Below are positions 1 through 64,000 of a stretch of DNA of 64,000 nucleotides, piece by piece (the stretch's first letter is position 1; the number at the start of each line of letters is the position of its first letter). The notes under the pieces were generated by a model. It searched no databases. It was given only the letters and a program-made list of their open reading frames with translations, and was not told the origin of the DNA. The translations under genes were made by a program, and so were the position numbers. Source of the DNA: an uncultured Pelagibacteraceae bacterium. GTDB taxonomy: Bacteria > Pseudomonadota > Alphaproteobacteria > Pelagibacterales > Pelagibacteraceae. Location: contig CACDZR010000001.1 of assembly GCA_902557235.1 (NCBI GenBank), forward strand, positions 1 through 64,000. Direction: 5' to 3'.

Positions 1-1
1 A

Positions 2-892
2 TTAGAGGCACAAATTAAAAAAAATGATTTAGAGAAATCTGAAGCAATAAAGAAAGCTATAGAGAAAGACAGAGTTTCGAATAAGGAGCACTATGATGCT
101 TTATTAGAAACTGCTATTAAGAAAGATAGAGAAGATCAACTTAACAAACATAGTGAAGATAAAAATAAATGGGAGTTAGAAAAGAATAGATTAAACAAAC
201 AAATACAAACTTTAAATCAAACTGTAAATCAAGGTACCACTGTAGATCAAGGTTCTGGTGCAGAAATTTCACTTGGGGAATTTCTAGAAAAAATATTCAA
301 AGATAAAAATGATAAAATTCAAGAATATGAAAAAGGCGAGTCAGGTGGAGATTGGATACAAGAAGTTATTGAACAAGGATCGGTAATTAGCAAAATTCTT
401 TATGAAAGAAAAAAAACTAAGGCCTGGAGTAATAAATGGATAGGTAAGTTGCAAGAAGACATGAAGGAGTCAGGATCTGATATTGGTATAATATTTTCTA
501 GAACGCTACCTAAAGATTTTCCTAAAGACGCACAATTTGATCACAAGGGTAATATTTTTTTATGTAAATATGACTATGACGTTTTAAAGACATTGGCACA
601 AACGCAAAGATATTTACTTACTCAACTCTCAAAAGAAAGAAAATCGGGTAAAGAAAATGAACTTTCTGCATTAAAGTTTTGGGAAAACCCAAAAGTTAAA
701 AACGCAACTTTTAAATCAATAGAGGATAAATCTGACACAAGAAAAAAATTAAAATCTGCAAAAAAAAACATTGAAGATGCAATAACAAAATTAGATTCGA
801 TGGACATTAATTTAGAGGAACTTTATTCTGAAATAGAAAAAATAGGGCTTTCAGCATTTTTAGACAAACACAGGGACATGAAGTTGAAATAA
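2..892 (+). CDS. DUF2130 nuclease-like protein, 5' end missing
   Basis: The reading frame is open from base 2 to the stop at 890-892, so the gene starts before the window. The visible N-terminal part (about 75 residues) is charged and coiled-coil-like. The C-terminal part matches what I know of the DUF2130 family: a GGDWIQEV segment near base 350, then YERKKTKAW, and then GSDIGIIFSRTLPKD. The spacing of the Asp in GGDW and the E-x-K in YERKK suits the PD-(D/E)XK nuclease fold, to which I believe this family has been assigned; that assignment is from memory. The cellular role is unknown. The next small ORF starts 2 bp after the stop, suggesting one transcript. The internal ATG at 449 is not the true start, because conserved sequence lies upstream of it. 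Confidence 0.8.
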   Translation, partial: LEAQIKKNDLEKSEAIKKAIEKDRVSNKEHYDALLETAIKKDREDQLNKHSEDKNKWELEKNRLNKQIQTLNQTVNQGTTVDQGSGAEISLGEFLEKIFKDKNDKIQEYEKGESGGDWIQEVIEQGSVISKILYERKKTKAWSNKWIGKLQEDMKESGSDIGIIFSRTLPKDFPKDAQFDHKGNIFLCKYDYDVLKTLAQTQRYLLTQLSKERKSGKENELSALKFWENPKVKNATFKSIEDKSDTRKKLKSAKKNIEDAITKLDSMDINLEELYSEIEKIGLSAFLDKHRDMKLK

Positions 893-894
893 AA

Positions 895-1074
895 ATGGAT
901 AAAAAGAATAGAAACAAGTGGACAAATAAATTTAGGGAAATGGGAAAGAAAAAAGGTTCCAGACAAGATTTTATCAATCTTTACAAAGAAATGAAAAAAG
1001 AAAAAGATAATAATAAAATTAATAGCAACCCTAAATCTGAAACTGAAAAAAGTTGGAAAGATTTAATAGAATAA
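895..1074 (+). CDS. Small hypothetical protein, 59 residues
   Basis: An ATG at 895 opens a 59-codon frame that ends in TAA at 1072-1074. It lies 2 bp after the DUF2130 stop and 1 bp before the TTG of the next ORF, so it fills the gap exactly. The product is very polar and Lys/Asn/Glu-rich, starts MDKKNRNKWTNKFREMG and ends with a short acidic tail after SWKDLIE. It has no hydrophobic segment and no motif I recognise. Tight packing between two co-directional genes is the main argument that it is translated. It may be an accessory subunit or simply a fortuitous frame. Confidence 0.5.
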   Translation: MDKKNRNKWTNKFREMGKKKGSRQDFINLYKEMKKEKDNNKINSNPKSETEKSWKDLIE

Positions 1075-1075
1075 T

Positions 1076-1552
1076 TTGAAAAAAAATTTTAATAGAAATC
1101 CAGAAGGCCATAATCAATGGAAATTACGGAGTAATGAAGAGATCCAAAAAATAATTGATAATCATCCTACCTGGACAAAAAAAGATTTTAGAGGTGAAGG
1201 AAAAAAAAATAAGGTAAAAATTTTAACTAGAAAAGAAACTGAACGTGAAGGTCTTATTTTTAAAACCTCGGTGTACCGTAAAAAGTTCAAAAATAACAAA
1301 CTTCAATGTTCAGTTTGTAAAAAACTAAAACCATTAAATGAATTTCCTAACGATATCCATGGTTGGAAAAACAAAAAAAGAAGTAACTGTTCCGAATGTG
1401 ATATTGATAGAAATTTTGTTTATTTAGATAAAATGAATTCATTAGAAAAAAAAATATTTTATAAAAAAATATATGAAAATTTAACAGAACAACAATTAGC
1501 TAATAAAAGGAAAAGACAAAAAAAATATTATTATGAAACTTTTAATAGTTAA
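1076..1552 (+). CDS. Zinc-ribbon-like hypothetical protein with TTG start
   Basis: The frame opens with TTG at 1076, one base after the preceding stop, and encodes 158 residues. Two CxxC knuckles, Cys78/Cys81 and Cys105/Cys108, flank a segment with LKPLNEF and resemble the zinc ribbon at the front of many phage-type HNH proteins (CxxC, a Phe, a basic stretch, CxxC). No HNH catalytic His-Asn-His is visible. The C-terminal 40 residues are Lys/Tyr/Gln-rich and probably helical. I do not recognise a named family. Nucleic-acid binding is a reasonable inference from the zinc ribbon and the basic charge. It lies in the same strand run as the nuclease-like gene and upstream of the M48 peptidase. The exact start is uncertain because no ATG occurs near the front. 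Confidence 0.6.
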   Translation: MKKNFNRNPEGHNQWKLRSNEEIQKIIDNHPTWTKKDFRGEGKKNKVKILTRKETEREGLIFKTSVYRKKFKNNKLQCSVCKKLKPLNEFPNDIHGWKNKKRSNCSECDIDRNFVYLDKMNSLEKKIFYKKIYENLTEQQLANKRKRQKKYYYETFNS

Positions 1553-1577
1553 TAATAAGTAAAGTTCTAACATTAAG

Positions 1578-2705
1578 ATGAATTTTTTAGATAAATTTAG
1601 ATACACTTATGATGATTTGAATGAATTAGGGATTGTTCAAAATAACAAAAACGATACTAAAAATTTTAATAATCAAAACTTAAGAAACTTACTATCAAGT
1701 TCAGTCAAAGTGAGTGAAAATTTGTTCCCAAAAATTGCCAATTCAATTGACAATGTTTTTAAAAGGCTTGGTGTAAAAAATAATTTTAATTTTTTTATCA
1801 CTGCAAATCATATTCAAACTCAGGCAGCGTGCGCAATGATGCCCCAAAGTTTGAATGCAGAAATAATTATTACTTCAAAAATGGTTGAATTGTTAAATCC
1901 TGGTGAGTTAGAGAGCGTTATTGCCCATGAGATTTCTCATTTCTATTATCAACACAGCCTTTATCCACCCATTGAAAAAGCAAGAACAAGGACTGAATAT
2001 CTTAATTTTCTTAATTTAAGTAGAGCCGCAGAAATCTCAGCTGATCGTGCTGGATTATTAGGCTCAGGGAGTATTGAGAATTCCTTAAGAGCGATGCTAA
2101 AAATATCTACAGGTCTTAGTGACGAACATATCTCTTTTAATTTTAGTTCTTATTTAGATCAATTGAGAGAATTAAAAGAGTTACAAGGAAACAGTAATTT
2201 ACTTTATGCTACTCATCCAACATTTCTTAATCGAATGCAGGCATTGATATGGTTTTCAATGAGTCATGAATACAATGAATTTTTTAAAACAGAGAAAAAA
2301 GGTGTCTATGACCTGAAAGCGGTTGATAAGAAGATTAATGAAAGTATAAAAAAAGTAACTGGAAATGAGCTAGATAACTCTAACAAAGAAATAATTAATA
2401 AAGCATTATTATGGGGCTCACTGAGTATTTATCTTGCAGATAAAAAATTTTCTAAAGTTGAACAAGAAAAATTCAAAAAGAGATTTGGAGAAAAAGCAGC
2501 AGTAAGTATAAAAAGTCTTTTAAACATATCAAAGATGTCTGTAGTGGAAAAGAGAATTGAAAATGCCTTTAACGAGGCTAAAATTTTAATGAAGTCTGAT
2601 AAACAGAGGATTATTTCAACTTTAAAAGAAATATTTGATGAGTCTGATAATCATAATAAAGATGCAAGTTCTATTTTAAAAAAATTAATTGATACTATAA
2701 AATAG
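1578..2705 (+). CDS. M48-family metallopeptidase, soluble
   Basis: The 375-residue product carries the zincin motif HEISH, with His117, Glu118 and His121. A third ligand, Glu152, lies in AAEISADRAG, the ExxAD signature of peptidase family M48. The domain before it contains NFFITANHIQTQAACAMM and the membrane-insertion-like TSKMVEL strand common in M48 proteins. HPTFLNRMQAL near residue 214 matches the HPxxxxR element of the family. Unlike HtpX or BepA there is no signal peptide and no clear membrane segment, so it is probably cytosolic. The C-terminal 130 residues form a Lys/Glu-rich helical region with no recognised domain; part of it resembles a tellurite-resistance-type helical bundle only loosely. 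Its stop is 7 bp from the stop of the convergent PDZ protein. Confidence 0.85.
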   Translation: MNFLDKFRYTYDDLNELGIVQNNKNDTKNFNNQNLRNLLSSSVKVSENLFPKIANSIDNVFKRLGVKNNFNFFITANHIQTQAACAMMPQSLNAEIIITSKMVELLNPGELESVIAHEISHFYYQHSLYPPIEKARTRTEYLNFLNLSRAAEISADRAGLLGSGSIENSLRAMLKISTGLSDEHISFNFSSYLDQLRELKELQGNSNLLYATHPTFLNRMQALIWFSMSHEYNEFFKTEKKGVYDLKAVDKKINESIKKVTGNELDNSNKEIINKALLWGSLSIYLADKKFSKVEQEKFKKRFGEKAAVSIKSLLNISKMSVVEKRIENAFNEAKILMKSDKQRIISTLKEIFDESDNHNKDASSILKKLIDTIK

Positions 2706-2712
2706 TGGTAAA

Positions 2713-5337
2713 TTATTTATTGTACTGAGATCTTAAATTTGCGGCTAAATCTCTCATTTCTTTAGCTCTTTCTCTAATCATTTTATCGGTATTATTTGTT
2801 AAAGCATTCCATCGACTATATTCTTTTCTTAAAATCTTAAGCTTTTCGTCTTTAGTCATATCTTTATTAATCCCGAACACGCTTTCCTCTGCCTCTTCAC
2901 CAAAATCTACAAATTTTACAGATGAAGTTTTTTGTTTTTTAATTTCTTGATATTTCCCTTTGTTTAATTCTAGTTCCTTAGAAACTTTGTCTATAAACTT
3001 ATTTTCTTTACTATTAAAAGTTTCATCTTTTGTCGCAAGATTTAGTAAAAAATCTATTATTTCATATCTTTCGTGTATTATAGAATTTTTCTTTAGGTCT
3101 TTTAGAATATCATCTAAATTTAATTTTTGATTTAAAGATTTTTCATAATTTTTTTTCAAACTAAGTATTTTATGGATATTTCCTTCAACAGAAAAATCAT
3201 CATATCGCACTGAATCTTTGATTTTTTCTAAATTGGCTTTCTGATTATTTTGATCATCCTGGTTTAAAGCTAAGCTTAAAGCAATTTTTAGATCATTATA
3301 TTTACGTCTATTAATTTCTAAATATCCAGGCTGTTTATATTCAACTTCTATTTCAGAGGACGAATAAGATAAAATATCTGTATAATCATTATATTCATCA
3401 AATCCTTCTGAGTAACTGTCTAAAAAATACTCCTCTGCTCTGTAAGTTGGACTATCGTAAGAAATAAATCTCCCATTGTTTTCATCAAACTTTTGATCTT
3501 CAGTGCAGATAAAAGTTCTAAAAGACAGTTTTCTTTTTCCATACTTTGGTAATTGTAATTTTGAGTAAGGAAAAGCTAATTCTGATGGTTTATATTCATA
3601 AGGCTTTAATTCTACATTTTGAACCAATATTCCATTACCTTCAGACCACGATAAATCTTCTGTTTTTACCACATGGCAATTGTTGAGGAAATATTGCTCT
3701 GTGCTTTCTCCATTATCTGTAATTTTGAAGTATTTGTTCTCATCCAAGTCGGTCACATCATAGACATAAATTTTAAGATAAATTACTTTACTAGCAGTTT
3801 CATTATTAAATATTTCTTCATCACTAGGTAAATTTAATTTAACAACAAATGATTCTTTTCCAGCAACTTTCTTTTTAGTGACACTTGTTGACATATAAAT
3901 TTTATCTTGGTAATCGGAGCCATAATCATTTTCATCATATTCTGGCTCATCTTGAAGATCCATTTTTTCAATTTCTTTAATTCTCTCAAGATTAAAATTA
4001 GGATATTCTAAAAAAAAGCTTTTACAAAAATCATCTACTGCTAATTTTACTTTTGCTTTATTAAATTTATATCTTTTTTCAAACCAAGATTCTAAATAAT
4101 TTGGGATTTCTTCAAATCCATTTGTAGAGCTTGTTGTGCTTAACTCAGCATGTTTTTCTTTATGTTTTTTTATAAACCATAATTTCTCTTTTGATTGGTA
4201 TTTAATATTGATATTTTTCCTCTTATCTATCATTTCATTAAAAAAAAAGTTTAAAGATGTCTCTGAAATTTCATCTACTAACAGTTCTTTTTTTTTATCT
4301 TTAACAGAAATTAATTTTACGAAGTTTTTTATATTTTTAGACACATCTTCGTCCCAACTACCTCCGATAACATCTCCTGATAAAACAAATGAATAGCAAC
4401 AATCTTTTTTAGTATTAAGATTCATTAATTTTGAAATAATTTTTGAGTTAAAAATTAAAGTAAAAAAATTGAGTTTGAAATTGATATCTTTGTATTCAGG
4501 TTTCAATAAACTTGTAAGAAGTTTGGCATCTTTGTTTTTCCAATCTTTTATATAGTCAGAATTATAAGCATGTCTTGCATCAGAAAAACGTTCTGCAATA
4601 GTTTCTAACTTTAGAATTTCCTCACGCCTTCCAACCCAATTTTCATGGTTATAACCATAGTCTGCATCTACCCACTCTTTAAACAATAGTGATCCTGCTT
4701 TTTTCAACCAATAGTCATCACATGATTTTTTGTTCAATTCTATTGCTTTTTTAAAATTTATTAATTTGATTTTAAATTTTTTTATCTGAGAAATTTTTTT
4801 TCTTTTTATTTTAAATTCAATAGTATCTCCAACTTTATACTTTGATTTCTCTTTGTTTAAATCATTAATAGAATTTATCTTTACAGAATTGATTTCTAAT
4901 AATATGTCTTCTTGCTCAATATAATCGTTGTAATTATATTCAATACCATAGCTTTTAATTACCATTTGTTTTTTTTCTTCTTTTATATCTATTCCCCAAA
5001 CAGCATGAGTATTTTTATAATTTTCAAAAGTTAATGTTTTGATTTTTACTTTTTGAATTTTATTTTTTCTTTCTACTTCAAAAGTAGCTTCATCTCCCCA
5101 GTTTATTTTGTTTATTTCATTGTCAAATTCAATCTCTTTATTGTTTACCGCAATACCATTTATAGATTTGATTTTATCACCGAGTAATAACTTTCCGTCA
5201 GCGATACCTCCTTTTTGTATGAAAACTATGAATAATTTGACCTCGTTATTTTTTGGATCTTGAAATAATTCTATGTCAAATCTTACTTTATGTTTTAGTC
5301 TTTGAGGGTCTTTTTTAATATTTTTTTTTTTAATCAC
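2713..5337 (-). CDS. Two-PDZ / TerB-like / J-like multidomain protein
   Basis: This 874-residue cytosolic-looking protein starts with GTG at 5337, 8 bp after the Hsp70 stop, so the two genes are almost certainly one operon. Residues 18-103 and 112-195 look like two PDZ domains (GGIADGKLLLGDKIKSING; IEQEDILLEINSVKI). The middle (200-690) is not recognisable to me; it contains an acidic stretch and a beta-rich part. Residues about 755-802 resemble a TerB-type helical bundle. Residues about 820-874 (DMTKDEKLKILRKEYSRWN, then a helix ending AANLRSQYNK) resemble the terminal helices of a J domain of the kind that follows TerB, but no HPD motif is present. Coupling to the adjacent Hsp70 is the natural inference. 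There is no signal peptide. I cannot name a family for the full length. Confidence 0.8.
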   Translation of the reverse strand: MIKKKNIKKDPQRLKHKVRFDIELFQDPKNNEVKLFIVFIQKGGIADGKLLLGDKIKSINGIAVNNKEIEFDNEINKINWGDEATFEVERKNKIQKVKIKTLTFENYKNTHAVWGIDIKEEKKQMVIKSYGIEYNYNDYIEQEDILLEINSVKINSINDLNKEKSKYKVGDTIEFKIKRKKISQIKKFKIKLINFKKAIELNKKSCDDYWLKKAGSLLFKEWVDADYGYNHENWVGRREEILKLETIAERFSDARHAYNSDYIKDWKNKDAKLLTSLLKPEYKDINFKLNFFTLIFNSKIISKLMNLNTKKDCCYSFVLSGDVIGGSWDEDVSKNIKNFVKLISVKDKKKELLVDEISETSLNFFFNEMIDKRKNINIKYQSKEKLWFIKKHKEKHAELSTTSSTNGFEEIPNYLESWFEKRYKFNKAKVKLAVDDFCKSFFLEYPNFNLERIKEIEKMDLQDEPEYDENDYGSDYQDKIYMSTSVTKKKVAGKESFVVKLNLPSDEEIFNNETASKVIYLKIYVYDVTDLDENKYFKITDNGESTEQYFLNNCHVVKTEDLSWSEGNGILVQNVELKPYEYKPSELAFPYSKLQLPKYGKRKLSFRTFICTEDQKFDENNGRFISYDSPTYRAEEYFLDSYSEGFDEYNDYTDILSYSSSEIEVEYKQPGYLEINRRKYNDLKIALSLALNQDDQNNQKANLEKIKDSVRYDDFSVEGNIHKILSLKKNYEKSLNQKLNLDDILKDLKKNSIIHERYEIIDFLLNLATKDETFNSKENKFIDKVSKELELNKGKYQEIKKQKTSSVKFVDFGEEAEESVFGINKDMTKDEKLKILRKEYSRWNALTNNTDKMIRERAKEMRDLAANLRSQYNK

Positions 5338-5345
5338 AAAAAAAA

Positions 5346-6893
5346 TTATTCAATTACTATATGTTCAATCGCTTCATAGTTTTTTCTTAAATCTTCAGCA
5401 GACTCTGGTCTAATTGATACTTCGTATTTTTCCTTAGTTGCCTCGTCCTCGAAAATACAATGAAGTTTACCAGAAGTGTCATAGGTATAGGTTACATCGA
5501 TAGGTCTACCCTTAGGCTTTTTGTCCGGAAATTTTAATTCACCTTGGTGAATAATATTTACAAATTCTCTATTTCTTTCTCTTCCTTCACTTTGAGTAAT
5601 ATCAATCGAGATAGACTCTTGATCATCATAAAGTGTTACTAATCTTGAACTTTTTGTTGCTGGCAAAGGAGTATCTCTATCTATCAAAATTAAATTAGCC
5701 GTAACTTGTCTATTCAAAACAGGGTCGTCTTCTTGAACTAATGTTCCTAAATAAAAATTACAAACATCTTGAAGTTTAACGTTTGAAATTGCTTTTTTTT
5801 GTGCCTCATTTAAATTTTTCTTTGATTTTAAACCTGCGTAAATCGCAGCCCCTGCTGCTACAGCTTCATCAACGTTCACACCTTTCAATGGAGGCTTTTT
5901 CATAACCTGTTCAATAGTTTTTGTAATTATTGGAATTCTAGTTGAACCACCAACAAGCAATGTATGACTTATGTTTTCAGCTTTTAATCCACTGCCATCA
6001 AGAGCCTCTTCCATTAGCATTTTAAGTTTTTCAATGTGTGTTTGTATTGATTGTTCAAATTCTGCTCTTGTAATTTCTATCTCTTTTGCACCATCAGGTC
6101 CATCAATCGTTTCTATTTGTTTATCTCTTACTGACAAAACTCTTTTTACCTGTTCAGCTACTTCCATATATTTAGAATAATTATTTTCGATATCTAATTC
6201 TTTACCAGTTAATTTTTTATATTTTTCATTTATTAAATTTATTAATTCTTTATCAAAATCTTTACCGCCTAGCCATTTATCACCTCTACTTGTTATTACC
6301 TCAACTTCTTCGCCCTGCACTTCACAAACTGTTACATCAAATGTTCCACCCCCTAAATCAAAAACCAAAATTTTTCCTGTTATTTTTTTTACATTTGGTA
6401 GGCTTGCATAATAACAAGCAGCAGCGGTTGGTTCATTGATTAGACTTATAACCTCAATCCCAGCCATTTTTGCGGCATCTAAAGTTGCAACTCTTGCTTT
6501 TTCAGCAAATAATGCTGGAACAGTTATAACTGCTTTTTTAACATCAGATGCATAGCCTTTGAGTTTCGATAATATGAAAGAAGAAATTTGAGCTGGAGAA
6601 TAATAATCTTTATTTTTTTCATCTTTATCTACCCATTTTCCCTCATCTACTGAATAAACAACATCATTTTCCATTTGCCTTTTGGTTTCAGTAACAACCT
6701 GTTTTGGAGCTGTTTCTAAAGCATCAAGTGCTTTGTCACCGACAATCATATTTTGATCTTTGATATAAACAGAACTTGCTGTAATTTTTTTATTATTATC
6801 TGTAGATGCTAATACTTCAGGTGTACCTAAATCATCCAATTGTGCAATCGCACTATATGTAGTTCCTAAGTCTATTCCAATTATTTTACTCAT
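5346..6893 (-). CDS. Lidless DnaK/Hsp70-like chaperone
   Basis: The 515-residue product has a complete Hsp70 nucleotide-binding domain: GIDLGTTYSAI at 6-16, the second phosphate loop FDLGGGTFDV at 178-187, NEPTAAA, and the adenosine motif LVGGSTRIP near 312-322. After about residue 385 a short beta-type substrate domain follows (YLGTLVQ, then TPLPA). The protein then ends at about the point where canonical DnaK (about 640 residues) starts its alpha-helical lid. The tail DLRKNYEAIEHIVIE replaces the usual EEVD or DDKK-type end. It is probably a specialised ATP-driven chaperone rather than the housekeeping dnaK, which normally sits with dnaJ and grpE. The downstream PDZ/TerB/J-like gene is the likely partner. 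On the minus strand a TATAAT lies at 6906-6911, but no good -35 was found. Confidence 0.92.
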   Translation of the reverse strand: MSKIIGIDLGTTYSAIAQLDDLGTPEVLASTDNNKKITASSVYIKDQNMIVGDKALDALETAPKQVVTETKRQMENDVVYSVDEGKWVDKDEKNKDYYSPAQISSFILSKLKGYASDVKKAVITVPALFAEKARVATLDAAKMAGIEVISLINEPTAAACYYASLPNVKKITGKILVFDLGGGTFDVTVCEVQGEEVEVITSRGDKWLGGKDFDKELINLINEKYKKLTGKELDIENNYSKYMEVAEQVKRVLSVRDKQIETIDGPDGAKEIEITRAEFEQSIQTHIEKLKMLMEEALDGSGLKAENISHTLLVGGSTRIPIITKTIEQVMKKPPLKGVNVDEAVAAGAAIYAGLKSKKNLNEAQKKAISNVKLQDVCNFYLGTLVQEDDPVLNRQVTANLILIDRDTPLPATKSSRLVTLYDDQESISIDITQSEGRERNREFVNIIHQGELKFPDKKPKGRPIDVTYTYDTSGKLHCIFEDEATKEKYEVSIRPESAEDLRKNYEAIEHIVIE

Positions 6894-6947
6894 TTTATAT
6901 TATCAATTATATTAAAATAATAATATTCTACTGACATAAGTTAACCG

Positions 6948-9900
6948 ATGAATATTGAAGATACAAACAAAATATCAAATTTAGATATATTAGATACCAA
7001 ATGTAATTTCAAAATATTAGAATTGCAAGGTATGAGTTTGGATGATGATTGGTCAAAATTATCTAAACTTAAAAATTTAGAAACATTAATACTTAAAGAT
7101 AGCTATATAGATTTTAAAAAATTTTATAATGCAATTTTTTCACTTAAAAAATTAAATAAATTAAGATTAAATCATTACTGTTATTTTAATAAATCAAAAA
7201 ACGACAAATTTGAAAAAGATTCAAAACTGTCCTCTTTAAAAGAATTTTGTCTAGAATTTCCGAGACCAGATGAACCAGATTTTGAGATAAATAATTGGTC
7301 ACAAAAGAGTTATGAAAACAAGTTTAATTCAATAACTGATGTTCCGAATAGCCATATTATATTTCCTAACCTTGAGATTATTGAATTGATAAATTATGAA
7401 ACTTATAAACAAAGAGTACTTAAAGAAGATGAATACAACAAAAAAATATTCAAAGAAATTTATTGGAATACAAAATTAGATGATCTCAAAAAATTTAAAA
7501 AATTAAAAAATATAGTTATTAATAATGGTAATATAAGTGATTTATATACAAACGGATTAGATCATTTTGTAAAACTTTTAGAAAAACAGAAAATTAAATT
7601 TACTATAAATAATGTTAATGAAACGTCAAAATTAAATCTTGACTTTAAAACCGTTAATTTTTTTTGTGGTTTTGAGGATACTAAAGCTAATCTTTGTCTT
7701 CAATTAGATAACGAGTTTTTAAATATCTTACGAGAAAATAATATAGTTATAGATCAAAATGTTTTTAATATAAGTGAATTTGATTATTACAAAAATACTC
7801 ACAAATATAGCAAACCCTATGTAATCAAAAAAAATAAAAGTTATGAAGAAGTAATCAAATCAAATCCAACTTGTTTCATTTTTAAATCATGTTTTAGGTT
7901 TTTAAATACTAATAATTCTGGAGCTGACAGAGGAAAAAAATTGGATGTTATGGAACATCTTTTTAAAAATCAAAATAAATTAGAAACAATTATTTTTGAT
8001 TTATCCAAAAATGATAATTATGACACGGGTATCTGGATTTGGAATTCAGATCAAATAAGTTTTTTAGTAAAATTTATTTATGAACTCAGATTAAATAATA
8101 AAGATACTCAAATATTTATTTATCATCCTGAAATTAAAAAGTTATTAAATGAAAAAGATAGTTCAGACAATTTCAAAATTCACTTAATTTATCTTTATAA
8201 CTCAATTAAAATTAATAATTTAAAAGATAATCTCACAATATTGGGAGCAACAGATAAAGATTTAGAATTATTGACTGATAAATTTATAAATGAAAATGTC
8301 AACCAAGTAGTTGTTGTAGATGATATTTTTTATAATAGATCTAACTACTTTCCCGATCAAACATTCATAAATAATGATCAGTTAGATGATTTAAAGAGTC
8401 ATTATCCAAAATTTATCAATGATGATGATAAAAAATGGTCTAAATTAAACCACCTGTTTAAATACGTATATGAAGAGATAATTAGAATAATTGGATTTTC
8501 GGATACTGACTTTAAGCCAGATGAGGATAGCTTAATTTTAGTAATCAAAAAAACTGCAATAGACAAAATTCCAAATATAAATTTTAAAAAGATATATATT
8601 TATTTTGGGTCTTCTTTGCATCATGTTTCTCATCAAATGACTTATACAGAAAAAGATTGGAATGCTAAAAAAATTGTAGGAGCACTAGTTAATAATAATG
8701 AAGAGGGGATAAATAAGATTAAAGATAAGTTATTTTCTGTTGCAACAAATATTAGTGAAAAATTTGTTTTATCAAATGATTTTAAAGATAGTAATTTATC
8801 TAAAGAAGATTTTTTAAAACCTACAGATTTCACTCAGATCGTAGATAATATAGAAATTAAAGATGATAAAATTAAAAACCTTACCCATTGTTGGATTGAG
8901 GGCGTAAATCCATGGCAAGAAAAATATATCAAATTAGATGAATTTGATAAATTTATACCGACAGAGAATTTAGAGTATTTAAAATTAAGTGATTGTTTAC
9001 AAAGTGAGAATTTAAACTTACCTCATTTTCCAAAGTTAAAAATTCTAAAAATGAATTTTTTTCAAAATCATCATAGAAAATCTTTAGATAAGGTAACATT
9101 ATCAAAATTTGAGAACTGTCCCAATCTTCAAAAAATTGAAATTAATAATTTGTATAATTTTTATAATAAAAGACTATTCAAAAATACTTTAGGTTTTACA
9201 GGATATTCAACTAATTTAAGTTATAATGATACTTGGTCTTATATAAACGTAGATTTTTCACAGCTTCATAATTTAAATAAACTGGAGGAAATAAATATTT
9301 ATCCAGGGATATTGGCTTCTGATTTAAGTAAATTAAAATCTGTTGAAAATTTAAAAAAAATAAGTCTCTCAGTAATGCATTTTAATAAAGATGATCATTT
9401 AAGTGTTTATGAGCCCCAAAAAGAAATTAGTGATCAAGACTTATCATTTTTTAAAAATTCCAAAAAAATTGAGGATATTACTTTAAGTTTAGGAAATCGT
9501 CCTTTTAAAGATGATCACTATGGGAATATTTCATCTAGTTACAAAGGAAGTGGTGAATTTATAAATTTTATAAATCATAAAATAAAAAAACTATCATTGA
9601 ATATAAATGTGGACATCAAAAATCAAACGATTATTCAAGATATAATTAATAATATCACAAACAGACTTCTATCATTAGAAGAACTCAATCTTACCTTTGG
9701 TATCGCTATTAGATCAGAGTATTTTGACTATTACTTATCTGAAGATAAACAATTTTCTCATAAACTTGATACACAAGTTTTAGATTTTAAGAAAATTTGT
9801 AAACTAAAGAAACTAAAGAGTCTTTGTATACAGCAGTATGGTGATGATACATATATCCCATTTAAATCGATAAATTTTGATCAAATAATTAATCTAAAGG

Positions 9901-10187
9901 AGATTAAAACTTTAGATGTAATTTGGAATTCACTAAGTTTTCCTGAGTTTAGAAAAGCGAGAATAGCATTTAAAAGTGAGAAATATGATAATCCTAAATT
10001 TTATGATGAATACATAGAGGATTATGAGGAGGATAGTGATTATAGAAAAAACTGGAATAGAATGGATCATATCAATACGGACGAATTGGATTGGTATAGC
10101 TTAGAGTCTAAGTATTTAGATCTTGAAAAAGAAGAAAATAAAAAAAAATATGAAAAGAAATTAATTATTAAAAAAAAGAATAATTAA
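6948..10187 (+). CDS. Large leucine-rich-repeat-like protein
   Basis: This 1079-residue frame starts with ATG 54 bp from the divergent Hsp70 start. Irregular LRR-like units occur at both ends. In the first 200 residues: LKNLETLILKDSYID and LKKFKKLKNIVINNGNIS. After about residue 670: LEYLKLSDCL, FPKLKILKMNFFQ, CPNLQKIEINNLYN, LEEINIYPGI, LSLEELNLTFGIAI and LKKLKSLCIQQYGDD. The middle 400 residues are not LRR-like and contain NQVVVVDDIFYNRSNY; I recognise no family there. No signal peptide or membrane helix is seen, and the tail is very basic (KKYEKKLIIKKKNN). LRR solenoids usually bind proteins, so it may be a recognition or scaffold partner of the Hsp70 module, but that rests on divergent arrangement only. 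Base use is even more A+T-rich than in the flanking core genes. Confidence 0.8.
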   Translation: MNIEDTNKISNLDILDTKCNFKILELQGMSLDDDWSKLSKLKNLETLILKDSYIDFKKFYNAIFSLKKLNKLRLNHYCYFNKSKNDKFEKDSKLSSLKEFCLEFPRPDEPDFEINNWSQKSYENKFNSITDVPNSHIIFPNLEIIELINYETYKQRVLKEDEYNKKIFKEIYWNTKLDDLKKFKKLKNIVINNGNISDLYTNGLDHFVKLLEKQKIKFTINNVNETSKLNLDFKTVNFFCGFEDTKANLCLQLDNEFLNILRENNIVIDQNVFNISEFDYYKNTHKYSKPYVIKKNKSYEEVIKSNPTCFIFKSCFRFLNTNNSGADRGKKLDVMEHLFKNQNKLETIIFDLSKNDNYDTGIWIWNSDQISFLVKFIYELRLNNKDTQIFIYHPEIKKLLNEKDSSDNFKIHLIYLYNSIKINNLKDNLTILGATDKDLELLTDKFINENVNQVVVVDDIFYNRSNYFPDQTFINNDQLDDLKSHYPKFINDDDKKWSKLNHLFKYVYEEIIRIIGFSDTDFKPDEDSLILVIKKTAIDKIPNINFKKIYIYFGSSLHHVSHQMTYTEKDWNAKKIVGALVNNNEEGINKIKDKLFSVATNISEKFVLSNDFKDSNLSKEDFLKPTDFTQIVDNIEIKDDKIKNLTHCWIEGVNPWQEKYIKLDEFDKFIPTENLEYLKLSDCLQSENLNLPHFPKLKILKMNFFQNHHRKSLDKVTLSKFENCPNLQKIEINNLYNFYNKRLFKNTLGFTGYSTNLSYNDTWSYINVDFSQLHNLNKLEEINIYPGILASDLSKLKSVENLKKISLSVMHFNKDDHLSVYEPQKEISDQDLSFFKNSKKIEDITLSLGNRPFKDDHYGNISSSYKGSGEFINFINHKIKKLSLNINVDIKNQTIIQDIINNITNRLLSLEELNLTFGIAIRSEYFDYYLSEDKQFSHKLDTQVLDFKKICKLKKLKSLCIQQYGDDTYIPFKSINFDQIINLKEIKTLDVIWNSLSFPEFRKARIAFKSEKYDNPKFYDEYIEDYEEDSDYRKNWNRMDHINTDELDWYSLESKYLDLEKEENKKKYEKKLIIKKKNN

Positions 10188-10306
10188 ATATAAAGATATT
10201 TTAAATACCAAAAAATAAAAATTACTTACCAACTATTTACCAACGAATGCAAAGTTTATGTCTATAATTTGAAAAAAAGATACAATCTATCTTTAGTAAA
10301 GTTAAC

Positions 10307-10335
10307 TTGTATGAATTTTAAAATTGGTGTAATAC
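10307..10335 (+). promoter_or_regulatory. Probable sigma70 promoter of the tRNA gene
   Basis: TTGTAT (10307-10312) and TAATAC (10330-10335) are separated by exactly 17 bp. Transcription would start near 10342, about 7 bp before the mature tRNA. This is a clean match to a housekeeping promoter, and it separates the tRNA from the LRR gene upstream. Confidence 0.6.
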
Positions 10336-10348
10336 CTAATTAATTTTA

Positions 10349-10425
10349 GGGCCTGTAGCTCAGTTGGTTAGAGCAGTACACTCATAATGTATTGGTCCCA
10401 GGTTCGAGTCCTGGCGGGCCCACCA
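10349..10425 (+). tRNA. tRNA with CAU anticodon (probably tRNA-Ile2, possibly elongator tRNA-Met)
   Basis: A complete 77-nt cloverleaf can be drawn. The acceptor stem is GGGCCTG/CGGGCCC with one G-T pair. The anticodon stem is GTACA/TGTAT around the loop CTCATAA (anticodon CAU). The T arm is CCAGG-TTCGAGT-CCTGG, and CCA is encoded at 10423-10425. It is not the initiator, because it has a normal first pair and no GGG/CCC anticodon stem. The TTGGTC variable region resembles tRNA-Ile2, whose C34 is converted to lysidine by TilS. I weigh Ile2 over elongator Met at roughly 2:1. It marks the boundary between the accessory region and the core genes. Confidence 0.95.
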
Positions 10426-10437
10426 TCTCATTAGTAC

Positions 10438-11028
10438 TTAGTTCTGTGAAAATTCCTCCAAAACTTTAAATAAAGCTTCAATGTCATCATTATTTGAACT
10501 TAGAACGGAGGCAAACTCCTCTTTTTGAGTTCTTGCTAAACTTAGACCCTCTATTATCAGATCTCTGATTAACGGATTTTCTGGTTTTTTTGTATAGATT
10601 CTCCAATCAATTTTTATCTCTGGTCTTTCATTAGTAGCTTTTAAAATACTATTTACGATAGTGTAATTTTCGTTAAGCTTTTCTTTACTTTGAACATCAA
10701 TTTCCGGATTAGTATATTCTGCTAATCTGCTTGAAAAGCTTTTTAAAAAATACTCCTCAAATAATTTAGCATATCTTTTTTTTTCTTGTTCATTTAACGA
10801 TTTTCTTTTCTTTCCAAGTGTATAAAATCCAATTCCTTTGATATCTACAGTTTCTTTTGCAATTATCTTTAATTTTTCAATCTTTTGATTTTTTGAAATA
10901 TCTTCTCCGAGTAATTTAGATGCCCTATTGACAGTAGATTGCACAAAAATATCAGGCTCTATAGCAAATGAATTTAATGTTGTTGAAAAAAAAATAACTA
11001 AAAATACTAATAATTTTTTTTTCATCAT
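10438..11028 (-). CDS. mlaC: MlaC-family periplasmic phospholipid-binding protein
   Basis: The 196-residue product starts with a signal peptide (MMKKKLLVFLVIFFSTTLNSFA). The mature part follows the MlaC / Ttg2D pattern: a helical front, then FYTLGKKRKSLNEQEKKRYAKLF and YTNPEIDVQ, and later EIKIDWRIY followed by IRDLIIEGLSLARTQKEEF. MlaC shuttles phospholipids between the outer-membrane MlaA complex and the inner-membrane MlaFEDB transporter. The gene lies 12 bp downstream of mlaA in the same direction, so they are probably cotranscribed. The MlaFED genes are not in the window. It ends 12 bp from the convergent tRNA. Length is normal for the family. Confidence 0.88.
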   Translation of the reverse strand: MMKKKLLVFLVIFFSTTLNSFAIEPDIFVQSTVNRASKLLGEDISKNQKIEKLKIIAKETVDIKGIGFYTLGKKRKSLNEQEKKRYAKLFEEYFLKSFSSRLAEYTNPEIDVQSKEKLNENYTIVNSILKATNERPEIKIDWRIYTKKPENPLIRDLIIEGLSLARTQKEEFASVLSSNNDDIEALFKVLEEFSQN

Positions 11029-11040
11029 TTAGAAATGAAA

Positions 11041-11829
11041 TTATTGTGTTTCTATTTCTTCCCAATCACTATCATCTTGAGTTTCAATAATTTTTTGACT
11101 ATTCAAGATTCTTTGCTGCCTATCTTGTAAATAAAGACTTTTTACAGATGCATAAAAATCAAGTGAGTTTTTTTCTAGATTTTCAAGAGAGTCGAAGTTT
11201 TTAGCCCTAAAATCAACTCCAGTTGTAACTTTGGATGAATAATAATCTACATCCCTAAAGTAGTGAGTATCATTTTTTACAGTTACATTATACCAGGCAT
11301 CACCACCAAAAAAGTTAGCAAGTGAAGCAATGGTGTCTCTAGCAGTACTTGGACCTATTACAGGAAGCACTAAATAGCATCCTGGCCCTACACCATGTAC
11401 TGCAAGGCTTTGTCCATAATCCTCTTTTGTGTAATCTTCAAAACCCAAATATGATGCAACATCTAATAAACCTAAAATTCCGACTGTTGTATTGATCACA
11501 AATCTTCCAGCATTAACTCCTGCCAAAGCAAACTCGCCTTGAAGAAGGTTATTCGGAACAGTTACCAAATTTGATAAGTTGTTTAATGAATTGCTAACAC
11601 CAGTTTTAACAGGAGAGGGCATTAATCTGTAAACGCTTGCTACTGGTTTAAAAATAACTTTGTCCAAGCCTTGATTGATTGCAAATGAAGCTTTGTTAAA
11701 AGTTTCAGAACAATCTTTTATTTCAGATGGTTCATTTTTTTTTAAAAGTAGCTCACCATCAGAACCAGCATGCAAATTTGAAACTAGCGTAAAAGTTGTA
11801 ATTATTATAACTATAAATTTCTTAATCAT
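11041..11829 (-). CDS. mlaA: MlaA (VacJ) outer-membrane phospholipid-removal protein
   Basis: The 262-residue protein carries VacJ family hallmarks: DCSETFNKASFAINQGLDKVI, then NAGRFVINTTVGILGLLDVAS, EDYGQSLAVHGVGPGCYLVLP and GPSTARDT. MlaA removes phospholipids from the outer leaflet of the outer membrane and passes them to MlaC. It is the first gene of a minus-strand pair with mlaC. The N-terminal signal ends LVSNLHAGSDGE and has no cysteine, so the usual lipobox is absent; the protein may be released by signal peptidase I, unlike the E. coli lipoprotein. A divergent 65-bp gap separates it from the amidase gene. Confidence 0.93.
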   Translation of the reverse strand: MIKKFIVIIITTFTLVSNLHAGSDGELLLKKNEPSEIKDCSETFNKASFAINQGLDKVIFKPVASVYRLMPSPVKTGVSNSLNNLSNLVTVPNNLLQGEFALAGVNAGRFVINTTVGILGLLDVASYLGFEDYTKEDYGQSLAVHGVGPGCYLVLPVIGPSTARDTIASLANFFGGDAWYNVTVKNDTHYFRDVDYYSSKVTTGVDFRAKNFDSLENLEKNSLDFYASVKSLYLQDRQQRILNSQKIIETQDDSDWEEIETQ

Positions 11830-11894
11830 TATTGATCTTATATATTACAATGAGGAATAAAATAAAATAAGAATTAATCAAAATTATAGCTTAA

Positions 11895-12626
11895 ATGTGG
11901 CTTAAAATAACAAATAACTATTCTCCAAATTTTAATATACCTAAAAGACAAAAAAAAAACATTAAATATATAATCATTCATTACACAGGAATGAAAAATG
12001 AGCTGTTAGCTTTAAAAAAACTGACAGATCTTAAATCAAGAGTAAGTGCTCATTACTTTATAAAAAAAAATGGAAAAATACTAAACTTAGTTCCAGACCT
12101 TTACGAGGCTTGGCATGCAGGAATATCTTATTGGAAAAATATTCAATCTTTAAATCGTTATTCAATTGGTATCGAAATACAAAATTCTGGTCATGAAAAT
12201 TTTAATGAAAAATTCTCTGGTAAGCAAATAAATTCAGTTAAAAAACTCTTAAGATTTTTAACAGCAAGATATAGAGTAAATCGTAAGAATATTTTAGGGC
12301 ATTCAGACATTGCTCCAAGTCGTAAAAAAGATCCAGGAGAAAAATTTCCATGGAAAGAATTGGCAAAACTTAAGCTTGCACTCTGGCATAAATTAGATGA
12401 AAAAAAACTTAAGCAATACAGACTCAAAAAGATAAATTCATCAGATGAAAAAAAATTTTTTATCAATCTTAAGAAAATTGGATATACAGGTGTTCAATTT
12501 AAAAGTCGTGCTATTAAAAAAAGACTTATAGTTAAAGCTTTCCAGCGAAGATTTCGACAGAGTCTAGTAAATGGAATTTGTGATAAGGAATGTCTAATTT
12601 TAAGTAAAAATTTACTTAAATCCTAA
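11895..12626 (+). CDS. AmpD/AmiD-type N-acetylmuramoyl-L-alanine amidase
   Basis: The 243-residue product belongs to the Amidase_2 family, which cuts the bond between MurNAc and L-Ala. Visible motifs are IIIHYTGM (zinc ligand His29), RVSAHYFIKKNGKI, LYEAWHAGISYW, SIGIEIQNSGH and ILGHSDIAPSRKKDPG (His136 and Asp146). The last 70 residues, with a FQRRFRQSLVNGICD segment, look like a peptidoglycan-binding helical bundle (PG_binding_1-like), as in AmiD. I see no obvious signal peptide, although the hydrophilic start MWLKITNNYS could be misplaced; a cytosolic muropeptide-recycling role (AmpD) is therefore as likely as a periplasmic one. The gene stands alone between mlaA (divergent) and the RNase P RNA. 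Confidence 0.9.
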   Translation: MWLKITNNYSPNFNIPKRQKKNIKYIIIHYTGMKNELLALKKLTDLKSRVSAHYFIKKNGKILNLVPDLYEAWHAGISYWKNIQSLNRYSIGIEIQNSGHENFNEKFSGKQINSVKKLLRFLTARYRVNRKNILGHSDIAPSRKKDPGEKFPWKELAKLKLALWHKLDEKKLKQYRLKKINSSDEKKFFINLKKIGYTGVQFKSRAIKKRLIVKAFQRRFRQSLVNGICDKECLILSKNLLKS

Positions 12627-12670
12627 TTAATTACTCTTGAAAAAATTTGATTTAGTAATAAATTGATTTA

Positions 12671-13023
12671 GCCAGATAAACGACTTATCGCTTTAAGTAA
12701 TTAAAGAGGAAAGTCCGGGCTCCGCAAGGATACAGTGCCAGGTAATACCTGGCGGGGGCAACCCTAGGGATAGTGCCACAGAAAATAAACCGCCATAACA
12801 TGGCAAGGGTGAAAAGGTGTGGTAAGAGCACACCGGTTCTATTGGTAACAATGAACGCTGGAAAACCCCACTGGGAGCAAGACTAAGTAGAGGTGACATT
12901 GTTGAAAAACTAAAAGCCATCCTTGGCTAGTTACCTGGGTTAGTCGCTTGAGTTTGGAAGTGATTTCAAACCTAGAGAAATGATAGGTTTAAATGACAGA
13001 ACCCGGCTTATAGTTTATCTGGC
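12671..13023 (+). ncRNA. rnpB: RNase P RNA (M1 RNA, class A)
   Basis: The ends pair as the P1 helix: GCCAGATAAAC at 12671-12681 with GTTTATCTGGC at 13013-13023. Between them are the conserved core blocks of bacterial RNase P RNA: GAGGAAAGTCCGGGCTCC near 12706-12723, ATAGTGCCACAGAAA near 12769-12783, and CATGGCAAGGGTGAAAAGG-type sequence near 12800. GACAGAACCCGGCTTA precedes the 3' P1 strand. It is the catalytic RNA that matures tRNA 5' ends. The A+T-rich peripheral helices agree with the genome. It reads in the same direction as the division operon. Confidence 0.96.
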
Positions 13024-13103
13024 AAATTTATCTCAATTTAAACTATCAACAATTTAAAAAAAATTTACTCAAAATCAGTAATTTAAACCCTAAATTGTAT
13101 GTA

Positions 13104-13132
13104 TTGACACCTAGCTTAAAAACCCATAATAT
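13104..13132 (+). promoter_or_regulatory. Sigma70 promoter of the mraZ-ftsZ-mur operon
   Basis: A perfect TTGACA (13104-13109) lies 17 bp upstream of TAATAT (13127-13132). It is the strongest promoter-like sequence in the window and stands 44 bp upstream of the mraZ ATG. The -10 hexamer sits between the first two CCCAT boxes of the MraZ operator, which would make bound MraZ occlude RNA polymerase. It can drive a transcript running through at least lpxC, since gaps between those genes are tiny. Confidence 0.82.
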
Positions 13133-13147
13133 CCCATATATTCCCAT
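13123..13147 (+). promoter_or_regulatory. MraZ operator: three CCCAT boxes with 10-bp period
   Basis: CCCAT occurs at 13123, 13133 and 13143, exactly 10 bp apart. Read on the other strand these are ATGGG repeats with about 5-bp A/T spacers, the arrangement known for MraZ boxes in other bacteria. MraZ is a ring-shaped AbrB-fold repressor that binds such direct repeats upstream of its own gene. The boxes overlap and follow the -10, consistent with autorepression of the division cluster. Confidence 0.8.
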
Positions 13148-13175
13148 AAAAGGGGGATAAAGGAATATATGGTTT

Positions 13176-13631
13176 ATGTTTTTATCAACCTACGAAAACA
13201 AATTAGACAAAAAAGGAAGGGTGTCAGTGCCAGCGAGCTTTAGATCTTATTTATCTAATTTAGGATACAATGGAGTTATTTGTTATCCATCATTTAACAA
13301 TCAATCAATAGAAGCATGGCCTCAAGATAGAGTTGAGAAAATTTCAAATTCAATAGATAGCCTAAATCCATTTGAAGAAAAAAGAGATTTTTTTGCAACA
13401 TCAATACTATCAGAAAGTACAAATTTACAATTTGACAGTGAAGGAAGAATTTCACTTACCCCAAAATTACTAAAACATGCAAAAATTAAAAATAGCATGG
13501 TGTTTGTTGGTCAAGGCAAAACTTTTCAGATATGGGAACCAACAACTTTTGAAAAATTTAAGGTCGCTGCAAGAAAAAAAGCAAATTTAAATCGTGCAAG
13601 TCTTAAATGGGAGAACCAATTAAATAAATAA
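13176..13631 (+). CDS. mraZ: MraZ transcriptional regulator
   Basis: The 151-residue product has the two AbrB/SpoVT-like halves of MraZ. The first begins [23 protein letters not shown] and the second contains [22 protein letters not shown], each with the DxxGR signature. A tail follows ([12 protein letters not shown]). It binds the CCCAT/ATGGG boxes upstream and represses the cluster. It is the first gene of the operon, with an AAAGGA ribosome site about 11 bp before the ATG at 13176. An ATG at 13169 is out of frame. ftsZ, not rsmH, follows after 19 bp, which is unusual. Confidence 0.96.
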
Positions 13632-13650
13632 AAAAGAGGGGGATAACAAA

Positions 13651-15117
13651 ATGACAATTAACTTTAAAACTCCAGAGATTAGAGAGTTACAACCAAGACT
13701 TTTGGTAATGGGAGTAGGCGGTGCTGGTGGAAATGCAATAAATGAAATGATTGAAAATGGAATGCAAGGTGTTGAATTCATTGCTGTAAACACTGATGCA
13801 CAAGATCTTAAACATAGCAAAGCAAAATCAAAAATTCAAATTGGCTTAAATTTAACTAAAGGCCTAGGTGCAGGTGCTAAAATTGACATAGGTCAAGCTG
13901 CAGCCGATGAGTCTTTAAATGATATCGTTAATGTTTTACAAGGTGCAAATATGGTTTTTATAGCTGCTGGAATGGGCGGTGGAACAGGAACTGGTGCTGC
14001 ACATGTAATTGCTAGAGCTGCAAAGGAATTGAATATTTTAACTGTTGGAGTTGTGACATTACCATTTTTGTATGAAGGTCCATCAAGAATGAGAAGAGCT
14101 CAAATTGGTCTTGAGGAATTAAGAAAACATGTAGATACTATTATAGTTATTCCCAATCAAAATTTATTTAAGATAGCAAATGAACAAACTACATTTGAGG
14201 AGTCTTTTAATTTATCAAATAATGTTTTAATGCATGGGGTGCAAAGCGTTACAGATCTGATGGTAAGACCTGGAATAATCAATTTAGATTTTGCAGATGT
14301 CGAAACAGTTATGGCGTCTATGGGTAAAGCCATGATGGGCACAGGAGAAGCCGAAGGTGAAGGTAGATCTATGAAAGCTACAGAGATGGCAATTAGCAAT
14401 CCTTTAATTGATGACTATACTCTTAAAGGCGCAAAAGGATTACTCGTCAATATTACAGGTGGTAAAGATCTTAAGTTATTTGAAGTTGATGAAGTGGTTA
14501 ACAAAATAAGATCTGAAGTTGAAGCTGATGCAGAGGTAATTATAGGTGCAATAACTGACCCATCCCTTGAAGGTAAAATTAGAGTATCAATAGTTGCAAC
14601 GGCTTTAGATGGACAACAACCTGAAACGAAATCAGTTATAAATATGGTACACAGGATACAAAATAGAAATCCAGGTTATTCTGATTTTTCCAATTTGGGA
14701 TCTAATACTTCTTTTAATTTTTCAACTAGTACGCCAATCTCAAGTGGTGCTAATGCTTTAAAATTAGAGAATGAAGTATCAACTGAAAATATTGGCGAAA
14801 CAATTGCGAATAATAATATCAATCAAATTAACGATCAATATCATGAGGAACTATTAAAAAATCAACAAGTTGAAAGTTTAGTTGAAAACACTAATGAGGA
14901 TGAGGAAAGTTCTTTCACTCAAGAAGCTATTGGTGAGTCAACAAATGAAGATGAGATAAAAAATGATCTAAAAGAGTTTGGAGTAGACAGTGATGCACCA
15001 GACTTATTTAGCTCTGAAAACGAGACCTCTTCAACAGAAAATCTGTTGTCCCAAGAAAATGATCATGAAGAGGACGATTTAGAGATACCAGCATTTTTAA
15101 GAAGACAAAAAAATTAA
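13651..15117 (+). CDS. ftsZ: Cell division GTPase FtsZ
   Basis: The 488-residue product is a tubulin-like GTPase that forms the Z ring. Motifs: [15 protein letters not shown] near residue 20, AVNTDAQDL near 49, the GTP tubulin signature GGGTGTG at about 109-115, and the T7-loop region [15 protein letters not shown] near 210. An acidic disordered linker of roughly 150 residues follows residue 325, and the end [10 protein letters not shown] is the conserved peptide that binds FtsA and other membrane anchors. GAGGGGGAT before the ATG is a strong ribosome site. It lies between mraZ and rsmH rather than after ftsA. It is normal in length for an alphaproteobacterial FtsZ. Confidence 0.97.
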
Positions 15118-15135
15118 TGGTCTTCGTAAAAATAA

Positions 15136-16146
15136 ATGGAAGCCACCATAGTACAGGATAAAACAAAACATTATCCAGTACTGCTAAAAGAAATCATTAG
15201 CATTATTTCCCCTCAATATGGTGGCACATTTATCGACTGTACTTTTGGTCAAGGCGGCTACACTCGAGAAATTCTTAAGAACAAAGACAACAAAGTAATT
15301 GGGTTTGATAGAGACTCTGAAAGTTTAAAAGTTGCAAAAGAAATTGAAAAAGAATTTCCAGACCGATTTATCTTTAAGAATTTAAATTTTAGCAAATTAG
15401 GAAATTTAAAACTCAAAAATGAAAATATCAGAGGCATATTATTTGATTTAGGTTATTCATTAACACAAATTAAAGATCCCAAAAAAGGATTATCCTTTAA
15501 TTCTAGTGGCTCGTTGGATATGAGAATGGGTTTAAATGAATTTTCAGCCAAAGAAGCAATAAATAAACTAGATGGAAAAAGCCTTGTTAAAATTTTCAAA
15601 TCTTTTGGCGATGAAAGAGATGCAAAATTAATCGTTAAAAATATTCTTAAAGAGAGATTGTTAAAAGAAATAGATACCCCTCATTTAGTAAAAATTATTG
15701 AAAAATCAAAAAAAAGAAATAATAAAAAAATTCATTCTGCAACAAAAGTTTTTCAGGCATTAAGAATTTTTGTTAACAAAGAAATAAGTGAATTAATTCA
15801 TGGAATGATCCATGCAGCTAAAGTTTTAAAAAAAGATGGTATTTTGGTTATTATAACTTTTCATTCTTTAGAGGATAAAATTGTAAAATATTTCTTTAGA
15901 AGTCTCTCAGAACATAAAAGTGTATCTAGATACCAACCTGATGAAATACACGAAGAAATCTTATTTAACTTACATCAAAAAAAGCCAATAGTGCCATCAA
16001 GTCAAGAACTAAAAGAAAACCCTCCTTCTAGGTCTGCAAAATTAAGGTGCTTAATTAAAAAGGAAAATTTTTATGATTTTAAAACTGATATTTTTGACAA
16101 ATTTAAAGATTTAATCGAAATTGAAAATCTTGGACTTAACTTATGA
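15136..16146 (+). CDS. rsmH: 16S rRNA (cytosine-1402-N4)-methyltransferase RsmH
   Basis: The 336-residue product (also called MraW) N4-methylates C1402 of 16S rRNA using S-adenosylmethionine. It shows the family front [10 protein letters not shown], the SAM-binding [16 protein letters not shown] at about 32-47, [22 protein letters not shown] and the C-terminal [20 protein letters not shown] closes the fold. The gene begins 18 bp after ftsZ and ends over the start of ftsL (ATGA overlap, 16143-16146). This matches its normal second place in dcw clusters, apart from the inserted ftsZ. Confidence 0.96.
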
Positions 16147-16454
16147 AAAAAATTCTAACTATTAGTTTAATTTTTTCACTTATTGTAATCACCTCTTTTA
16201 TAAAAAATTCTACAAAGAAAATTGATGAGGAATTATTTAGTTTAAAAGAGAATATATCAGATTTAAATTTAGAATTAAATAATGTGAAACTTGAATTTGA
16301 TTATTTAAGCTCTCCAGAAAAGCTGATTAGTTATCAAAATCTTTATTTTGAAAATAAATTAACGCAAAAGAGCATAAATGAAATTGAAATTATTGACTTA
16401 AGAAAGGAAAAAATTCTTACAAACAATGTCAAAATTATAGATAGCGAAAAATAA
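16143..16454 (+). CDS. ftsL: FtsL-like divisome protein
   Basis: The 103-residue product has a short cytoplasmic start, one membrane helix (about 5-22, [17 protein letters not shown]) and a periplasmic coiled coil with Leu/Ile heptads ([19 protein letters not shown]). FtsL bridges FtsB/FtsQ and the FtsW-FtsI synthase. Sequence similarity in this family is low, so the call rests on topology, size and the invariant position between rsmH and ftsI. Its start overlaps the rsmH stop and ftsI begins 4 bp after its end. Confidence 0.85.
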
Positions 16455-16458
16455 TGAT

Positions 16459-18129
16459 ATGAAGTTTATTCTCCAAGAAAACAAAGAGGAATTTGAATTT
16501 AAAAGTGACAAAAAAAATTTTGATATTAGATTTAATAGAATTGCATTTATTTTTTTTATTTTTTTCCTTATTTCTATAATTTATTGTATTCATCTTACTC
16601 ATCTGGGATCTAGAGATTTAAATTCCAATATTTCAAAGAATTATGGCTCTTTTAATAAAATTCAGAGAGCAAATATTTTAGACCGAAACAATGATTTTTT
16701 AGCAAAAACTGTTAATTCTATTGATATTGGAATAAATCCAGTTGAAGCGATAGATAAAAAAAAATTACTACTTAATCTAAAATATATTTTTCCTGATAAA
16801 GATTTTGAATTAATTAATTCAAAACTTTCAAAAGATAAATTTTTTTGGTTTGAAAAAAAAATTTCAGATGAGAATTATGAGAAAATTATGATGTTGGGTG
16901 ATAAATCAATAAAACCACATGAAAATCTTATAAGAGTTTATCCACAAAAAAATTTATTTAGTCATATAATAGGACAAATAGATGATGATAACTTGGGGAT
17001 TTCTGGGTTAGAGAAATCATTAGATGTAGATTTAAAAAAAAACGATAAATCTATTCAACTTACTGTCGATAAAGATATTCAGTTCCTGATAAGAGAAGAG
17101 TTAATAAGGTTTAATAAAATATTTAAAACTAAAGGTAGTGCCTCAATTTTAATGGATATTGATAATGGTGAGATATTATCGATTATTTCGCTGCCTGATT
17201 TTGACCCTAATCAAAGAGAAAATATTACAGATGTGAATTATATTAATAGAGCAACTAAAGGTGTTTATGAATTAGGTTCTGTTTTTAAAACTTTTACTTT
17301 GGCAGCAGCCTTAAATGAAAAGATAATAGAGCCAAATACTGAATTTAAAAATTTAGAAAAAAATATTACTTGCGGAAAAAATAAAATAAGTGAATATGAC
17401 AAAAAAATTCCCTCGAACTTAACTGCTGAAGAAATATTAATCCGCTCAGGCAACATAGGTTCGGTAAGAATCGGCCAAGCAATTGGGATTGAAAAATATA
17501 AAAAATTTTTAAATGATCTTGACTTAATTAACTCAATACAATTTGACATAGAGGAAATGGGTAAACCAATACCCTTTAATTGGGGAAAGTGTAAGCTTGC
17601 AACAACTTCATATGGACATGGAATAACTACTACAATTTTACAATTGACTAGCGCTTACTCTACTATTGCTAACGGTGGTTTTAGGATCAATCCAACTCTT
17701 ATAAAAAAAGAAAAATATGTTAAAGGAGAAAGAATTTTAGAGGAAAATGTTTCATCAAATCTTGTTTCAATATTAAGAAAAATTGTAACTACAAAAGAAG
17801 GTACAGCAACTCTAGCTAATGTAGAAGGTTATGAGATTGCAGGAAAAACTGGTACCGCAGAAAAAATTTTAGAGGGTGGATACTCTCGGAAAAAGATTAA
17901 TACTTTTGCTTCAGTATTTCCAGCCTCAAATCCCAAGTATAGCTTAGTTGTGATGTTGGATGAGCCCAAAACAAATAGTGAGTACGTTTATAATTATAGA
18001 GATGGATCAGGAATAAAATACAAAGGAACTCCTTTTAATACTGCAGGTTGGACTTCAGTTGAAGTTGTTGGTCAAATTATAGAAAAGATTGGGCCTATTT
18101 TAGCCACAAAATACGCGCAAATTAATTAA
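16459..18129 (+). CDS. ftsI: Septal peptidoglycan transpeptidase FtsI (PBP3)
   Basis: The 556-residue class B penicillin-binding protein has one membrane helix (about 27-47). A dimerisation domain starts at IQRANILDRNNDFLA. The transpeptidase domain carries the SxxK motif Ser274-Val-Phe-Lys277, the SxN motif RSGNIGS and the KTG motif Lys463-Thr-Gly465 (AGKTGTAEK). It cross-links septal peptidoglycan made by its SEDS partner FtsW, encoded downstream. Its place after ftsL and before murE is canonical. Confidence 0.96.
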   Translation: MKFILQENKEEFEFKSDKKNFDIRFNRIAFIFFIFFLISIIYCIHLTHLGSRDLNSNISKNYGSFNKIQRANILDRNNDFLAKTVNSIDIGINPVEAIDKKKLLLNLKYIFPDKDFELINSKLSKDKFFWFEKKISDENYEKIMMLGDKSIKPHENLIRVYPQKNLFSHIIGQIDDDNLGISGLEKSLDVDLKKNDKSIQLTVDKDIQFLIREELIRFNKIFKTKGSASILMDIDNGEILSIISLPDFDPNQRENITDVNYINRATKGVYELGSVFKTFTLAAALNEKIIEPNTEFKNLEKNITCGKNKISEYDKKIPSNLTAEEILIRSGNIGSVRIGQAIGIEKYKKFLNDLDLINSIQFDIEEMGKPIPFNWGKCKLATTSYGHGITTTILQLTSAYSTIANGGFRINPTLIKKEKYVKGERILEENVSSNLVSILRKIVTTKEGTATLANVEGYEIAGKTGTAEKILEGGYSRKKINTFASVFPASNPKYSLVVMLDEPKTNSEYVYNYRDGSGIKYKGTPFNTAGWTSVEVVGQIIEKIGPILATKYAQIN

Positions 18130-18131
18130 CA

Positions 18132-20975
18132 ATGTTATTAGGCAATTATTTTACCAATATAGATAATAGTAAAAAAAAAATTTTTTTCTCAGGGATTTCA
18201 TTCAATTCAAAAGATATTAAAAAAGATAATATTTTTTTTGCCATAAAAGGTAACCATTTCGATGGAAATAAATTCATTTCTATTGCAATAAAAAAAGGCT
18301 CTAAAATTATTATAAGCGAGAAAAGAATTCGAAATTTTCAAAAGAATATTTTATTCATTCATACTAAAAATATAAGAAAACTTTTAGCAGAAATCGCTTT
18401 TAAAATTTATAAGAATAAACCAAATAATTTAATTGCTGTAACTGGAACAAATGGAAAATCATCTGTTTCAGATTTTTATTTTCAATTGTTAAAACTTAAT
18501 AAAATAAAAGTCGCCTCAATCGGAACATTAGGTGTAAAATCGAAAAATATAAGACGAAATTTACAAAATACTACGATAGACCCAATTCGATTAGGTCAAA
18601 TATTATCTAAATTAAAATCTCAAAAAATTAATAATGTAATTATGGAAGCATCCAGCCATGGTCTAACTCAACATAGGTTGGATGGTCTAAAGTTTTCATC
18701 TGGTATTTTCACAAATTTATCTCAAGATCACCTAGATTATCATAAAAATTTTAAAGATTACTTTAAAGCAAAACAGTACTTATTTGAAAATTTGATAAGA
18801 AAAAAAGGAAATGTAATAACAGATGAAACATTACCAGAATTTAAAAGAATAAAAAAAATCGCAATTTCTAGAAAATTGAAATTGCAGGTTTTAAATAATA
18901 GCAAAAATCAATTTCAAATTTTATCTCATAGTTATAGAGGCGAGAAACAAATATTAAAAATTAGATACTATAATCTAACAAGAGAAATAAATTTAAATCT
19001 TATTGGAAAAATACAATTAAAAAATATTTTAATGGCGATTATTGCAGCAAAAAATAGCAATATAAGTTTAATCAAGATTCTAAATGTTTTATCACAACTT
19101 AAGCCAATAGATGGAAGATTTGAAAAAATAGGTAAAATCAAAAATAGGTCTAAAGTAATACTTGATTATGCACATACACCAGATGCACTTAGAATATGTC
19201 TTTCAAACCTTAAAGAGCAATTTCCAAATAAAAAGATTGTTGTGCTTTTCGGTTGTGGTGGAAATAGAGATCAAAATAAAAGATTTAAAATGGGAAAGAT
19301 TGCATCTGATTATTCTAACGAAATTTATTTAACAGATGATAATCCTAGATTTGAAGATCCAAGAAAAATAAGAGATGATATTAAAAAGGGTATTCAAGAC
19401 ACTTCGATAAAAGAAATTCCTGATAGAAAAAAAGCTATTTCTGAGGCCATCAAAAATTTAAATACAGGTGATATTTTGTTGGTTGCTGGAAAAGGTCATG
19501 AGAAAACTCAAGATTTTGGTAAAAAGAAAATTTATTTTTCAGACAAAAAAATTATTTTAGATTGTATTAATCTTAAGAATACAAGCTTATCAAAAAACTT
19601 TAAGATAAATATTATTAAAGAATTATCAAAAATCAAAAATAAAATTCCTTTAGTAAAAGCAGATAAAGTAAGAATTAACTCCAAAGAGGTAAATAAGAAT
19701 GATATCTTTTTTGCTATTAAAGGAAAAAAAAATGATGGGAATAAATATATTGGAGAGGCATTTAAAAATAAAGCATCATTAGTTGTAGTAAATAAAGTTC
19801 AAAATAAATTTAATAGCAAACGTCAGATAAAAGTAAGAAATACATTAAAATTTATGACTGAAATTTCAAAAATATTTAGACAAAATATCGATACAAATAT
19901 TATAGCTATTACAGGAAGTTGTGGAAAAACTACTCTCAAAGAATTATTGGGCAATGTGTTAGGAAAGATTTCTAGCGTTAGTATTTCTCCAAAATCATAT
20001 AACAATAAATTTGGAGTTCCATTAAGTTTACTTAATTTAAAACATAGTGATGAATTTGGAGTTTTAGAGGTTGGTATGGATAAAAAAGGGGAAATAGATA
20101 ATTTAACAAATATTATAAAACCGAATGTTGGCTTGATAACTAACATAAATTATGCACATGCAAAAAATTTCAAAAATATCAAACAAATTGCTTTAGCTAA
20201 AGCAGAGATAATTAAAAATATATTACCCAATGGTTTTGTTGTCTTGAATGCTGATGATAGTTTTTTCAAATTACATAAAAAAATTGCTGAAAATAATAAT
20301 ATTAATGTGATTTCTTTTGGGATTAAAACTAAAAAAGCAAATGTTAAGTTGTTTAATATTAAAAAAGTTAAAAAGGCATTTAAAATTAAAGTTAAACTTA
20401 ATGATAAGTTTAAATATTTTATAATTTCTAATAATTTTCAAAGTAATATTTATAATATTTTAAGCGCTTTAAGTGTAATAAGTATTTACAAAGATGTGCT
20501 TAAACTTAATGAAAAAATTTTCTTAGATTTTAGAAGTCCAGCAGGAAGAGGGGATCATTCTACAATAAAGATAGGTAACAAAAAAATAAACTTAATTGAT
20601 GAAAGTTATAATTCTAATCCTCTATCTTTAAAATCAGCCTTAAAAAATTATGACAATATAGATACAAAAAAATATCGTAAATATCTTTTGCTTGGAGATA
20701 TGATGGAACTTGGTTCACATTCAAAAAAACTTCACCAATCAATAGTTCCTATAATAAACGAGACAAATATTGATAAAGTATTTGTTATGGGAAAAATGGT
20801 AAGAGAAATATTCGATAATATTGTGAAAGTAAAAAGAGGAAGAATTTTAGAAAATAAATCAGGAATTTTTGAATTAATTAAGAAAGATTTCAATAATAAT
20901 GATTATTTAATGATTAAAGCCTCAAATGCGACAGGTTTCAACAGTATAGTAAATAACTTGAAGGGTTTAAATTAA
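18132..20975 (+). CDS. murE-murF: Fused MurE-MurF peptidoglycan precursor ligase
   Basis: One uninterrupted 947-residue frame contains two Mur ligases. Residues 1 to about 485 are MurE: P-loop TGTNGKSS at 104-111, EASSHGLTQHRLDGL, and the DNPR motif (DDNPRFEDP near 401) that selects meso-diaminopimelate. Residues from about 490 are MurF: a fresh N-terminal domain (NDIFFAIKGKKNDGNKYI), P-loop TGSCGKTTLKE near 594, NYNNKFGVPLSLLNL-type sequence, and DESYNSNPLSLKSAL. The protein should add m-DAP to UDP-MurNAc-L-Ala-D-Glu and then D-Ala-D-Ala. The two halves repeat the phrase IFFAIKG-x5-GNK. No stop or frameshift separates them. It starts 2 bp after ftsI and abuts mraY without a gap. Confidence 0.95.
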   Translation: MLLGNYFTNIDNSKKKIFFSGISFNSKDIKKDNIFFAIKGNHFDGNKFISIAIKKGSKIIISEKRIRNFQKNILFIHTKNIRKLLAEIAFKIYKNKPNNLIAVTGTNGKSSVSDFYFQLLKLNKIKVASIGTLGVKSKNIRRNLQNTTIDPIRLGQILSKLKSQKINNVIMEASSHGLTQHRLDGLKFSSGIFTNLSQDHLDYHKNFKDYFKAKQYLFENLIRKKGNVITDETLPEFKRIKKIAISRKLKLQVLNNSKNQFQILSHSYRGEKQILKIRYYNLTREINLNLIGKIQLKNILMAIIAAKNSNISLIKILNVLSQLKPIDGRFEKIGKIKNRSKVILDYAHTPDALRICLSNLKEQFPNKKIVVLFGCGGNRDQNKRFKMGKIASDYSNEIYLTDDNPRFEDPRKIRDDIKKGIQDTSIKEIPDRKKAISEAIKNLNTGDILLVAGKGHEKTQDFGKKKIYFSDKKIILDCINLKNTSLSKNFKINIIKELSKIKNKIPLVKADKVRINSKEVNKNDIFFAIKGKKNDGNKYIGEAFKNKASLVVVNKVQNKFNSKRQIKVRNTLKFMTEISKIFRQNIDTNIIAITGSCGKTTLKELLGNVLGKISSVSISPKSYNNKFGVPLSLLNLKHSDEFGVLEVGMDKKGEIDNLTNIIKPNVGLITNINYAHAKNFKNIKQIALAKAEIIKNILPNGFVVLNADDSFFKLHKKIAENNNINVISFGIKTKKANVKLFNIKKVKKAFKIKVKLNDKFKYFIISNNFQSNIYNILSALSVISIYKDVLKLNEKIFLDFRSPAGRGDHSTIKIGNKKINLIDESYNSNPLSLKSALKNYDNIDTKKYRKYLLLGDMMELGSHSKKLHQSIVPIINETNIDKVFVMGKMVREIFDNIVKVKRGRILENKSGIFELIKKDFNNNDYLMIKASNATGFNSIVNNLKGLN

Positions 20976-22061
20976 ATGCTTTATCAATTTTTACTAAATT
21001 TTGTTGATAGTTTTAGTTTTTTAAATGTATTTAAATATCTAACATTTAGGACTGGTTTATCTTTTTTTACTTCATTAATTATTGTTTTAATTATTGGAGG
21101 GACTTTTATAAAACTTTTTTCAAAACAAAAAATTTTAAATCCTATCCGTAATGATGGTCCAGAAGATCATATAGTTAAGAAAATAGGAACTCCGACTATG
21201 GGTGGAGTAATTATTTTGATTGGTTTGTTAATATCAGTACTATTCTGGGCTGATTTATCGAATTTAAATGTTTTATTTTGTTTATATATCGCAATTTCTT
21301 TTGGTTTGCTTGGGGCATTCGATGATTATAAAAAAATAAAGTATAGTAACTCTTCAGGTATCTCATCAAAGTTAAAATTAACCTTTCAAATAATACTAGC
21401 AATAATTGGTGTTAGTTTTTATGTTTACTTTAATGACTATCAAGATTTAACAAATCTATACTTTCCTTTTTTTAAAAACCTAATCATTAATCTTGGATGG
21501 TTTTTTATACCTTTTTCAATATTTGTAATTATTGGTTCATCGAATGCTGTAAATCTCACTGATGGATTAGATGGGTTAGCAACAGTACCTGTTATACTTG
21601 TTGCAGCTTGTTTTGCATTTATAAGTTATGTTACAGGAAACATTGTATTCTCAAATTATTTGCAAATTCCTTACATAGAGGGAACTGGGGAAGTTTCAAT
21701 TTTTTGTGGAGCAATCATTGGCTCTTGCTTAGGCTTTTTATGGTTCAACGCACCTCCAGCAAAAATTTTTATGGGAGACACTGGATCTTTGTCCTTGGGT
21801 GGCTCTTTAGGAGCAGTTGGTATAATAACAAAACATGAAATAGTTTTAGCAATTACTGGAGGTTTATTTGTTCTTGAAGCAGTTTCAGTGATTGTGCAAG
21901 TAATATCATTTAAAATTACTGGTAAAAGAGTTTTTAAAATGGCACCAATCCATCATCATTTTGAGAAGAAAGGTTGGCCTGAATCAACAGTTGTAATCAG
22001 ATTTTGGATAATTTCTATTATTTTGGCAATGATAGGACTTGCTACATTAAAACTAAGATAA
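20976..22061 (+). CDS. mraY: Phospho-MurNAc-pentapeptide translocase MraY
   Basis: The 361-residue polytopic inner-membrane enzyme transfers phospho-MurNAc-pentapeptide to undecaprenyl phosphate, giving lipid I. About ten hydrophobic helices are visible. Signature motifs: GTPTMGG near 70, the paired aspartates in LGAFDDYKK, NAVNLTDGLDGLA, FMGDTGSLSLGG and the His-rich MAPIHHHFEKKGW. It starts directly after the murE-murF stop, and its stop overlaps the murD ATG by one base. Length is typical. Confidence 0.97.
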   Translation: MLYQFLLNFVDSFSFLNVFKYLTFRTGLSFFTSLIIVLIIGGTFIKLFSKQKILNPIRNDGPEDHIVKKIGTPTMGGVIILIGLLISVLFWADLSNLNVLFCLYIAISFGLLGAFDDYKKIKYSNSSGISSKLKLTFQIILAIIGVSFYVYFNDYQDLTNLYFPFFKNLIINLGWFFIPFSIFVIIGSSNAVNLTDGLDGLATVPVILVAACFAFISYVTGNIVFSNYLQIPYIEGTGEVSIFCGAIIGSCLGFLWFNAPPAKIFMGDTGSLSLGGSLGAVGIITKHEIVLAITGGLFVLEAVSVIVQVISFKITGKRVFKMAPIHHHFEKKGWPESTVVIRFWIISIILAMIGLATLKLR

Positions 22062-23371
22062 TGAGTGATAATTCACAAATTTTCTACAATAAAAAAATTT
22101 TAATTTATGGATTAGGAAAAAGTGGCCTCTCATCGTTTAGTTTTTTGAGAAATAAAAATGATGTTTATTTATTTGATGATAATCCGAATCTTAAAATAAA
22201 TAATTCGATTAAAAAAAAAATTCTCAACTTTAAAAAATTATTAAAAACCAAATTTGATTTAATTATATTAAGCCCAGGGATTGATATAAAAAAATGCAAG
22301 TTAAAAAATTTACTTAAAAAAAAACATAAAAATATCTATACAGATCTAGATGTTTTTTACTCATTTTATAGAAATGTCTCATTTACAATAACTGGCACAA
22401 ATGGAAAGTCCACCACATGCAAACTTTTATACGATATCTTAAAAGATCAAAAAAAAGACGTAAGATTAGCGGGGAATATTGGCACACCAATACTATCTAT
22501 AAATAAGATCTCAAAAAAAACAATTTTTGTTATTGAGGCTTCATCTTACCAATTAGAATATAGTAAAATTTTTTCATCAAAATTTGCCGCTATCCTTAAT
22601 ATTGCACCAGATCATTTAGAGAGACATGGTAATCTAAAAAATTATATAGAGGCAAAATTTAAAATTTTTAATAATCGAAAAAGAGGAGCTACTGGATTTG
22701 TAAATAAAAATGATCATCTAATTCAAAAAAGAATTAAAATAATAAAGCCCAAGTTAAAACTGGTAAATGTAGATACAAAATTAAATAATTCTATTTTGAA
22801 AAAAATTAGAAACAAATATTTCTTATCAAGATCAAATCAAGCAAATCTCTCATTTGTTTTAGAAATGATAAAACAATTTAACATAAAACCAAATAAATTA
22901 TTAGAAAGCGTAAATAAATTTAAAGGATTGAATTTCAGGCAGAAAATTATCTATAACAAAAATAAATTAATCATCATTAATGACTCTAAATCAACAAGTT
23001 ATTCTTCTTCAAAAGAATTATTAGAAATGTACAAGAATATTCATTGGTTAATTGGTGGTATTCCAAAAAAAGATGACAAAATATCGTTATCAAAAAAATA
23101 TTTTAAGAACATTAGAATTTATGTCTTTGGTAAAAACTTTAAAAAATTCTCAAAAGATTTAAAGAAAAATGCAGAACTTAAAAGGTTTAAAAATTTAAAT
23201 CTTGCAGTATCAGCAATTTTTAAGAATATTCAAAAAAAGAAACACTCAAATAATACAATCCTCTTTAGTCCAGCCTCTGCATCATTTGATAGTTTTAAAA
23301 ATTTTGAGGAAAGAGGCTCATATTTTAATAAGTTAATAAAAAGATATATTAATGAAAGAAAAATTATTTAG
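22061..23371 (+). CDS. murD: UDP-MurNAc-L-alanine:D-glutamate ligase MurD
   Basis: The start is placed at the ATG at 22061, which shares its A with the mraY stop; the frame extends upstream to 22004 but only inside mraY. The resulting 436-residue product begins MSDNSQIFYNKKILIYGLGKSG. It carries the Mur ligase P-loop TGTNGKST near residue 110, ASSYQLEYS and NIAPDHLERHG. It adds D-Glu to UDP-MurNAc-L-Ala in the cytoplasm. The C-terminal domain is somewhat short but complete (ILFSPASASFDSFKNFEERG). It overlaps ftsW by 20 bp. Confidence 0.94.
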   Translation: MSDNSQIFYNKKILIYGLGKSGLSSFSFLRNKNDVYLFDDNPNLKINNSIKKKILNFKKLLKTKFDLIILSPGIDIKKCKLKNLLKKKHKNIYTDLDVFYSFYRNVSFTITGTNGKSTTCKLLYDILKDQKKDVRLAGNIGTPILSINKISKKTIFVIEASSYQLEYSKIFSSKFAAILNIAPDHLERHGNLKNYIEAKFKIFNNRKRGATGFVNKNDHLIQKRIKIIKPKLKLVNVDTKLNNSILKKIRNKYFLSRSNQANLSFVLEMIKQFNIKPNKLLESVNKFKGLNFRQKIIYNKNKLIIINDSKSTSYSSSKELLEMYKNIHWLIGGIPKKDDKISLSKKYFKNIRIYVFGKNFKKFSKDLKKNAELKRFKNLNLAVSAIFKNIQKKKHSNNTILFSPASASFDSFKNFEERGSYFNKLIKRYINERKII

Positions 23372-24479
23372 TTATATTTCTTTTTATCAATGGTGGAAAA
23401 GTATTGATAAACCTATTTTATCATTGATCTTAATTTTATTTTTGGCGGGTTTATTTTTTTCACTTGTATCAACTTCCCTAATTGCATCTGATAAATTAGA
23501 TACGAATACTTACTTTTTTTTTTTTAAACATACAGTTTTTGTTTTTTTTGGCTTTTCTTTAATTTTTATTTTATCTTTTATATCTGAAAAAGAAATTTAT
23601 AGAATTTCGCTTATATTTTTCTGTTTATCATTAGTTTTGTTGTTCCTGGTTCCTATAATTGGAGTGGAGGTAAAAGGTTCCAAGAGGTGGATTGATTTGT
23701 TTGTATTGCCAAGAATACAACCTATTGAGTTTGTAAAGCCTTTTTTAATAGTAATAATAAGTATGATAATTTGCTCTCAAAAGTATAATAGTTTTAATTT
23801 GAAATACTTCTTATCTTTTTTATTAACTATATTGATATCCACTCTTTTGATACTTCAACCAGATATTGGTCAAACTCTTTTAATCGGTTTTAGTTGGTTA
23901 GTTTTGATTTTTATTTCTGGTATTAGTATATTTTTTTTGAGCTTAGTTTTTTTTATTTCCTTAACCGCGATAGCATCTATCATAAGTTACCTTCCACAAT
24001 TTAAATATATAAAAGATAGATTATTTTCTTTTTTTAATCCTGAAATGGGCACTCATAACTTTCAATCAGATAAAGCATTAGAGGCAATAATAAGTGGAGG
24101 CTTCTTTGGAAAAGGTATTGGAGAAGGAACATTAAAAAACAGAGTCCCTGAAGCTCATACTGACTACATTATTTCAGTAATTTCAGAAGAGTTTGGAGTA
24201 ATCTTCATAATGTTAATTTTATTGACTTATCTAGTACTGATATTTTCAGTTCTGAAAAAAGTTTACAAAGAAAATGATAAAAAGATCAAACTAATACTAA
24301 CAGGCTCTATTAGTTTAATACTCATGCAAGCGATGATTCATATAGGAGTAAATATTAGATTATTTCCAACTACAGGAATGACTTTACCATTTTTAAGTTA
24401 TGGGGGATCATCGATTATAAGTATTTCTATTATGTCAGGTATAATTTTAAATTTAACGAAAAGAAAAATAATTGAATGA
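23352..24479 (+). CDS. ftsW: SEDS glycosyltransferase FtsW
   Basis: The 375-residue polytopic protein belongs to the SEDS family that polymerises lipid II at the septum with FtsI. Family motifs are KGSKRWIDL, RIQPIEFVKPF, LQPDIGQTLL, GGFFGKGIGEGTLKNRVPEAHTDYI with SEEFG, and the final TGMTLPFLSYGGSSI. The ATG at 23352 lies 20 bp inside murD; a shorter start cannot be excluded because the first 20 residues are poorly conserved. Its last four bases overlap murG as ATGA. A second SEDS gene (rodA) occurs at 58861. Confidence 0.95.
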   Translation: MKEKLFSYISFYQWWKSIDKPILSLILILFLAGLFFSLVSTSLIASDKLDTNTYFFFFKHTVFVFFGFSLIFILSFISEKEIYRISLIFFCLSLVLLFLVPIIGVEVKGSKRWIDLFVLPRIQPIEFVKPFLIVIISMIICSQKYNSFNLKYFLSFLLTILISTLLILQPDIGQTLLIGFSWLVLIFISGISIFFLSLVFFISLTAIASIISYLPQFKYIKDRLFSFFNPEMGTHNFQSDKALEAIISGGFFGKGIGEGTLKNRVPEAHTDYIISVISEEFGVIFIMLILLTYLVLIFSVLKKVYKENDKKIKLILTGSISLILMQAMIHIGVNIRLFPTTGMTLPFLSYGGSSIISISIMSGIILNLTKRKIIE

Positions 24480-25540
24480 AAAATATATTAATTTCAACGG
24501 GAGGATCAGGGGGACATGTAGTGCCAGCAAAAATTCTACGTGAACATTTGCAATCAAATTTTAACGTTTTTATTTCTACTGACTCAAGGGGTTTGAAATA
24601 TCTTGATGATAAAAAAAATGATATTGTTTTGATAAATACTCCTAAATTAAATCTTAATATATTTTTTATATTTAAAATATTCCAAGTAATTTATTTGGTA
24701 ATTAGAACAGTTTTATTATTAAAAAAAAATAAGATAAATATCGTTTTTTCAACAGGAGGATATATGTCATTACCTGTTTGTTTTGGAGCAAAATTATTAG
24801 GAATAAAGATATACTTGCTCGAACCCAATATTATTTTAGGTAGAGCAAACAGACTCTTTTTAGGTTTTTGCAAAAAAATTTTTACTTATACAGAAAATTT
24901 AAAAAACTTTCCTGAAAAACTCAGACATAAAATTCAAATCATATCTCCATTGGTTAAAAAAAATTTTTATGATAAAAGAGAAATTAAAATAAAAAATAAA
25001 GTATTCTGCCTTTTAGTTGTTGGTGGTAGTCAAGGAGCAAAGATTTTTGATAATGTAGTAAAAAATGCTATCGTTAATTTATCGAAAAAAAATAAAATTA
25101 AAATTATTCAACAAACTGATAAGAGTAATACTGATAATTTAAAGAATATTTATGATGAGGCTGAAATTGAAAATACCGTTTTTGATTTTGAGGAAAATTT
25201 AGCAGATTTGATAAATCAATCAGACCTATGTATTACTCGTGCTGGTGCATCTACTTTAGCAGAATTATCCATCATGAATAAACCATTCCTAACAATCCCT
25301 CTAGTTTCAGCAAAAGATAATCATCAATTTGAAAATGCAAATTTTTATCAAAATTTAGGTTGCTGCTGGATTATGAGTCAAAAAGACTTCAATGACGTTA
25401 ATTTAGAAAAATTTCTAGATCATATAATTACGAATAAGTCTGAGTATGATGAAAAAAAAAATAATTTAGAAAAACATAATTTCCAAAACTCATGGAATGA
25501 TATAAACCAAAAAATATTGAAAACTATTAATGAAAATTGA
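24476..25540 (+). CDS. murG: Lipid II synthase glycosyltransferase MurG
   Basis: The 354-residue GT-B enzyme adds GlcNAc to lipid I on the inner face of the cytoplasmic membrane. Evidence is the glycine-rich front ISTGGSGGHVVPAKIL, FSTGGYMSLPV, LEPNIILGRAN, the second glycine loop LLVVGGSQGAKIFD, and the UDP-GlcNAc site LCITRAGASTLAEL with KDNHQFENA. Start and stop overlap the neighbours (ftsW by 4 bp, murC by 11 bp), implying translational coupling. Length is normal. Confidence 0.96.
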   Translation: MKNILISTGGSGGHVVPAKILREHLQSNFNVFISTDSRGLKYLDDKKNDIVLINTPKLNLNIFFIFKIFQVIYLVIRTVLLLKKNKINIVFSTGGYMSLPVCFGAKLLGIKIYLLEPNIILGRANRLFLGFCKKIFTYTENLKNFPEKLRHKIQIISPLVKKNFYDKREIKIKNKVFCLLVVGGSQGAKIFDNVVKNAIVNLSKKNKIKIIQQTDKSNTDNLKNIYDEAEIENTVFDFEENLADLINQSDLCITRAGASTLAELSIMNKPFLTIPLVSAKDNHQFENANFYQNLGCCWIMSQKDFNDVNLEKFLDHIITNKSEYDEKKNNLEKHNFQNSWNDINQKILKTINEN

Positions 25541-26924
25541 ATTAGCTAAAAAAGAGATTATCCATTTTATAGGTATTGGTGGAATAGGTATGAGTGGTCT
25601 CGCATTGATTATGAAGGCAAAAGGTTTTCAAATTCAAGGAAGCGATATTAATAAGAATAAGAATATTGAAAAATTAAAAAAACAGGGTGTCAGAAGTTTT
25701 ATTGGTCACAAAAAACAAAATATAAAAGACGTTACAATTGTAGTGACTTCTTCTGCAATTAAAAAAAGCAATCCAGAATTACTAGAGGCTAAAAGAAAAA
25801 AGTTACCAGTTATAAAAAGAGGGAAGATGTTAGCAAATCTTGTTTCTTTAATGAAAAATATTGTTGTAGTTGGCTCCCATGGCAAAACAACAACGACATC
25901 TTTAGTAAGCTCTGTTTTTGAAAATACAAAGTTAGATCCTACAATAATCAATGGGGGCATAATAAATTCAATAAAGAGTACTGCAAAATTAGGCAAGAGT
26001 GACTGGTCTATATTAGAGGCAGATGAGTCAGATGGAAGCTTTACTCATATTTCTCCTACATATTCAATTATAACAAACATAGATAGAGAACACATGGATT
26101 TTTATAAATCTATGAAGGATTTAAAAAATCATTTTCTACACTTTGTAAAAAAAGTTCCGTCATTTGGAAAATCTTTTATTTGTATTGATGATAAAATTAA
26201 CAATGAATTAATAAAAGATATCAAAAATAAAAATTTTTTTACTTATGGAGTCAAGTCTAACGCTAATTTTCTTATTAAAAATATAATTCAAGACAAACTT
26301 TTCTCAAAATTTGATTTATCTATAAATTTACCAAATAAAAAAAAAACTATCTTAAAAAACTTTCAGATCCCATTATTAGGTGTTCATAATATAAGAAACT
26401 CCACAGCTGCAATTGCAGTTGCTCTTACTGTAGGAATTCCCGTATCTAATATAAAAAAAGGTCTGAAAAATTTCAAAGGTGTCCAGCGAAGGTTTAATAA
26501 GATATTTACATTTAATGGTGTTGATTTTTATGATGATTATGCCCATCATCCAACAGAAATAAAATCTGTGTTAGAGGGAGTAAAAAAAGTTTTTGGCAAG
26601 TTTGAAAGAGTGTGTATTTTTCAACCCCATAGAATATCAAGATTAAAAGATTTAAGAAATGAATTTGCTCATTGTTTCAGAGATGCAGACACAATTATAT
26701 TATGTCCCATTTTTACAGCTGGAGAAAAAATAAAATTGGGTTTTGATTATAGTGATTTTGCAAAAGAAATAATAAAAAATTCTAAAGTAAAACTGTTTAT
26801 GATTAAAAATAATATTGAATTAGCTAAATTTCTTAAGCAAAATATTTATGGAAATAAGATTGTCATAGGAATGGGTGCCGGCTCAATCTCAAATTGGATG
26901 AAAAAATTACCTGAATTAATGTAA
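25530..26924 (+). CDS. murC: UDP-MurNAc:L-alanine ligase MurC
   Basis: The 464-residue cytosolic ligase starts IHFIGIGGIGMSGLA, the Rossmann-like UDP-binding turn of MurC. The ATP loop VVGSHGKTTTT lies near 113-123. EADESDGSF, NIDREHMDFY and the C-terminal DFYDDYAHHPTEIKSVL are MurC-specific. It adds L-Ala to UDP-MurNAc, the first amino acid of the stem peptide. It overlaps murG by 11 bp and murB by 1 bp. Confidence 0.96.
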   Translation: MKIELAKKEIIHFIGIGGIGMSGLALIMKAKGFQIQGSDINKNKNIEKLKKQGVRSFIGHKKQNIKDVTIVVTSSAIKKSNPELLEAKRKKLPVIKRGKMLANLVSLMKNIVVVGSHGKTTTTSLVSSVFENTKLDPTIINGGIINSIKSTAKLGKSDWSILEADESDGSFTHISPTYSIITNIDREHMDFYKSMKDLKNHFLHFVKKVPSFGKSFICIDDKINNELIKDIKNKNFFTYGVKSNANFLIKNIIQDKLFSKFDLSINLPNKKKTILKNFQIPLLGVHNIRNSTAAIAVALTVGIPVSNIKKGLKNFKGVQRRFNKIFTFNGVDFYDDYAHHPTEIKSVLEGVKKVFGKFERVCIFQPHRISRLKDLRNEFAHCFRDADTIILCPIFTAGEKIKLGFDYSDFAKEIIKNSKVKLFMIKNNIELAKFLKQNIYGNKIVIGMGAGSISNWMKKLPELM

Positions 26925-27832
26925 TGCAAATACCACAGCTTAAAAATTTACTAAAAGATTTTGATAAAAATATAATTTACGATCAAGATTTAAAGAAAAA
27001 AAATTGGTTTAATATTGGAGGCAAGTCAAAAGTTTTTTATAAAGCTGAAAATTTAAAGGATTTAGTTAAATTTCTGAAATTACTCGATAATAAGGAAAAA
27101 ATTTTTATTATAGGTGCAGGATCTAACACCTTAATTTCAGACAGTATTTTTGATGGAGTGGTAATAAAGCTTAGTAAAAATTTTAATAGAATATCTTTAT
27201 TGAAGGAAGATGTAATTATTTCTGGTAGTGCCGTTTTAGATAAAAGTTTATCTGAGTTTGCTGCTGAAAACAATTTGAGTGGGTTTGAATTTTTATCCTG
27301 TATCCCAGGATCAATTGGAGGAGGAATTAAGATGAATGCCGGATGTTTTGGAAGAGAATTTAAAGATATTCTTCTTTCAATTCAAGCATTAGATAAAACA
27401 GGGAATTTAATTACAATTCCTTCAAATGATATAAATTTTGATTATAGAGACACCGATTTGCCTGAGGACCTAATTTTTTTAAGTGCTTCTTTTAAAGGGG
27501 TAAAAAGTGATTCTAGCAAAGTAAACAGCGAAGTTAGAAAAATGAAATCTTTAAAGGAGAAAAATCAACCAATGAAAATTAAAACTGGTGGAAGCACTTT
27601 TAAAAACCCTATAAATCAAACTAATAAAAAAGTTTGGGAGTTAATAAGAGAGTCAGTTTCTATTGATACTAAGTTTGGTGATGCGCATATCTCAGAAAAA
27701 CATTCAAATTTTTTTGTAAATAAAGGCAATGCAACATTTAATGATATGAAAAAATTAATTGATTTTGTCTCAAAAAAAGTTCTAGAAAAAACTGGCATTA
27801 AATTAGATAAAGAAATTAAAATATTGGAATAA
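26924..27832 (+). CDS. murB: UDP-N-acetylenolpyruvoylglucosamine reductase MurB
   Basis: The 302-residue FAD enzyme reduces enolpyruvyl-UDP-GlcNAc to UDP-MurNAc with NADPH. Visible elements: NWFNIGGKSKVFYKAE, the FAD loop IIGAGSNTLISD near 64-74, GFEFLSCIPGSIGGGIKMNAGCFG, and KTGGSTFKNP containing the proton-donor serine. DAHISEKHSNFFVN near the end matches the shorter type IIa layout seen in many Alphaproteobacteria. It shares one base with murC, and ddl starts 1 bp after its stop. Confidence 0.95.
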   Translation: MQIPQLKNLLKDFDKNIIYDQDLKKKNWFNIGGKSKVFYKAENLKDLVKFLKLLDNKEKIFIIGAGSNTLISDSIFDGVVIKLSKNFNRISLLKEDVIISGSAVLDKSLSEFAAENNLSGFEFLSCIPGSIGGGIKMNAGCFGREFKDILLSIQALDKTGNLITIPSNDINFDYRDTDLPEDLIFLSASFKGVKSDSSKVNSEVRKMKSLKEKNQPMKIKTGGSTFKNPINQTNKKVWELIRESVSIDTKFGDAHISEKHSNFFVNKGNATFNDMKKLIDFVSKKVLEKTGIKLDKEIKILE

Positions 27833-27833
27833 T

Positions 27834-28748
27834 TTGAAAAAAAAAATTTTGATAATTTCTGGTGGTATTTCTAAGGAGAGAATTATCAGCTTAGAGACTG
27901 GCAAACAGGTTGCCAAAGAACTAAAAAAGAATAATTATCTGGTAAGAACATGCGAACCCGATAAAAATTTATTATCAACAATAAAAAAATTCAAACCCAA
28001 TTGTATCTTTAATGCTCTACATGGTCAGTTTGGAGAAGATGGATATATACAAACAATCCTAGAGATAATAGGAATACCTTATACACATTCAGGTGTTATT
28101 GCCTCAGCTAAGGCAATGGATAAAGAAATTTCCAAAAAAATATTTTTAGAAAATAAAATTTTGACACCCAAATATTTCATTTATAAATTTAACAAAACTA
28201 ATAAAGACCTTATAAATTTTGTAAAAAAAAAGTTTAACTTTCCAGTTGTAATTAAACCAATTAATGAAGGCTCCAGTGTCAATGTGTATATCTGCAGTCA
28301 AAATAATTTATCAAAAAGATTAAAGATATTAAAAGATTATAAAAAAATAATGATAGAACAATTTATTCCTGGACGCGAAATTCAATCAGCCATAATTGGA
28401 AAGAGGAAACTTGGTGCAATCGAACTTAAACCAAAGAGAAAATTTTATGATTATCAAGCAAAGTATAACTCCAATGCTAAGACAGAACATATTATTCCAG
28501 TAGATTTACCAAAAAAGAAATACAAAGCTCTTATGAACATAACTTTAAAGGCTCATAATTTGATGGGATGTAGGGGAGTTACAAGATCAGATTTTAAATA
28601 TCATAAGGGTAAATTTTATCTTTTAGAAATTAATACACAGCCAGGAATGACAAATCTATCTTTAGTTCCGGAGATATCAGCGTATATTGGAATTAATTTT
28701 ATAAATCTAATTAAATTAATTTTAAAAGATGCATCTGTTAATAAGTAA
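27834..28748 (+). CDS. ddl: D-alanine-D-alanine ligase
   Basis: The 304-residue ATP-grasp ligase begins at a TTG (27834) directly before KKKILIISGGISKERIISLETG, the conserved N-terminal D-Ala binding strand, and no ATG fits. Other motifs: FNALHGQFGEDGYIQ, YTHSGVIASAKAMDK, FPVVIKPINEGSSV, and the metal-binding end FYLLEINTQPGMT. It makes the dipeptide used by the MurF half of the fused ligase upstream. Its 3' end overlaps ftsQ by 20 bp. Confidence 0.94.
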   Translation: MKKKILIISGGISKERIISLETGKQVAKELKKNNYLVRTCEPDKNLLSTIKKFKPNCIFNALHGQFGEDGYIQTILEIIGIPYTHSGVIASAKAMDKEISKKIFLENKILTPKYFIYKFNKTNKDLINFVKKKFNFPVVIKPINEGSSVNVYICSQNNLSKRLKILKDYKKIMIEQFIPGREIQSAIIGKRKLGAIELKPKRKFYDYQAKYNSNAKTEHIIPVDLPKKKYKALMNITLKAHNLMGCRGVTRSDFKYHKGKFYLLEINTQPGMTNLSLVPEISAYIGINFINLIKLILKDASVNK

Positions 28749-29403
28749 AAAAATTACTATTTACTTATTACTATTTTGTTTTCTAGTATCAATTAACAAT
28801 ATTTCTTTGATGAATATCAGTTTTCCGAAAATCGATAAAATAGAGATTATTGGTCTCAATCTTGATGAGAAAAAAAAAATTGAAGATATTATAAATGATG
28901 CAAATTTTAAAAATATCTTTTACTTAGATAAGAAATATTTAAAAAAAAAAATCAATTCAATTAATATTATTGAACAATTTGAAATATTCAAAAATTATCC
29001 TTCAACCTTGAAAATATTTATTAAGGAAACAAGAGTACTTGCACAAACAAAAAGAAATGGTTTTGATTATTTTATTGGATCAAATGGAAAACTAATTCGA
29101 AATGATAATATAGCTGCTAACCTACCATTTGTGTTTGGTGATTTAAATCTTAATGAATTTTTAAATTTTAAAAATGAAATTGATAAATCAAAATTTGATT
29201 TCAAGAATATTACAAAATTATATTATTTCAAATCAAAGAGATGGGATATAGAAACATCAAAAGGATATTTAATAAAATTGTCAAAAGATAATGTTGAGAA
29301 AGATTTAAACTTGTTTGTTCGTTTATCTGATGAGAAAAAATTTAAGGATAAATTAGTAATTGATTTTCGCCAAAGAGGTCAAATTATATTAAATGAAAAA
29401 TAA
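28729..29403 (+). CDS. ftsQ: Divisome protein FtsQ
   Basis: The 224-residue product has a short cytoplasmic start, one membrane helix (about 8-30, KITIYLLLFCFLVSINNISL) and a POTRA domain beginning FPKIDKIEIIGLN. The beta domain contains YPSTLKIFIKETRVLAQ and DYFIGSNGKLI, both normal for FtsQ. It links FtsB/FtsL to the Z ring. Position after ddl is canonical. The ATG at 28729 lies inside ddl; ATG codons further in would remove the membrane helix. It overlaps the next gene by 11 bp. Confidence 0.9.
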   Translation: MHLLISKKITIYLLLFCFLVSINNISLMNISFPKIDKIEIIGLNLDEKKKIEDIINDANFKNIFYLDKKYLKKKINSINIIEQFEIFKNYPSTLKIFIKETRVLAQTKRNGFDYFIGSNGKLIRNDNIAANLPFVFGDLNLNEFLNFKNEIDKSKFDFKNITKLYYFKSKRWDIETSKGYLIKLSKDNVEKDLNLFVRLSDEKKFKDKLVIDFRQRGQIILNEK

Positions 29404-30094
29404 TTTAGAAAATAAGATATTTCTTTTTTTAGGTATTGATAAATTTACAATAGTTGCGTTAAATTCAATTGACGAAGAAGTTTATAAAAAGGAAATCTTA
29501 AAAGATAATAAAAGTAATCAAATTGATTTAAATTTTTTAGACAACTTTTTGAATGAAAATATTTTTAAGATAGAAAAAAAACTTAATGAATTTGTTAAAA
29601 ATATTTTTTTAATTATTGATCACCAAAATATTTTTTCAATTTATTTATCAATTAAAAATAAATTTGATAATATAAATATAAACTCTGATTCAATGCATAA
29701 ATTACTTTTAGAGGCAAAAAGTTGTTGTAAAAAAACACTAGAAGATCTTGATATTCTTCATATGAAAATTGATCAGTTTTATATTGATGGAACCTATTTT
29801 AAAACTTTACCAAAAAAAAAAAATTGTAATAATCTTTCTATTGATATCAGTTATATATGTTTACCCAAAAAGATTTCAAAAACTATTGAAAATGTTCTTA
29901 GAAAGTACCAAATATCATTGGATAGAATGTTGAGTTTAGATTATTTGAATAGTTTTTTAGATGACAAAAATGGAAATTTGTATGCAACTGCACAAAAAAT
30001 CTTAGATGGTTTTAATGAGAACGAAGTGTTTATCGCTGATAGAAACTCAAAAAAATTGGGTTTTTTTGAGAAATTCTTTAATTTTTTTAATTAG
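29393..30094 (+). CDS. Reduced FtsA-like protein (233 residues, no ATP-binding half)
   Basis: The gene sits exactly where ftsA belongs, after ftsQ and before lpxC, but its product is far shorter than the usual 400-430 residues. IFLFLGIDKFTIVAL at 9-23 resembles the first strands of FtsA domain 1A, yet the phosphate signature (DIGxGxT) is gone. Residues about 115-190 (MKIDQFYIDG, then LSIDISYICLPKKISKTIEN and SLDYLNSFL) follow the FtsA 1C layout, where YxxDG, VHIVT and lASA occur. The 2A/2B nucleotide-binding domains appear missing. LYATAQKILDG at 196-206 recalls the FtsA YATavGLvLyG strand, and KLGFFEKFFNFFN at 221-233 is an amphipathic membrane-targeting helix like that of FtsA. The assignment is by position and pattern only. 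Confidence 0.6.
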   Translation: MKNNLENKIFLFLGIDKFTIVALNSIDEEVYKKEILKDNKSNQIDLNFLDNFLNENIFKIEKKLNEFVKNIFLIIDHQNIFSIYLSIKNKFDNININSDSMHKLLLEAKSCCKKTLEDLDILHMKIDQFYIDGTYFKTLPKKKNCNNLSIDISYICLPKKISKTIENVLRKYQISLDRMLSLDYLNSFLDDKNGNLYATAQKILDGFNENEVFIADRNSKKLGFFEKFFNFFN

Positions 30095-30157
30095 TTCGTA
30101 TTTTCTTGTAACATTTGTTGTTTTTAAATTTTAAGATATGAAGATTAAAAGTTCTTC

Positions 30158-31078
30158 GTGTCTTTATTAAATCAAAAAACTATTAAAAAACCTGTAACTT
30201 TCAGCGGTATAGGCCTTCACTCTGGAAAACCGTCTAAGATTTGCGTTAAACCCTCTAGTCCAGACACTGGGATTGTATTTAAAAGAATAGATAAAAAAGA
30301 AAACAACCTTATCTATCCAAATTTTATGAATGTGAGCAATACAGCTTTAAATACCACTATCAGTAATAGCAATGGAGTGAAAGTTTCAACCATAGAACAT
30401 CTTATGGGAGCTCTATTTGGAATTGGAATTGATAATGCATTGATTGAAATTGATAATGAGGAAGTACCAATTCTAGATGGGTCAGCGAAAATTTTTATTA
30501 AAGAAATATTAACAACGGGTCTAGAGCTAAGTGGTAAACCCATAAAGATAATTAAGATAAACAAAAAAATTGAATTTAAAAAAGGTGAAAAGTTTATCTC
30601 AATTGAACCCTCAAAATTGAGTTTAGATATAGATTTTGAGTTAAAATATAATAATAAAATTATCGGGAACCAAAGAAACAAAAAAAATGTTTATGAGGAC
30701 GATCTTACAGAAATTTTTGATTCAAGAACTTTCTGTCTTTATGAAGACATAGAGATGATAAAGAAAAATGGGTTAGCAAAAGGTGGAAGCCTAGATAATG
30801 CTGTTGTGGTGAAAGGCGAAGAAGTTTTAAATCCAGAGGGCTTAAGGAATTCAAAAGAGTTTGTTAATCACAAAATACTTGATTGTATTGGTGATCTTTA
30901 TACATGTGGATATAGGATGATAGCTAGTATTAATTGTTCTCAAGGTGGACATTATTTAACAAATAGCTTGTTAAGAGAAGTATTTAATAATAAAGATAAT
31001 TTTTCTATTATAGAAATCCAAGAAAGAACTCTACCTCATACATTAATTAATAGAAGTTTGCTAAGATCAATAGCATAG
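30158..31078 (+). CDS. lpxC: UDP-3-O-acyl-GlcNAc deacetylase LpxC
   Basis: The 306-residue zinc enzyme catalyses the committed step of lipid A synthesis. It starts at GTG (30158), followed by QKTIKKPVTFSGIGLHSGK. Zinc ligands are His81 in IEHLMGAL, and His238 and Asp242 in HKILDCIGDL; IDNEEVPILDGSA is also diagnostic. It confirms an LPS-bearing outer membrane. Normally ftsZ separates ftsA from lpxC; here a 63-bp gap takes that place. Confidence 0.97.
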   Translation: MSLLNQKTIKKPVTFSGIGLHSGKPSKICVKPSSPDTGIVFKRIDKKENNLIYPNFMNVSNTALNTTISNSNGVKVSTIEHLMGALFGIGIDNALIEIDNEEVPILDGSAKIFIKEILTTGLELSGKPIKIIKINKKIEFKKGEKFISIEPSKLSLDIDFELKYNNKIIGNQRNKKNVYEDDLTEIFDSRTFCLYEDIEMIKKNGLAKGGSLDNAVVVKGEEVLNPEGLRNSKEFVNHKILDCIGDLYTCGYRMIASINCSQGGHYLTNSLLREVFNNKDNFSIIEIQERTLPHTLINRSLLRSIA

Positions 31079-31126
31079 ATTAAATTCAACCTTATAATTT
31101 TATCTAAAATCTATATAATTTTATTA

Positions 31127-31960
31127 ATGTATAAATTAAAAATAGTTTTTATTATTTTTTCTCTAATATTTTTTTATTCATGTAGTAAAGAAACTGAAAA
31201 TATAAAACTAATTAAAGAGACAGACCAAAAAATAGAAATGATATCAGCCTATGAGAAAGGCATGGATCTATTTGAAATTGGTGACTACTTTGCTGCAAGT
31301 AAAAAGTTTTTAGAGGCTGAAATTTTATTTCCACAATCACAATGGGCACCCAAATCAGTTCTGATGGCTTCCTATTCATATTATATGCAGAGTTATTACA
31401 GTTTAGCTATTGAAAATATTAAAAGATATTTTAAAACTTATCCTAACGACAAAGATAAGGCTTACGCACATTATCTTCTAGCAATTTGTTACTATGAAAC
31501 TATTGAGGGTGAAAAAAAAGATTTAGCACCCTTAATTTTATCAAAAAATGAATTTAATTTTGTAATTAAAAATTTTCCAAATACTGATTATGCTTATGAT
31601 GCAAAATTTAAAATTGATTTAATTAACGACATACTAGCTGCAAAAGAAGTCTATATTGGTAGACATTATATAAAGAAAAAAAAGTGGATACCTGCTCTTA
31701 ATAGATTTAAGAATGTTTTAAAAGAATATGAAACTACAATTCATGTAGAGGAAGCAATACATAGATTGGTTGAAATTTATTACAAATTAGGCATGGAGGA
31801 AGAGTCACTAAAATATGCTTCATTATTAGGTTATAATTATAATTCAGGAGAATGGTATAAGGAGACTTACAAAATTTTTAATAGAAAGTATAAAACCTCT
31901 ATTCCTGAGAGAAAAAAAGAAAAAAGTAAAATTTTAAGTAGAATTAAGAGTCTTTTTTAA
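31127..31960 (+). CDS. bamD: Outer-membrane assembly lipoprotein BamD
   Basis: The 277-residue product has a lipoprotein signal with Cys19 (IFFYSCSKE). Tetratricopeptide-like helices follow: AYEKGMDLFEIGDYFAASKKFLEAE, SVLMASYSYYMQSYYSLAIENIKRYF and KAYAHYLLAICYYE. These match BamD (ComL), an essential part of the BAM complex that inserts beta-barrel proteins. Upstream is A+T-rich with TATAAT at 31093 and 31114 but no good -35. Order lpxC-bamD-ligA resembles other Alphaproteobacteria, except that recN is absent between bamD and ligA. Confidence 0.93.
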   Translation: MYKLKIVFIIFSLIFFYSCSKETENIKLIKETDQKIEMISAYEKGMDLFEIGDYFAASKKFLEAEILFPQSQWAPKSVLMASYSYYMQSYYSLAIENIKRYFKTYPNDKDKAYAHYLLAICYYETIEGEKKDLAPLILSKNEFNFVIKNFPNTDYAYDAKFKIDLINDILAAKEVYIGRHYIKKKKWIPALNRFKNVLKEYETTIHVEEAIHRLVEIYYKLGMEEESLKYASLLGYNYNSGEWYKETYKIFNRKYKTSIPERKKEKSKILSRIKSLF

Positions 31961-31962
31961 AA

Positions 31963-33984
31963 ATGCCTGATGATAAAATTAATCAAGATTACTTGAAAAA
32001 GATTAAGTTATTTCAAAAGTATAATAAGCATTATTATGATTTAAATAATCCTTTAGTTAGTGATAAAGAATTTGATAAACTCAAGTTAGAGATTCTTAAA
32101 TTAGAAAAAAAATATAAACATTTAAATAATATTAACTCTCCATCTAATTCAGTAGGTTTTAAACCATCTAAAGTTTTTAAAAAGGTAAAACATTCAGTTC
32201 CAATGCTTTCGTTAGGCAATGCTTTCGAAGAAAACGATTTAATAAATTTTGAAAAAAAAATTTTAAATTTTCTAAATGAGGACAAGAGTTTCAATATAAT
32301 ATATAGCGCTGAGCCTAAAATTGATGGTATATCAGCTTCTTTAATTTACAAAAATGGAAAATTTATTACTGGTTTATCCAGAGGCGATGGAAAAGAGGGA
32401 GAAGATATTACTGAAAATTTAAAAACTATTGAAGATATTCCACACCTTATAAGGTCAAAAAATTTTCCAAAAGAAATTGATATAAGAGGTGAAGTATTTA
32501 TCCAAAATGGTGATTTTGAGAAATTAAAAGATAAATTTGCAAATCCAAGAAATGCAGCCTCTGGATCTTTGAGACAAAAAGATCCTAAAGAAACAAAAAA
32601 AATTCCCTTAAAATTTATTGCTTATACTTTTGGTTATGAAAAGGGTCTGAAAGCTACATCACAAAATGAATATTTAAAAGATTTAAAGGAATGGGGTTTT
32701 AAAACTAATCCTTTAAATAAAACTCTAGAAAAAATAGAAAATTTAATGACTAACTATCATGAAATTGAAAAAAAAAGAGGTGATATAGATTTTGATATTG
32801 ATGGAATCGTCTATAAAGTTAACAATTTTCAATTACAAAAAAGGTTAGGGAATGTTGCTAATGCTCCCAGATGGGCTATCGCTCACAAATTTTCAGCTAA
32901 TAGTGGAATTTCTAAAATAAAAGATATAGAGATTCAAATTGGCAGAACTGGCGCATTAACCCCTGTAGCAAAAATCAATCCTGTAAATATTGGAGGAGTA
33001 GTTGTTTCTAATGCAACTTTACATAATGAAGAAGAAATAAATAGAAAAGACATAAGGGTGAATGATACAGTTTTGATTGAAAGAGCTGGCGATGTAATAC
33101 CACATGTAGTTTCTGTAGATCTAAAAATGAGGAATAAGGATTCAAAAAAATTTAATTTTCCTCTTAAATGTCCATCTTGTGGATCCAAAACTATTAAAGA
33201 TTTTAACTTTACGACTAAAAAAGAAGATGCAGTAAGAAGATGCTCTAGTGAGGGATATGAGTGTGAGAAAATGTCTATAGAGAAAATAAAACATTTTGTC
33301 TCAAAAGAAGCTTTTAACATCGAGGGTTTCGGTAAAAAGATAGTTGAAAACTTTTGGAATTTGAATTTAATCAAACTCCCACCAGATATATTCAAGCTTG
33401 ATTTTAAAAAAATCGAAAGTTTGGATGGGTGGGGTAAGCAATCAGTTGCTAATTTAAAATATTCAATAAATTTAAGAAAAAAAATTTCTTTTGAAAAATT
33501 TGTCTATTCCTTGGGCATCAGGCATATTGGTTTAGAAAATGCTAAAATCATATCTAAGAACTTAAAATCACTTAAAAATTTTTTAGCACTCTCAAAAAAA
33601 AGTAATTTTGATGATCTAAGGAATATTGATGGAATAGGCGAAACCCAGATAAATTCAATTAAAAATTTTTTCAACAATGAGACAAATTTAAAGGTGTTAA
33701 AAAATTTGGATGAATTACTTGAAGTTAAAGACGTAGAAACACCCAAAGTTGGTGGTCCATTAAACAATAAAACATTTATGTTTACAGGCAAACTATCAAA
33801 CATGAGTCGTTCTGAGGCAAAATCTTTAATTGAGCAAAATTCAGGATCAATAGTCAGCAATGTTACAAAAAAACTTGATTATCTTATTATTGGTGAAAAA
33901 CCAACTAATAGGAAAGTTTATGCAGCAAAAAATTTAGGTGTAAAAATCTTAGACCAGTCTTCTTGGTTAAAGATGCTTAAATAA
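31963..33984 (+). CDS. ligA: NAD-dependent DNA ligase LigA
   Basis: The 673-residue product has the full LigA architecture. An Ia/adenylation domain carries the nucleotidyl lysine Lys119 in EPKIDGISASL. An OB fold follows (IQIGRTGALTPVAKINPV). The four-cysteine zinc finger is CPSC, then RRC and YEC, with six rather than the usual five residues between the last two. Helix-hairpin-helix motifs and a C-terminal BRCT domain (LNNKTFMFTGKLSNMSRSEA) complete it. It seals Okazaki fragments and repair nicks. It starts 2 bp after bamD. Its 3' end overlaps the convergent peptidase gene by 8 bp. Confidence 0.97.
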   Translation: MPDDKINQDYLKKIKLFQKYNKHYYDLNNPLVSDKEFDKLKLEILKLEKKYKHLNNINSPSNSVGFKPSKVFKKVKHSVPMLSLGNAFEENDLINFEKKILNFLNEDKSFNIIYSAEPKIDGISASLIYKNGKFITGLSRGDGKEGEDITENLKTIEDIPHLIRSKNFPKEIDIRGEVFIQNGDFEKLKDKFANPRNAASGSLRQKDPKETKKIPLKFIAYTFGYEKGLKATSQNEYLKDLKEWGFKTNPLNKTLEKIENLMTNYHEIEKKRGDIDFDIDGIVYKVNNFQLQKRLGNVANAPRWAIAHKFSANSGISKIKDIEIQIGRTGALTPVAKINPVNIGGVVVSNATLHNEEEINRKDIRVNDTVLIERAGDVIPHVVSVDLKMRNKDSKKFNFPLKCPSCGSKTIKDFNFTTKKEDAVRRCSSEGYECEKMSIEKIKHFVSKEAFNIEGFGKKIVENFWNLNLIKLPPDIFKLDFKKIESLDGWGKQSVANLKYSINLRKKISFEKFVYSLGIRHIGLENAKIISKNLKSLKNFLALSKKSNFDDLRNIDGIGETQINSIKNFFNNETNLKVLKNLDELLEVKDVETPKVGGPLNNKTFMFTGKLSNMSRSEAKSLIEQNSGSIVSNVTKKLDYLIIGEKPTNRKVYAAKNLGVKILDQSSWLKMLK

Positions 33985-35674
33985 AACTCGCTAACCATTT
34001 TTTTTCATTCCTATTTAAAAATGGAGATATTTTCGAGTAAACTTTTAAATGATAATTAAAAAGATAGTTTTTTTCTTGCTTAGTTAGGAGATTAAAGTTG
34101 ATTAATTCTTTTTCTATTGGAGCTAAAGTTAAATTTTCAAAACCTAATTTTCTGCCAATTTTTTTTACATAAACTAAGTTTTCAATGCGAATCCCAAATT
34201 TATCTTTTTTATAATAACCTGGTTCATTACTAAGTATCATTCCTTCTTGAATTTTTACTGAATTAGATTTTGAGATAGCTTGAGGTCCCTCATGAACATT
34301 AAGAAAAAAACCAACTCCATGTCCTGTGCCATGACTATAATCTAGACAGTCTTTTTTAAGAAATTTTCTTGCATCTTTATCAATAAGTTTTCCAGTTTTT
34401 TTTTTATTAAGTTCAGTTTGAGCAACAGCAATATGTCCTTTCAAAACATTTGTAAAAATATTTTTTATAATTTTGTTTTGATTTTCAAAGCAGATAGTTC
34501 TTGTTACGTCTGTTGTACCATATTTATATTGACCACCCGAGTCACATAGGAATATCTCATTTTTTTTTATTAGCTTTGTATTATTTTTGGTAGCTCTATA
34601 GTGAACTATTGCCCCATTTTTTCCACTACCTGCAATAGTATTAAAACTTGGAAATAAATATTTTGGACTCATTCTTCTAATTTTCTCTAATTTATTTTGT
34701 GCATCAACTTCAGTTATATTCATTTTTTTTAAATTTTTTATCCAGTAAATAAATTTTGTTAATGCAACTCCGTCTATGACATGCGCGTTAATCATATTTT
34801 TTATCTCAATTTTATTCTTTATAGACTTAAGAATATAAATTGGATCTTCTTTTTTTATTATTTTCAATTTTTTTTCTATTACTTTTTCAAAATATAAAGA
34901 ACATGTTTTTTCATCTATTAAAATAGTTCCTTTTTTTAATTTATCGAAAAAATCTAATATATACCTTGGATCAATTATCTGGTTTTGTTTAAGTTTTTTC
35001 TCACTTAAAAGTTTTGTTGTTTTATTTTTTTCAACAATTAAGAAAACTTGTTTTTCTTTTGTAAGTAAAAGATTACTATTTGGTATTGGGCTTGTTGGAC
35101 TATCGTAGCCTCTAATATTCAATAACCATGCAACATTTTCTGGTGCAGTAATAAATAGATAATCATATTTATTTCTTTTTAGAAAAGATGAAACCCTAGA
35201 AACCTTTTTGTGATGACTCTCACCAGCTATACTTTTATCAATTGAGTAAAATGAGGATTTTTTTTTACTCTTTATTTTTGAAATTTTATCAACAAGATTT
35301 TCCTTTATGACAGTAATTTTATTATTTTTTAAAAAAAAATTCTTTATTTGTTTTGAGGTAAACAATGAAGGATCAATTCCTAAATTCAAATTTTTAAAAA
35401 CACTTGTATTAATAATTTTGAAATAATCTAAAATTTTAAAATTTTTACCACTTTCGATTTTACTTTGGATCGTATATCTTCCATCAACAAAAAGGTAGTT
35501 TCTATTTTTTAAAATTACTGCATAACCTGCAGATCCTGTGAAATTTGAGATAAATTTAAGCCTATCTTTTTTAGAATATTCAGAGAAAAATTCATCATTT
35601 TTAGGTACGACATATCCATCAATTCCATATTTTAAAAATTTACTTCTGAGTTTATTTATTCTCTTTTTTATCAT
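33977..35674 (-). CDS. Xaa-Pro aminopeptidase (M24B), PepP-like
   Basis: The 565-residue cytosolic metalloaminopeptidase has two creatinase-type N-terminal domains (DGYVVPKNDEFFSEY; FVDGRYTIQ) and a C-terminal pita-bread domain. Metal ligands are visible in FLCDSGGQYKYGTTDVTRT, SHGTGHGVGFFLNVHEGPQ, LSNEPGYYK and GIRIENLVYV. It should release N-terminal residues before proline. The length and the three-domain layout match the long eukaryote-like XPNPEP1 type common in Alphaproteobacteria. The ATG overlaps the uvrD stop by 4 bp, so the two are coupled. Confidence 0.94.
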   Translation of the reverse strand: MIKKRINKLRSKFLKYGIDGYVVPKNDEFFSEYSKKDRLKFISNFTGSAGYAVILKNRNYLFVDGRYTIQSKIESGKNFKILDYFKIINTSVFKNLNLGIDPSLFTSKQIKNFFLKNNKITVIKENLVDKISKIKSKKKSSFYSIDKSIAGESHHKKVSRVSSFLKRNKYDYLFITAPENVAWLLNIRGYDSPTSPIPNSNLLLTKEKQVFLIVEKNKTTKLLSEKKLKQNQIIDPRYILDFFDKLKKGTILIDEKTCSLYFEKVIEKKLKIIKKEDPIYILKSIKNKIEIKNMINAHVIDGVALTKFIYWIKNLKKMNITEVDAQNKLEKIRRMSPKYLFPSFNTIAGSGKNGAIVHYRATKNNTKLIKKNEIFLCDSGGQYKYGTTDVTRTICFENQNKIIKNIFTNVLKGHIAVAQTELNKKKTGKLIDKDARKFLKKDCLDYSHGTGHGVGFFLNVHEGPQAISKSNSVKIQEGMILSNEPGYYKKDKFGIRIENLVYVKKIGRKLGFENLTLAPIEKELINFNLLTKQEKNYLFNYHLKVYSKISPFLNRNEKKWLASFI

Positions 35675-37707
35675 TTAATTCTTTTTTGATATCGAATCCA
35701 TCCAGGACTTCTTTTAGAATCATCGTCTAATTCAAAATCTTGATTAAACTCAAATTCTTCAAATGTATCTTTGCTTTCATCAAAATATGAGTTTTTTTCT
35801 AAATTATTTTCTGGAAGCTCATCAATAAATCTTGATGCCATACTATCTATCCAATCACCTTGATAAAACCTATTCATTGAAAACGAGATAATTGCATTTC
35901 TTTTAGCTCTGGTAATTCCAACATAAGCTAATCTTCTTTCCTCTTCTAAACCATTGTGTCCTTTTTCTTCTATCGATTTTTGATGAGGAAATAATCCCTC
36001 TTCCCAGCCAGGTAAAAAAACCACATCGAATTCTAATCCCTTTGCAGCATGCATAGTCATCATATTGATTTTTTCACCCTCCCAATCTTGATCAATAGAC
36101 GTTGCAAGTGATACATGATCTAAAAAACTCTCTAAGTTGTCAAATTCTTTCATGGCACTCAATAATTCTTTGATATTTTCTAAACGATTTTCATTTTCAA
36201 GATCTTTTTTATTTTTTAACATTGCAGAATATCCAGACTCATCTAAAAGAATTTGTAATAATTTTACTTGATTAAATTTTTTAATTTTTAAATCATTTCT
36301 CCATTTAGAAATTAAATCTAAAAATAAAGTTAAACCTATCTTTGCCTTTGGTTTTATCAAATTTTTCTCAATCATTTTTCTTGATGAACTTTCTAAACTA
36401 ATTTTATTTTTTTTTGAGTATTCGTGTATTGTTTTAATTGTACTTTCACCGATAGACCTTTTGGGATTATTTACAATTCTTTCGAAAGCCAGATCATCTT
36501 TTTCTTGGTTAATTAATCTTAAATAGGCTACACAATCTTTTATCTCAGCTCTCTCATAAAATTTAATTCCCCCTAAAATTCGATAAGGCATACCAATTTT
36601 TAAAAATCTTTCTTCAAATTCTCTTGTTTGAAAAATAGCTCTAACTAAAATTGAAATATTATTAAGAGAGTATTTCTTTTTAATTTTTTCTACTTCATCT
36701 GAAATACCTATTGCTTCATCTTTTCCATTCTTAAAACAATTTAATTTTATAAGGTCACCTTCATCCATTGTAGATTTTAGAGTTTTACCAACTCTATTTT
36801 GATTATTAGAAATTAATGATGAAGCAACAGATAAAATATTTTTTGAAGATCTATAATTCTCCTCTAGCCTTATTATTTTTGTATTTTCATAAATCTTATC
36901 AAAATCTAGAAAATTTTTAATTTCAGCTCCTCTCCAACTATAAATTGATTGATCATCATCTCCTACACAACATATATTCTTATTTTTTTCCGCTAATAAA
37001 TTGAGCCACCGACTTTGTATATAATTTGTATCCTGATATTCATCGACAAGAATGTATTTAAAATTTTTAGAATAGATGTCCCTAATATCTTTATTTTTTT
37101 CTAAAATTTTTACTGCATGTAAGATTAGATCTCCAAAATCACAGGCATTCAACTCGATCAGTTTCTGTTGATAAATTTTGTAAACAGGTAAGATTGTTTT
37201 TTCATAAATATCCTTAAAATTAATCTTTACTTCATTTGGATACAAACCTTTATTTTTCCATTTTTCTATAATTGCGATAACATATCTTGGTGCAATCTGT
37301 TTGACGTCAATATTTTCTGCTTTACAAATGTTCCTAATCAATCTGATTTGATCATCAGTATCAATAATTGTAAAATTTGAATTTAGATTTACAGCTGGTG
37401 CATGCTTCCTAAGTAATTTTGCACATATTGAGTGAAATGTTCCTAGCCAAGTCAAACCAACAGCAGACGATCCTAAAATTTTACTTACTCTATTATGCAT
37501 TTCTTTTGCTGCTTTATTTGTGAATGTCACAGCAAGGATTTGATTAGGGAAAGCATTTTTGTTTTTTATAATGTGTGCAATCCTACTAGTTAAAACCTTC
37601 GTTTTACCTGATCCAGCTCCAGCAACTATCAATAATGGTCCATCCAAAGCTAAGACGGCTTTTTTTTGGGCTTCATTAAGATTTTTTAAATAATCAGAGT
37701 TTACCAT
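35671..37707 (-). CDS. uvrD: UvrD/PcrA-type superfamily 1 DNA helicase
   Basis: The 678-residue helicase shows all SF1A motifs: Q-motif LNEAQKKAV, Walker A AGAGSGKTKVLTSRI, motif II VDEYQDTN, motif III GDDDQSIYSWRGA, motif IV with LEENYRSSKNI, motif V MTMHAAKGLEFDVVF and motif VI EEERRLAYVGITRAK. It unwinds DNA 3' to 5' in mismatch and excision repair. The C-terminus is shorter than E. coli UvrD (720). It is first in a two-gene minus-strand operon. The 31-bp gap to the divergent AsmA-like gene must hold both promoters. Confidence 0.96.
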   Translation of the reverse strand: MVNSDYLKNLNEAQKKAVLALDGPLLIVAGAGSGKTKVLTSRIAHIIKNKNAFPNQILAVTFTNKAAKEMHNRVSKILGSSAVGLTWLGTFHSICAKLLRKHAPAVNLNSNFTIIDTDDQIRLIRNICKAENIDVKQIAPRYVIAIIEKWKNKGLYPNEVKINFKDIYEKTILPVYKIYQQKLIELNACDFGDLILHAVKILEKNKDIRDIYSKNFKYILVDEYQDTNYIQSRWLNLLAEKNKNICCVGDDDQSIYSWRGAEIKNFLDFDKIYENTKIIRLEENYRSSKNILSVASSLISNNQNRVGKTLKSTMDEGDLIKLNCFKNGKDEAIGISDEVEKIKKKYSLNNISILVRAIFQTREFEERFLKIGMPYRILGGIKFYERAEIKDCVAYLRLINQEKDDLAFERIVNNPKRSIGESTIKTIHEYSKKNKISLESSSRKMIEKNLIKPKAKIGLTLFLDLISKWRNDLKIKKFNQVKLLQILLDESGYSAMLKNKKDLENENRLENIKELLSAMKEFDNLESFLDHVSLATSIDQDWEGEKINMMTMHAAKGLEFDVVFLPGWEEGLFPHQKSIEEKGHNGLEEERRLAYVGITRAKRNAIISFSMNRFYQGDWIDSMASRFIDELPENNLEKNSYFDESKDTFEEFEFNQDFELDDDSKRSPGWIRYQKRIK

Positions 37708-37738
37708 TTGAATAATTTAATTATAAGTCAGTCAATTT

Positions 37739-39304
37739 ATGTTTAATTTTAATAAAAAAAAATTTCGAAAAATATTATCACCAATTAACACGTTATTAGA
37801 TAATTTTTTTGGTATATTTAAAAGTTCTAATAAGTACGCACCTGTTAAGAAAAAATTTATTTACTTAGATAACAGGATTGAAAATTTTTTTGAAGGAATT
37901 CGAAATTTAAAGAAATACAATCAGAGCAAGAAAAAATTTTATCATTTAGATAACAAGATAGCCATTTCTGCTGCCTCTCTATTGCTACTTTGTTTTAGTT
38001 ATTTTCTAATTCCGGTATTTTATAAAGAAGACAGTGTCAAAACCTCTTTGATAAATCAAATTTCAGATAAATACGATATTAATATTGAGTTTAAAGAAAA
38101 AATTAAATACGGCTTATTTCCTAAGCCATTTTTCTACACTAAAAATTTAGATATTAAATATAATGAAAAAGTTATTGCCAACTCAGGGTATGTAAAATTT
38201 TTTATTTCTTTTAAAAATTTTTTTTTATCAGAAAATATCTCAATAAAAAATTTAGTATTTCAAGATACAGAATTTAATATTAATTCAAATAATATTAATT
38301 TTTTTCTAAAGTCTTTAAATAGTTCTGATAAAGAAAATGAATTTATTTTTAAAAGATCTAAATTTTTTTATAAAGATCAAAATGATGATTTATTATTTCT
38401 GTCCAAAATAAATAATTTTAATTTTTTTTATGATGATGTGAATAATTTTCAAAAAGTAAAATCAAGTTTTGAAGTATTTAACATTCCATTCAAATTAGAT
38501 ATTTCCAAAAATGTTATTAGTGAAAATAAAAATATTAAATTAGTCTCAAAAAAAATTAGATTAAATATTGAAACTTCTGTTGAATATGGTGAAGACAAAA
38601 TAAGTGGTATTTTTGATATTGTATCAATTAATAAAAGAAATCTATTCTCATATTTCATTAAAGATAATTCTTTAAATTTTTTATCATCAAAAAAAGATTT
38701 TAGAGGTGAAGTAAATTTTAAACCATTTTATTTATCTACAGATTTAAATTTTAATTTCATAAGTCAAAAAAAAATATTTCAAAGTGAGTCTTTATTAATA
38801 GATTTGCTAGACTCAGAATTGTTAAATAATCCAAATTTGAATGCATCAATTAATATCAAAATTGATAAGATTGATAAATTTGATTACTTACAAGATTTTA
38901 TTTCTAAAATACATCTAGGCGATGGAAGAATTTTAATTAAAAATTTTAATACTCAATGGAATGACTCTGTATTAATAAAATCAAACGAAATAGAGTTTTT
39001 AAATGACATAGATGGAAAAAAATTAGTTGGTGAAATTACTTTTAATTTTGATGATATAGAAAAATTTTTTAGATATTTTCAAATAAAAAGAAATTATCGA
39101 GATGTTTTTAAAACAATAAGACTAGACTTTGTCTATGATCTTACACTTGATAAATTAATTATGAATAATTTAAGAATTGATAATAAATCATCAAAAAAAA
39201 TAGATAAGTTTTTGAATCTATATAATAAACGTGAAAACAATCCTTTTAATAAAGTTACTATAAGAAATTTTATAAAGGAATTTTTCAAAGTTTATGCAGG
39301 GTAG
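37739..39304 (+). CDS. AsmA-like envelope protein
   Basis: The 521-residue product has an unusually long basic cytoplasmic front (about 75 residues), one membrane helix (about 78-93), and then a large periplasmic part. Right after the helix, TSLINQISDKYDINIEFKEKIKYGLFPKPFFYTKNLDIKY follows the AsmA pattern in which a short helix precedes sigma-like strands (broken here only for quoting). The rest is beta-rich and Asn/Phe-rich, as in bridge-like lipid-transfer proteins of this superfamily. It may act in phospholipid transport to the outer membrane, by analogy with AsmA and TamB. It overlaps fumC by 13 bp, tail to tail. Confidence 0.65.
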   Translation: MFNFNKKKFRKILSPINTLLDNFFGIFKSSNKYAPVKKKFIYLDNRIENFFEGIRNLKKYNQSKKKFYHLDNKIAISAASLLLLCFSYFLIPVFYKEDSVKTSLINQISDKYDINIEFKEKIKYGLFPKPFFYTKNLDIKYNEKVIANSGYVKFFISFKNFFLSENISIKNLVFQDTEFNINSNNINFFLKSLNSSDKENEFIFKRSKFFYKDQNDDLLFLSKINNFNFFYDDVNNFQKVKSSFEVFNIPFKLDISKNVISENKNIKLVSKKIRLNIETSVEYGEDKISGIFDIVSINKRNLFSYFIKDNSLNFLSSKKDFRGEVNFKPFYLSTDLNFNFISQKKIFQSESLLIDLLDSELLNNPNLNASINIKIDKIDKFDYLQDFISKIHLGDGRILIKNFNTQWNDSVLIKSNEIEFLNDIDGKKLVGEITFNFDDIEKFFRYFQIKRNYRDVFKTIRLDFVYDLTLDKLIMNNLRIDNKSSKKIDKFLNLYNKRENNPFNKVTIRNFIKEFFKVYAG

Positions 39305-40680
39305 ATCATTTTTTTGGGATCTACAATTTTATTATAATCTTTCTCACTTATAAGTTTAGATTTTAGTGCTTCATGTTTTAAAGTTGTTTTATTTTTGAGA
39401 GCTAGCTTAGCGATTTTGGCTGAGTTATCATAGCCAATGTGCGGAGCAAGCGCAGTAACTAACATTAAAGAATTGTCTAAATATTCTTTTATTTTACTCC
39501 TATCAGCTTTTAATCCTCTTATACAATACAGTGAAAAATTTTTTATGCTGTCAGATAAAAGATTTATAGATTGCAAAATATTATGCGCAATTAAAGGCTT
39601 AAATACATTTAATTCAAAATGTCCATGTGATCCTGCCATTGTTATTCCGTTATGGTTGCCTATTACTTTCACACAAACCATGGTGACAGCTTCTGATTGA
39701 GTAGGGTTAACTTTTCCTGGCATAATTGATGAACCTGGCTCATTTGCAGGCAATATTAATTCTCCATACCCTGCCCTTGGACCAGAACCAAGAAATCTAA
39801 TATCATTTGCAATTTTCATTAAGCTAACAGCGGTAGTGTTCAAGGTACCTGAGAAGTTTACAATTTCATCATGTGCAGCAAGAGCTGCAAACTTATTTTT
39901 CGTAGGCTTGAATGGAAGTTTTGTAATTTTTCTTATCTCATTAATTATTTTTTTATCAAAATTTTTTTTACTATTTATTCCAGTTCCTACTGCAGTTCCA
40001 CCTTGTGCAAGGGAATATATTTCATTTAAAGCCACACTAATCCTATTAATACAATCATTGATTTGAGATTGATAACCAGAAAATTCTTGACCTAAAGAAA
40101 GTGGTGTTGCATCTTGTAAATGGGTTCTACCCACTTTGATAATATTTTTAAAATTTGATATTTTTTTTTTAAGCTCATGATCTAGCAATTTAAGAGATGG
40201 CAATAATTTATTTTTTGTTTCGATGGCTATAGCAATATGCATTGCAGTTGGAAAAACATCATTTGTAGATTGAGATTTGTTTACATGATCATTTGGATGA
40301 ATGGGTTTTTTAGACCCCTTTTTTCCTCCTAATTTTTCAATAGCTCTGTTAGCAATAACTTCATTTACGTTCATATTAGTCTGTGTACCTGATCCAGTTT
40401 GCCAAACTTTAAGTGGAAAGTGCTCATCAAGTTTACCAGAGATAACTTCATTTGAGGCTGCAATTATAGAATTAGAAATTTTTGAAGGAAGTTGTTTTTC
40501 TTTTAAATGGACTATTGCAGCTGCTTTTTTAATAATTGCTATAGATTTAATCAAAATTGGCCGAACTAAAAAATCTCCAATATCAAAATATTTTTTTGAT
40601 CTTTGTGTAGATGCACCCCAATATTTATCATTAGGAACATTTATTGATCCAATACTGTCAAATTCTTTTCGAAATTTCAT
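39292..40680 (-). CDS. fumC: Fumarate hydratase class II
   Basis: The 462-residue iron-free fumarase interconverts fumarate and malate in the TCA cycle. Evidence: MKFRKEFDSIGSINVPNDKYWGASTQRS front, TGSGTQTNMNVNEVI, KSQSTNDVFPTAMH, VGRTHLQDATPLSLGQEFSG and the superfamily signature GSSIMPGKVNPTQSE. HLGYDNSAKIAK-type sequence lies near the end. Length and motifs are canonical. It stands alone on the minus strand, with its start 53 bp from the divergent pyrophosphohydrolase gene. Confidence 0.97.
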   Translation of the reverse strand: MKFRKEFDSIGSINVPNDKYWGASTQRSKKYFDIGDFLVRPILIKSIAIIKKAAAIVHLKEKQLPSKISNSIIAASNEVISGKLDEHFPLKVWQTGSGTQTNMNVNEVIANRAIEKLGGKKGSKKPIHPNDHVNKSQSTNDVFPTAMHIAIAIETKNKLLPSLKLLDHELKKKISNFKNIIKVGRTHLQDATPLSLGQEFSGYQSQINDCINRISVALNEIYSLAQGGTAVGTGINSKKNFDKKIINEIRKITKLPFKPTKNKFAALAAHDEIVNFSGTLNTTAVSLMKIANDIRFLGSGPRAGYGELILPANEPGSSIMPGKVNPTQSEAVTMVCVKVIGNHNGITMAGSHGHFELNVFKPLIAHNILQSINLLSDSIKNFSLYCIRGLKADRSKIKEYLDNSLMLVTALAPHIGYDNSAKIAKLALKNKTTLKHEALKSKLISEKDYNKIVDPKKMIYPA

Positions 40681-40733
40681 TGATAATCTATCAACATATA
40701 TATATTAAAAAATACATAACTAACAGGAGCAAA

Positions 40734-41105
40734 ATGACAAATTTTGAAAAAGTAGGCATTTTTATGAAAACTTTTGGCCAAGATGTTAAGCAGAGTTCTG
40801 CATTAAGTACTGACAAGATTAATGAATTACGAGTAAGTCTTATTAAAGAAGAACTTGATGAATTAATAGAGGCAATGAATAAAAAAGATTTAGTCGAAGT
40901 AGCTGATGCATTAACGGATATTCTTTACGTTACATATGGTGCAGGACATGCATTTGGTATAAATCTCGATGATTGTTTTGAAGAAGTTCAAAATTCAAAT
41001 ATGAGTAAATTAGATAAAGATGGTAAACCCATTTATAATGACAAAGGTAAAGTTATGAAGGGTCCTAATTACTTTAAACCAGATTTAAGTAAATTTATTA
41101 AATAG
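40734..41105 (+). CDS. MazG-like nucleotide pyrophosphohydrolase
   Basis: The ATG at 40734 follows an AGGAG ribosome site by 5 bp and is preferred to the upstream extension to 40644, which reads into fumC. The 123-residue product has the all-alpha NTP pyrophosphohydrolase signature EELDELIEA followed by DLVEVADALTDILYVTYG (EExxE, then ExxxD), and the tail GKVMKGPNYFKPDLS found in many small phage-like members. It should hydrolyse a (d)NTP to the monophosphate and pyrophosphate; the substrate cannot be told. It is separated from thyX by the tmRNA gene on the other strand. A dUTPase-like job feeding ThyX is possible. Confidence 0.85.
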   Translation: MTNFEKVGIFMKTFGQDVKQSSALSTDKINELRVSLIKEELDELIEAMNKKDLVEVADALTDILYVTYGAGHAFGINLDDCFEEVQNSNMSKLDKDGKPIYNDKGKVMKGPNYFKPDLSKFIK

Positions 41106-41370
41106 TTTAGGGGGGCGTTCTGTTGCCAGGTGCCCCGAACCCCGTTTACTCAATTAACAAAGTTAATTAAGCAGCAAGTGCGTAACTTTCGTTAGCAATT
41201 ATAAATTAGCCCTTTACGGAGGAACAATTCCGAACGAAAGAATAGCTTTTAGTCACTCGTCGAATCTAGTTCACCCCCATAAGTTGTAAATGGTGGAGGT
41301 GGTGGGTACTGCCCCCACGTCCGCAATGGTTATTACGAAATTCGTTTATCGTCATAGTTGGAAATCCAAC
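41106..41370 (-). ncRNA. ssrA: Permuted two-piece tmRNA
   Basis: Read on the minus strand, the acceptor piece comes first (about 41370 to 41291). It has a T-arm-like GTGGG/CCCAC hairpin, then CACCTCC and ACCA ending at 41291. After a 12-bp spacer the coding piece starts at 41278 with GGGGGTGAACTAGATTCGACG. GGGGGTG pairs with CACCTCC to form the acceptor stem (one G-U). The reading frame at 41196-41167 encodes ANESYALAA and a stop, a typical SsrA degradation tag. The coding piece ends near 41106. Processing must remove the spacer, as in other Alphaproteobacteria. tmRNA with SmpB rescues stalled ribosomes. Confidence 0.93.
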
Positions 41371-41374
41371 TTTA

Positions 41375-41404
41375 TTAATATAAAAGGAAATTCTAGAGAT
41401 TCAA
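41375..41404 (-). promoter_or_regulatory. Probable tmRNA promoter
   Basis: On the minus strand TTGAAT (41404-41399) and TATTAA (41380-41375) are 18 bp apart. Transcription would begin near 41368, right at the 5' end of the acceptor piece. The promoter lies in the 42-bp gap before the thyX start, so the two transcription units diverge from the same spot. Confidence 0.5.
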
Positions 41405-41412
41405 TAACATTC

Positions 41413-42363
41413 ATGAAATTAACTAAAGAACAACAAGAAGATATAAAAAATCAGCAATCACAAAGCAATTCAACAAAAAGAGTTACTTCACCTGAATTAG
41501 AAAAAATTCTTTACGAAGCATTGCCTGCCCTTGACCATGGTTTTGTAAGAGTTGTTGATTATATGGGAGATGACACTTCAATCGTTCAGTCAGCTAGAGT
41601 TTCTTATGGTAAGGGTACTAAACAAGTTTCTACAGATTCAGGTTTAATAAAATATTTAATGCGTCACTGGCATAGCACCCCATTCGAGATGTGTGAAATT
41701 AAATATCATATTAAGCTACCAATTTTTATCGCTCGTCAATGGATTAGACATAGAACTGCAAATGTAAATGAATATTCTGCAAGGTATTCAATTTTAGATA
41801 AAGAATTTTACTTACCATCAAAAGAAAATCTTGCAGCTCAATCGACATCTAATAGACAGGGAAGAGGAGACGTCTTGGAAGGGGAACAAGCTAATGAAGT
41901 TTTAGAACTTTTAAAAAATGATGCTGAAAGAACATATGCAAATTACGAAACGATGCTCAATGAGAGATATGATGGATCTACTATTGATGAAAATAAAAAA
42001 GGTTTGGCAAGAGAACTTGCAAGAATGAATCTTACATTAAACACCTATACTCAGTGGTATTGGAAAACAGATTTACTAAATCTTATGAATTTCTTAAGAT
42101 TAAGAGCGGACCACCACGCGCAATATGAAATTAGAGTTTATGCTGATATAATGTTGGATACACTGAAAAAATGGGTTCCAATAACTTATGAGGCTTTCAT
42201 GGATTATAGAGTAGGGGGGACTGAGATTTCATCTAAAGGAAAAATGATTATAAAAAAATTAATCAATGGAGAAAATGTTTCTATGGAAGAATCAGGTTTG
42301 TCTAAACGAGAATGGAATGAATTAATGAATGCTTTTGATCTCAAAGACAAACTTTTAAGATGA
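41413..42363 (+). CDS. thyX: Flavin-dependent thymidylate synthase ThyX
   Basis: The start is set at the ATG at 41413. The open frame continues upstream to 41290, but that part lies inside the tmRNA acceptor piece and is not protein-like. The 316-residue product carries the ThyX motif [14 protein letters not shown] (RHRxxxxNExSxRY), preceded by [27 protein letters not shown]-type sequence. It makes dTMP from dUMP using FAD, NADPH and methylene-tetrahydrofolate. Its length slightly exceeds the 220-250 of many family members, mostly by an N-terminal Gln/Lys-rich stretch and the C-terminus. Its stop overlaps the next ATG. Confidence 0.95.
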
Positions 42364-43787
42364 TAAAAAATTTTAATTTTTTAATAATTTTTTCAATAGT
42401 ATTGAGTTTTATTTTTTCAATATCTTTATCTAACTACAATTTATCTAAATACGACATCAATGTTATTGATGGAGATATCAGTTATCATAAAATGATTAAA
42501 ACTGATCCTTATAGATATTTATCACATGGTTCTGAAATAAAGGATCAGTTAAAGGATGGAAAAAATTTTTTTGTTACTGGAAGAGAACATTATACTAAAT
42601 ATTTGCCTCCTAGATTAGCTGCTATTTACTATTACATCTTTGATATAGACTTTTCTGATAGTGACAAACCAGGCGCACAGGTTAATACGGGAAATCATTT
42701 TTATTATCTTTTAATTCAAAACTTGATTTATTATTTTAGCATTTTATTTTTATATTTTTCAGTTAAAGCGAGTTTTAATAAGAAAATCGTTTTTTTATCC
42801 TTAATTTTTTTATGTTTGGAGCCAACTATTTTCCAGTATCATAGTTCTTTTTGGTCTGAATCTGTTTTTTTTTCATTACAAATTATAATCATGGCATTAA
42901 CTTTTAGAGAGAAAAAAACAATTTATAGCTACATTTTAATCGGTTTATTTGTTGGAATTTTAAGTCTGCAAAAACAGTTAGGAATTTTTTACATAATTCC
43001 AATTATTATTTTTATATTTCTTTTTGACAAAAAAAAAACAATTCATAATTTTTTACTAATTATGTTTGGATTTAGTATCATCCAAACTTTTCTTGGTATT
43101 AATAACCTCTATAGATCAGGAGCGTTTTACATTATGACCGCTGATACCAAGATAGAAATGCATAGAGCTTTAGTTAGAAAAGTCATTATCAAGGCTGAAA
43201 ATATTTCATCTGAACAATTTAATGAAAAAGAAGGTATCGCAGCTTTTAACTGGCTTAAAAAAAATAAAATTGAATTTAATGAAAATTCAAATCACCTCCA
43301 GTTATCAAAGGGATTTATGAATTATAGGGAAAGTATTTTAAATGAAAAAGATAAGATTAATTTTGATGGGTTTATTAGAAAAAGGACTTTTGAATACATT
43401 TTTAAATATCCTTTGAAATTTACAAAACACATACTGAAACAATCAGTACATACTGTCTTGTTAAACCCGTTCCATATTTTTTCTGAACATAATTTCCGTT
43501 CAAGTGAAGTTTATTATGTTTCAAAAAAACATGATGAATTAGTCCCTTTGAGAATAGTTTACAGTTTATTCATATATTTAATTGCAAGTTTTGGTATATT
43601 TCATTTTTTTAGAGAAAAAGAATATGAGAAACTTTTTTTTCTTTTAATTTCAGCTTTGTATTTTTACGCAACAATTTTTTGGCACGGAAATACAAGATAC
43701 TTTGTTCCTTGTGTGATTTATCTATCTTTTTTATTTGGCGCTGGTTTAAATTATTTGATTGAGTTCTTTAATAAAAAAATTAAATAA
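42360..43787 (+). CDS. Polytopic membrane protein, GT-C glycosyltransferase-like
   Basis: The 475-residue product has about ten hydrophobic helices. An extracytoplasmic loop after the first helix holds [13 protein letters not shown] and later [20 protein letters not shown], the place where ArnT/PMT-type GT-C enzymes carry a catalytic Asp. [14 protein letters not shown] and the late [22 protein letters not shown] also recall this superfamily (PE-type mannosyl or arabinosyl transferases). The donor would be a polyprenyl-linked sugar, the acceptor unknown. It is coupled to thyX through an ATGA overlap, with no functional logic apparent. Its end overlaps the mrp gene by 8 bp, tail to tail. Confidence 0.6.
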
Positions 43788-44604
43788 AACTTGATTTAAT
43801 TTTTTTTGCTATATGTAAATAAATTTTAGAAATTTCATTTTCAGGATGGGCCTCGACAATTGGTTTTCCATTATCTCCATATTTTCCAACATTTGGACTA
43901 ATTGGAATTTCTCCCAAAAATTCTTTTTTGAATTCTTGAGCGGTTTTTTTAACTCCTCCTTCTCCAAAGATATTATATTTTTTGTTATCATCTCCAATAA
44001 AATAACTCATGTTATCTATTAGACCTAAAACTTTTACTCCAAGCTTATCAAACATCTTAATTCCTCTTTTCACGTCAATTAATGCAACTTCTTGTGGTGT
44101 TGAAACTATGATTGCCCCATCTATCTTTATTTCTTGAGATAAGGTTAGCTGAGTGTCACCAGTTCCTGGAGGCATATCAATAATTATGAAATCTAAATCT
44201 TTCCAGTTAACTTTTTGTGTGAATGTTCGAATTGCACTCGTTACCATCGGTCCTCGCCAAATCATGGGTGTTTCTTGATCAGTAAGGAAGCCGATTGACA
44301 TACATTGAATGTCGAATTTAATTACAGGGTCTAATTTTTGACCATCACTTTTTGGTTTTTCATTAATTCCTAACATTTTGGGAATTGATGGACCGTAAAT
44401 GTCTGCATCTAATATACCAACCTTACAATTAGCTTTTTTGAGCGCTAAAGCTAAGTTTGTTGCAAAAGTGGATTTTCCAACACCACCTTTCGCACTAGAA
44501 ATTGCAATTGTAAACTTAGTTCCTCTAATTGGATTTTTCTCAGGCAATTTTCTACCCAATTTAGCTCTCATTGCGTCACTTAATTCTGGTTTTTCCTTTG
44601 GCAT
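43780..44604 (-). CDS. mrp: Mrp/ApbC-type Fe-S cluster carrier ATPase
   Basis: The 274-residue P-loop NTPase has the deviant Walker A AISSAKGGVGKSTFATNLA, LDADIYGPSIPKMLG, IIDMPPGTGDTQLTLSQ and VSTPQEVALIDVKRG, all typical of the Mrp/NBP35 family. These ATPases hold and transfer [4Fe-4S] clusters to apoproteins. Unlike E. coli Mrp there is no N-terminal MIP18/DUF59 domain, and the CxxC pair is not evident; MSYFIGDDNKKYNIFGEGG occupies the region where CPHC would be expected. Cluster binding by the usual pair is therefore doubtful. It diverges from hflK with a 51-bp gap. Confidence 0.9.
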   Translation of the reverse strand: MPKEKPELSDAMRAKLGRKLPEKNPIRGTKFTIAISSAKGGVGKSTFATNLALALKKANCKVGILDADIYGPSIPKMLGINEKPKSDGQKLDPVIKFDIQCMSIGFLTDQETPMIWRGPMVTSAIRTFTQKVNWKDLDFIIIDMPPGTGDTQLTLSQEIKIDGAIIVSTPQEVALIDVKRGIKMFDKLGVKVLGLIDNMSYFIGDDNKKYNIFGEGGVKKTAQEFKKEFLGEIPISPNVGKYGDNGKPIVEAHPENEISKIYLHIAKKIKSSFI

Positions 44605-44618
44605 ATCTAGATCTTAAC

Positions 44619-44648
44619 TTGTTTTTCCACATAAAGACATTATATAGA
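44619..44648 (+). promoter_or_regulatory. Possible hflK promoter
   Basis: TTGTTT (44619-44624) and TATAGA (44643-44648) are 18 bp apart, 8 bp upstream of the hflK ATG; reading TATATA at 44641 gives a 16-bp spacer. The gap between mrp and hflK is only 51 bp and must serve both directions. If right, the hflK leader would be almost absent. Confidence 0.35.
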
Positions 44649-44655
44649 TTGCCAT

Positions 44656-45771
44656 ATGTCAGACGATTTTAGACAAAGTGGAGGTAGTCCCTGGGGAACA
44701 CCCCCTGGAGGAAGCGGTGGTGGAAGTGGCAATGGCTCAGGCAGAGGTCCAACTCCTCCAGATATAGACAAAATTATAAGAGAGTTCCAAGAAAAGATTA
44801 AAAAATTTTTACCTGGTGGCAGTTCTTCAGGTGGTAAACAAATTATTTTAGTTTTAATTATTCTAGGATTTGTTTGGTTAGCTAGTGGACTTTACAGAGT
44901 ATTACCAGACGAGCAAGGAGTAGTCCTAAGATTTGGTAAATTTGTGAAAACAACTCAACCAGGATTAAATTATCATATTCCTTTTCCTGTTGAGTCTGTG
45001 CTTACTCCAAAAGTTACGAAAGTTAATAGAATTGATATTGGTTTTAGATCTGAAAGAGATAGTGGGTTTACATCACAAGGTGGTGTAGCAGATGTTCCCC
45101 AAGAAAGCTTAATGTTAACCGGAGATGAAAATATTGTTAATATCGATTTTTCAGTTTTCTGGGTTATTAAAGATGCTGGCAATTTTTTATTTAAGATTCA
45201 AGATCCAGAAGGAACAGTTAAAGCAGCAGCCGAGACTGCTATGAGAGAAGTAATTGCAAGATCTGACATTCAACCAATTTTAACTGAAGGTAGATCGGTC
45301 ATAGAGACAGACACGCAAGAAATTATTCAAAAGATTTTAGATGAATACACTAGTGGTATTCAAATTACTCAAGTGCAAACTCAAAAAGCTGACCCACCTG
45401 ATCAGGTGATTGATGCATTTAGAGATGTACAGGCTGCAAGAGCCGATATGGAAAGATCCAAAAATGAGGCAGAAGCGTATGCAAATGATGTTATACCAAG
45501 AGCACGAGGAGAAGCTCAAAAAATTTTACAAGCTGCAGAAGCTTATAAGAAAGAAGTTGTAGCTAAAGCTGAAGGTGAAGCAAGTAGGTTCTTAGCCATT
45601 TATAATGAATATAAAAACGCAAAATCTGTGACACAAGAAAGAATGTATTTAGAAACAATGGAAAAAGTTTTAGCTGATATCGATAAAGTGATAATTGAAA
45701 AAAATGCAGGATCAGGTGTAGTTCCTTATTTACCACTACCTGAATTACAAAAAAAGAAAGTGACAAACTAA
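44656..45771 (+). CDS. hflK: FtsH protease modulator HflK
   Basis: The 371-residue band-7/SPFH protein has a Gly/Ser-rich front (PPGGSGGGSGNGSG), one membrane helix (about 73-86), then GLYRVLPDEQGVVLRFGKF and the SPFH domain with TGDENIVNIDFSVFWVI. The C-terminal part is a coiled coil rich in Ala/Glu. HflK and HflC form a large cage that encloses FtsH in the inner membrane and controls its access to substrates. hflC follows after 1 bp. Length is slightly short of E. coli (419), mainly at the ends. Confidence 0.95.
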   Translation: MSDDFRQSGGSPWGTPPGGSGGGSGNGSGRGPTPPDIDKIIREFQEKIKKFLPGGSSSGGKQIILVLIILGFVWLASGLYRVLPDEQGVVLRFGKFVKTTQPGLNYHIPFPVESVLTPKVTKVNRIDIGFRSERDSGFTSQGGVADVPQESLMLTGDENIVNIDFSVFWVIKDAGNFLFKIQDPEGTVKAAAETAMREVIARSDIQPILTEGRSVIETDTQEIIQKILDEYTSGIQITQVQTQKADPPDQVIDAFRDVQAARADMERSKNEAEAYANDVIPRARGEAQKILQAAEAYKKEVVAKAEGEASRFLAIYNEYKNAKSVTQERMYLETMEKVLADIDKVIIEKNAGSGVVPYLPLPELQKKKVTN

Positions 45772-45772
45772 T

Positions 45773-46642
45773 ATGAACGCTGGAAAAATTACCGCTGGAA
45801 TTATAGTTCTTTTAGCTGCAATCGCATTCTTTTCAATTTTTATAGTTAAAGAAGTTAATCAGGCAATTGTTCTACAATTTGGTGATCCAAAAAGAATAAT
45901 TTTAAAACCAGGATTAAACTTTAAATTACCTTTTATTCAAAACGTTGTATTTTTAGATAAAAGAATTCTTAATTTAGATACACCACCAGAAGAAGTGATC
46001 GCCTCAGATCAAAAGAGATTGATAGTTGATGCTTTCGCGAGATTCCAAATAGTTGATCCCCTAAAGTTTTATATTTCAGTCGGGAACGAGAGAGTTGCAA
46101 GATCAAGACTAGCTACGATTATTAACTCAAGAATTAGGAACGTCTTAGGACAACAAGAACTTCAAACACTTCTTTCAGAAGACAGAACGAAACAAATGGC
46201 ATTAATTCAAGAAGGTGTAAATAATGAGGCTGAAAATTTTGGTATAAAAATAGTCGATGTTAGAATTAAAAGAGCAGATCTTCCCCAAGCAAACAGTGAC
46301 GCGATATTTAGAAGAATGCAAACTGAAAGGGAGAGAGAAGCGAAAGAATTTAGAGCAAGAGGTGCTGAAATGGCAGTTACAATTACATCAACTGCTGACA
46401 AAGAAGTTACAGTAATTTTAGCTGACGCGCAGAAGAAATCTGAAATCATGAAAGGTGAAGGTGATGGTGAGAGAAATAAAATTTTTGCCAATGCATTTGG
46501 CCAAGATCCAGAATTCTTTGCATTTTATAGAGCAATGCAAGCTTATGAAAAAGCTTTGATAGGAGGAGAGACATCTTTAATTCTTTCTCCAGACAGTGAA
46601 TTTTTTAAATTTTTTGGGAATATAAAACCACAAACAGAGTAA
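45773..46642 (+). CDS. hflC: FtsH protease modulator HflC
   Basis: The 289-residue SPFH protein starts with a membrane helix (about 6-27) and continues EVNQAIVLQFGDPKRIILKPGLNFKLPF, a hallmark of HflC. NERVARSRLATIINSRIRNVLG and the coiled coil EREREAKEFRARGAE follow. It pairs with HflK in the FtsH-enclosing complex. DUF2065 and Deg-protease genes follow within 10 bp, a layout common in Alphaproteobacteria. Confidence 0.95.
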   Translation: MNAGKITAGIIVLLAAIAFFSIFIVKEVNQAIVLQFGDPKRIILKPGLNFKLPFIQNVVFLDKRILNLDTPPEEVIASDQKRLIVDAFARFQIVDPLKFYISVGNERVARSRLATIINSRIRNVLGQQELQTLLSEDRTKQMALIQEGVNNEAENFGIKIVDVRIKRADLPQANSDAIFRRMQTEREREAKEFRARGAEMAVTITSTADKEVTVILADAQKKSEIMKGEGDGERNKIFANAFGQDPEFFAFYRAMQAYEKALIGGETSLILSPDSEFFKFFGNIKPQTE

Positions 46643-46648
46643 AATTTA

Positions 46649-46834
46649 ATGAAAGAATTGATCATAGCATTTGGTCTGTTCTTATTTATTGAGGGAATTC
46701 TTTATGCCTTATTTCCATCAAAAATGAAGAATATGTTAAAGAAGCTTGAGTTAATAAAAGATAGCCAATTACGTACTGGTGGATTAATTTTTGCTTTAAT
46801 TGGATTTATTATAATTTATTACGCTAAAAGTTAG
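46649..46834 (+). CDS. DUF2065 small membrane protein
   Basis: The 61-residue product has two membrane helices (about 3-21 and 43-58) and the family-like centre ALFPSKMKNMLKKLELIKDSQLRTGGL. It matches the DUF2065 (YjeT) family, which regularly lies beside hflK and hflC. Function is unknown; an association with the HflKC-FtsH complex is inferred from conserved neighbourhood. Start ATG at 46649 is 6 bp after hflC, and the protease gene begins 1 bp after its stop. Confidence 0.85.
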   Translation: MKELIIAFGLFLFIEGILYALFPSKMKNMLKKLELIKDSQLRTGGLIFALIGFIIIYYAKS

Positions 46835-46835
46835 A

Positions 46836-48248
46836 ATGATAAAAATAAAAGCAATATTCCTATCTTTATTATTAGTATTTAATTTTTCATCGATATCTAA
46901 TTCTCAAAATGTTCCTAATTCGTTTGCAGATTTAGCAGAAAAATTAATGCCATCTGTAGTTAATATTTCGACAACACAAACCGTTGTTGAAAGAAGCAAT
47001 CCTTTCCCAAATTTTCAATTTCCCCCTGGATCACCATTTGGTGATATGTTTAAAGAATTTGGAACACCTCAAGAAAGGCAATCTTCGGCACTGGGCTCAG
47101 GATTTATAATTGATGAAGAGGGAATAGTAGTAACTAATAATCATGTAATCGAAGGAGCAGAAGATATTGTTGTTCAAGTAAATGGTGAAAAAAAATTTAA
47201 TGCTAAAGTGATTGGAGCAGATCCTCTCTCAGATATCGCTGTTTTAAAAATAGAATCAAAAGAAAAATTTTTACCTGTAAGATTTGGTGATTCTGATAAA
47301 GCAAGAATAGGTGATTGGGTTATAGCCATAGGTAATCCGTTTGGATTAGGTGGAACAGTTACTTCAGGAATAATTTCTGCAAGAAATCGATCAATTGGAT
47401 TATCAAGATATGAGGATTATATTCAAACAGATGCATCTATAAACTCGGGAAATTCAGGTGGTCCTTTATTTGATATGAACGGAGATGTAATAGGAATTAA
47501 TACGGCTATTCTTGGTAGAAGTGGAAATGTTGGAATAGGTTTTTCGATACCATCAAATAGTGCAAAGATTGTAATTGACCAATTAATTGAATTTGGTGAA
47601 ACTAAAAGAGGATGGCTTGGTGTTAGAATTCAAGATGTAACAAAAGAAATTGCAGAAGTTGAAAAATTAGATGAACCAAGAGGAGCTCTGGTAGCAAGTG
47701 TTGCACCAAACAGTCCATCTGAAAAAGCTGGGGTTAAAAGTGGAGACATTATATTAGAATTTAATGGTGAAAAAATAGAGCAAATGAAAGAATTGCCTAT
47801 AATAGTAGCAAGAACTGAAGTTGGAAAAAAAGTAAAAGTCAAAATTTGGAGAAACAAAAAAGAAATTACAAAAACAATTACACTTGGAAGACTTGAGACG
47901 TCAGAAGATTTTAAAATTTCAGAAAAAAAAGAAGAATTACCAAAGGAAACTTTAATTGAAAATCTCAAAATAAAAGTAAGAAAACTCTCTGCTCAAGATA
48001 TTAAAACAAGAAACTTACCCAACCAAACTAATGGTTTAGTGATAACAAGTATTGAAAAAAACAGTCCTTTAACAGGCTCAATAGAGAAGAATAGTATAAT
48101 TTTAGAAGCTCAAAAGAAAAAAATAAGAACTGTCCAGGATTTAAATCAAGCACTTAAACAAGTTTTAAATAGTAATCAGAAGACTATTTTGCTTGTGATC
48201 TATAATAGCCAAAATCAGAAAAGATATATAGGTGTTAAATTAGATTAG
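46836..48248 (+). CDS. degP: Periplasmic serine protease of the Deg/HtrA family
   Basis: The 470-residue product has a signal peptide (cleaved about after ISNSQ), then SFADLAEKLMPSVVNIST. The catalytic triad is visible as VVTNNHVIEG (His), DPLSDIAVLKI (Asp) and SINSGNSGGPLFD (Ser). A first PDZ domain (GWLGVRIQDV, GVKSGDIILEFNGEKI) and a divergent second one (NGLVITSIEKNSP) follow. It degrades misfolded envelope proteins. The symbol degP is used loosely; DegQ or MucD names would fit equally well. Confidence 0.94.
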   Translation: MIKIKAIFLSLLLVFNFSSISNSQNVPNSFADLAEKLMPSVVNISTTQTVVERSNPFPNFQFPPGSPFGDMFKEFGTPQERQSSALGSGFIIDEEGIVVTNNHVIEGAEDIVVQVNGEKKFNAKVIGADPLSDIAVLKIESKEKFLPVRFGDSDKARIGDWVIAIGNPFGLGGTVTSGIISARNRSIGLSRYEDYIQTDASINSGNSGGPLFDMNGDVIGINTAILGRSGNVGIGFSIPSNSAKIVIDQLIEFGETKRGWLGVRIQDVTKEIAEVEKLDEPRGALVASVAPNSPSEKAGVKSGDIILEFNGEKIEQMKELPIIVARTEVGKKVKVKIWRNKKEITKTITLGRLETSEDFKISEKKEELPKETLIENLKIKVRKLSAQDIKTRNLPNQTNGLVITSIEKNSPLTGSIEKNSIILEAQKKKIRTVQDLNQALKQVLNSNQKTILLVIYNSQNQKRYIGVKLD

Positions 48249-48251
48249 TTT

Positions 48252-49160
48252 ATGGATTTAAAATCCAAAATTATTTTAATTTATGGACCTACTGCATCTG
48301 GAAAATCTAAATTTGCGATTAAACTAGCAAAAAAAATTTCAGGTCAGATTATAAATGCTGATAGCATGCAAGTTTATAAAGAGCTAAAGGTTTTAACAGC
48401 AAGACCCTTTAAAAAAGATTATCAAAATATCAAACATCATTTATACGGGTTTCAAAATGCTAAAAAAACTTTTTCAACAGGAGATTGGCTTAAAATGGCA
48501 AAACAAAAAATTTCGCAATGTAAAAAAATAAAAAAAACACCAATATTGGTTGGAGGGACTGGACTATATTTTAAAGCATTGACAAATGGCTTAGTAAATA
48601 TTCCAAAAATTCCCATCAATTTTAGAAACAAAATAAGAAATTTGCATAAAAGGTTAGGTCAAAAAAAATTTTTTCAGAAGCTATTAAAAATAGATCCTTT
48701 GATTAAAGATCAAATAAATTCTTTAGATGTACAAAGATCTATTAGAGCATATGAGATAAAATCATACACAAAAAAATCTATGATCAGTTGGTTTAAAAAT
48801 ACGAAGTCTGATTACGATCGTAATGATTTTTTTAAAATTTGTATTGATTTTCCAAGGAAAGATTTAATAGAGAGAATTAACAAGAGATCTGAAAATATGA
48901 TTAAACTAGGTGCAATTTCAGAAGTTAGAAGATTTATTAAAATGCGTGTCCCAAAAAATAAAAGCCTCAGTAAAGCAATAGGAATTAATGAGATTAAACA
49001 ATATCTTCAAAAAAAAATCCAAATAGAACAATTAATTGAGAAAATATCAATAAAGACAAGGCAATATGCCAAAAGACAGAGCACCTGGGCTCGTGGAAAT
49101 ATGAAAGATTGGAATAAATTGAATCCATCTGGATTAGATAAGCTCTTAAAAAAAATTTAG
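48252..49160 (+). CDS. miaA: tRNA dimethylallyltransferase MiaA
   Basis: The 302-residue enzyme adds a dimethylallyl group to A37 of tRNAs reading UNN codons. It shows the P-loop IYGPTASGKSK at 10-20, NADSMQVYKELKVLTARP, TGDWLKMA, the PVGGTGLYFKAL-like ILVGGTGLYFKALTNG, and KTRQYAKRQSTWARG near the end. A 3-bp gap links it to the Deg protease. Length is typical. Confidence 0.95.
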   Translation: MDLKSKIILIYGPTASGKSKFAIKLAKKISGQIINADSMQVYKELKVLTARPFKKDYQNIKHHLYGFQNAKKTFSTGDWLKMAKQKISQCKKIKKTPILVGGTGLYFKALTNGLVNIPKIPINFRNKIRNLHKRLGQKKFFQKLLKIDPLIKDQINSLDVQRSIRAYEIKSYTKKSMISWFKNTKSDYDRNDFFKICIDFPRKDLIERINKRSENMIKLGAISEVRRFIKMRVPKNKSLSKAIGINEIKQYLQKKIQIEQLIEKISIKTRQYAKRQSTWARGNMKDWNKLNPSGLDKLLKKI

Positions 49161-49213
49161 ATATTCTCTACTTAGTCTTGACCAATTAGCACAACTTCAG
49201 CTAGATTGCCGAA

Positions 49214-50980
49214 ATGTCTAAATTATACACTGGTGCAGAAATTGTATTTAAATGTCTTGAAGATCAAGAGGTTGAATATATTTTTGGTTATCCAGGTGGA
49301 GCGGTTTTACCAATTTATGATGAACTTAAAAATCATTCAACAATTAAACATATATTAGTTAGACATGAACAGGGAGCAGGTCATGCAGCAGAAGGATATG
49401 CTAGATCATCAGGCAAGCCTGGAGTTGTTTTAGTAACATCAGGACCGGGCGCTACTAATGTTGTTACTGCTCTAACCGATGCTTACATGGACTCAGTTCC
49501 GTTGGTTTGTATTTCTGGTCAAGTACCAACCCATTTAATAGGAACAGATGCATTTCAAGAATGTGATACGACAGGAATTACAAGACCTTGCACAAAACAT
49601 AATTGGTTAGTTAAAGATATTAAAGATTTATCAAAAGTTATGCATGAGGCTTTTAAAGTTGCAACAACAGGAAGACCTGGACCTGTATTAATTGATATTC
49701 CTAAAGATATCCAATTTGCAAAAACTAATTATACAAAATTTAAAAAAGAAAAAAAATTAAATGGAAAAATACATAATAAATTTTCTGAAAAAGAAATTGA
49801 TCAACTAATTGATTTAATTTCAAAAGCAAAAAAACCAGTTGTTTATACCGGAGGTGGAGTAATAAATTCTGGTCCTCAAGCTAGTGAAACTTTAAAAGAG
49901 TTTGTTAGATTAATTGGTTTTCCAATCACATCAACCCTACAGGGTCTAGGTGCATTTCCAGGAGATGATAATCAATTTATTGGAATGCTGGGCATGCATG
50001 GAACTTATGAAGCAAACAATGCAATGCATGATTGTGATTTGTTAATTAACATTGGTGCAAGATTTGACGATAGAATAACCGGTAAGATCGATGAGTTTTC
50101 TCCGAAATCAAAAAAAGTTCATATTGATATTGATCCGTCCTCAATTAATAAAATTATAAAAGTAGATCTTGCAATAGTTGGAGATGTTAATGAAGTAATC
50201 AAGTCAACTATCAAGAAAATAAATAAAAAACAAAATGGATTGAAAGATTCGAATAAACAAAAAATTTCGAAATGGTGGGAACAAATCCAAAAGTGGAGAA
50301 CAAAAGACTCTCTAGGCTTTATTAATAGTGATAAGGAGATCAAGCCTCAACATGCTGTAAAAAGATTATATGAATTAACAAAAAATCAAGATACCTTTAT
50401 TACAACTGAGGTAGGTCAGCATCAAATGTGGGCTGCTCAACATTATAAATTTAATAAACCCAACAGATGGATGACATCAGGAGGTCTTGGAACCATGGGG
50501 TATGGTCTTCCAGCTGCAGTAGGTGTTCAAATTGCTCATCCAGATAAACTTGTGATCGATATTGCTGGTGAAGCATCCGTATTAATGACAATGCAAGAAA
50601 TGTCTACAGCTGTTCAATATAATTTGCCTATAAAGATATTCATTTTAAATAATCAATACATGGGAATGGTTAGACAATGGCAAGAACTTCTACACGAAAA
50701 AAACTACTCAGAGAGTTATTCTGAAGCTTTACCTGATTTTGTAAAATTAGCAGAGGCTTATGGATGCAAGGGTATTAAAGCTGATAACCCTCAAGAATTA
50801 GATGATAAAATTCAGGAGATGATTGATTATAAAGGTCCAGTAATATTTGACTGTCATGTAGATCCTGACGAAAATTGTTTTCCTATGATACCATCTGGAA
50901 AGCCTCATAATCAGATGATATTAGGTCCAAATGATAAAGAGGAAAATAAGATTACCGGAAAAGGAAAATCATTAGTTTAA
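49214..50980 (+). CDS. ilvI: Acetolactate synthase large subunit
   Basis: The 588-residue thiamine-diphosphate enzyme condenses pyruvate (or pyruvate plus 2-ketobutyrate) in valine/isoleucine synthesis. The catalytic Glu is Glu52 in VRHEQGAGHAAEGYAR. TSGPGATNVVTALTDAYMDS, GTDAFQECD and GLGTMGYGLPAAVG are diagnostic. The TPP/Mg motif reads Gly452-Glu453-Ala454, followed after 24 residues by Asn479-Asn480; the usual first acidic residue is Asp. The 53-bp leader has no attenuator I can recognise. The small subunit gene starts on the last base of the stop. Confidence 0.96.
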   Translation: MSKLYTGAEIVFKCLEDQEVEYIFGYPGGAVLPIYDELKNHSTIKHILVRHEQGAGHAAEGYARSSGKPGVVLVTSGPGATNVVTALTDAYMDSVPLVCISGQVPTHLIGTDAFQECDTTGITRPCTKHNWLVKDIKDLSKVMHEAFKVATTGRPGPVLIDIPKDIQFAKTNYTKFKKEKKLNGKIHNKFSEKEIDQLIDLISKAKKPVVYTGGGVINSGPQASETLKEFVRLIGFPITSTLQGLGAFPGDDNQFIGMLGMHGTYEANNAMHDCDLLINIGARFDDRITGKIDEFSPKSKKVHIDIDPSSINKIIKVDLAIVGDVNEVIKSTIKKINKKQNGLKDSNKQKISKWWEQIQKWRTKDSLGFINSDKEIKPQHAVKRLYELTKNQDTFITTEVGQHQMWAAQHYKFNKPNRWMTSGGLGTMGYGLPAAVGVQIAHPDKLVIDIAGEASVLMTMQEMSTAVQYNLPIKIFILNNQYMGMVRQWQELLHEKNYSESYSEALPDFVKLAEAYGCKGIKADNPQELDDKIQEMIDYKGPVIFDCHVDPDENCFPMIPSGKPHNQMILGPNDKEENKITGKGKSLV

Positions 50981-51528
50981 TGCCTTCTCCAAAGTCAGCA
51001 TACAGCATACCCACGAAAAAAGGTAAATTAGATACACATATATTTGTTGTTTGGGTTGATAATGAAGCTGGTGTTTTAGCAAGAGTAGTTGGTTTATTTT
51101 CAGGAAGAGGTTACAACATTGAGTCTTTAGCAGTTGCAGAAGTTGATGCAACAAAAAATATTTCAAGAATTACAATAGTAACGACAGGAACACCACAAGT
51201 TATTGATCAAATAAAACTTCAGCTAAAAAAACTAGTTCCAGTTCATAAAGTTGCAGATTTTAAAAGAGAGGATAAAAAAGTTATCTTTAAAGAGATGGCA
51301 TTGCTTAAGATCGTTGCTCAAAAAAAAAAGATAGAAAAGTGTCTCAAGGAATGTAAAAAATTCAATCCAGTAGTTTTAGACAAAACAAATAAATCAGTGG
51401 TAGTTCAAATAACTGCTTTAAGAAGAGAAATTGATAAAATGAGTAAAAAATTAAAACCCTATGGTCTTACAAGCACCTCAAGAACTGGGGCTATAGCTAT
51501 GACCAGAGGTGCTGAAACATTTAAATAA
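50980..51528 (+). CDS. ilvH: Acetolactate synthase regulatory subunit
   Basis: The 182-residue product begins with about 20 extra residues, then the ACT domain HIFVVWVDNEAGVLARVVGLFSGRGYNIESLAV (shown only as a landmark; its core is NEAGVLARV and GYNIESL). A second domain (KEMALLKIVAQ and later GAIAMTRG) completes the fold. It confers valine feedback inhibition on the large subunit. The ATG overlaps the ilvI stop by one base, so the subunits are translationally coupled. Confidence 0.95.
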   Translation: MPSPKSAYSIPTKKGKLDTHIFVVWVDNEAGVLARVVGLFSGRGYNIESLAVAEVDATKNISRITIVTTGTPQVIDQIKLQLKKLVPVHKVADFKREDKKVIFKEMALLKIVAQKKKIEKCLKECKKFNPVVLDKTNKSVVVQITALRREIDKMSKKLKPYGLTSTSRTGAIAMTRGAETFK

Positions 51529-51536
51529 ATTTATAA

Positions 51537-52571
<1,035 letters not shown>

Positions 52572-52657
52572 AATATTGATTAAATTGGGTTAAAATAAGT
52601 ATTTTATTTTGCAATCTAAACGATAGGTTGTATATTTCGATCATCAAAAATATTTAT

Positions 52658-55269
<2,612 letters not shown>

Positions 55270-55274
55270 GAGAG

Positions 55275-56495
55275 ATGGCCGAAAGCAGAGATGATTTTAT
55301 AATAGCAATTAGATCTGCTTTTTTAAAAAAAAGCACTAAACAAAAATTTTCTTTATTAACTTTAGTTTTTTTTTCAATTGTTATCATTGTTTTATCTAGT
55401 TTTAATTTCAAAGTTATAAATGTAACAAAGTCAATTATAAAAGAAGTTGTTTATCGATCTTCTTTTATAGTTTCGGTACCAGAAAATTTAATTAAATCTT
55501 CTTATTATAACGTTAATGAATATACCAATTATTATAAAGAATATAAATTGACTAAAGAAGAGCTAGACCAATTAAAATCTGAAAATATTTCAACCAAAAT
55601 TATAAGGATTGAAAATGATGAACTTAAAAGTCTTATAGATGGTTATACCACTACTTCTAACAAAATTTTAGCAAAGGTAATTGTTGATCACGAAAGTCCT
55701 TTTTTAAGATCAATTATTATCAACAAAGGCAGTAAGGAAAAAATAAAAATCGGAACAAATATTTATGATCGAAGCTATCTTGTAGGACGGGTTATCGAAG
55801 TAAATTATACAAATTCAAGAGTATTGTTATTAACTGATTTAAATTCGAATATTCCTGTTTCTATTACACCTGGCAATGTTCAGGCAATTGTTGTTGGTGA
55901 TGGAGATAAAAAAGGTGAAATTAGATATATCAAAAACGATTTGATAAACAAAATCGATGATAAAGGAATTGCATATACATCAGGAACTGGTTCAATTTTT
56001 AAAAGTGGAATTCCTGTAGGCACTGTTGATTTAAAAGATGAAAGTGAAAAAATATTAATTAATTTTTACAGTGATTTTACTCAATTAAAATATGTTTTTG
56101 CAGAGATTAATGAGCTAGCTCCCACATCTGTTGAAACTAAAGAAAATGATCAAACAGAGAGTTCTTCTAATACTGAACAAATAAAATTAGATCTAATAAG
56201 TGATGAATTGCAAATTTTAGAAGAAAGTAACAATAAATTTTTAGAGGAAAATAAAGAGTTAAATAATCTAACTAACGAACTGAAAAAACAAATTGAGATA
56301 TTAAAAAAAGAAAATTATTTTCAAAAAAATGCTATTCAACAACATAATTTAGACCAAGAAGAGTTAGAATTTTTAAGATTGAATTTAATTTATAGTTCAA
56401 AGTGTCAATCAAAAAAACTTTTTAGTACTGGTTTTAAAGTAGGTACACCAGAATATAAAGAATGTATCATGCAAAAAGGAAAGATAAGTGATTAG
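55275..56495 (+). CDS. mreC: Rod-shape protein MreC with C-terminal cysteine-motif extension
   Basis: The first 285 residues are a normal MreC: one membrane helix (about 27-46), a coiled coil, and the beta-barrel core (AKVIVDHESPFLRSIIINKGS, IYDRSYLVGRVIEV). It scaffolds PBP2 and RodA in the periplasm. A further 120 residues follow. They form a Ser/Thr/Glu-rich linker, a long coiled coil (LEESNNKFLEENKELNNL), and a final block starting at Cys377 that ends with GFKVGTPEYKECIM, with Cys397. This resembles the CxxxGF-x2-GT-x2-Y-x2-C motif found in small proteobacterial envelope proteins. Ends overlap mreD by 8 bp. Confidence 0.94.
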   Translation: MAESRDDFIIAIRSAFLKKSTKQKFSLLTLVFFSIVIIVLSSFNFKVINVTKSIIKEVVYRSSFIVSVPENLIKSSYYNVNEYTNYYKEYKLTKEELDQLKSENISTKIIRIENDELKSLIDGYTTTSNKILAKVIVDHESPFLRSIIINKGSKEKIKIGTNIYDRSYLVGRVIEVNYTNSRVLLLTDLNSNIPVSITPGNVQAIVVGDGDKKGEIRYIKNDLINKIDDKGIAYTSGTGSIFKSGIPVGTVDLKDESEKILINFYSDFTQLKYVFAEINELAPTSVETKENDQTESSSNTEQIKLDLISDELQILEESNNKFLEENKELNNLTNELKKQIEILKKENYFQKNAIQQHNLDQEELEFLRLNLIYSSKCQSKKLFSTGFKVGTPEYKECIMQKGKISD

Positions 56496-56994
56496 ATTTC
56501 AAAAGAAAAATTTATTGTATAAGATATATACTTGGTTTCCAATACTTGCTTTATTTATATCTGTATTTAACGAATTTGATTTGAATTATTTAAACATAGA
56601 TTACTTTTCATTTAATTTTCCATTTATATTAATTTTCTATTTTTCTTTAAAAGAATATCAACGATTTGATTATTTTTTGGTTTTTTTGGCTGGGCTGGTT
56701 AATGACACTGTTGTTGGTCTACCCCTGGGATTAAGTTCTTTGTCGTATATATTAATTTGTATATTTGCCACTTATCTTAGAAATATTACTATTAGTCCAA
56801 ATTTAATTAAAGACTGGTTTTATTTTTTATTTATAATCAGCTTGATCAACTCAATTAATTATTCAGTTTTATTTTTGTTTTTTTCTTACGAATTAGATAT
56901 TACTTTTTTTATTATAAATAATTTTTTTACATTCATTTTTTACATTATTTTTTCAGTATTTTTTAAGAGGTATTTAAAAAGTTTAGATGATTAA
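56488..56994 (+). CDS. mreD: Rod-shape membrane protein MreD
   Basis: The 168-residue hydrophobic protein has about five membrane helices and the motif FFLAGLVNDTVVGLPLGLSSLSYI-like sequence near residues 67-90 (core AGLVNDTVVGLPLG), typical of MreD. It is an integral part of the elongasome. The call is supported by its canonical place between mreC and mrdA, with an 8-bp overlap on each side. It may start with ATG at 56488 or a nearby codon. Confidence 0.9.
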   Translation: MIRFQKKNLLYKIYTWFPILALFISVFNEFDLNYLNIDYFSFNFPFILIFYFSLKEYQRFDYFLVFLAGLVNDTVVGLPLGLSSLSYILICIFATYLRNITISPNLIKDWFYFLFIISLINSINYSVLFLFFSYELDITFFIINNFFTFIFYIIFSVFFKRYLKSLDD

Positions 56995-58861
56995 TATAAG
57001 TGATAGTGCAACCAAATTAAATTCTTTAAATCGCAGAATGTTTATTATTGCGACAGCTAAGATTGTGATTTTAGGTGGCATAGTTAGTAGATTATTTTTT
57101 TTACAAGTTAAAGAGAATAAAAAATACTTAACACTTTCAGATAAGAATAGAATTCGAGAATGGAAATTGCCCCCTATAAGAGGAGAGTTTAAAGATTATT
57201 TTGGAAACACTATTGCTGGAAATTTTGAGGCTTATCAACTTCACATTATACCAGAAGAAGTAGAGGATTTCAGATATGTAATTTATCGAGTTAAAGAATT
57301 ACTAGAGTTAAGTGAAAAAAAATTTCAAAAAATTTTAAAAAAAAAGAATGAAATTAAACCTTGGGAAACACTAATTGTTGCAGATAATTTGAGTTGGGAA
57401 AAATTTTCAAAAATAAATAATCACTTGTATGATCTTAATGGAGTTAAACCAGTAATTTCAATATCAAGAGATTATCCTTATAAAGAAAATTTTACTCATG
57501 TTTTAGGTTATGTTAGTCAGGCAAACGAAAATGATGTTTTAACAAATGAAAATATCAAAGAAAAATTTGTACCTGGTTTAAAAGTTGGAAAAACAGGTCT
57601 GGAAAGATCATTCGAAAAAAGATTAATCGGATCAAATTCTGTGGAGAGATATGAAGTTAATGCCTATGGTAGAAGGATTAGTCAACTAGCATTCCAAAAA
57701 GGAGACAAGGGCGAAACAATCAAACTTACAATTGACACAAAAATTCAAGAACTAGCTAATGAATTATTAAAAGAAAAAGCAGGATCTATTTGTGTAATGG
57801 ATATTTACACAGGTGCAATAATTGCTATGCATTCTTCTCCATCTTTTGATCCTAATTCTTTTGTTTTCGGAATAAGCCAAGATGAGTGGCAACTGATAAG
57901 AAATAATCCGATGAAACCATTAGTTAATAAATCATTATCTGGAAATTATTCTCCAGGGTCAACTATAAAACCTATAGTTGCCTTATCAGCTTTAGAAAAT
58001 GAGGTAATTGGAAAAGATTTTACAGTCCAATGCAAAGGACACAAAAATCCATTAGAACTATATGGGCAAACTTATCATTGCTGGAAAAAAGAAGGACATG
58101 GATTTGTAAATTTAAGAGAAGCAATGAAACAATCTTGCGATACGTATTTTTATGAAGTTGCAAGGCGTTTAGGTGTGGATAGATTAAGTGTCACTGCAAA
58201 AAAATTTGGATTAGGGCAGAAAGTTTTTAAAGATATATTCGATAATGAAAAGAAAGGTTTAGTTCCTAATACAGAATGGAAAAAAAATGCATTGGGAAGA
58301 AATTGGGTACTTGGTGAAACAATAATTACAGGTATTGGTCAAGGATTTATTCAAACAACGCCAATACAATTATGCTTAATGACTGCACAAATAGCTAATG
58401 GTGGATATAAAATTTATCCTAGAATAGTAGCAAATGATGAAAGTCAATATGAAGATAAGTTTACGCCATTATATAAAAATTCTCGAAATATTAAAATTGT
58501 CCAAGATGCTATGTTTAGCTCAACGAATGAAGTAAGAGGAACTTCCTACAGGTCTAGATTAAATGACCTTAAATATCAATTTGCTGGAAAAACTGGAACT
58601 TCACAGGTAAAAAAAATAACTGAAAGAGATCGTGAGTTAGATCTTAAAACATTTCAAATTCCATATGAAGAAAGAGATCATGCTTTATTTATAGCTTTTG
58701 GGCCTTACATAAACCCAAGATATGCGCTTAGTATAATTATAGAACATGGTGGTTCTGGAGGAACTGTAGCAGCTCCACTAGCTAAAGAATTATTTAAAAT
58801 GATTGTTGATAGACATGAAATTAGAAAAAATTATGATAATAAAAAATATTTGGATATCTAA
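56987..58861 (+). CDS. mrdA: Elongation transpeptidase PBP2 (MrdA)
   Basis: The 624-residue class B penicillin-binding protein has one membrane helix (about 19-38) and KLPPIRGEFKDYFGN. The transpeptidase domain carries SxxK Ser325-Thr-Ile-Lys328 (YSPGSTIKP), the SxN motif KQSCDTYFYE with Ser-Cys-Asp, and the KTG motif AGKTGTSQV. It cross-links lateral-wall peptidoglycan with RodA. It overlaps mreD by 8 bp and rodA by 1 bp. Length is typical. Confidence 0.96.
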   Translation: MINISDSATKLNSLNRRMFIIATAKIVILGGIVSRLFFLQVKENKKYLTLSDKNRIREWKLPPIRGEFKDYFGNTIAGNFEAYQLHIIPEEVEDFRYVIYRVKELLELSEKKFQKILKKKNEIKPWETLIVADNLSWEKFSKINNHLYDLNGVKPVISISRDYPYKENFTHVLGYVSQANENDVLTNENIKEKFVPGLKVGKTGLERSFEKRLIGSNSVERYEVNAYGRRISQLAFQKGDKGETIKLTIDTKIQELANELLKEKAGSICVMDIYTGAIIAMHSSPSFDPNSFVFGISQDEWQLIRNNPMKPLVNKSLSGNYSPGSTIKPIVALSALENEVIGKDFTVQCKGHKNPLELYGQTYHCWKKEGHGFVNLREAMKQSCDTYFYEVARRLGVDRLSVTAKKFGLGQKVFKDIFDNEKKGLVPNTEWKKNALGRNWVLGETIITGIGQGFIQTTPIQLCLMTAQIANGGYKIYPRIVANDESQYEDKFTPLYKNSRNIKIVQDAMFSSTNEVRGTSYRSRLNDLKYQFAGKTGTSQVKKITERDRELDLKTFQIPYEERDHALFIAFGPYINPRYALSIIIEHGGSGGTVAAPLAKELFKMIVDRHEIRKNYDNKKYLDI

Positions 58862-59985
58862 TGTACCAACATACAAGGTTTAACAATAAAAACAATTTTT
58901 TCCAAAAATTTGGAAGTTTAGACTATGTGCTTCTATCATGTCTTTTGATACTTGGTTTTATAAGTCTTGCAACAATGTATTCTACCGATGGAGGTGAAGT
59001 ATTATTTCATACAAGAAGTCACTTTATTAAATTTATTGTTTTCTTCTCGATGATGATTGTAATTTCATTTATTAATATAAAATTTTGGTTCTCTCTTGGC
59101 TATTTATCTTATGCGATTATTTTAGGAATGTTAATTTGGACAGTAAATTTTGGTATTACTGCATCAGGGTCCAAAAGGTGGATTGATCTATATTTTTTAA
59201 ATCTTCAACCATCTGAACTGATGAAAATTTTTATTATTTTATGTTTAGCAAAATATTTTCATAGAATGAAGACACAACATGTAAATTCTTTTTATGCAAT
59301 TTGTTTTTCATTAATCATTATTTTTATTCCAATGAGCTTGGTAATTATTCAACCTGATTTGGGCACTTCATTACTTATTGCAATAAGTGGAATTGTTGTA
59401 TTATGGTTTGCAGGATTAAATCATAAATATTTTTTTTATTCTTGTTTACTATCAATTATTTCATTACCAATTATTATTTCTTTTTTAAAACCTTATCAAA
59501 AACTTAGGGTATTAACTTTTCTTAATCCAGACAGAGATCCGTTAGGTGCAGGTTATCAGATTATTCAATCCAAGATAGCTGTTGGATCAGGAGGCATTAC
59601 AGGTAAAGGTTTTTTGAAAGGAACGCAAAGTTATTTAGAATTTCTTCCTGAAAAACATACTGATTTTATATTTACGTTATATTCAGAAGAATTTGGTTTT
59701 ATAGGATCAGTTTTGTTACTTTTAATTTATAGCATTATAATATATCGAGTTATAAGAATAGGTGCTCTATCTAGAAGTTACTTTGCAAAATTATTTTGCT
59801 ACAGTTTTGGAACATCAATTTTTATATATATCGTAATAAACATGAGCATGGTTCTAGGTTTACTTCCTATTGTAGGTTCACCGTTACCGATTATGTCTTA
59901 TGGTGGCTCATCAATGTTGGCTACAATGATAGGATTTGGAATTGTTATGAGTGCCAAAACTCATAGTCAACAATCTATTGCATAA
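58861..59985 (+). CDS. rodA: SEDS glycosyltransferase RodA
   Basis: The 374-residue polytopic protein is the elongation-specific peptidoglycan polymerase paired with PBP2. Motifs: ASGSKRWIDLYFLNLQPSELMK, IIQPDLGTSLLIAI, GSGGITGKGFLKGTQSYLEFLPEKHTDFIF, YSEEFGFIGS and LPIMSYGGSSML. It shares one base with mrdA. Together with ftsW it shows that both the septal and elongation SEDS systems are kept in this small genome. It ends the mre operon; 50 bp of A+T-rich sequence follow. Confidence 0.96.
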   Translation: MYQHTRFNNKNNFFQKFGSLDYVLLSCLLILGFISLATMYSTDGGEVLFHTRSHFIKFIVFFSMMIVISFINIKFWFSLGYLSYAIILGMLIWTVNFGITASGSKRWIDLYFLNLQPSELMKIFIILCLAKYFHRMKTQHVNSFYAICFSLIIIFIPMSLVIIQPDLGTSLLIAISGIVVLWFAGLNHKYFFYSCLLSIISLPIIISFLKPYQKLRVLTFLNPDRDPLGAGYQIIQSKIAVGSGGITGKGFLKGTQSYLEFLPEKHTDFIFTLYSEEFGFIGSVLLLLIYSIIIYRVIRIGALSRSYFAKLFCYSFGTSIFIYIVINMSMVLGLLPIVGSPLPIMSYGGSSMLATMIGFGIVMSAKTHSQQSIA

Positions 59986-60035
59986 GTATAATTTGTCGCT
60001 TAATCTTAATTAACATTTCATTATATAGTCATCTT

Positions 60036-61277
60036 ATGAATAAAAGTCTTAAGGTAGGGATAGTTGGAGCTGGTATCCAAGGAATTTCTAACGCTTTATT
60101 TCTTCAAAAGAAAGGTTTTGAAGTAACCATTTTTGATAGAGAAAATCCAGGGAGTCCAGCAGCATCATATGGAAATGCTGGTCATTTTTCTCCCTACGCT
60201 TCATTGTCTTTAAATAGGACTGATATTTTATTGGACGTTCCTGCAATGTTAATGAGCTCAACAGGACCTCTTGCCCTTAAATGGAACTATGTTCCAAAAA
60301 TGATTCCTTGGTTTATGAAATTTATAATGAACACATCAAAAAATAAAATGATGCATACTGCAAAAAATATGCATCAAATTTTAGATTTAGCGCTACCTGC
60401 TTATGACGAATTATTTGATGAAGTTGATATCGAAGGTTTAGTTGAAAACAAAGGAATTTTATATATTTGGAACGATCAAGATTTAAAAAGTAGAGAATTA
60501 GAAATTAATGTTAGAAAGGAATTAGGAGTTCAGCAACAACTTGTAAATAAAAAAGAAATTCATGATCTAGAGCCTAATATAAAACCTTTTTATCATGCTG
60601 GTGTTTATTATCCCTACGCGAGACATGCAAGAAATCCAAAAAAAATTCTATTAAAGTTTTTCGATTTGTTTCTTAAAAAAGGTGGGGAATTTAAAAAATT
60701 GGATGTAAAAAATATAGATTTTCAGGACGAACAACCAATATTAAGGACTGAGTCAGAAAAGTATTCATTTGATAGAGTCATAGTAGCCTGTGGGGCCTTT
60801 TCAAAAAAATTAACTGATAATTTAGATGAAAGAATACCTTTAGATACAGAACGTGGTTACCATGTTCATTTTAAAAATTGCGATCATCTTTTACAAAGGC
60901 CAGTTATTTTTTCAAATCGAGGTTTTGGAATCACTCCAATGGAACAAGGATTAAGAGTTGTGGGTACAGTAGAGTTTGGAGGATTAAAAAATCCTCTTTC
61001 TAAATCGCGTATTAAAAATTTGATTGACAATGCAAAATATATGTTGGGAGATTTGCCTGATCATGAGGACGAATGGTTAGGATTTAGACCAACTTTGCCA
61101 GATTTTTTGCCAGTTATGGGTCCCTCAAAAAATCATAAAAATGTATTTTATTGTTTTGGTCATCATCATTTAGGATGGACATTAGGACCAATATCTGGAA
61201 AGATTGTTTCTGGAATGATAGCTAAAGAAAACACCAATTTAAATTTAGCCCCTTATAGCTCAACAAGATTCAATTAG
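60036..61277 (+). CDS. DadA-family FAD-dependent amino acid dehydrogenase
   Basis: The 413-residue flavoenzyme starts with the FAD dinucleotide fold VGIVGAGIQGISNALFLQ, followed by VTIFDRENPGSPAASYGNAGHFSPYA as in D-amino-acid dehydrogenases. Late motifs are RGYHVHF, GLRVVGTVEFGG, GFRPTLPDFLPVMG and FYCFGHHHLGWTLGP. It probably oxidises a D-amino acid (or a related imino acid) to the 2-oxo acid at the membrane. The substrate is not fixed by the sequence. It is first of four co-directional genes with gaps under 5 bp or overlaps, and it follows rodA after 50 bp. Confidence 0.88.
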   Translation: MNKSLKVGIVGAGIQGISNALFLQKKGFEVTIFDRENPGSPAASYGNAGHFSPYASLSLNRTDILLDVPAMLMSSTGPLALKWNYVPKMIPWFMKFIMNTSKNKMMHTAKNMHQILDLALPAYDELFDEVDIEGLVENKGILYIWNDQDLKSRELEINVRKELGVQQQLVNKKEIHDLEPNIKPFYHAGVYYPYARHARNPKKILLKFFDLFLKKGGEFKKLDVKNIDFQDEQPILRTESEKYSFDRVIVACGAFSKKLTDNLDERIPLDTERGYHVHFKNCDHLLQRPVIFSNRGFGITPMEQGLRVVGTVEFGGLKNPLSKSRIKNLIDNAKYMLGDLPDHEDEWLGFRPTLPDFLPVMGPSKNHKNVFYCFGHHHLGWTLGPISGKIVSGMIAKENTNLNLAPYSSTRFN

Positions 61278-61281
61278 TAAA

Positions 61282-62175
61282 ATGCAAAATACCAAGGCAT
61301 ATATTATGCTGGTATGCGCTACCTTATTCTGGGCTGGCAATTTTATGGTTGGCAAGTATGCTTTCTTAGTTGAAATACCTCCTTTATCTTTAGTTTTTTA
61401 TCGCTGGTCACTTGTTTGGATTATATTGGTGCCTTTCACCTACAAGGAAATAATAAAATATAAACACACGATTTTAAATAATTTACCTTTATTATTCTTT
61501 TTGGGTTTTACAAGTGTTGGTTTGTTTAATTCTTTTACTTATTTATCTCTAATTTATACACAAGTCATTAACGCATCTCTTTTTAATACGGCTATCCCAG
61601 CTATAATAATTTTACTTTGTTTTTTATTTAAAGTTGAAAAAACGAATAAATTTCAAATTCTGGGTCTTATTATTTCAGTGTGTGGAATTTTAGCAATTAT
61701 TACAAGACTCAAACTAGATATTTTACTCTCATTAAGTTTTAACAAAGGAGATTTAATAATGATAGGAGGTGTCATTACTTGGGGGGTTTATTCAACCCTC
61801 TTAAAGAAAAAAAAGTTTACTCTTCCATTATTAACTTTGGTTCACGTTATTTGTACATTCGGTTTAATTAGTGTGTTTCCACAATTTTTATATGAGTACT
61901 CAAATGGCGAATTAATTACGTTTGATATAAATATAATTTATACCTTGATATTTTTAGCTCTCTTTCCAAGTATAGGATCTTACTATTGTTGGGCAGGCGC
62001 GGTTTCTATCATTGGGGCAAATAGAGCAGGTATTTTCTTATCTTTAATTCCGTTATTTAGCACAATTATGGCAATACTTTTTTATAATGAACAATTCAAA
62101 TTTTTTCACTTGATTGGCGCAATTTTAATTATATTAGGTTTATTTTTATCAAATAAGGAAAATAAAAATGCTTAA
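61282..62175 (+). CDS. EamA/DMT-superfamily transporter
   Basis: The 297-residue product has ten hydrophobic helices in two repeated halves of five. The front ATLFWAGNFMVGKYAF and the second-half start GVITWGVYSTLLKKK are EamA landmarks. Members export amino acids and other metabolites; RhaT/YdcZ-like relatives import. The substrate is unknown. It starts 4 bp after the DadA-like gene and overlaps the dehydrogenase by 8 bp, so a shared substrate class is likely. Confidence 0.9.
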   Translation: MQNTKAYIMLVCATLFWAGNFMVGKYAFLVEIPPLSLVFYRWSLVWIILVPFTYKEIIKYKHTILNNLPLLFFLGFTSVGLFNSFTYLSLIYTQVINASLFNTAIPAIIILLCFLFKVEKTNKFQILGLIISVCGILAIITRLKLDILLSLSFNKGDLIMIGGVITWGVYSTLLKKKKFTLPLLTLVHVICTFGLISVFPQFLYEYSNGELITFDINIIYTLIFLALFPSIGSYYCWAGAVSIIGANRAGIFLSLIPLFSTIMAILFYNEQFKFFHLIGAILIILGLFLSNKENKNA

Positions 62176-63118
62176 AGTTGCAATCTTAGACGATTATCAA
62201 AATGTTTCTCAACAGTTTGTTGACATAGAAAAATTATCTGGAAAATATGAAATTAAAATTTTTAGCAAACCGTTTAGTGATGAAGCAGACGCAATAGATC
62301 AATTATCTGATTTTGAAGCATTGCTAATAATGCGGGAGAGAACACCAATTACAAAAAATTTAATAGATAATTTAATGAATTTAAAATTTATTATCACGAC
62401 TGGGTTGAGAAATAGATCTATCGATCTGGAGTCAGCAAAAAAAAGAAAAATCATTGTGAGCGGCACAGATATGAACATTAACCCAACTCCAGAATTGACT
62501 TGGTCACTGATATTAGGGCTTGCAAGAAACTTAAAAGAGGAAATTGACAATATGTACCAAGGTTATTGGCAGACTACTATTGGAGTTGAGCTTAAAGGAA
62601 AGATATTGGGATTAATTGGATTAGGTAGAGTGGGGTCACAAGTTGCAAAAATCGGTCAAGCATTTGGCATGCAAGTAATGGCATGGAGTGAAAATTTAAA
62701 CTTAAACACCTGTAAAGAATTAAATGTTCTTCCCTGTAGTAAAGAAGATTTAATTAAAAATTCGGATTTTTTATCAATACATGTTCAAGGCGGAGAAAGG
62801 TATAAAAATTGTATTACATTGAAGGAATTTGATAAAATGAAAAAAACATCTTACCTAATTAACACCTCTAGAGGTCCTATTGTTAATGAAGATGATTTAA
62901 TAATTGCTTTATCAACAAATGAAATTGCTGGTGCAGGTCTGGATGTTTTTGAAAAAGAGCCATTGCCAGAGAATAATAAATTAAGATTTTTACCTAATGC
63001 ATTACTTACTCCTCATATTGGATATGTGACTGCTGAAAATTATCAAATTTTTTATAGTCAAATGATTGAATCTCTTGAAGCTTGTGTAAACGGTAAACCA
63101 ATACGTATTATTGAATAA
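62168..63118 (+). CDS. D-isomer-specific 2-hydroxyacid dehydrogenase
   Basis: The 316-residue NAD enzyme has the Rossmann motif LGLIGLGRVGSQVAKIGQAFG near 145-165 (core GLGRVG), with catalytic Arg in NTSRGPIVNE, Glu in DVFEKEPLP and His in TPHIGYVT. It interconverts a 2-oxo acid and a D-2-hydroxy acid. It could reduce the 2-oxo acid made by the DadA-like enzyme, but the substrate cannot be read from the sequence. It lies between the EamA gene (8-bp overlap) and the HDAC-like gene (2-bp gap). Confidence 0.92.
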   Translation: MLKVAILDDYQNVSQQFVDIEKLSGKYEIKIFSKPFSDEADAIDQLSDFEALLIMRERTPITKNLIDNLMNLKFIITTGLRNRSIDLESAKKRKIIVSGTDMNINPTPELTWSLILGLARNLKEEIDNMYQGYWQTTIGVELKGKILGLIGLGRVGSQVAKIGQAFGMQVMAWSENLNLNTCKELNVLPCSKEDLIKNSDFLSIHVQGGERYKNCITLKEFDKMKKTSYLINTSRGPIVNEDDLIIALSTNEIAGAGLDVFEKEPLPENNKLRFLPNALLTPHIGYVTAENYQIFYSQMIESLEACVNGKPIRIIE

Positions 63119-63120
63119 CA

Positions 63121-64000
63121 ATGGATTTACCAGTTGTTAACCATAAAGATTATTTTGCGAAAATTGGCGATGATCACAAATTTCCAATAAATAAATTTGG
63201 TGATCTTGCAGATTATCTAATTAAAGAAAAAATAGTAAAAAAATTTCACAAACCTTATCCGTGTTCATTAGAGACTTTAAAAAAAGCCCATTCAGAGGAA
63301 TATATTAGTAAAATTAAAAATAAAACTCTCGATGAAATCGGTGTCAAAAAGATAGGTTTTCCATTAGTCGATAGTGTAGTTAAAAGATCTTTTATTGCTA
63401 CAGGTGGCACAGTACTGGCTTCTAAGTTAGCAATAAATTATGGTGTAGCTTGTAATACTGCTGGGGGTAGCCATCATGCAAATTATCAAGGCGGTGCAGG
63501 TTACTGTGTTTTTAATGATGTAGCTGTTGCATCTCATTATTTATTAGATAGAGGATTAGCAGGAAAAATCTTGATCGTAGACCTAGATGTTCACCAAGGA
63601 AATGGTAATTCAGATATTTTTAAAGATAATAGAAATGTTTTTACTTTTAGTATGCACTCTAAATCAAATTATCCTGCTAAAAAATCTATCAGTGACTGTG
63701 ATGTAGAGCTTGAAAACGACTTAGAAGATAAAGAATATTTAAAGATACTCAAATTTTATTTAAATCAATTAAATCAAGAAAATTTTGATTTTGTATTTTA
63801 TATTGCAGGGGTTGATATTCATTTCAATGATAGACTGGGAAAGTTAAAAATTTCTGATGAGGGTATTCAAAAAAGAGATGAAATTGTTACAGAAAATTTT
63901 TTTTCTAAAGGAATTCCTCTTTGCGGTGTTTTAGGCGGTGGTTATAATAAAGATTCTAAAAAACTTGTTGAATTACATTCTTATTTACATGAATCATGTG
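63121..64000 (+). CDS. Histone-deacetylase-family amidohydrolase, 3' end cut off
   Basis: The frame opens at ATG 63121, 2 bp after the dehydrogenase stop, and runs off the window (293 codons seen). Zinc-hydrolase motifs are clear: TAGGSHHANYQGGAGYCVFND (catalytic His pair), ILIVDLDVHQGNG (zinc-binding Asp and His), FSMHSKSNYP, YIAGVDIHFNDRLGKL and LGGGYNKD. It resembles class IV / HDAC11-like bacterial members. Such enzymes remove acetyl groups from small amines or proteins; acetylpolyamine is a common substrate, unproven here. It belongs to the four-gene run starting at 60036. Confidence 0.92.
   Translation, partial: MDLPVVNHKDYFAKIGDDHKFPINKFGDLADYLIKEKIVKKFHKPYPCSLETLKKAHSEEYISKIKNKTLDEIGVKKIGFPLVDSVVKRSFIATGGTVLASKLAINYGVACNTAGGSHHANYQGGAGYCVFNDVAVASHYLLDRGLAGKILIVDLDVHQGNGNSDIFKDNRNVFTFSMHSKSNYPAKKSISDCDVELENDLEDKEYLKILKFYLNQLNQENFDFVFYIAGVDIHFNDRLGKLKISDEGIQKRDEIVTENFFSKGIPLCGVLGGGYNKDSKKLVELHSYLHESC

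What the first reader, a model, noticed from the sequence alone, without database searches (positions are those of the whole stretch)
2713..10187. Divergent chaperone cassette: lidless Hsp70, PDZ-PDZ-TerB-J-like protein, and a giant LRR-like protein
Seen: the 515-residue Hsp70 keeps its ATPase signatures but ends where the lid should begin. An 874-residue gene follows after 8 bp and combines two PDZ-like domains with a TerB-like segment and a J-like tail without HPD. A 1079-residue LRR-like protein starts 54 bp away on the other strand. Known: J proteins and Hsp70 usually pair through HPD, TerB modules occur in stress/conflict systems, and LRRs recognise proteins. Inference: a self-contained ATP-driven sensor or disaggregation unit, possibly for stress or phage defence, with non-canonical J coupling. 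I know of no described system with this make-up.
Basis: partly seen in the sequence, partly recalled or inferred. Interest (0 to 1): 0.8.

Follow-up and report, generated by a model that had tools for sequence, protein, structure and literature searches.

The report
Accessory Hsp70–protease machine with rewired J-domain
Some of the ocean's most abundant bacteria, and scattered distant relatives, carry an optional gene set for a stripped-down Hsp70 chaperone with its own co-chaperones and a metalloprotease, in which the chaperone and its J-domain partner appear to have swapped the usual contact between such proteins for a new one.

Summary
In many relatives a membrane-anchored GrpE-like gene precedes Hsp70 and the TerB protein has a TM anchor. 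The window's clade lacks both, has tandem PDZ domains instead of the anchor, and a divergent LRR gene beside Hsp70. In 289 alphaproteobacterial genomes the M48 family occurs in exactly the 7 with a strong TerB/J match, and the Hsp70 family in 6 of them. The tail is J-like (profile score 24.6 against at most 15.2 for controls) but shows no HPD. Correspondingly, 0 of 30 system Hsp70s keep the arginine that HPD contacts (DnaK R167), and replacements at the two sites go together (S-L, E-Q, Y-R). The Hsp70s form one clade apart from the few DnaK, HscA and HscC sampled. The cassette sits in a variable site; some copies lie near DISARM, Mza or restriction genes. Best reading: an accessory Hsp70-protease machine with an HPD-independent J partner, plausibly for defence. 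Function is untested.

The parts
5346..6893 (-). Lidless Hsp70 (515 aa): complete ATPase domain, linker VKLQD, SBD-beta, then about 20 residues ending HIVIE; serine at the position of DnaK R167 and tyrosine at Q378
2713..5337 (-). Co-chaperone-like protein (874 aa): PDZ about 16-102 and about 112-191, helical region about 195-457 (mostly low model confidence), beta-rich domain about 480-665, TerB 727-800, HPD-less J-like tail about 815-872 with the loop RWNALTNN
   Evidence: (mean pLDDT 63, pTM 0.39)
1578..2705 (+).
6948..10187 (+). LRR-like protein (1079 aa); optional member, divergently beside Hsp70 in the window clade
2716..2916 (-). Last 67 residues of the 874-aa protein holding the J-like tail, HPD replaced by N-A-L
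2..892 (+). DUF2130-type protein, cut by the contig start; a frequent island neighbour in relatives, not shown to belong to the machine

Best explanation
It is an accessory, dedicated Hsp70 chaperone-protease machine. The widest-spread, presumably ancestral operon is TM-GrpE-like / lidless Hsp70 / TM-beta domain-TerB-J* / cytosolic M48 metalloprotease. J* recruits ATP-bound Hsp70 at the usual J site. It triggers hydrolysis without HPD, because the Asp35-Arg167 contact has been replaced on both sides. The lidless SBD-beta holds clients only briefly, the GrpE-like protein resets the cycle, and the bound client is presented to the M48 protease. In the window's clade the membrane anchor is absent and PDZ domains stand in its place, the system's own GrpE gene is absent, and an LRR protein has been added beside Hsp70, probably to choose clients. 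Shown: gene content, co-occurrence, domain identities, J-like homology, absence of HPD and of R167/Q378, conserved acidic C-terminus of the Hsp70. Inferred: ATPase stimulation by J*, exchange-factor role, hand-over to M48, client recognition by PDZ/LRR, which form is ancestral, and the purpose. I put defence against phages at about 0.45 and inner-membrane or protein-damage control at about 0.4.
For: Linkage: in 289 alphaproteobacterial genomes TerB/J* is strong in 7 (weak in 2 more); the M48 family (E<=1e-25) is in exactly those 7, the Hsp70 family (E<=1e-150) in 6 of them. Five of the six non-Pelagibacter loci carry GrpE-like, Hsp70, TerB/J*, M48 in the same order. A Phycisphaerae locus has the first three. 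GrpE: PF01025 in 8 of 10 members, best 1.4e-8. J*. Contact loss: R167 kept in 0 of 30 system Hsp70s and in 4 of 4 references; Q378 to Tyr in 28 of 30; N170 kept in 30 of 30. Replacement pairs at 167/35: S-L 10, E-Q 14, Y-R 4, N-R 1, G-R 1, the window's own loop being read. The D35-R167/Q378 contact and its suppressor pairs are published (PMC8215388, PMC7289447, PMC13012618, passages). C-terminal residue E 28, D 2, preceded by I or V in 30 of 30. HExxH in 13 of 13 M48 proteins aligned. TerB in 25 of 25.
Against: No experiment. The covariation at 167/35 rests on about two or three coupled switches on the tree, not 30 independent events. No complex was modelled, so J* docking is not shown; the profile match to J domains has probability 44 only, its weight resting on the controls. 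The GrpE call is weak by profile comparison (probability 14) and the four proteins (three alphaproteobacterial, one Phycisphaerae) do not match GrpE in Pfam. Eleven loci with the upstream region covered have no linked GrpE-like gene, so a dedicated exchange factor is not always needed. G375 has TerB/J* and M48 with no Hsp70 of this family found, and the Phycisphaerae locus has no M48. One copy (G305) has a stop inside the Hsp70 frame.
Confidence: 0.55

Rival explanations
1. J* is a degenerate, non-stimulating J-like module, as in mitochondrial Pam16: it only tethers or restrains the Hsp70, and ATP hydrolysis is slow or triggered by the host's DnaJ.
For: No HPD in the tails aligned. [quoted passage not shown] The host genome has 3 other J-domain matches.
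Against: Pam16 works with an HPD partner (Pam18); none is recognised in the operon. The Hsp70 has itself lost R167 and Q378, so an HPD protein should couple poorly (inference). W is invariant and N nearly so in the loop, which argues for a kept function.
Confidence: 0.25
2. An ordinary inner-membrane protein quality-control set (a DjlA/HtpX-like stress cassette), with no role in defence.
For: TerB-J resemblance to DjlA over 116 columns (probability 55); HtpX-type M48 matches below cut-off; PDZ domains like those of HtrA proteases; TM anchors in 19 of the 31 loci; two copies (L058, L061) among genes that look like housekeeping ones by eye.
Against: Patchy, accessory distribution (7 of 289 and about 8 of 247 genomes), insertion in a variable site, and DISARM, Mza or restriction genes near some copies are more typical of defence or mobile cargo.
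Confidence: 0.4
3. A phage-sensing abortive-infection system: the LRR/PDZ part detects a phage or damaged protein and the Hsp70-J* machine licenses the M48 protease to kill or arrest the cell.
For: Defence genes near some copies, a variable insertion site, variable client-facing modules (PDZ, LRR, TM) on a constant core. Dedicated Hsp70/GrpE/DnaJ sets are reported in other conflict systems (PMC7159879, passages).
Against: No PADLOC model matches the core proteins; no match in the viral contigs (pattern-based scan) or plasmids (one query) searched; L058 and L061 sit among genes that look like housekeeping ones. Neighbour enrichment was not tested statistically.
Confidence: 0.3
4. One reading: Hsp70 + 874-aa protein + LRR protein as one cassette, M48 a bystander.
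For: Strong matches to the LRR family occur only with the system in 247 Pelagibacterales genomes (4 of 4 strong).
Against: M48 co-occurs in 7 of 7 alphaproteobacterial genomes; no LRR gene was labelled in the 6 non-Pelagibacter loci and none matched in G092, G114, G156. Weak matches to the LRR protein's N-terminal 190 residues occur in three further genomes, none with a TerB/J* match.
Confidence: 0.05

Closest known systems
E. coli DjlA (TM - TerB-like - J domain) with DnaK
   Same: TerB module followed by the start of the J region over 116 aligned columns; TM anchor at the N-terminus in most members (the anchor and TerB-like nature of DjlA are recalled)
   Different: DjlA keeps HPD and works with DnaK (PMC8215388, passages); here there is no HPD, an extra beta-rich domain, and a linked private Hsp70 and protease
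E. coli HscC with DjlB/DjlC
   Same: Specialised Hsp70 with its own J proteins; sporadic distribution (PMC8215388, passages). DjlB and DjlC read HPE instead of HPD near the N-terminus, so a milder departure from HPD is already on record in this pair's sequences
   Different: HscC keeps R167 and a lid region and lies outside the system clade; its neighbours in K-12 include no GrpE or M48 gene
Hsp70/GrpE/DnaJ modules in GAP1-N2 GTPase conflict systems (PMC7159879)
   Same: Dedicated Hsp70, GrpE and a J-bearing protein in an accessory locus (passages)
   Different: Those are GTPase-centred with FNIII-DnaJ fusions; no TerB in that text (0 occurrences) and no M48 partner or HPD-less J in the passages seen
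CoCoNuT Hsp70-like CnuD (PMC11090510)
   Same: Hsp70 NBD/SBD used in a restriction-type system (passages)
   Different: Fused to or encoded with McrB/McrC homologues; no DnaJ, GrpE or TerB in that text (0 occurrences)
Pam16/Tim16 J-like protein of the mitochondrial import motor
   Same: J-like domain described as unable to stimulate Hsp70, at a membrane (PMC5773037, passages)
   Different: Works as a pair with the J protein Pam18 and a general mitochondrial Hsp70
HtpX and other M48 proteases
   Same: M48 family match and catalytic motifs
   Different: No transmembrane segment in any system member (peak hydropathy at most 1.41); that HtpX is membrane-embedded is recalled

Membership tests
Hsp70 superfamily | Complete actin-like ATPase domain with phosphate and catalytic residues (DnaK D8, K70, E171, D194, T199) | tested here: met
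   PF00012 E=1.1e-89; residues conserved
Hsp70 superfamily | Alpha-helical lid | tested here: not met
   Ends about 20 residues after SBD-beta
DnaK / HscA / HscC types | Clustering with one of the known prokaryotic types | tested here: not met
   19 system Hsp70s form one clade, 100/100, apart from 10 rows (8 DnaK, 1 HscA, 1 HscC); references were few and long branches were flagged
J-domain proteins | Helix II - loop - helix III region aligned to J domains | tested here: met
   Profile score 24.6 versus at most 15.2 in controls; helices 829-848 and 852-873 in the model. No structure search reached the tail
J-domain proteins | HPD tripeptide | tested here: not met
   None in the 16 tails or the 11; N-x-(L/Q/R) at the place in most
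J-domain proteins | Stimulation of Hsp70 ATPase | not testable with these tools
   Needs an assay
TerB domain | PF05099 match | tested here: met
   25 of 25 members at E<=0.1; window 25.6 bits against cut-off 24.4
GrpE nucleotide exchange factors | PF01025 match and profile similarity to canonical GrpE | tested here: inconclusive
   8 of 10 rows of A10 match, best 1.4e-8; profile score 28.7 versus 19.0 permuted and 16.0 reversed, but probability 14; 0 of 4 scanned match; no such gene in the window
M48 peptidases | HExxH plus distal Glu | tested here: met
   PF01435 E=4e-14; HExxH in 13 of 13; E152 invariant
LRR proteins | LRR fold | tested here: inconclusive
   Pfam below cut-off; Foldseek best hits are LRR proteins at E=3e-4 with low TM
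Known anti-phage systems (PADLOC 2.0.0) | Match of core proteins to a model | tested here: not met
   0 matches at E<=0.1 for Hsp70, TerB protein, M48, LRR and GrpE-like

The most novel reading that the evidence does not exclude
A further kind of prokaryotic Hsp70 machine beside DnaK, HscA and HscC, in which evolution replaced the near-universal HPD-Arg167 trigger by a different contact between Hsp70 and its J-like partner, and coupled the chaperone cycle to a private M48 protease for defence against phages or invading proteins.
Probability: 0.35. Interest if true: 0.9.

Novelty: new variant of a known kind. Interest (0 to 1): 0.74.

Why it matters
The HPD motif is treated as the defining trigger of Hsp70. 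A natural pair in which both sides of that contact have changed in step would show which parts of J-domain action are dispensable, and gives ready-made orthogonal Hsp70-J pairs to test. It would also add a chaperone-guided metalloprotease to the accessory gene pool of marine bacteria, with swappable anchor, PDZ and LRR parts.

Tried and rejected
Pfam, NCBIfam and PADLOC scans of the core proteins gave no system name. HMMER profile of the tail against PDB sequences: no J domain among nine chance-level matches. Comparison of the GrpE-like family with the host's own GrpE alone was uninformative; Pfam and the profile test with controls helped. The idea that the M48 C-terminus is another TerB domain was not supported (46 columns, probability 6). 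The idea that the conserved Hsp70 C-terminus is a PDZ ligand was set aside: it ends in Glu/Asp and is equally conserved in members without PDZ domains. A mobile origin in viruses or plasmids was sought and not found (profile patterns, one protein of L059 only). In 349 genomes drawn from the phylum only the own genome matched at E<=1e-10, which shows how rare the system is. The fold search of the 874-aa model was filled by PDZ matches, so the beta-rich domain, TerB and J-like tail were not tested by structure search. G162, one of the 8 matches, matched only the PDZ part and its locus shows no Hsp70 or M48, so I dropped it from system counts; G057, missed, was added. L041 (cut at the contig start) and L063 (no Hsp70) are not in the 30 Hsp70s. 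L037, L038 and L045 start inside Hsp70 and say nothing about GrpE. Six loci are the same contigs as loci by length (L032, L033, L036, L039, L040, L045). Literature: nine searches in an open-access library; (TerB family tellurite resistance / Hsp70 family protein / M48 family, at least two) found 0 papers. Most subscription papers are not held, so a description there (for example in the 2012 survey of Ter systems, recalled) is not excluded. The papers cited were seen as passages only.
Full report
What is there. The window is the start of a contig of a Pelagibacter-type genome (1.0 Mb, 83% complete; the nearest relatives are titled Pelagibacteraceae). The three ORFs of the finding exist as described.

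Relatives. A scan of genome contigs with the TerB/J region gave 25 loci; none came from viral contigs or, with one query protein, plasmids. In 24 of the 25 loci Hsp70 precedes the TerB/J gene; M48 follows in 23 of these, missing only in the Phycisphaerae locus L048. The 25th, L041, is cut at the contig start. Search of 289 alphaproteobacterial genomes gave six strong non-Pelagibacter members in five families, and two weak matches. Five of the six (L058-L062) have GrpE-like, Hsp70, TerB/J, M48 in that order; the sixth (L063) has TerB/J and M48 only. The M48 family at E<=1e-25 occurs in exactly the seven genomes with strong TerB/J (the own one included), and the Hsp70 family at E<=1e-150 in six of them. 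I chose these cut-offs to leave out other M48 proteases and DnaK. The M48 profile holds rows from six of the seven genomes and the Hsp70 profile from five, so the informative part is that no other genome of the 289 matched and that G375, not in the M48 profile, did (E=9e-105). In 197 Pelagibacterales genomes M48 was found in six. Five are members known; the sixth, G057, proved to have a TerB/J gene beside it, cut by the contig end, which the plain search had missed.

Two forms. In 19 of the 31 loci the TerB/J protein has a hydrophobic segment near its start (peak hydropathy 1.8 or more). PDZ matches occur in 11 of 25 members, in number the window and L024-L033, which have the long N-terminus; these 11 lack the hydrophobic segment (peak at most 1.26). 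The remaining two loci are L041 (cut) and L063 (1.27). So PDZ tandems stand in the place of the membrane anchor. The GrpE-like gene is present in 15 of 29 loci with Hsp70 (13 of the 15 with a clear hydrophobic segment), absent in 11 where the upstream region is covered (L024-L030, L034, L040, L042, L044) and unknown in 3. In all 11 where it is absent, an LRR gene lies divergently next to Hsp70; L031 and L032 have both. The window genome shows one GrpE match only, on contig C3 beside its canonical DnaK.

J-like tail. Pfam and HMMER find no J domain. A profile of 25 tails (19 different) was aligned to a profile of 23 rows: 21 HPD-bearing J domains of relatives, DjlA's, and one stretch from DjlC that is a misplaced HPD match and adds noise. 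The match runs over 54 collinear columns with score 24.6 and probability 44. Controls: 102 slices of other alignments at most 14.1; 59 column permutations at most 15.2; reversed profiles 8.6 and 8.9. In this alignment the tryptophan sits on the Tyr before HPD and N-x-(L/Q/R) on H-P-D. No tail aligned shows HPD. For comparison, E. coli DjlB and DjlC, the partners of HscC, read HPE near their N-termini, so HPD is not wholly invariant among working J proteins.

Hsp70. The protein is lidless in the complete members aligned. In DnaJ-DnaK, H33 contacts L391, and D35 contacts R167 and Q378 (PMC8215388, passages). R167H suppresses DnaJ D35N, and D35N suppresses R167A (PMC7289447 and PMC13012618, passages). 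Among 30 system Hsp70s (29 loci plus the window) none has Arg at 167 (E 14, S 10, Y 4, G 1, N 1) and none has Gln at 378 (Y 28, F 1, H 1). N170 is kept in 30, T173 in 29; L391 is L 25, V 4, M 1. The host DnaK, E. coli DnaK, HscA and HscC keep R167. The residue at 167 and the residue at the D35 place form fixed pairs: S-L 10, E-Q 14, Y-R 4, N-R 1, G-R 1 (window read by eye). On the tree this is two or three coupled switches, one of them inside Pelagibacter between L033 and the window clade. The last residue is Glu in 28 and Asp in 2 of 30, preceded by Ile or Val in all 30, including members under 40% identical, which suggests a functional C-terminus. The 19 system Hsp70s in the tree form one clade (100/100) apart from 10 DnaK, HscA and HscC rows (long branches flagged, few references).

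Other parts. TerB matches in 25 of 25; the order TerB then J resembles DjlA. M48 motifs are conserved, with no membrane segment. The N-terminal model fits PDZ domains of the HtrA kind. The 1079-aa protein is best read as an LRR protein, on modest evidence. Strong matches to its family occur in 4 of 247 Pelagibacterales genomes, all with the system; three genomes without a TerB/J match have weak matches to its first 190 residues only.

Context. On the mlaC side the cassette adjoins the same genes in the window and in L024, L025, L027 and L030; on the other side genes that I read as rpoD and dnaG (by eye, not by a search) follow in L027 and L030. I took six of the 29 genomes that lack the cassette, close in mlaC (skipping G082, which lies at a contig end). 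In all six mlaC and rpoD-dnaG are neighbours with one to four variable ORFs of 80 aa or more between. In one (G013) these include two cytosine methyltransferases and an HNH restriction-type gene. Other copies lie at other sites. Known defence genes lie within 10 kb of some copies: DISARM DrmA, DrmB and a DrmMII-type methyltransferase (L029), MzaE (L028), a helicase with MzaC as second-best family (L025, beside an HSP90-like ATPase), and a type III restriction pair (L063). A resolvase, an integrase and a C5 methyltransferase flank L059. I chose these neighbours by eye and scanned only part of them, so no enrichment is claimed. L058 and L061 sit among genes that look like housekeeping ones.

Reading. 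The parts amount to an Hsp70 cycle (targeting J*, motor, likely exchange factor) with a protease, tethered by TM or PDZ. That the J* tail is the cognate activator through a rewired contact is the best explanation of the paired changes. That the client goes to M48, and that the purpose is defence, are inferences. No such system was met in nine literature searches of the open-access library (listed in Tried and rejected).

Noticed in passing
L143:5164-7263: G015, which gave no TerB/J match, has in its ampD-mlaA-mlaC region a different 699-aa protein weakly similar to the N-terminus of the LRR protein, beside an HNH158-type gene and a TM0106-type RecB-like helicase.
   Followed up: partly
L016:15088-18462: 1124-aa TM0106 RecB-like nuclease/RNase H plus AAA helicase with partial MkoA-type PADLOC matches; relatives recur near the cassette in several Pelagibacter loci, in some with an ExoI-like gene.
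   Followed up: partly
window:1076-1552: 158-aa protein with a CxxC-type zinc-finger-like pattern and no Pfam match at E<=0.001; relatives (HNH158, my label) recur in these islands.
   Followed up: no
L017:13856-14911: RmuC family protein (PF02646 E=1e-71); similar genes lie near the cassette in L031, L032 and L038, each with an ExoI-like gene.
   Followed up: no
L058:7412-8521: The Hsp70 gene of this copy (G305) is interrupted by a stop codon, while the GrpE-like, TerB/J and M48 frames are open.
   Followed up: no
L034:11858-13226: One or two short genes of one family (about 200-235 aa; one member scanned, no significant Pfam match) follow M48 in L034, L037, L040, L042 and L044.
   Followed up: no
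L064:1416-2843 and L064:4213-5664: E. coli K-12 DjlB and DjlC, partners of HscC, carry HPE instead of HPD near the N-terminus.
   Followed up: no
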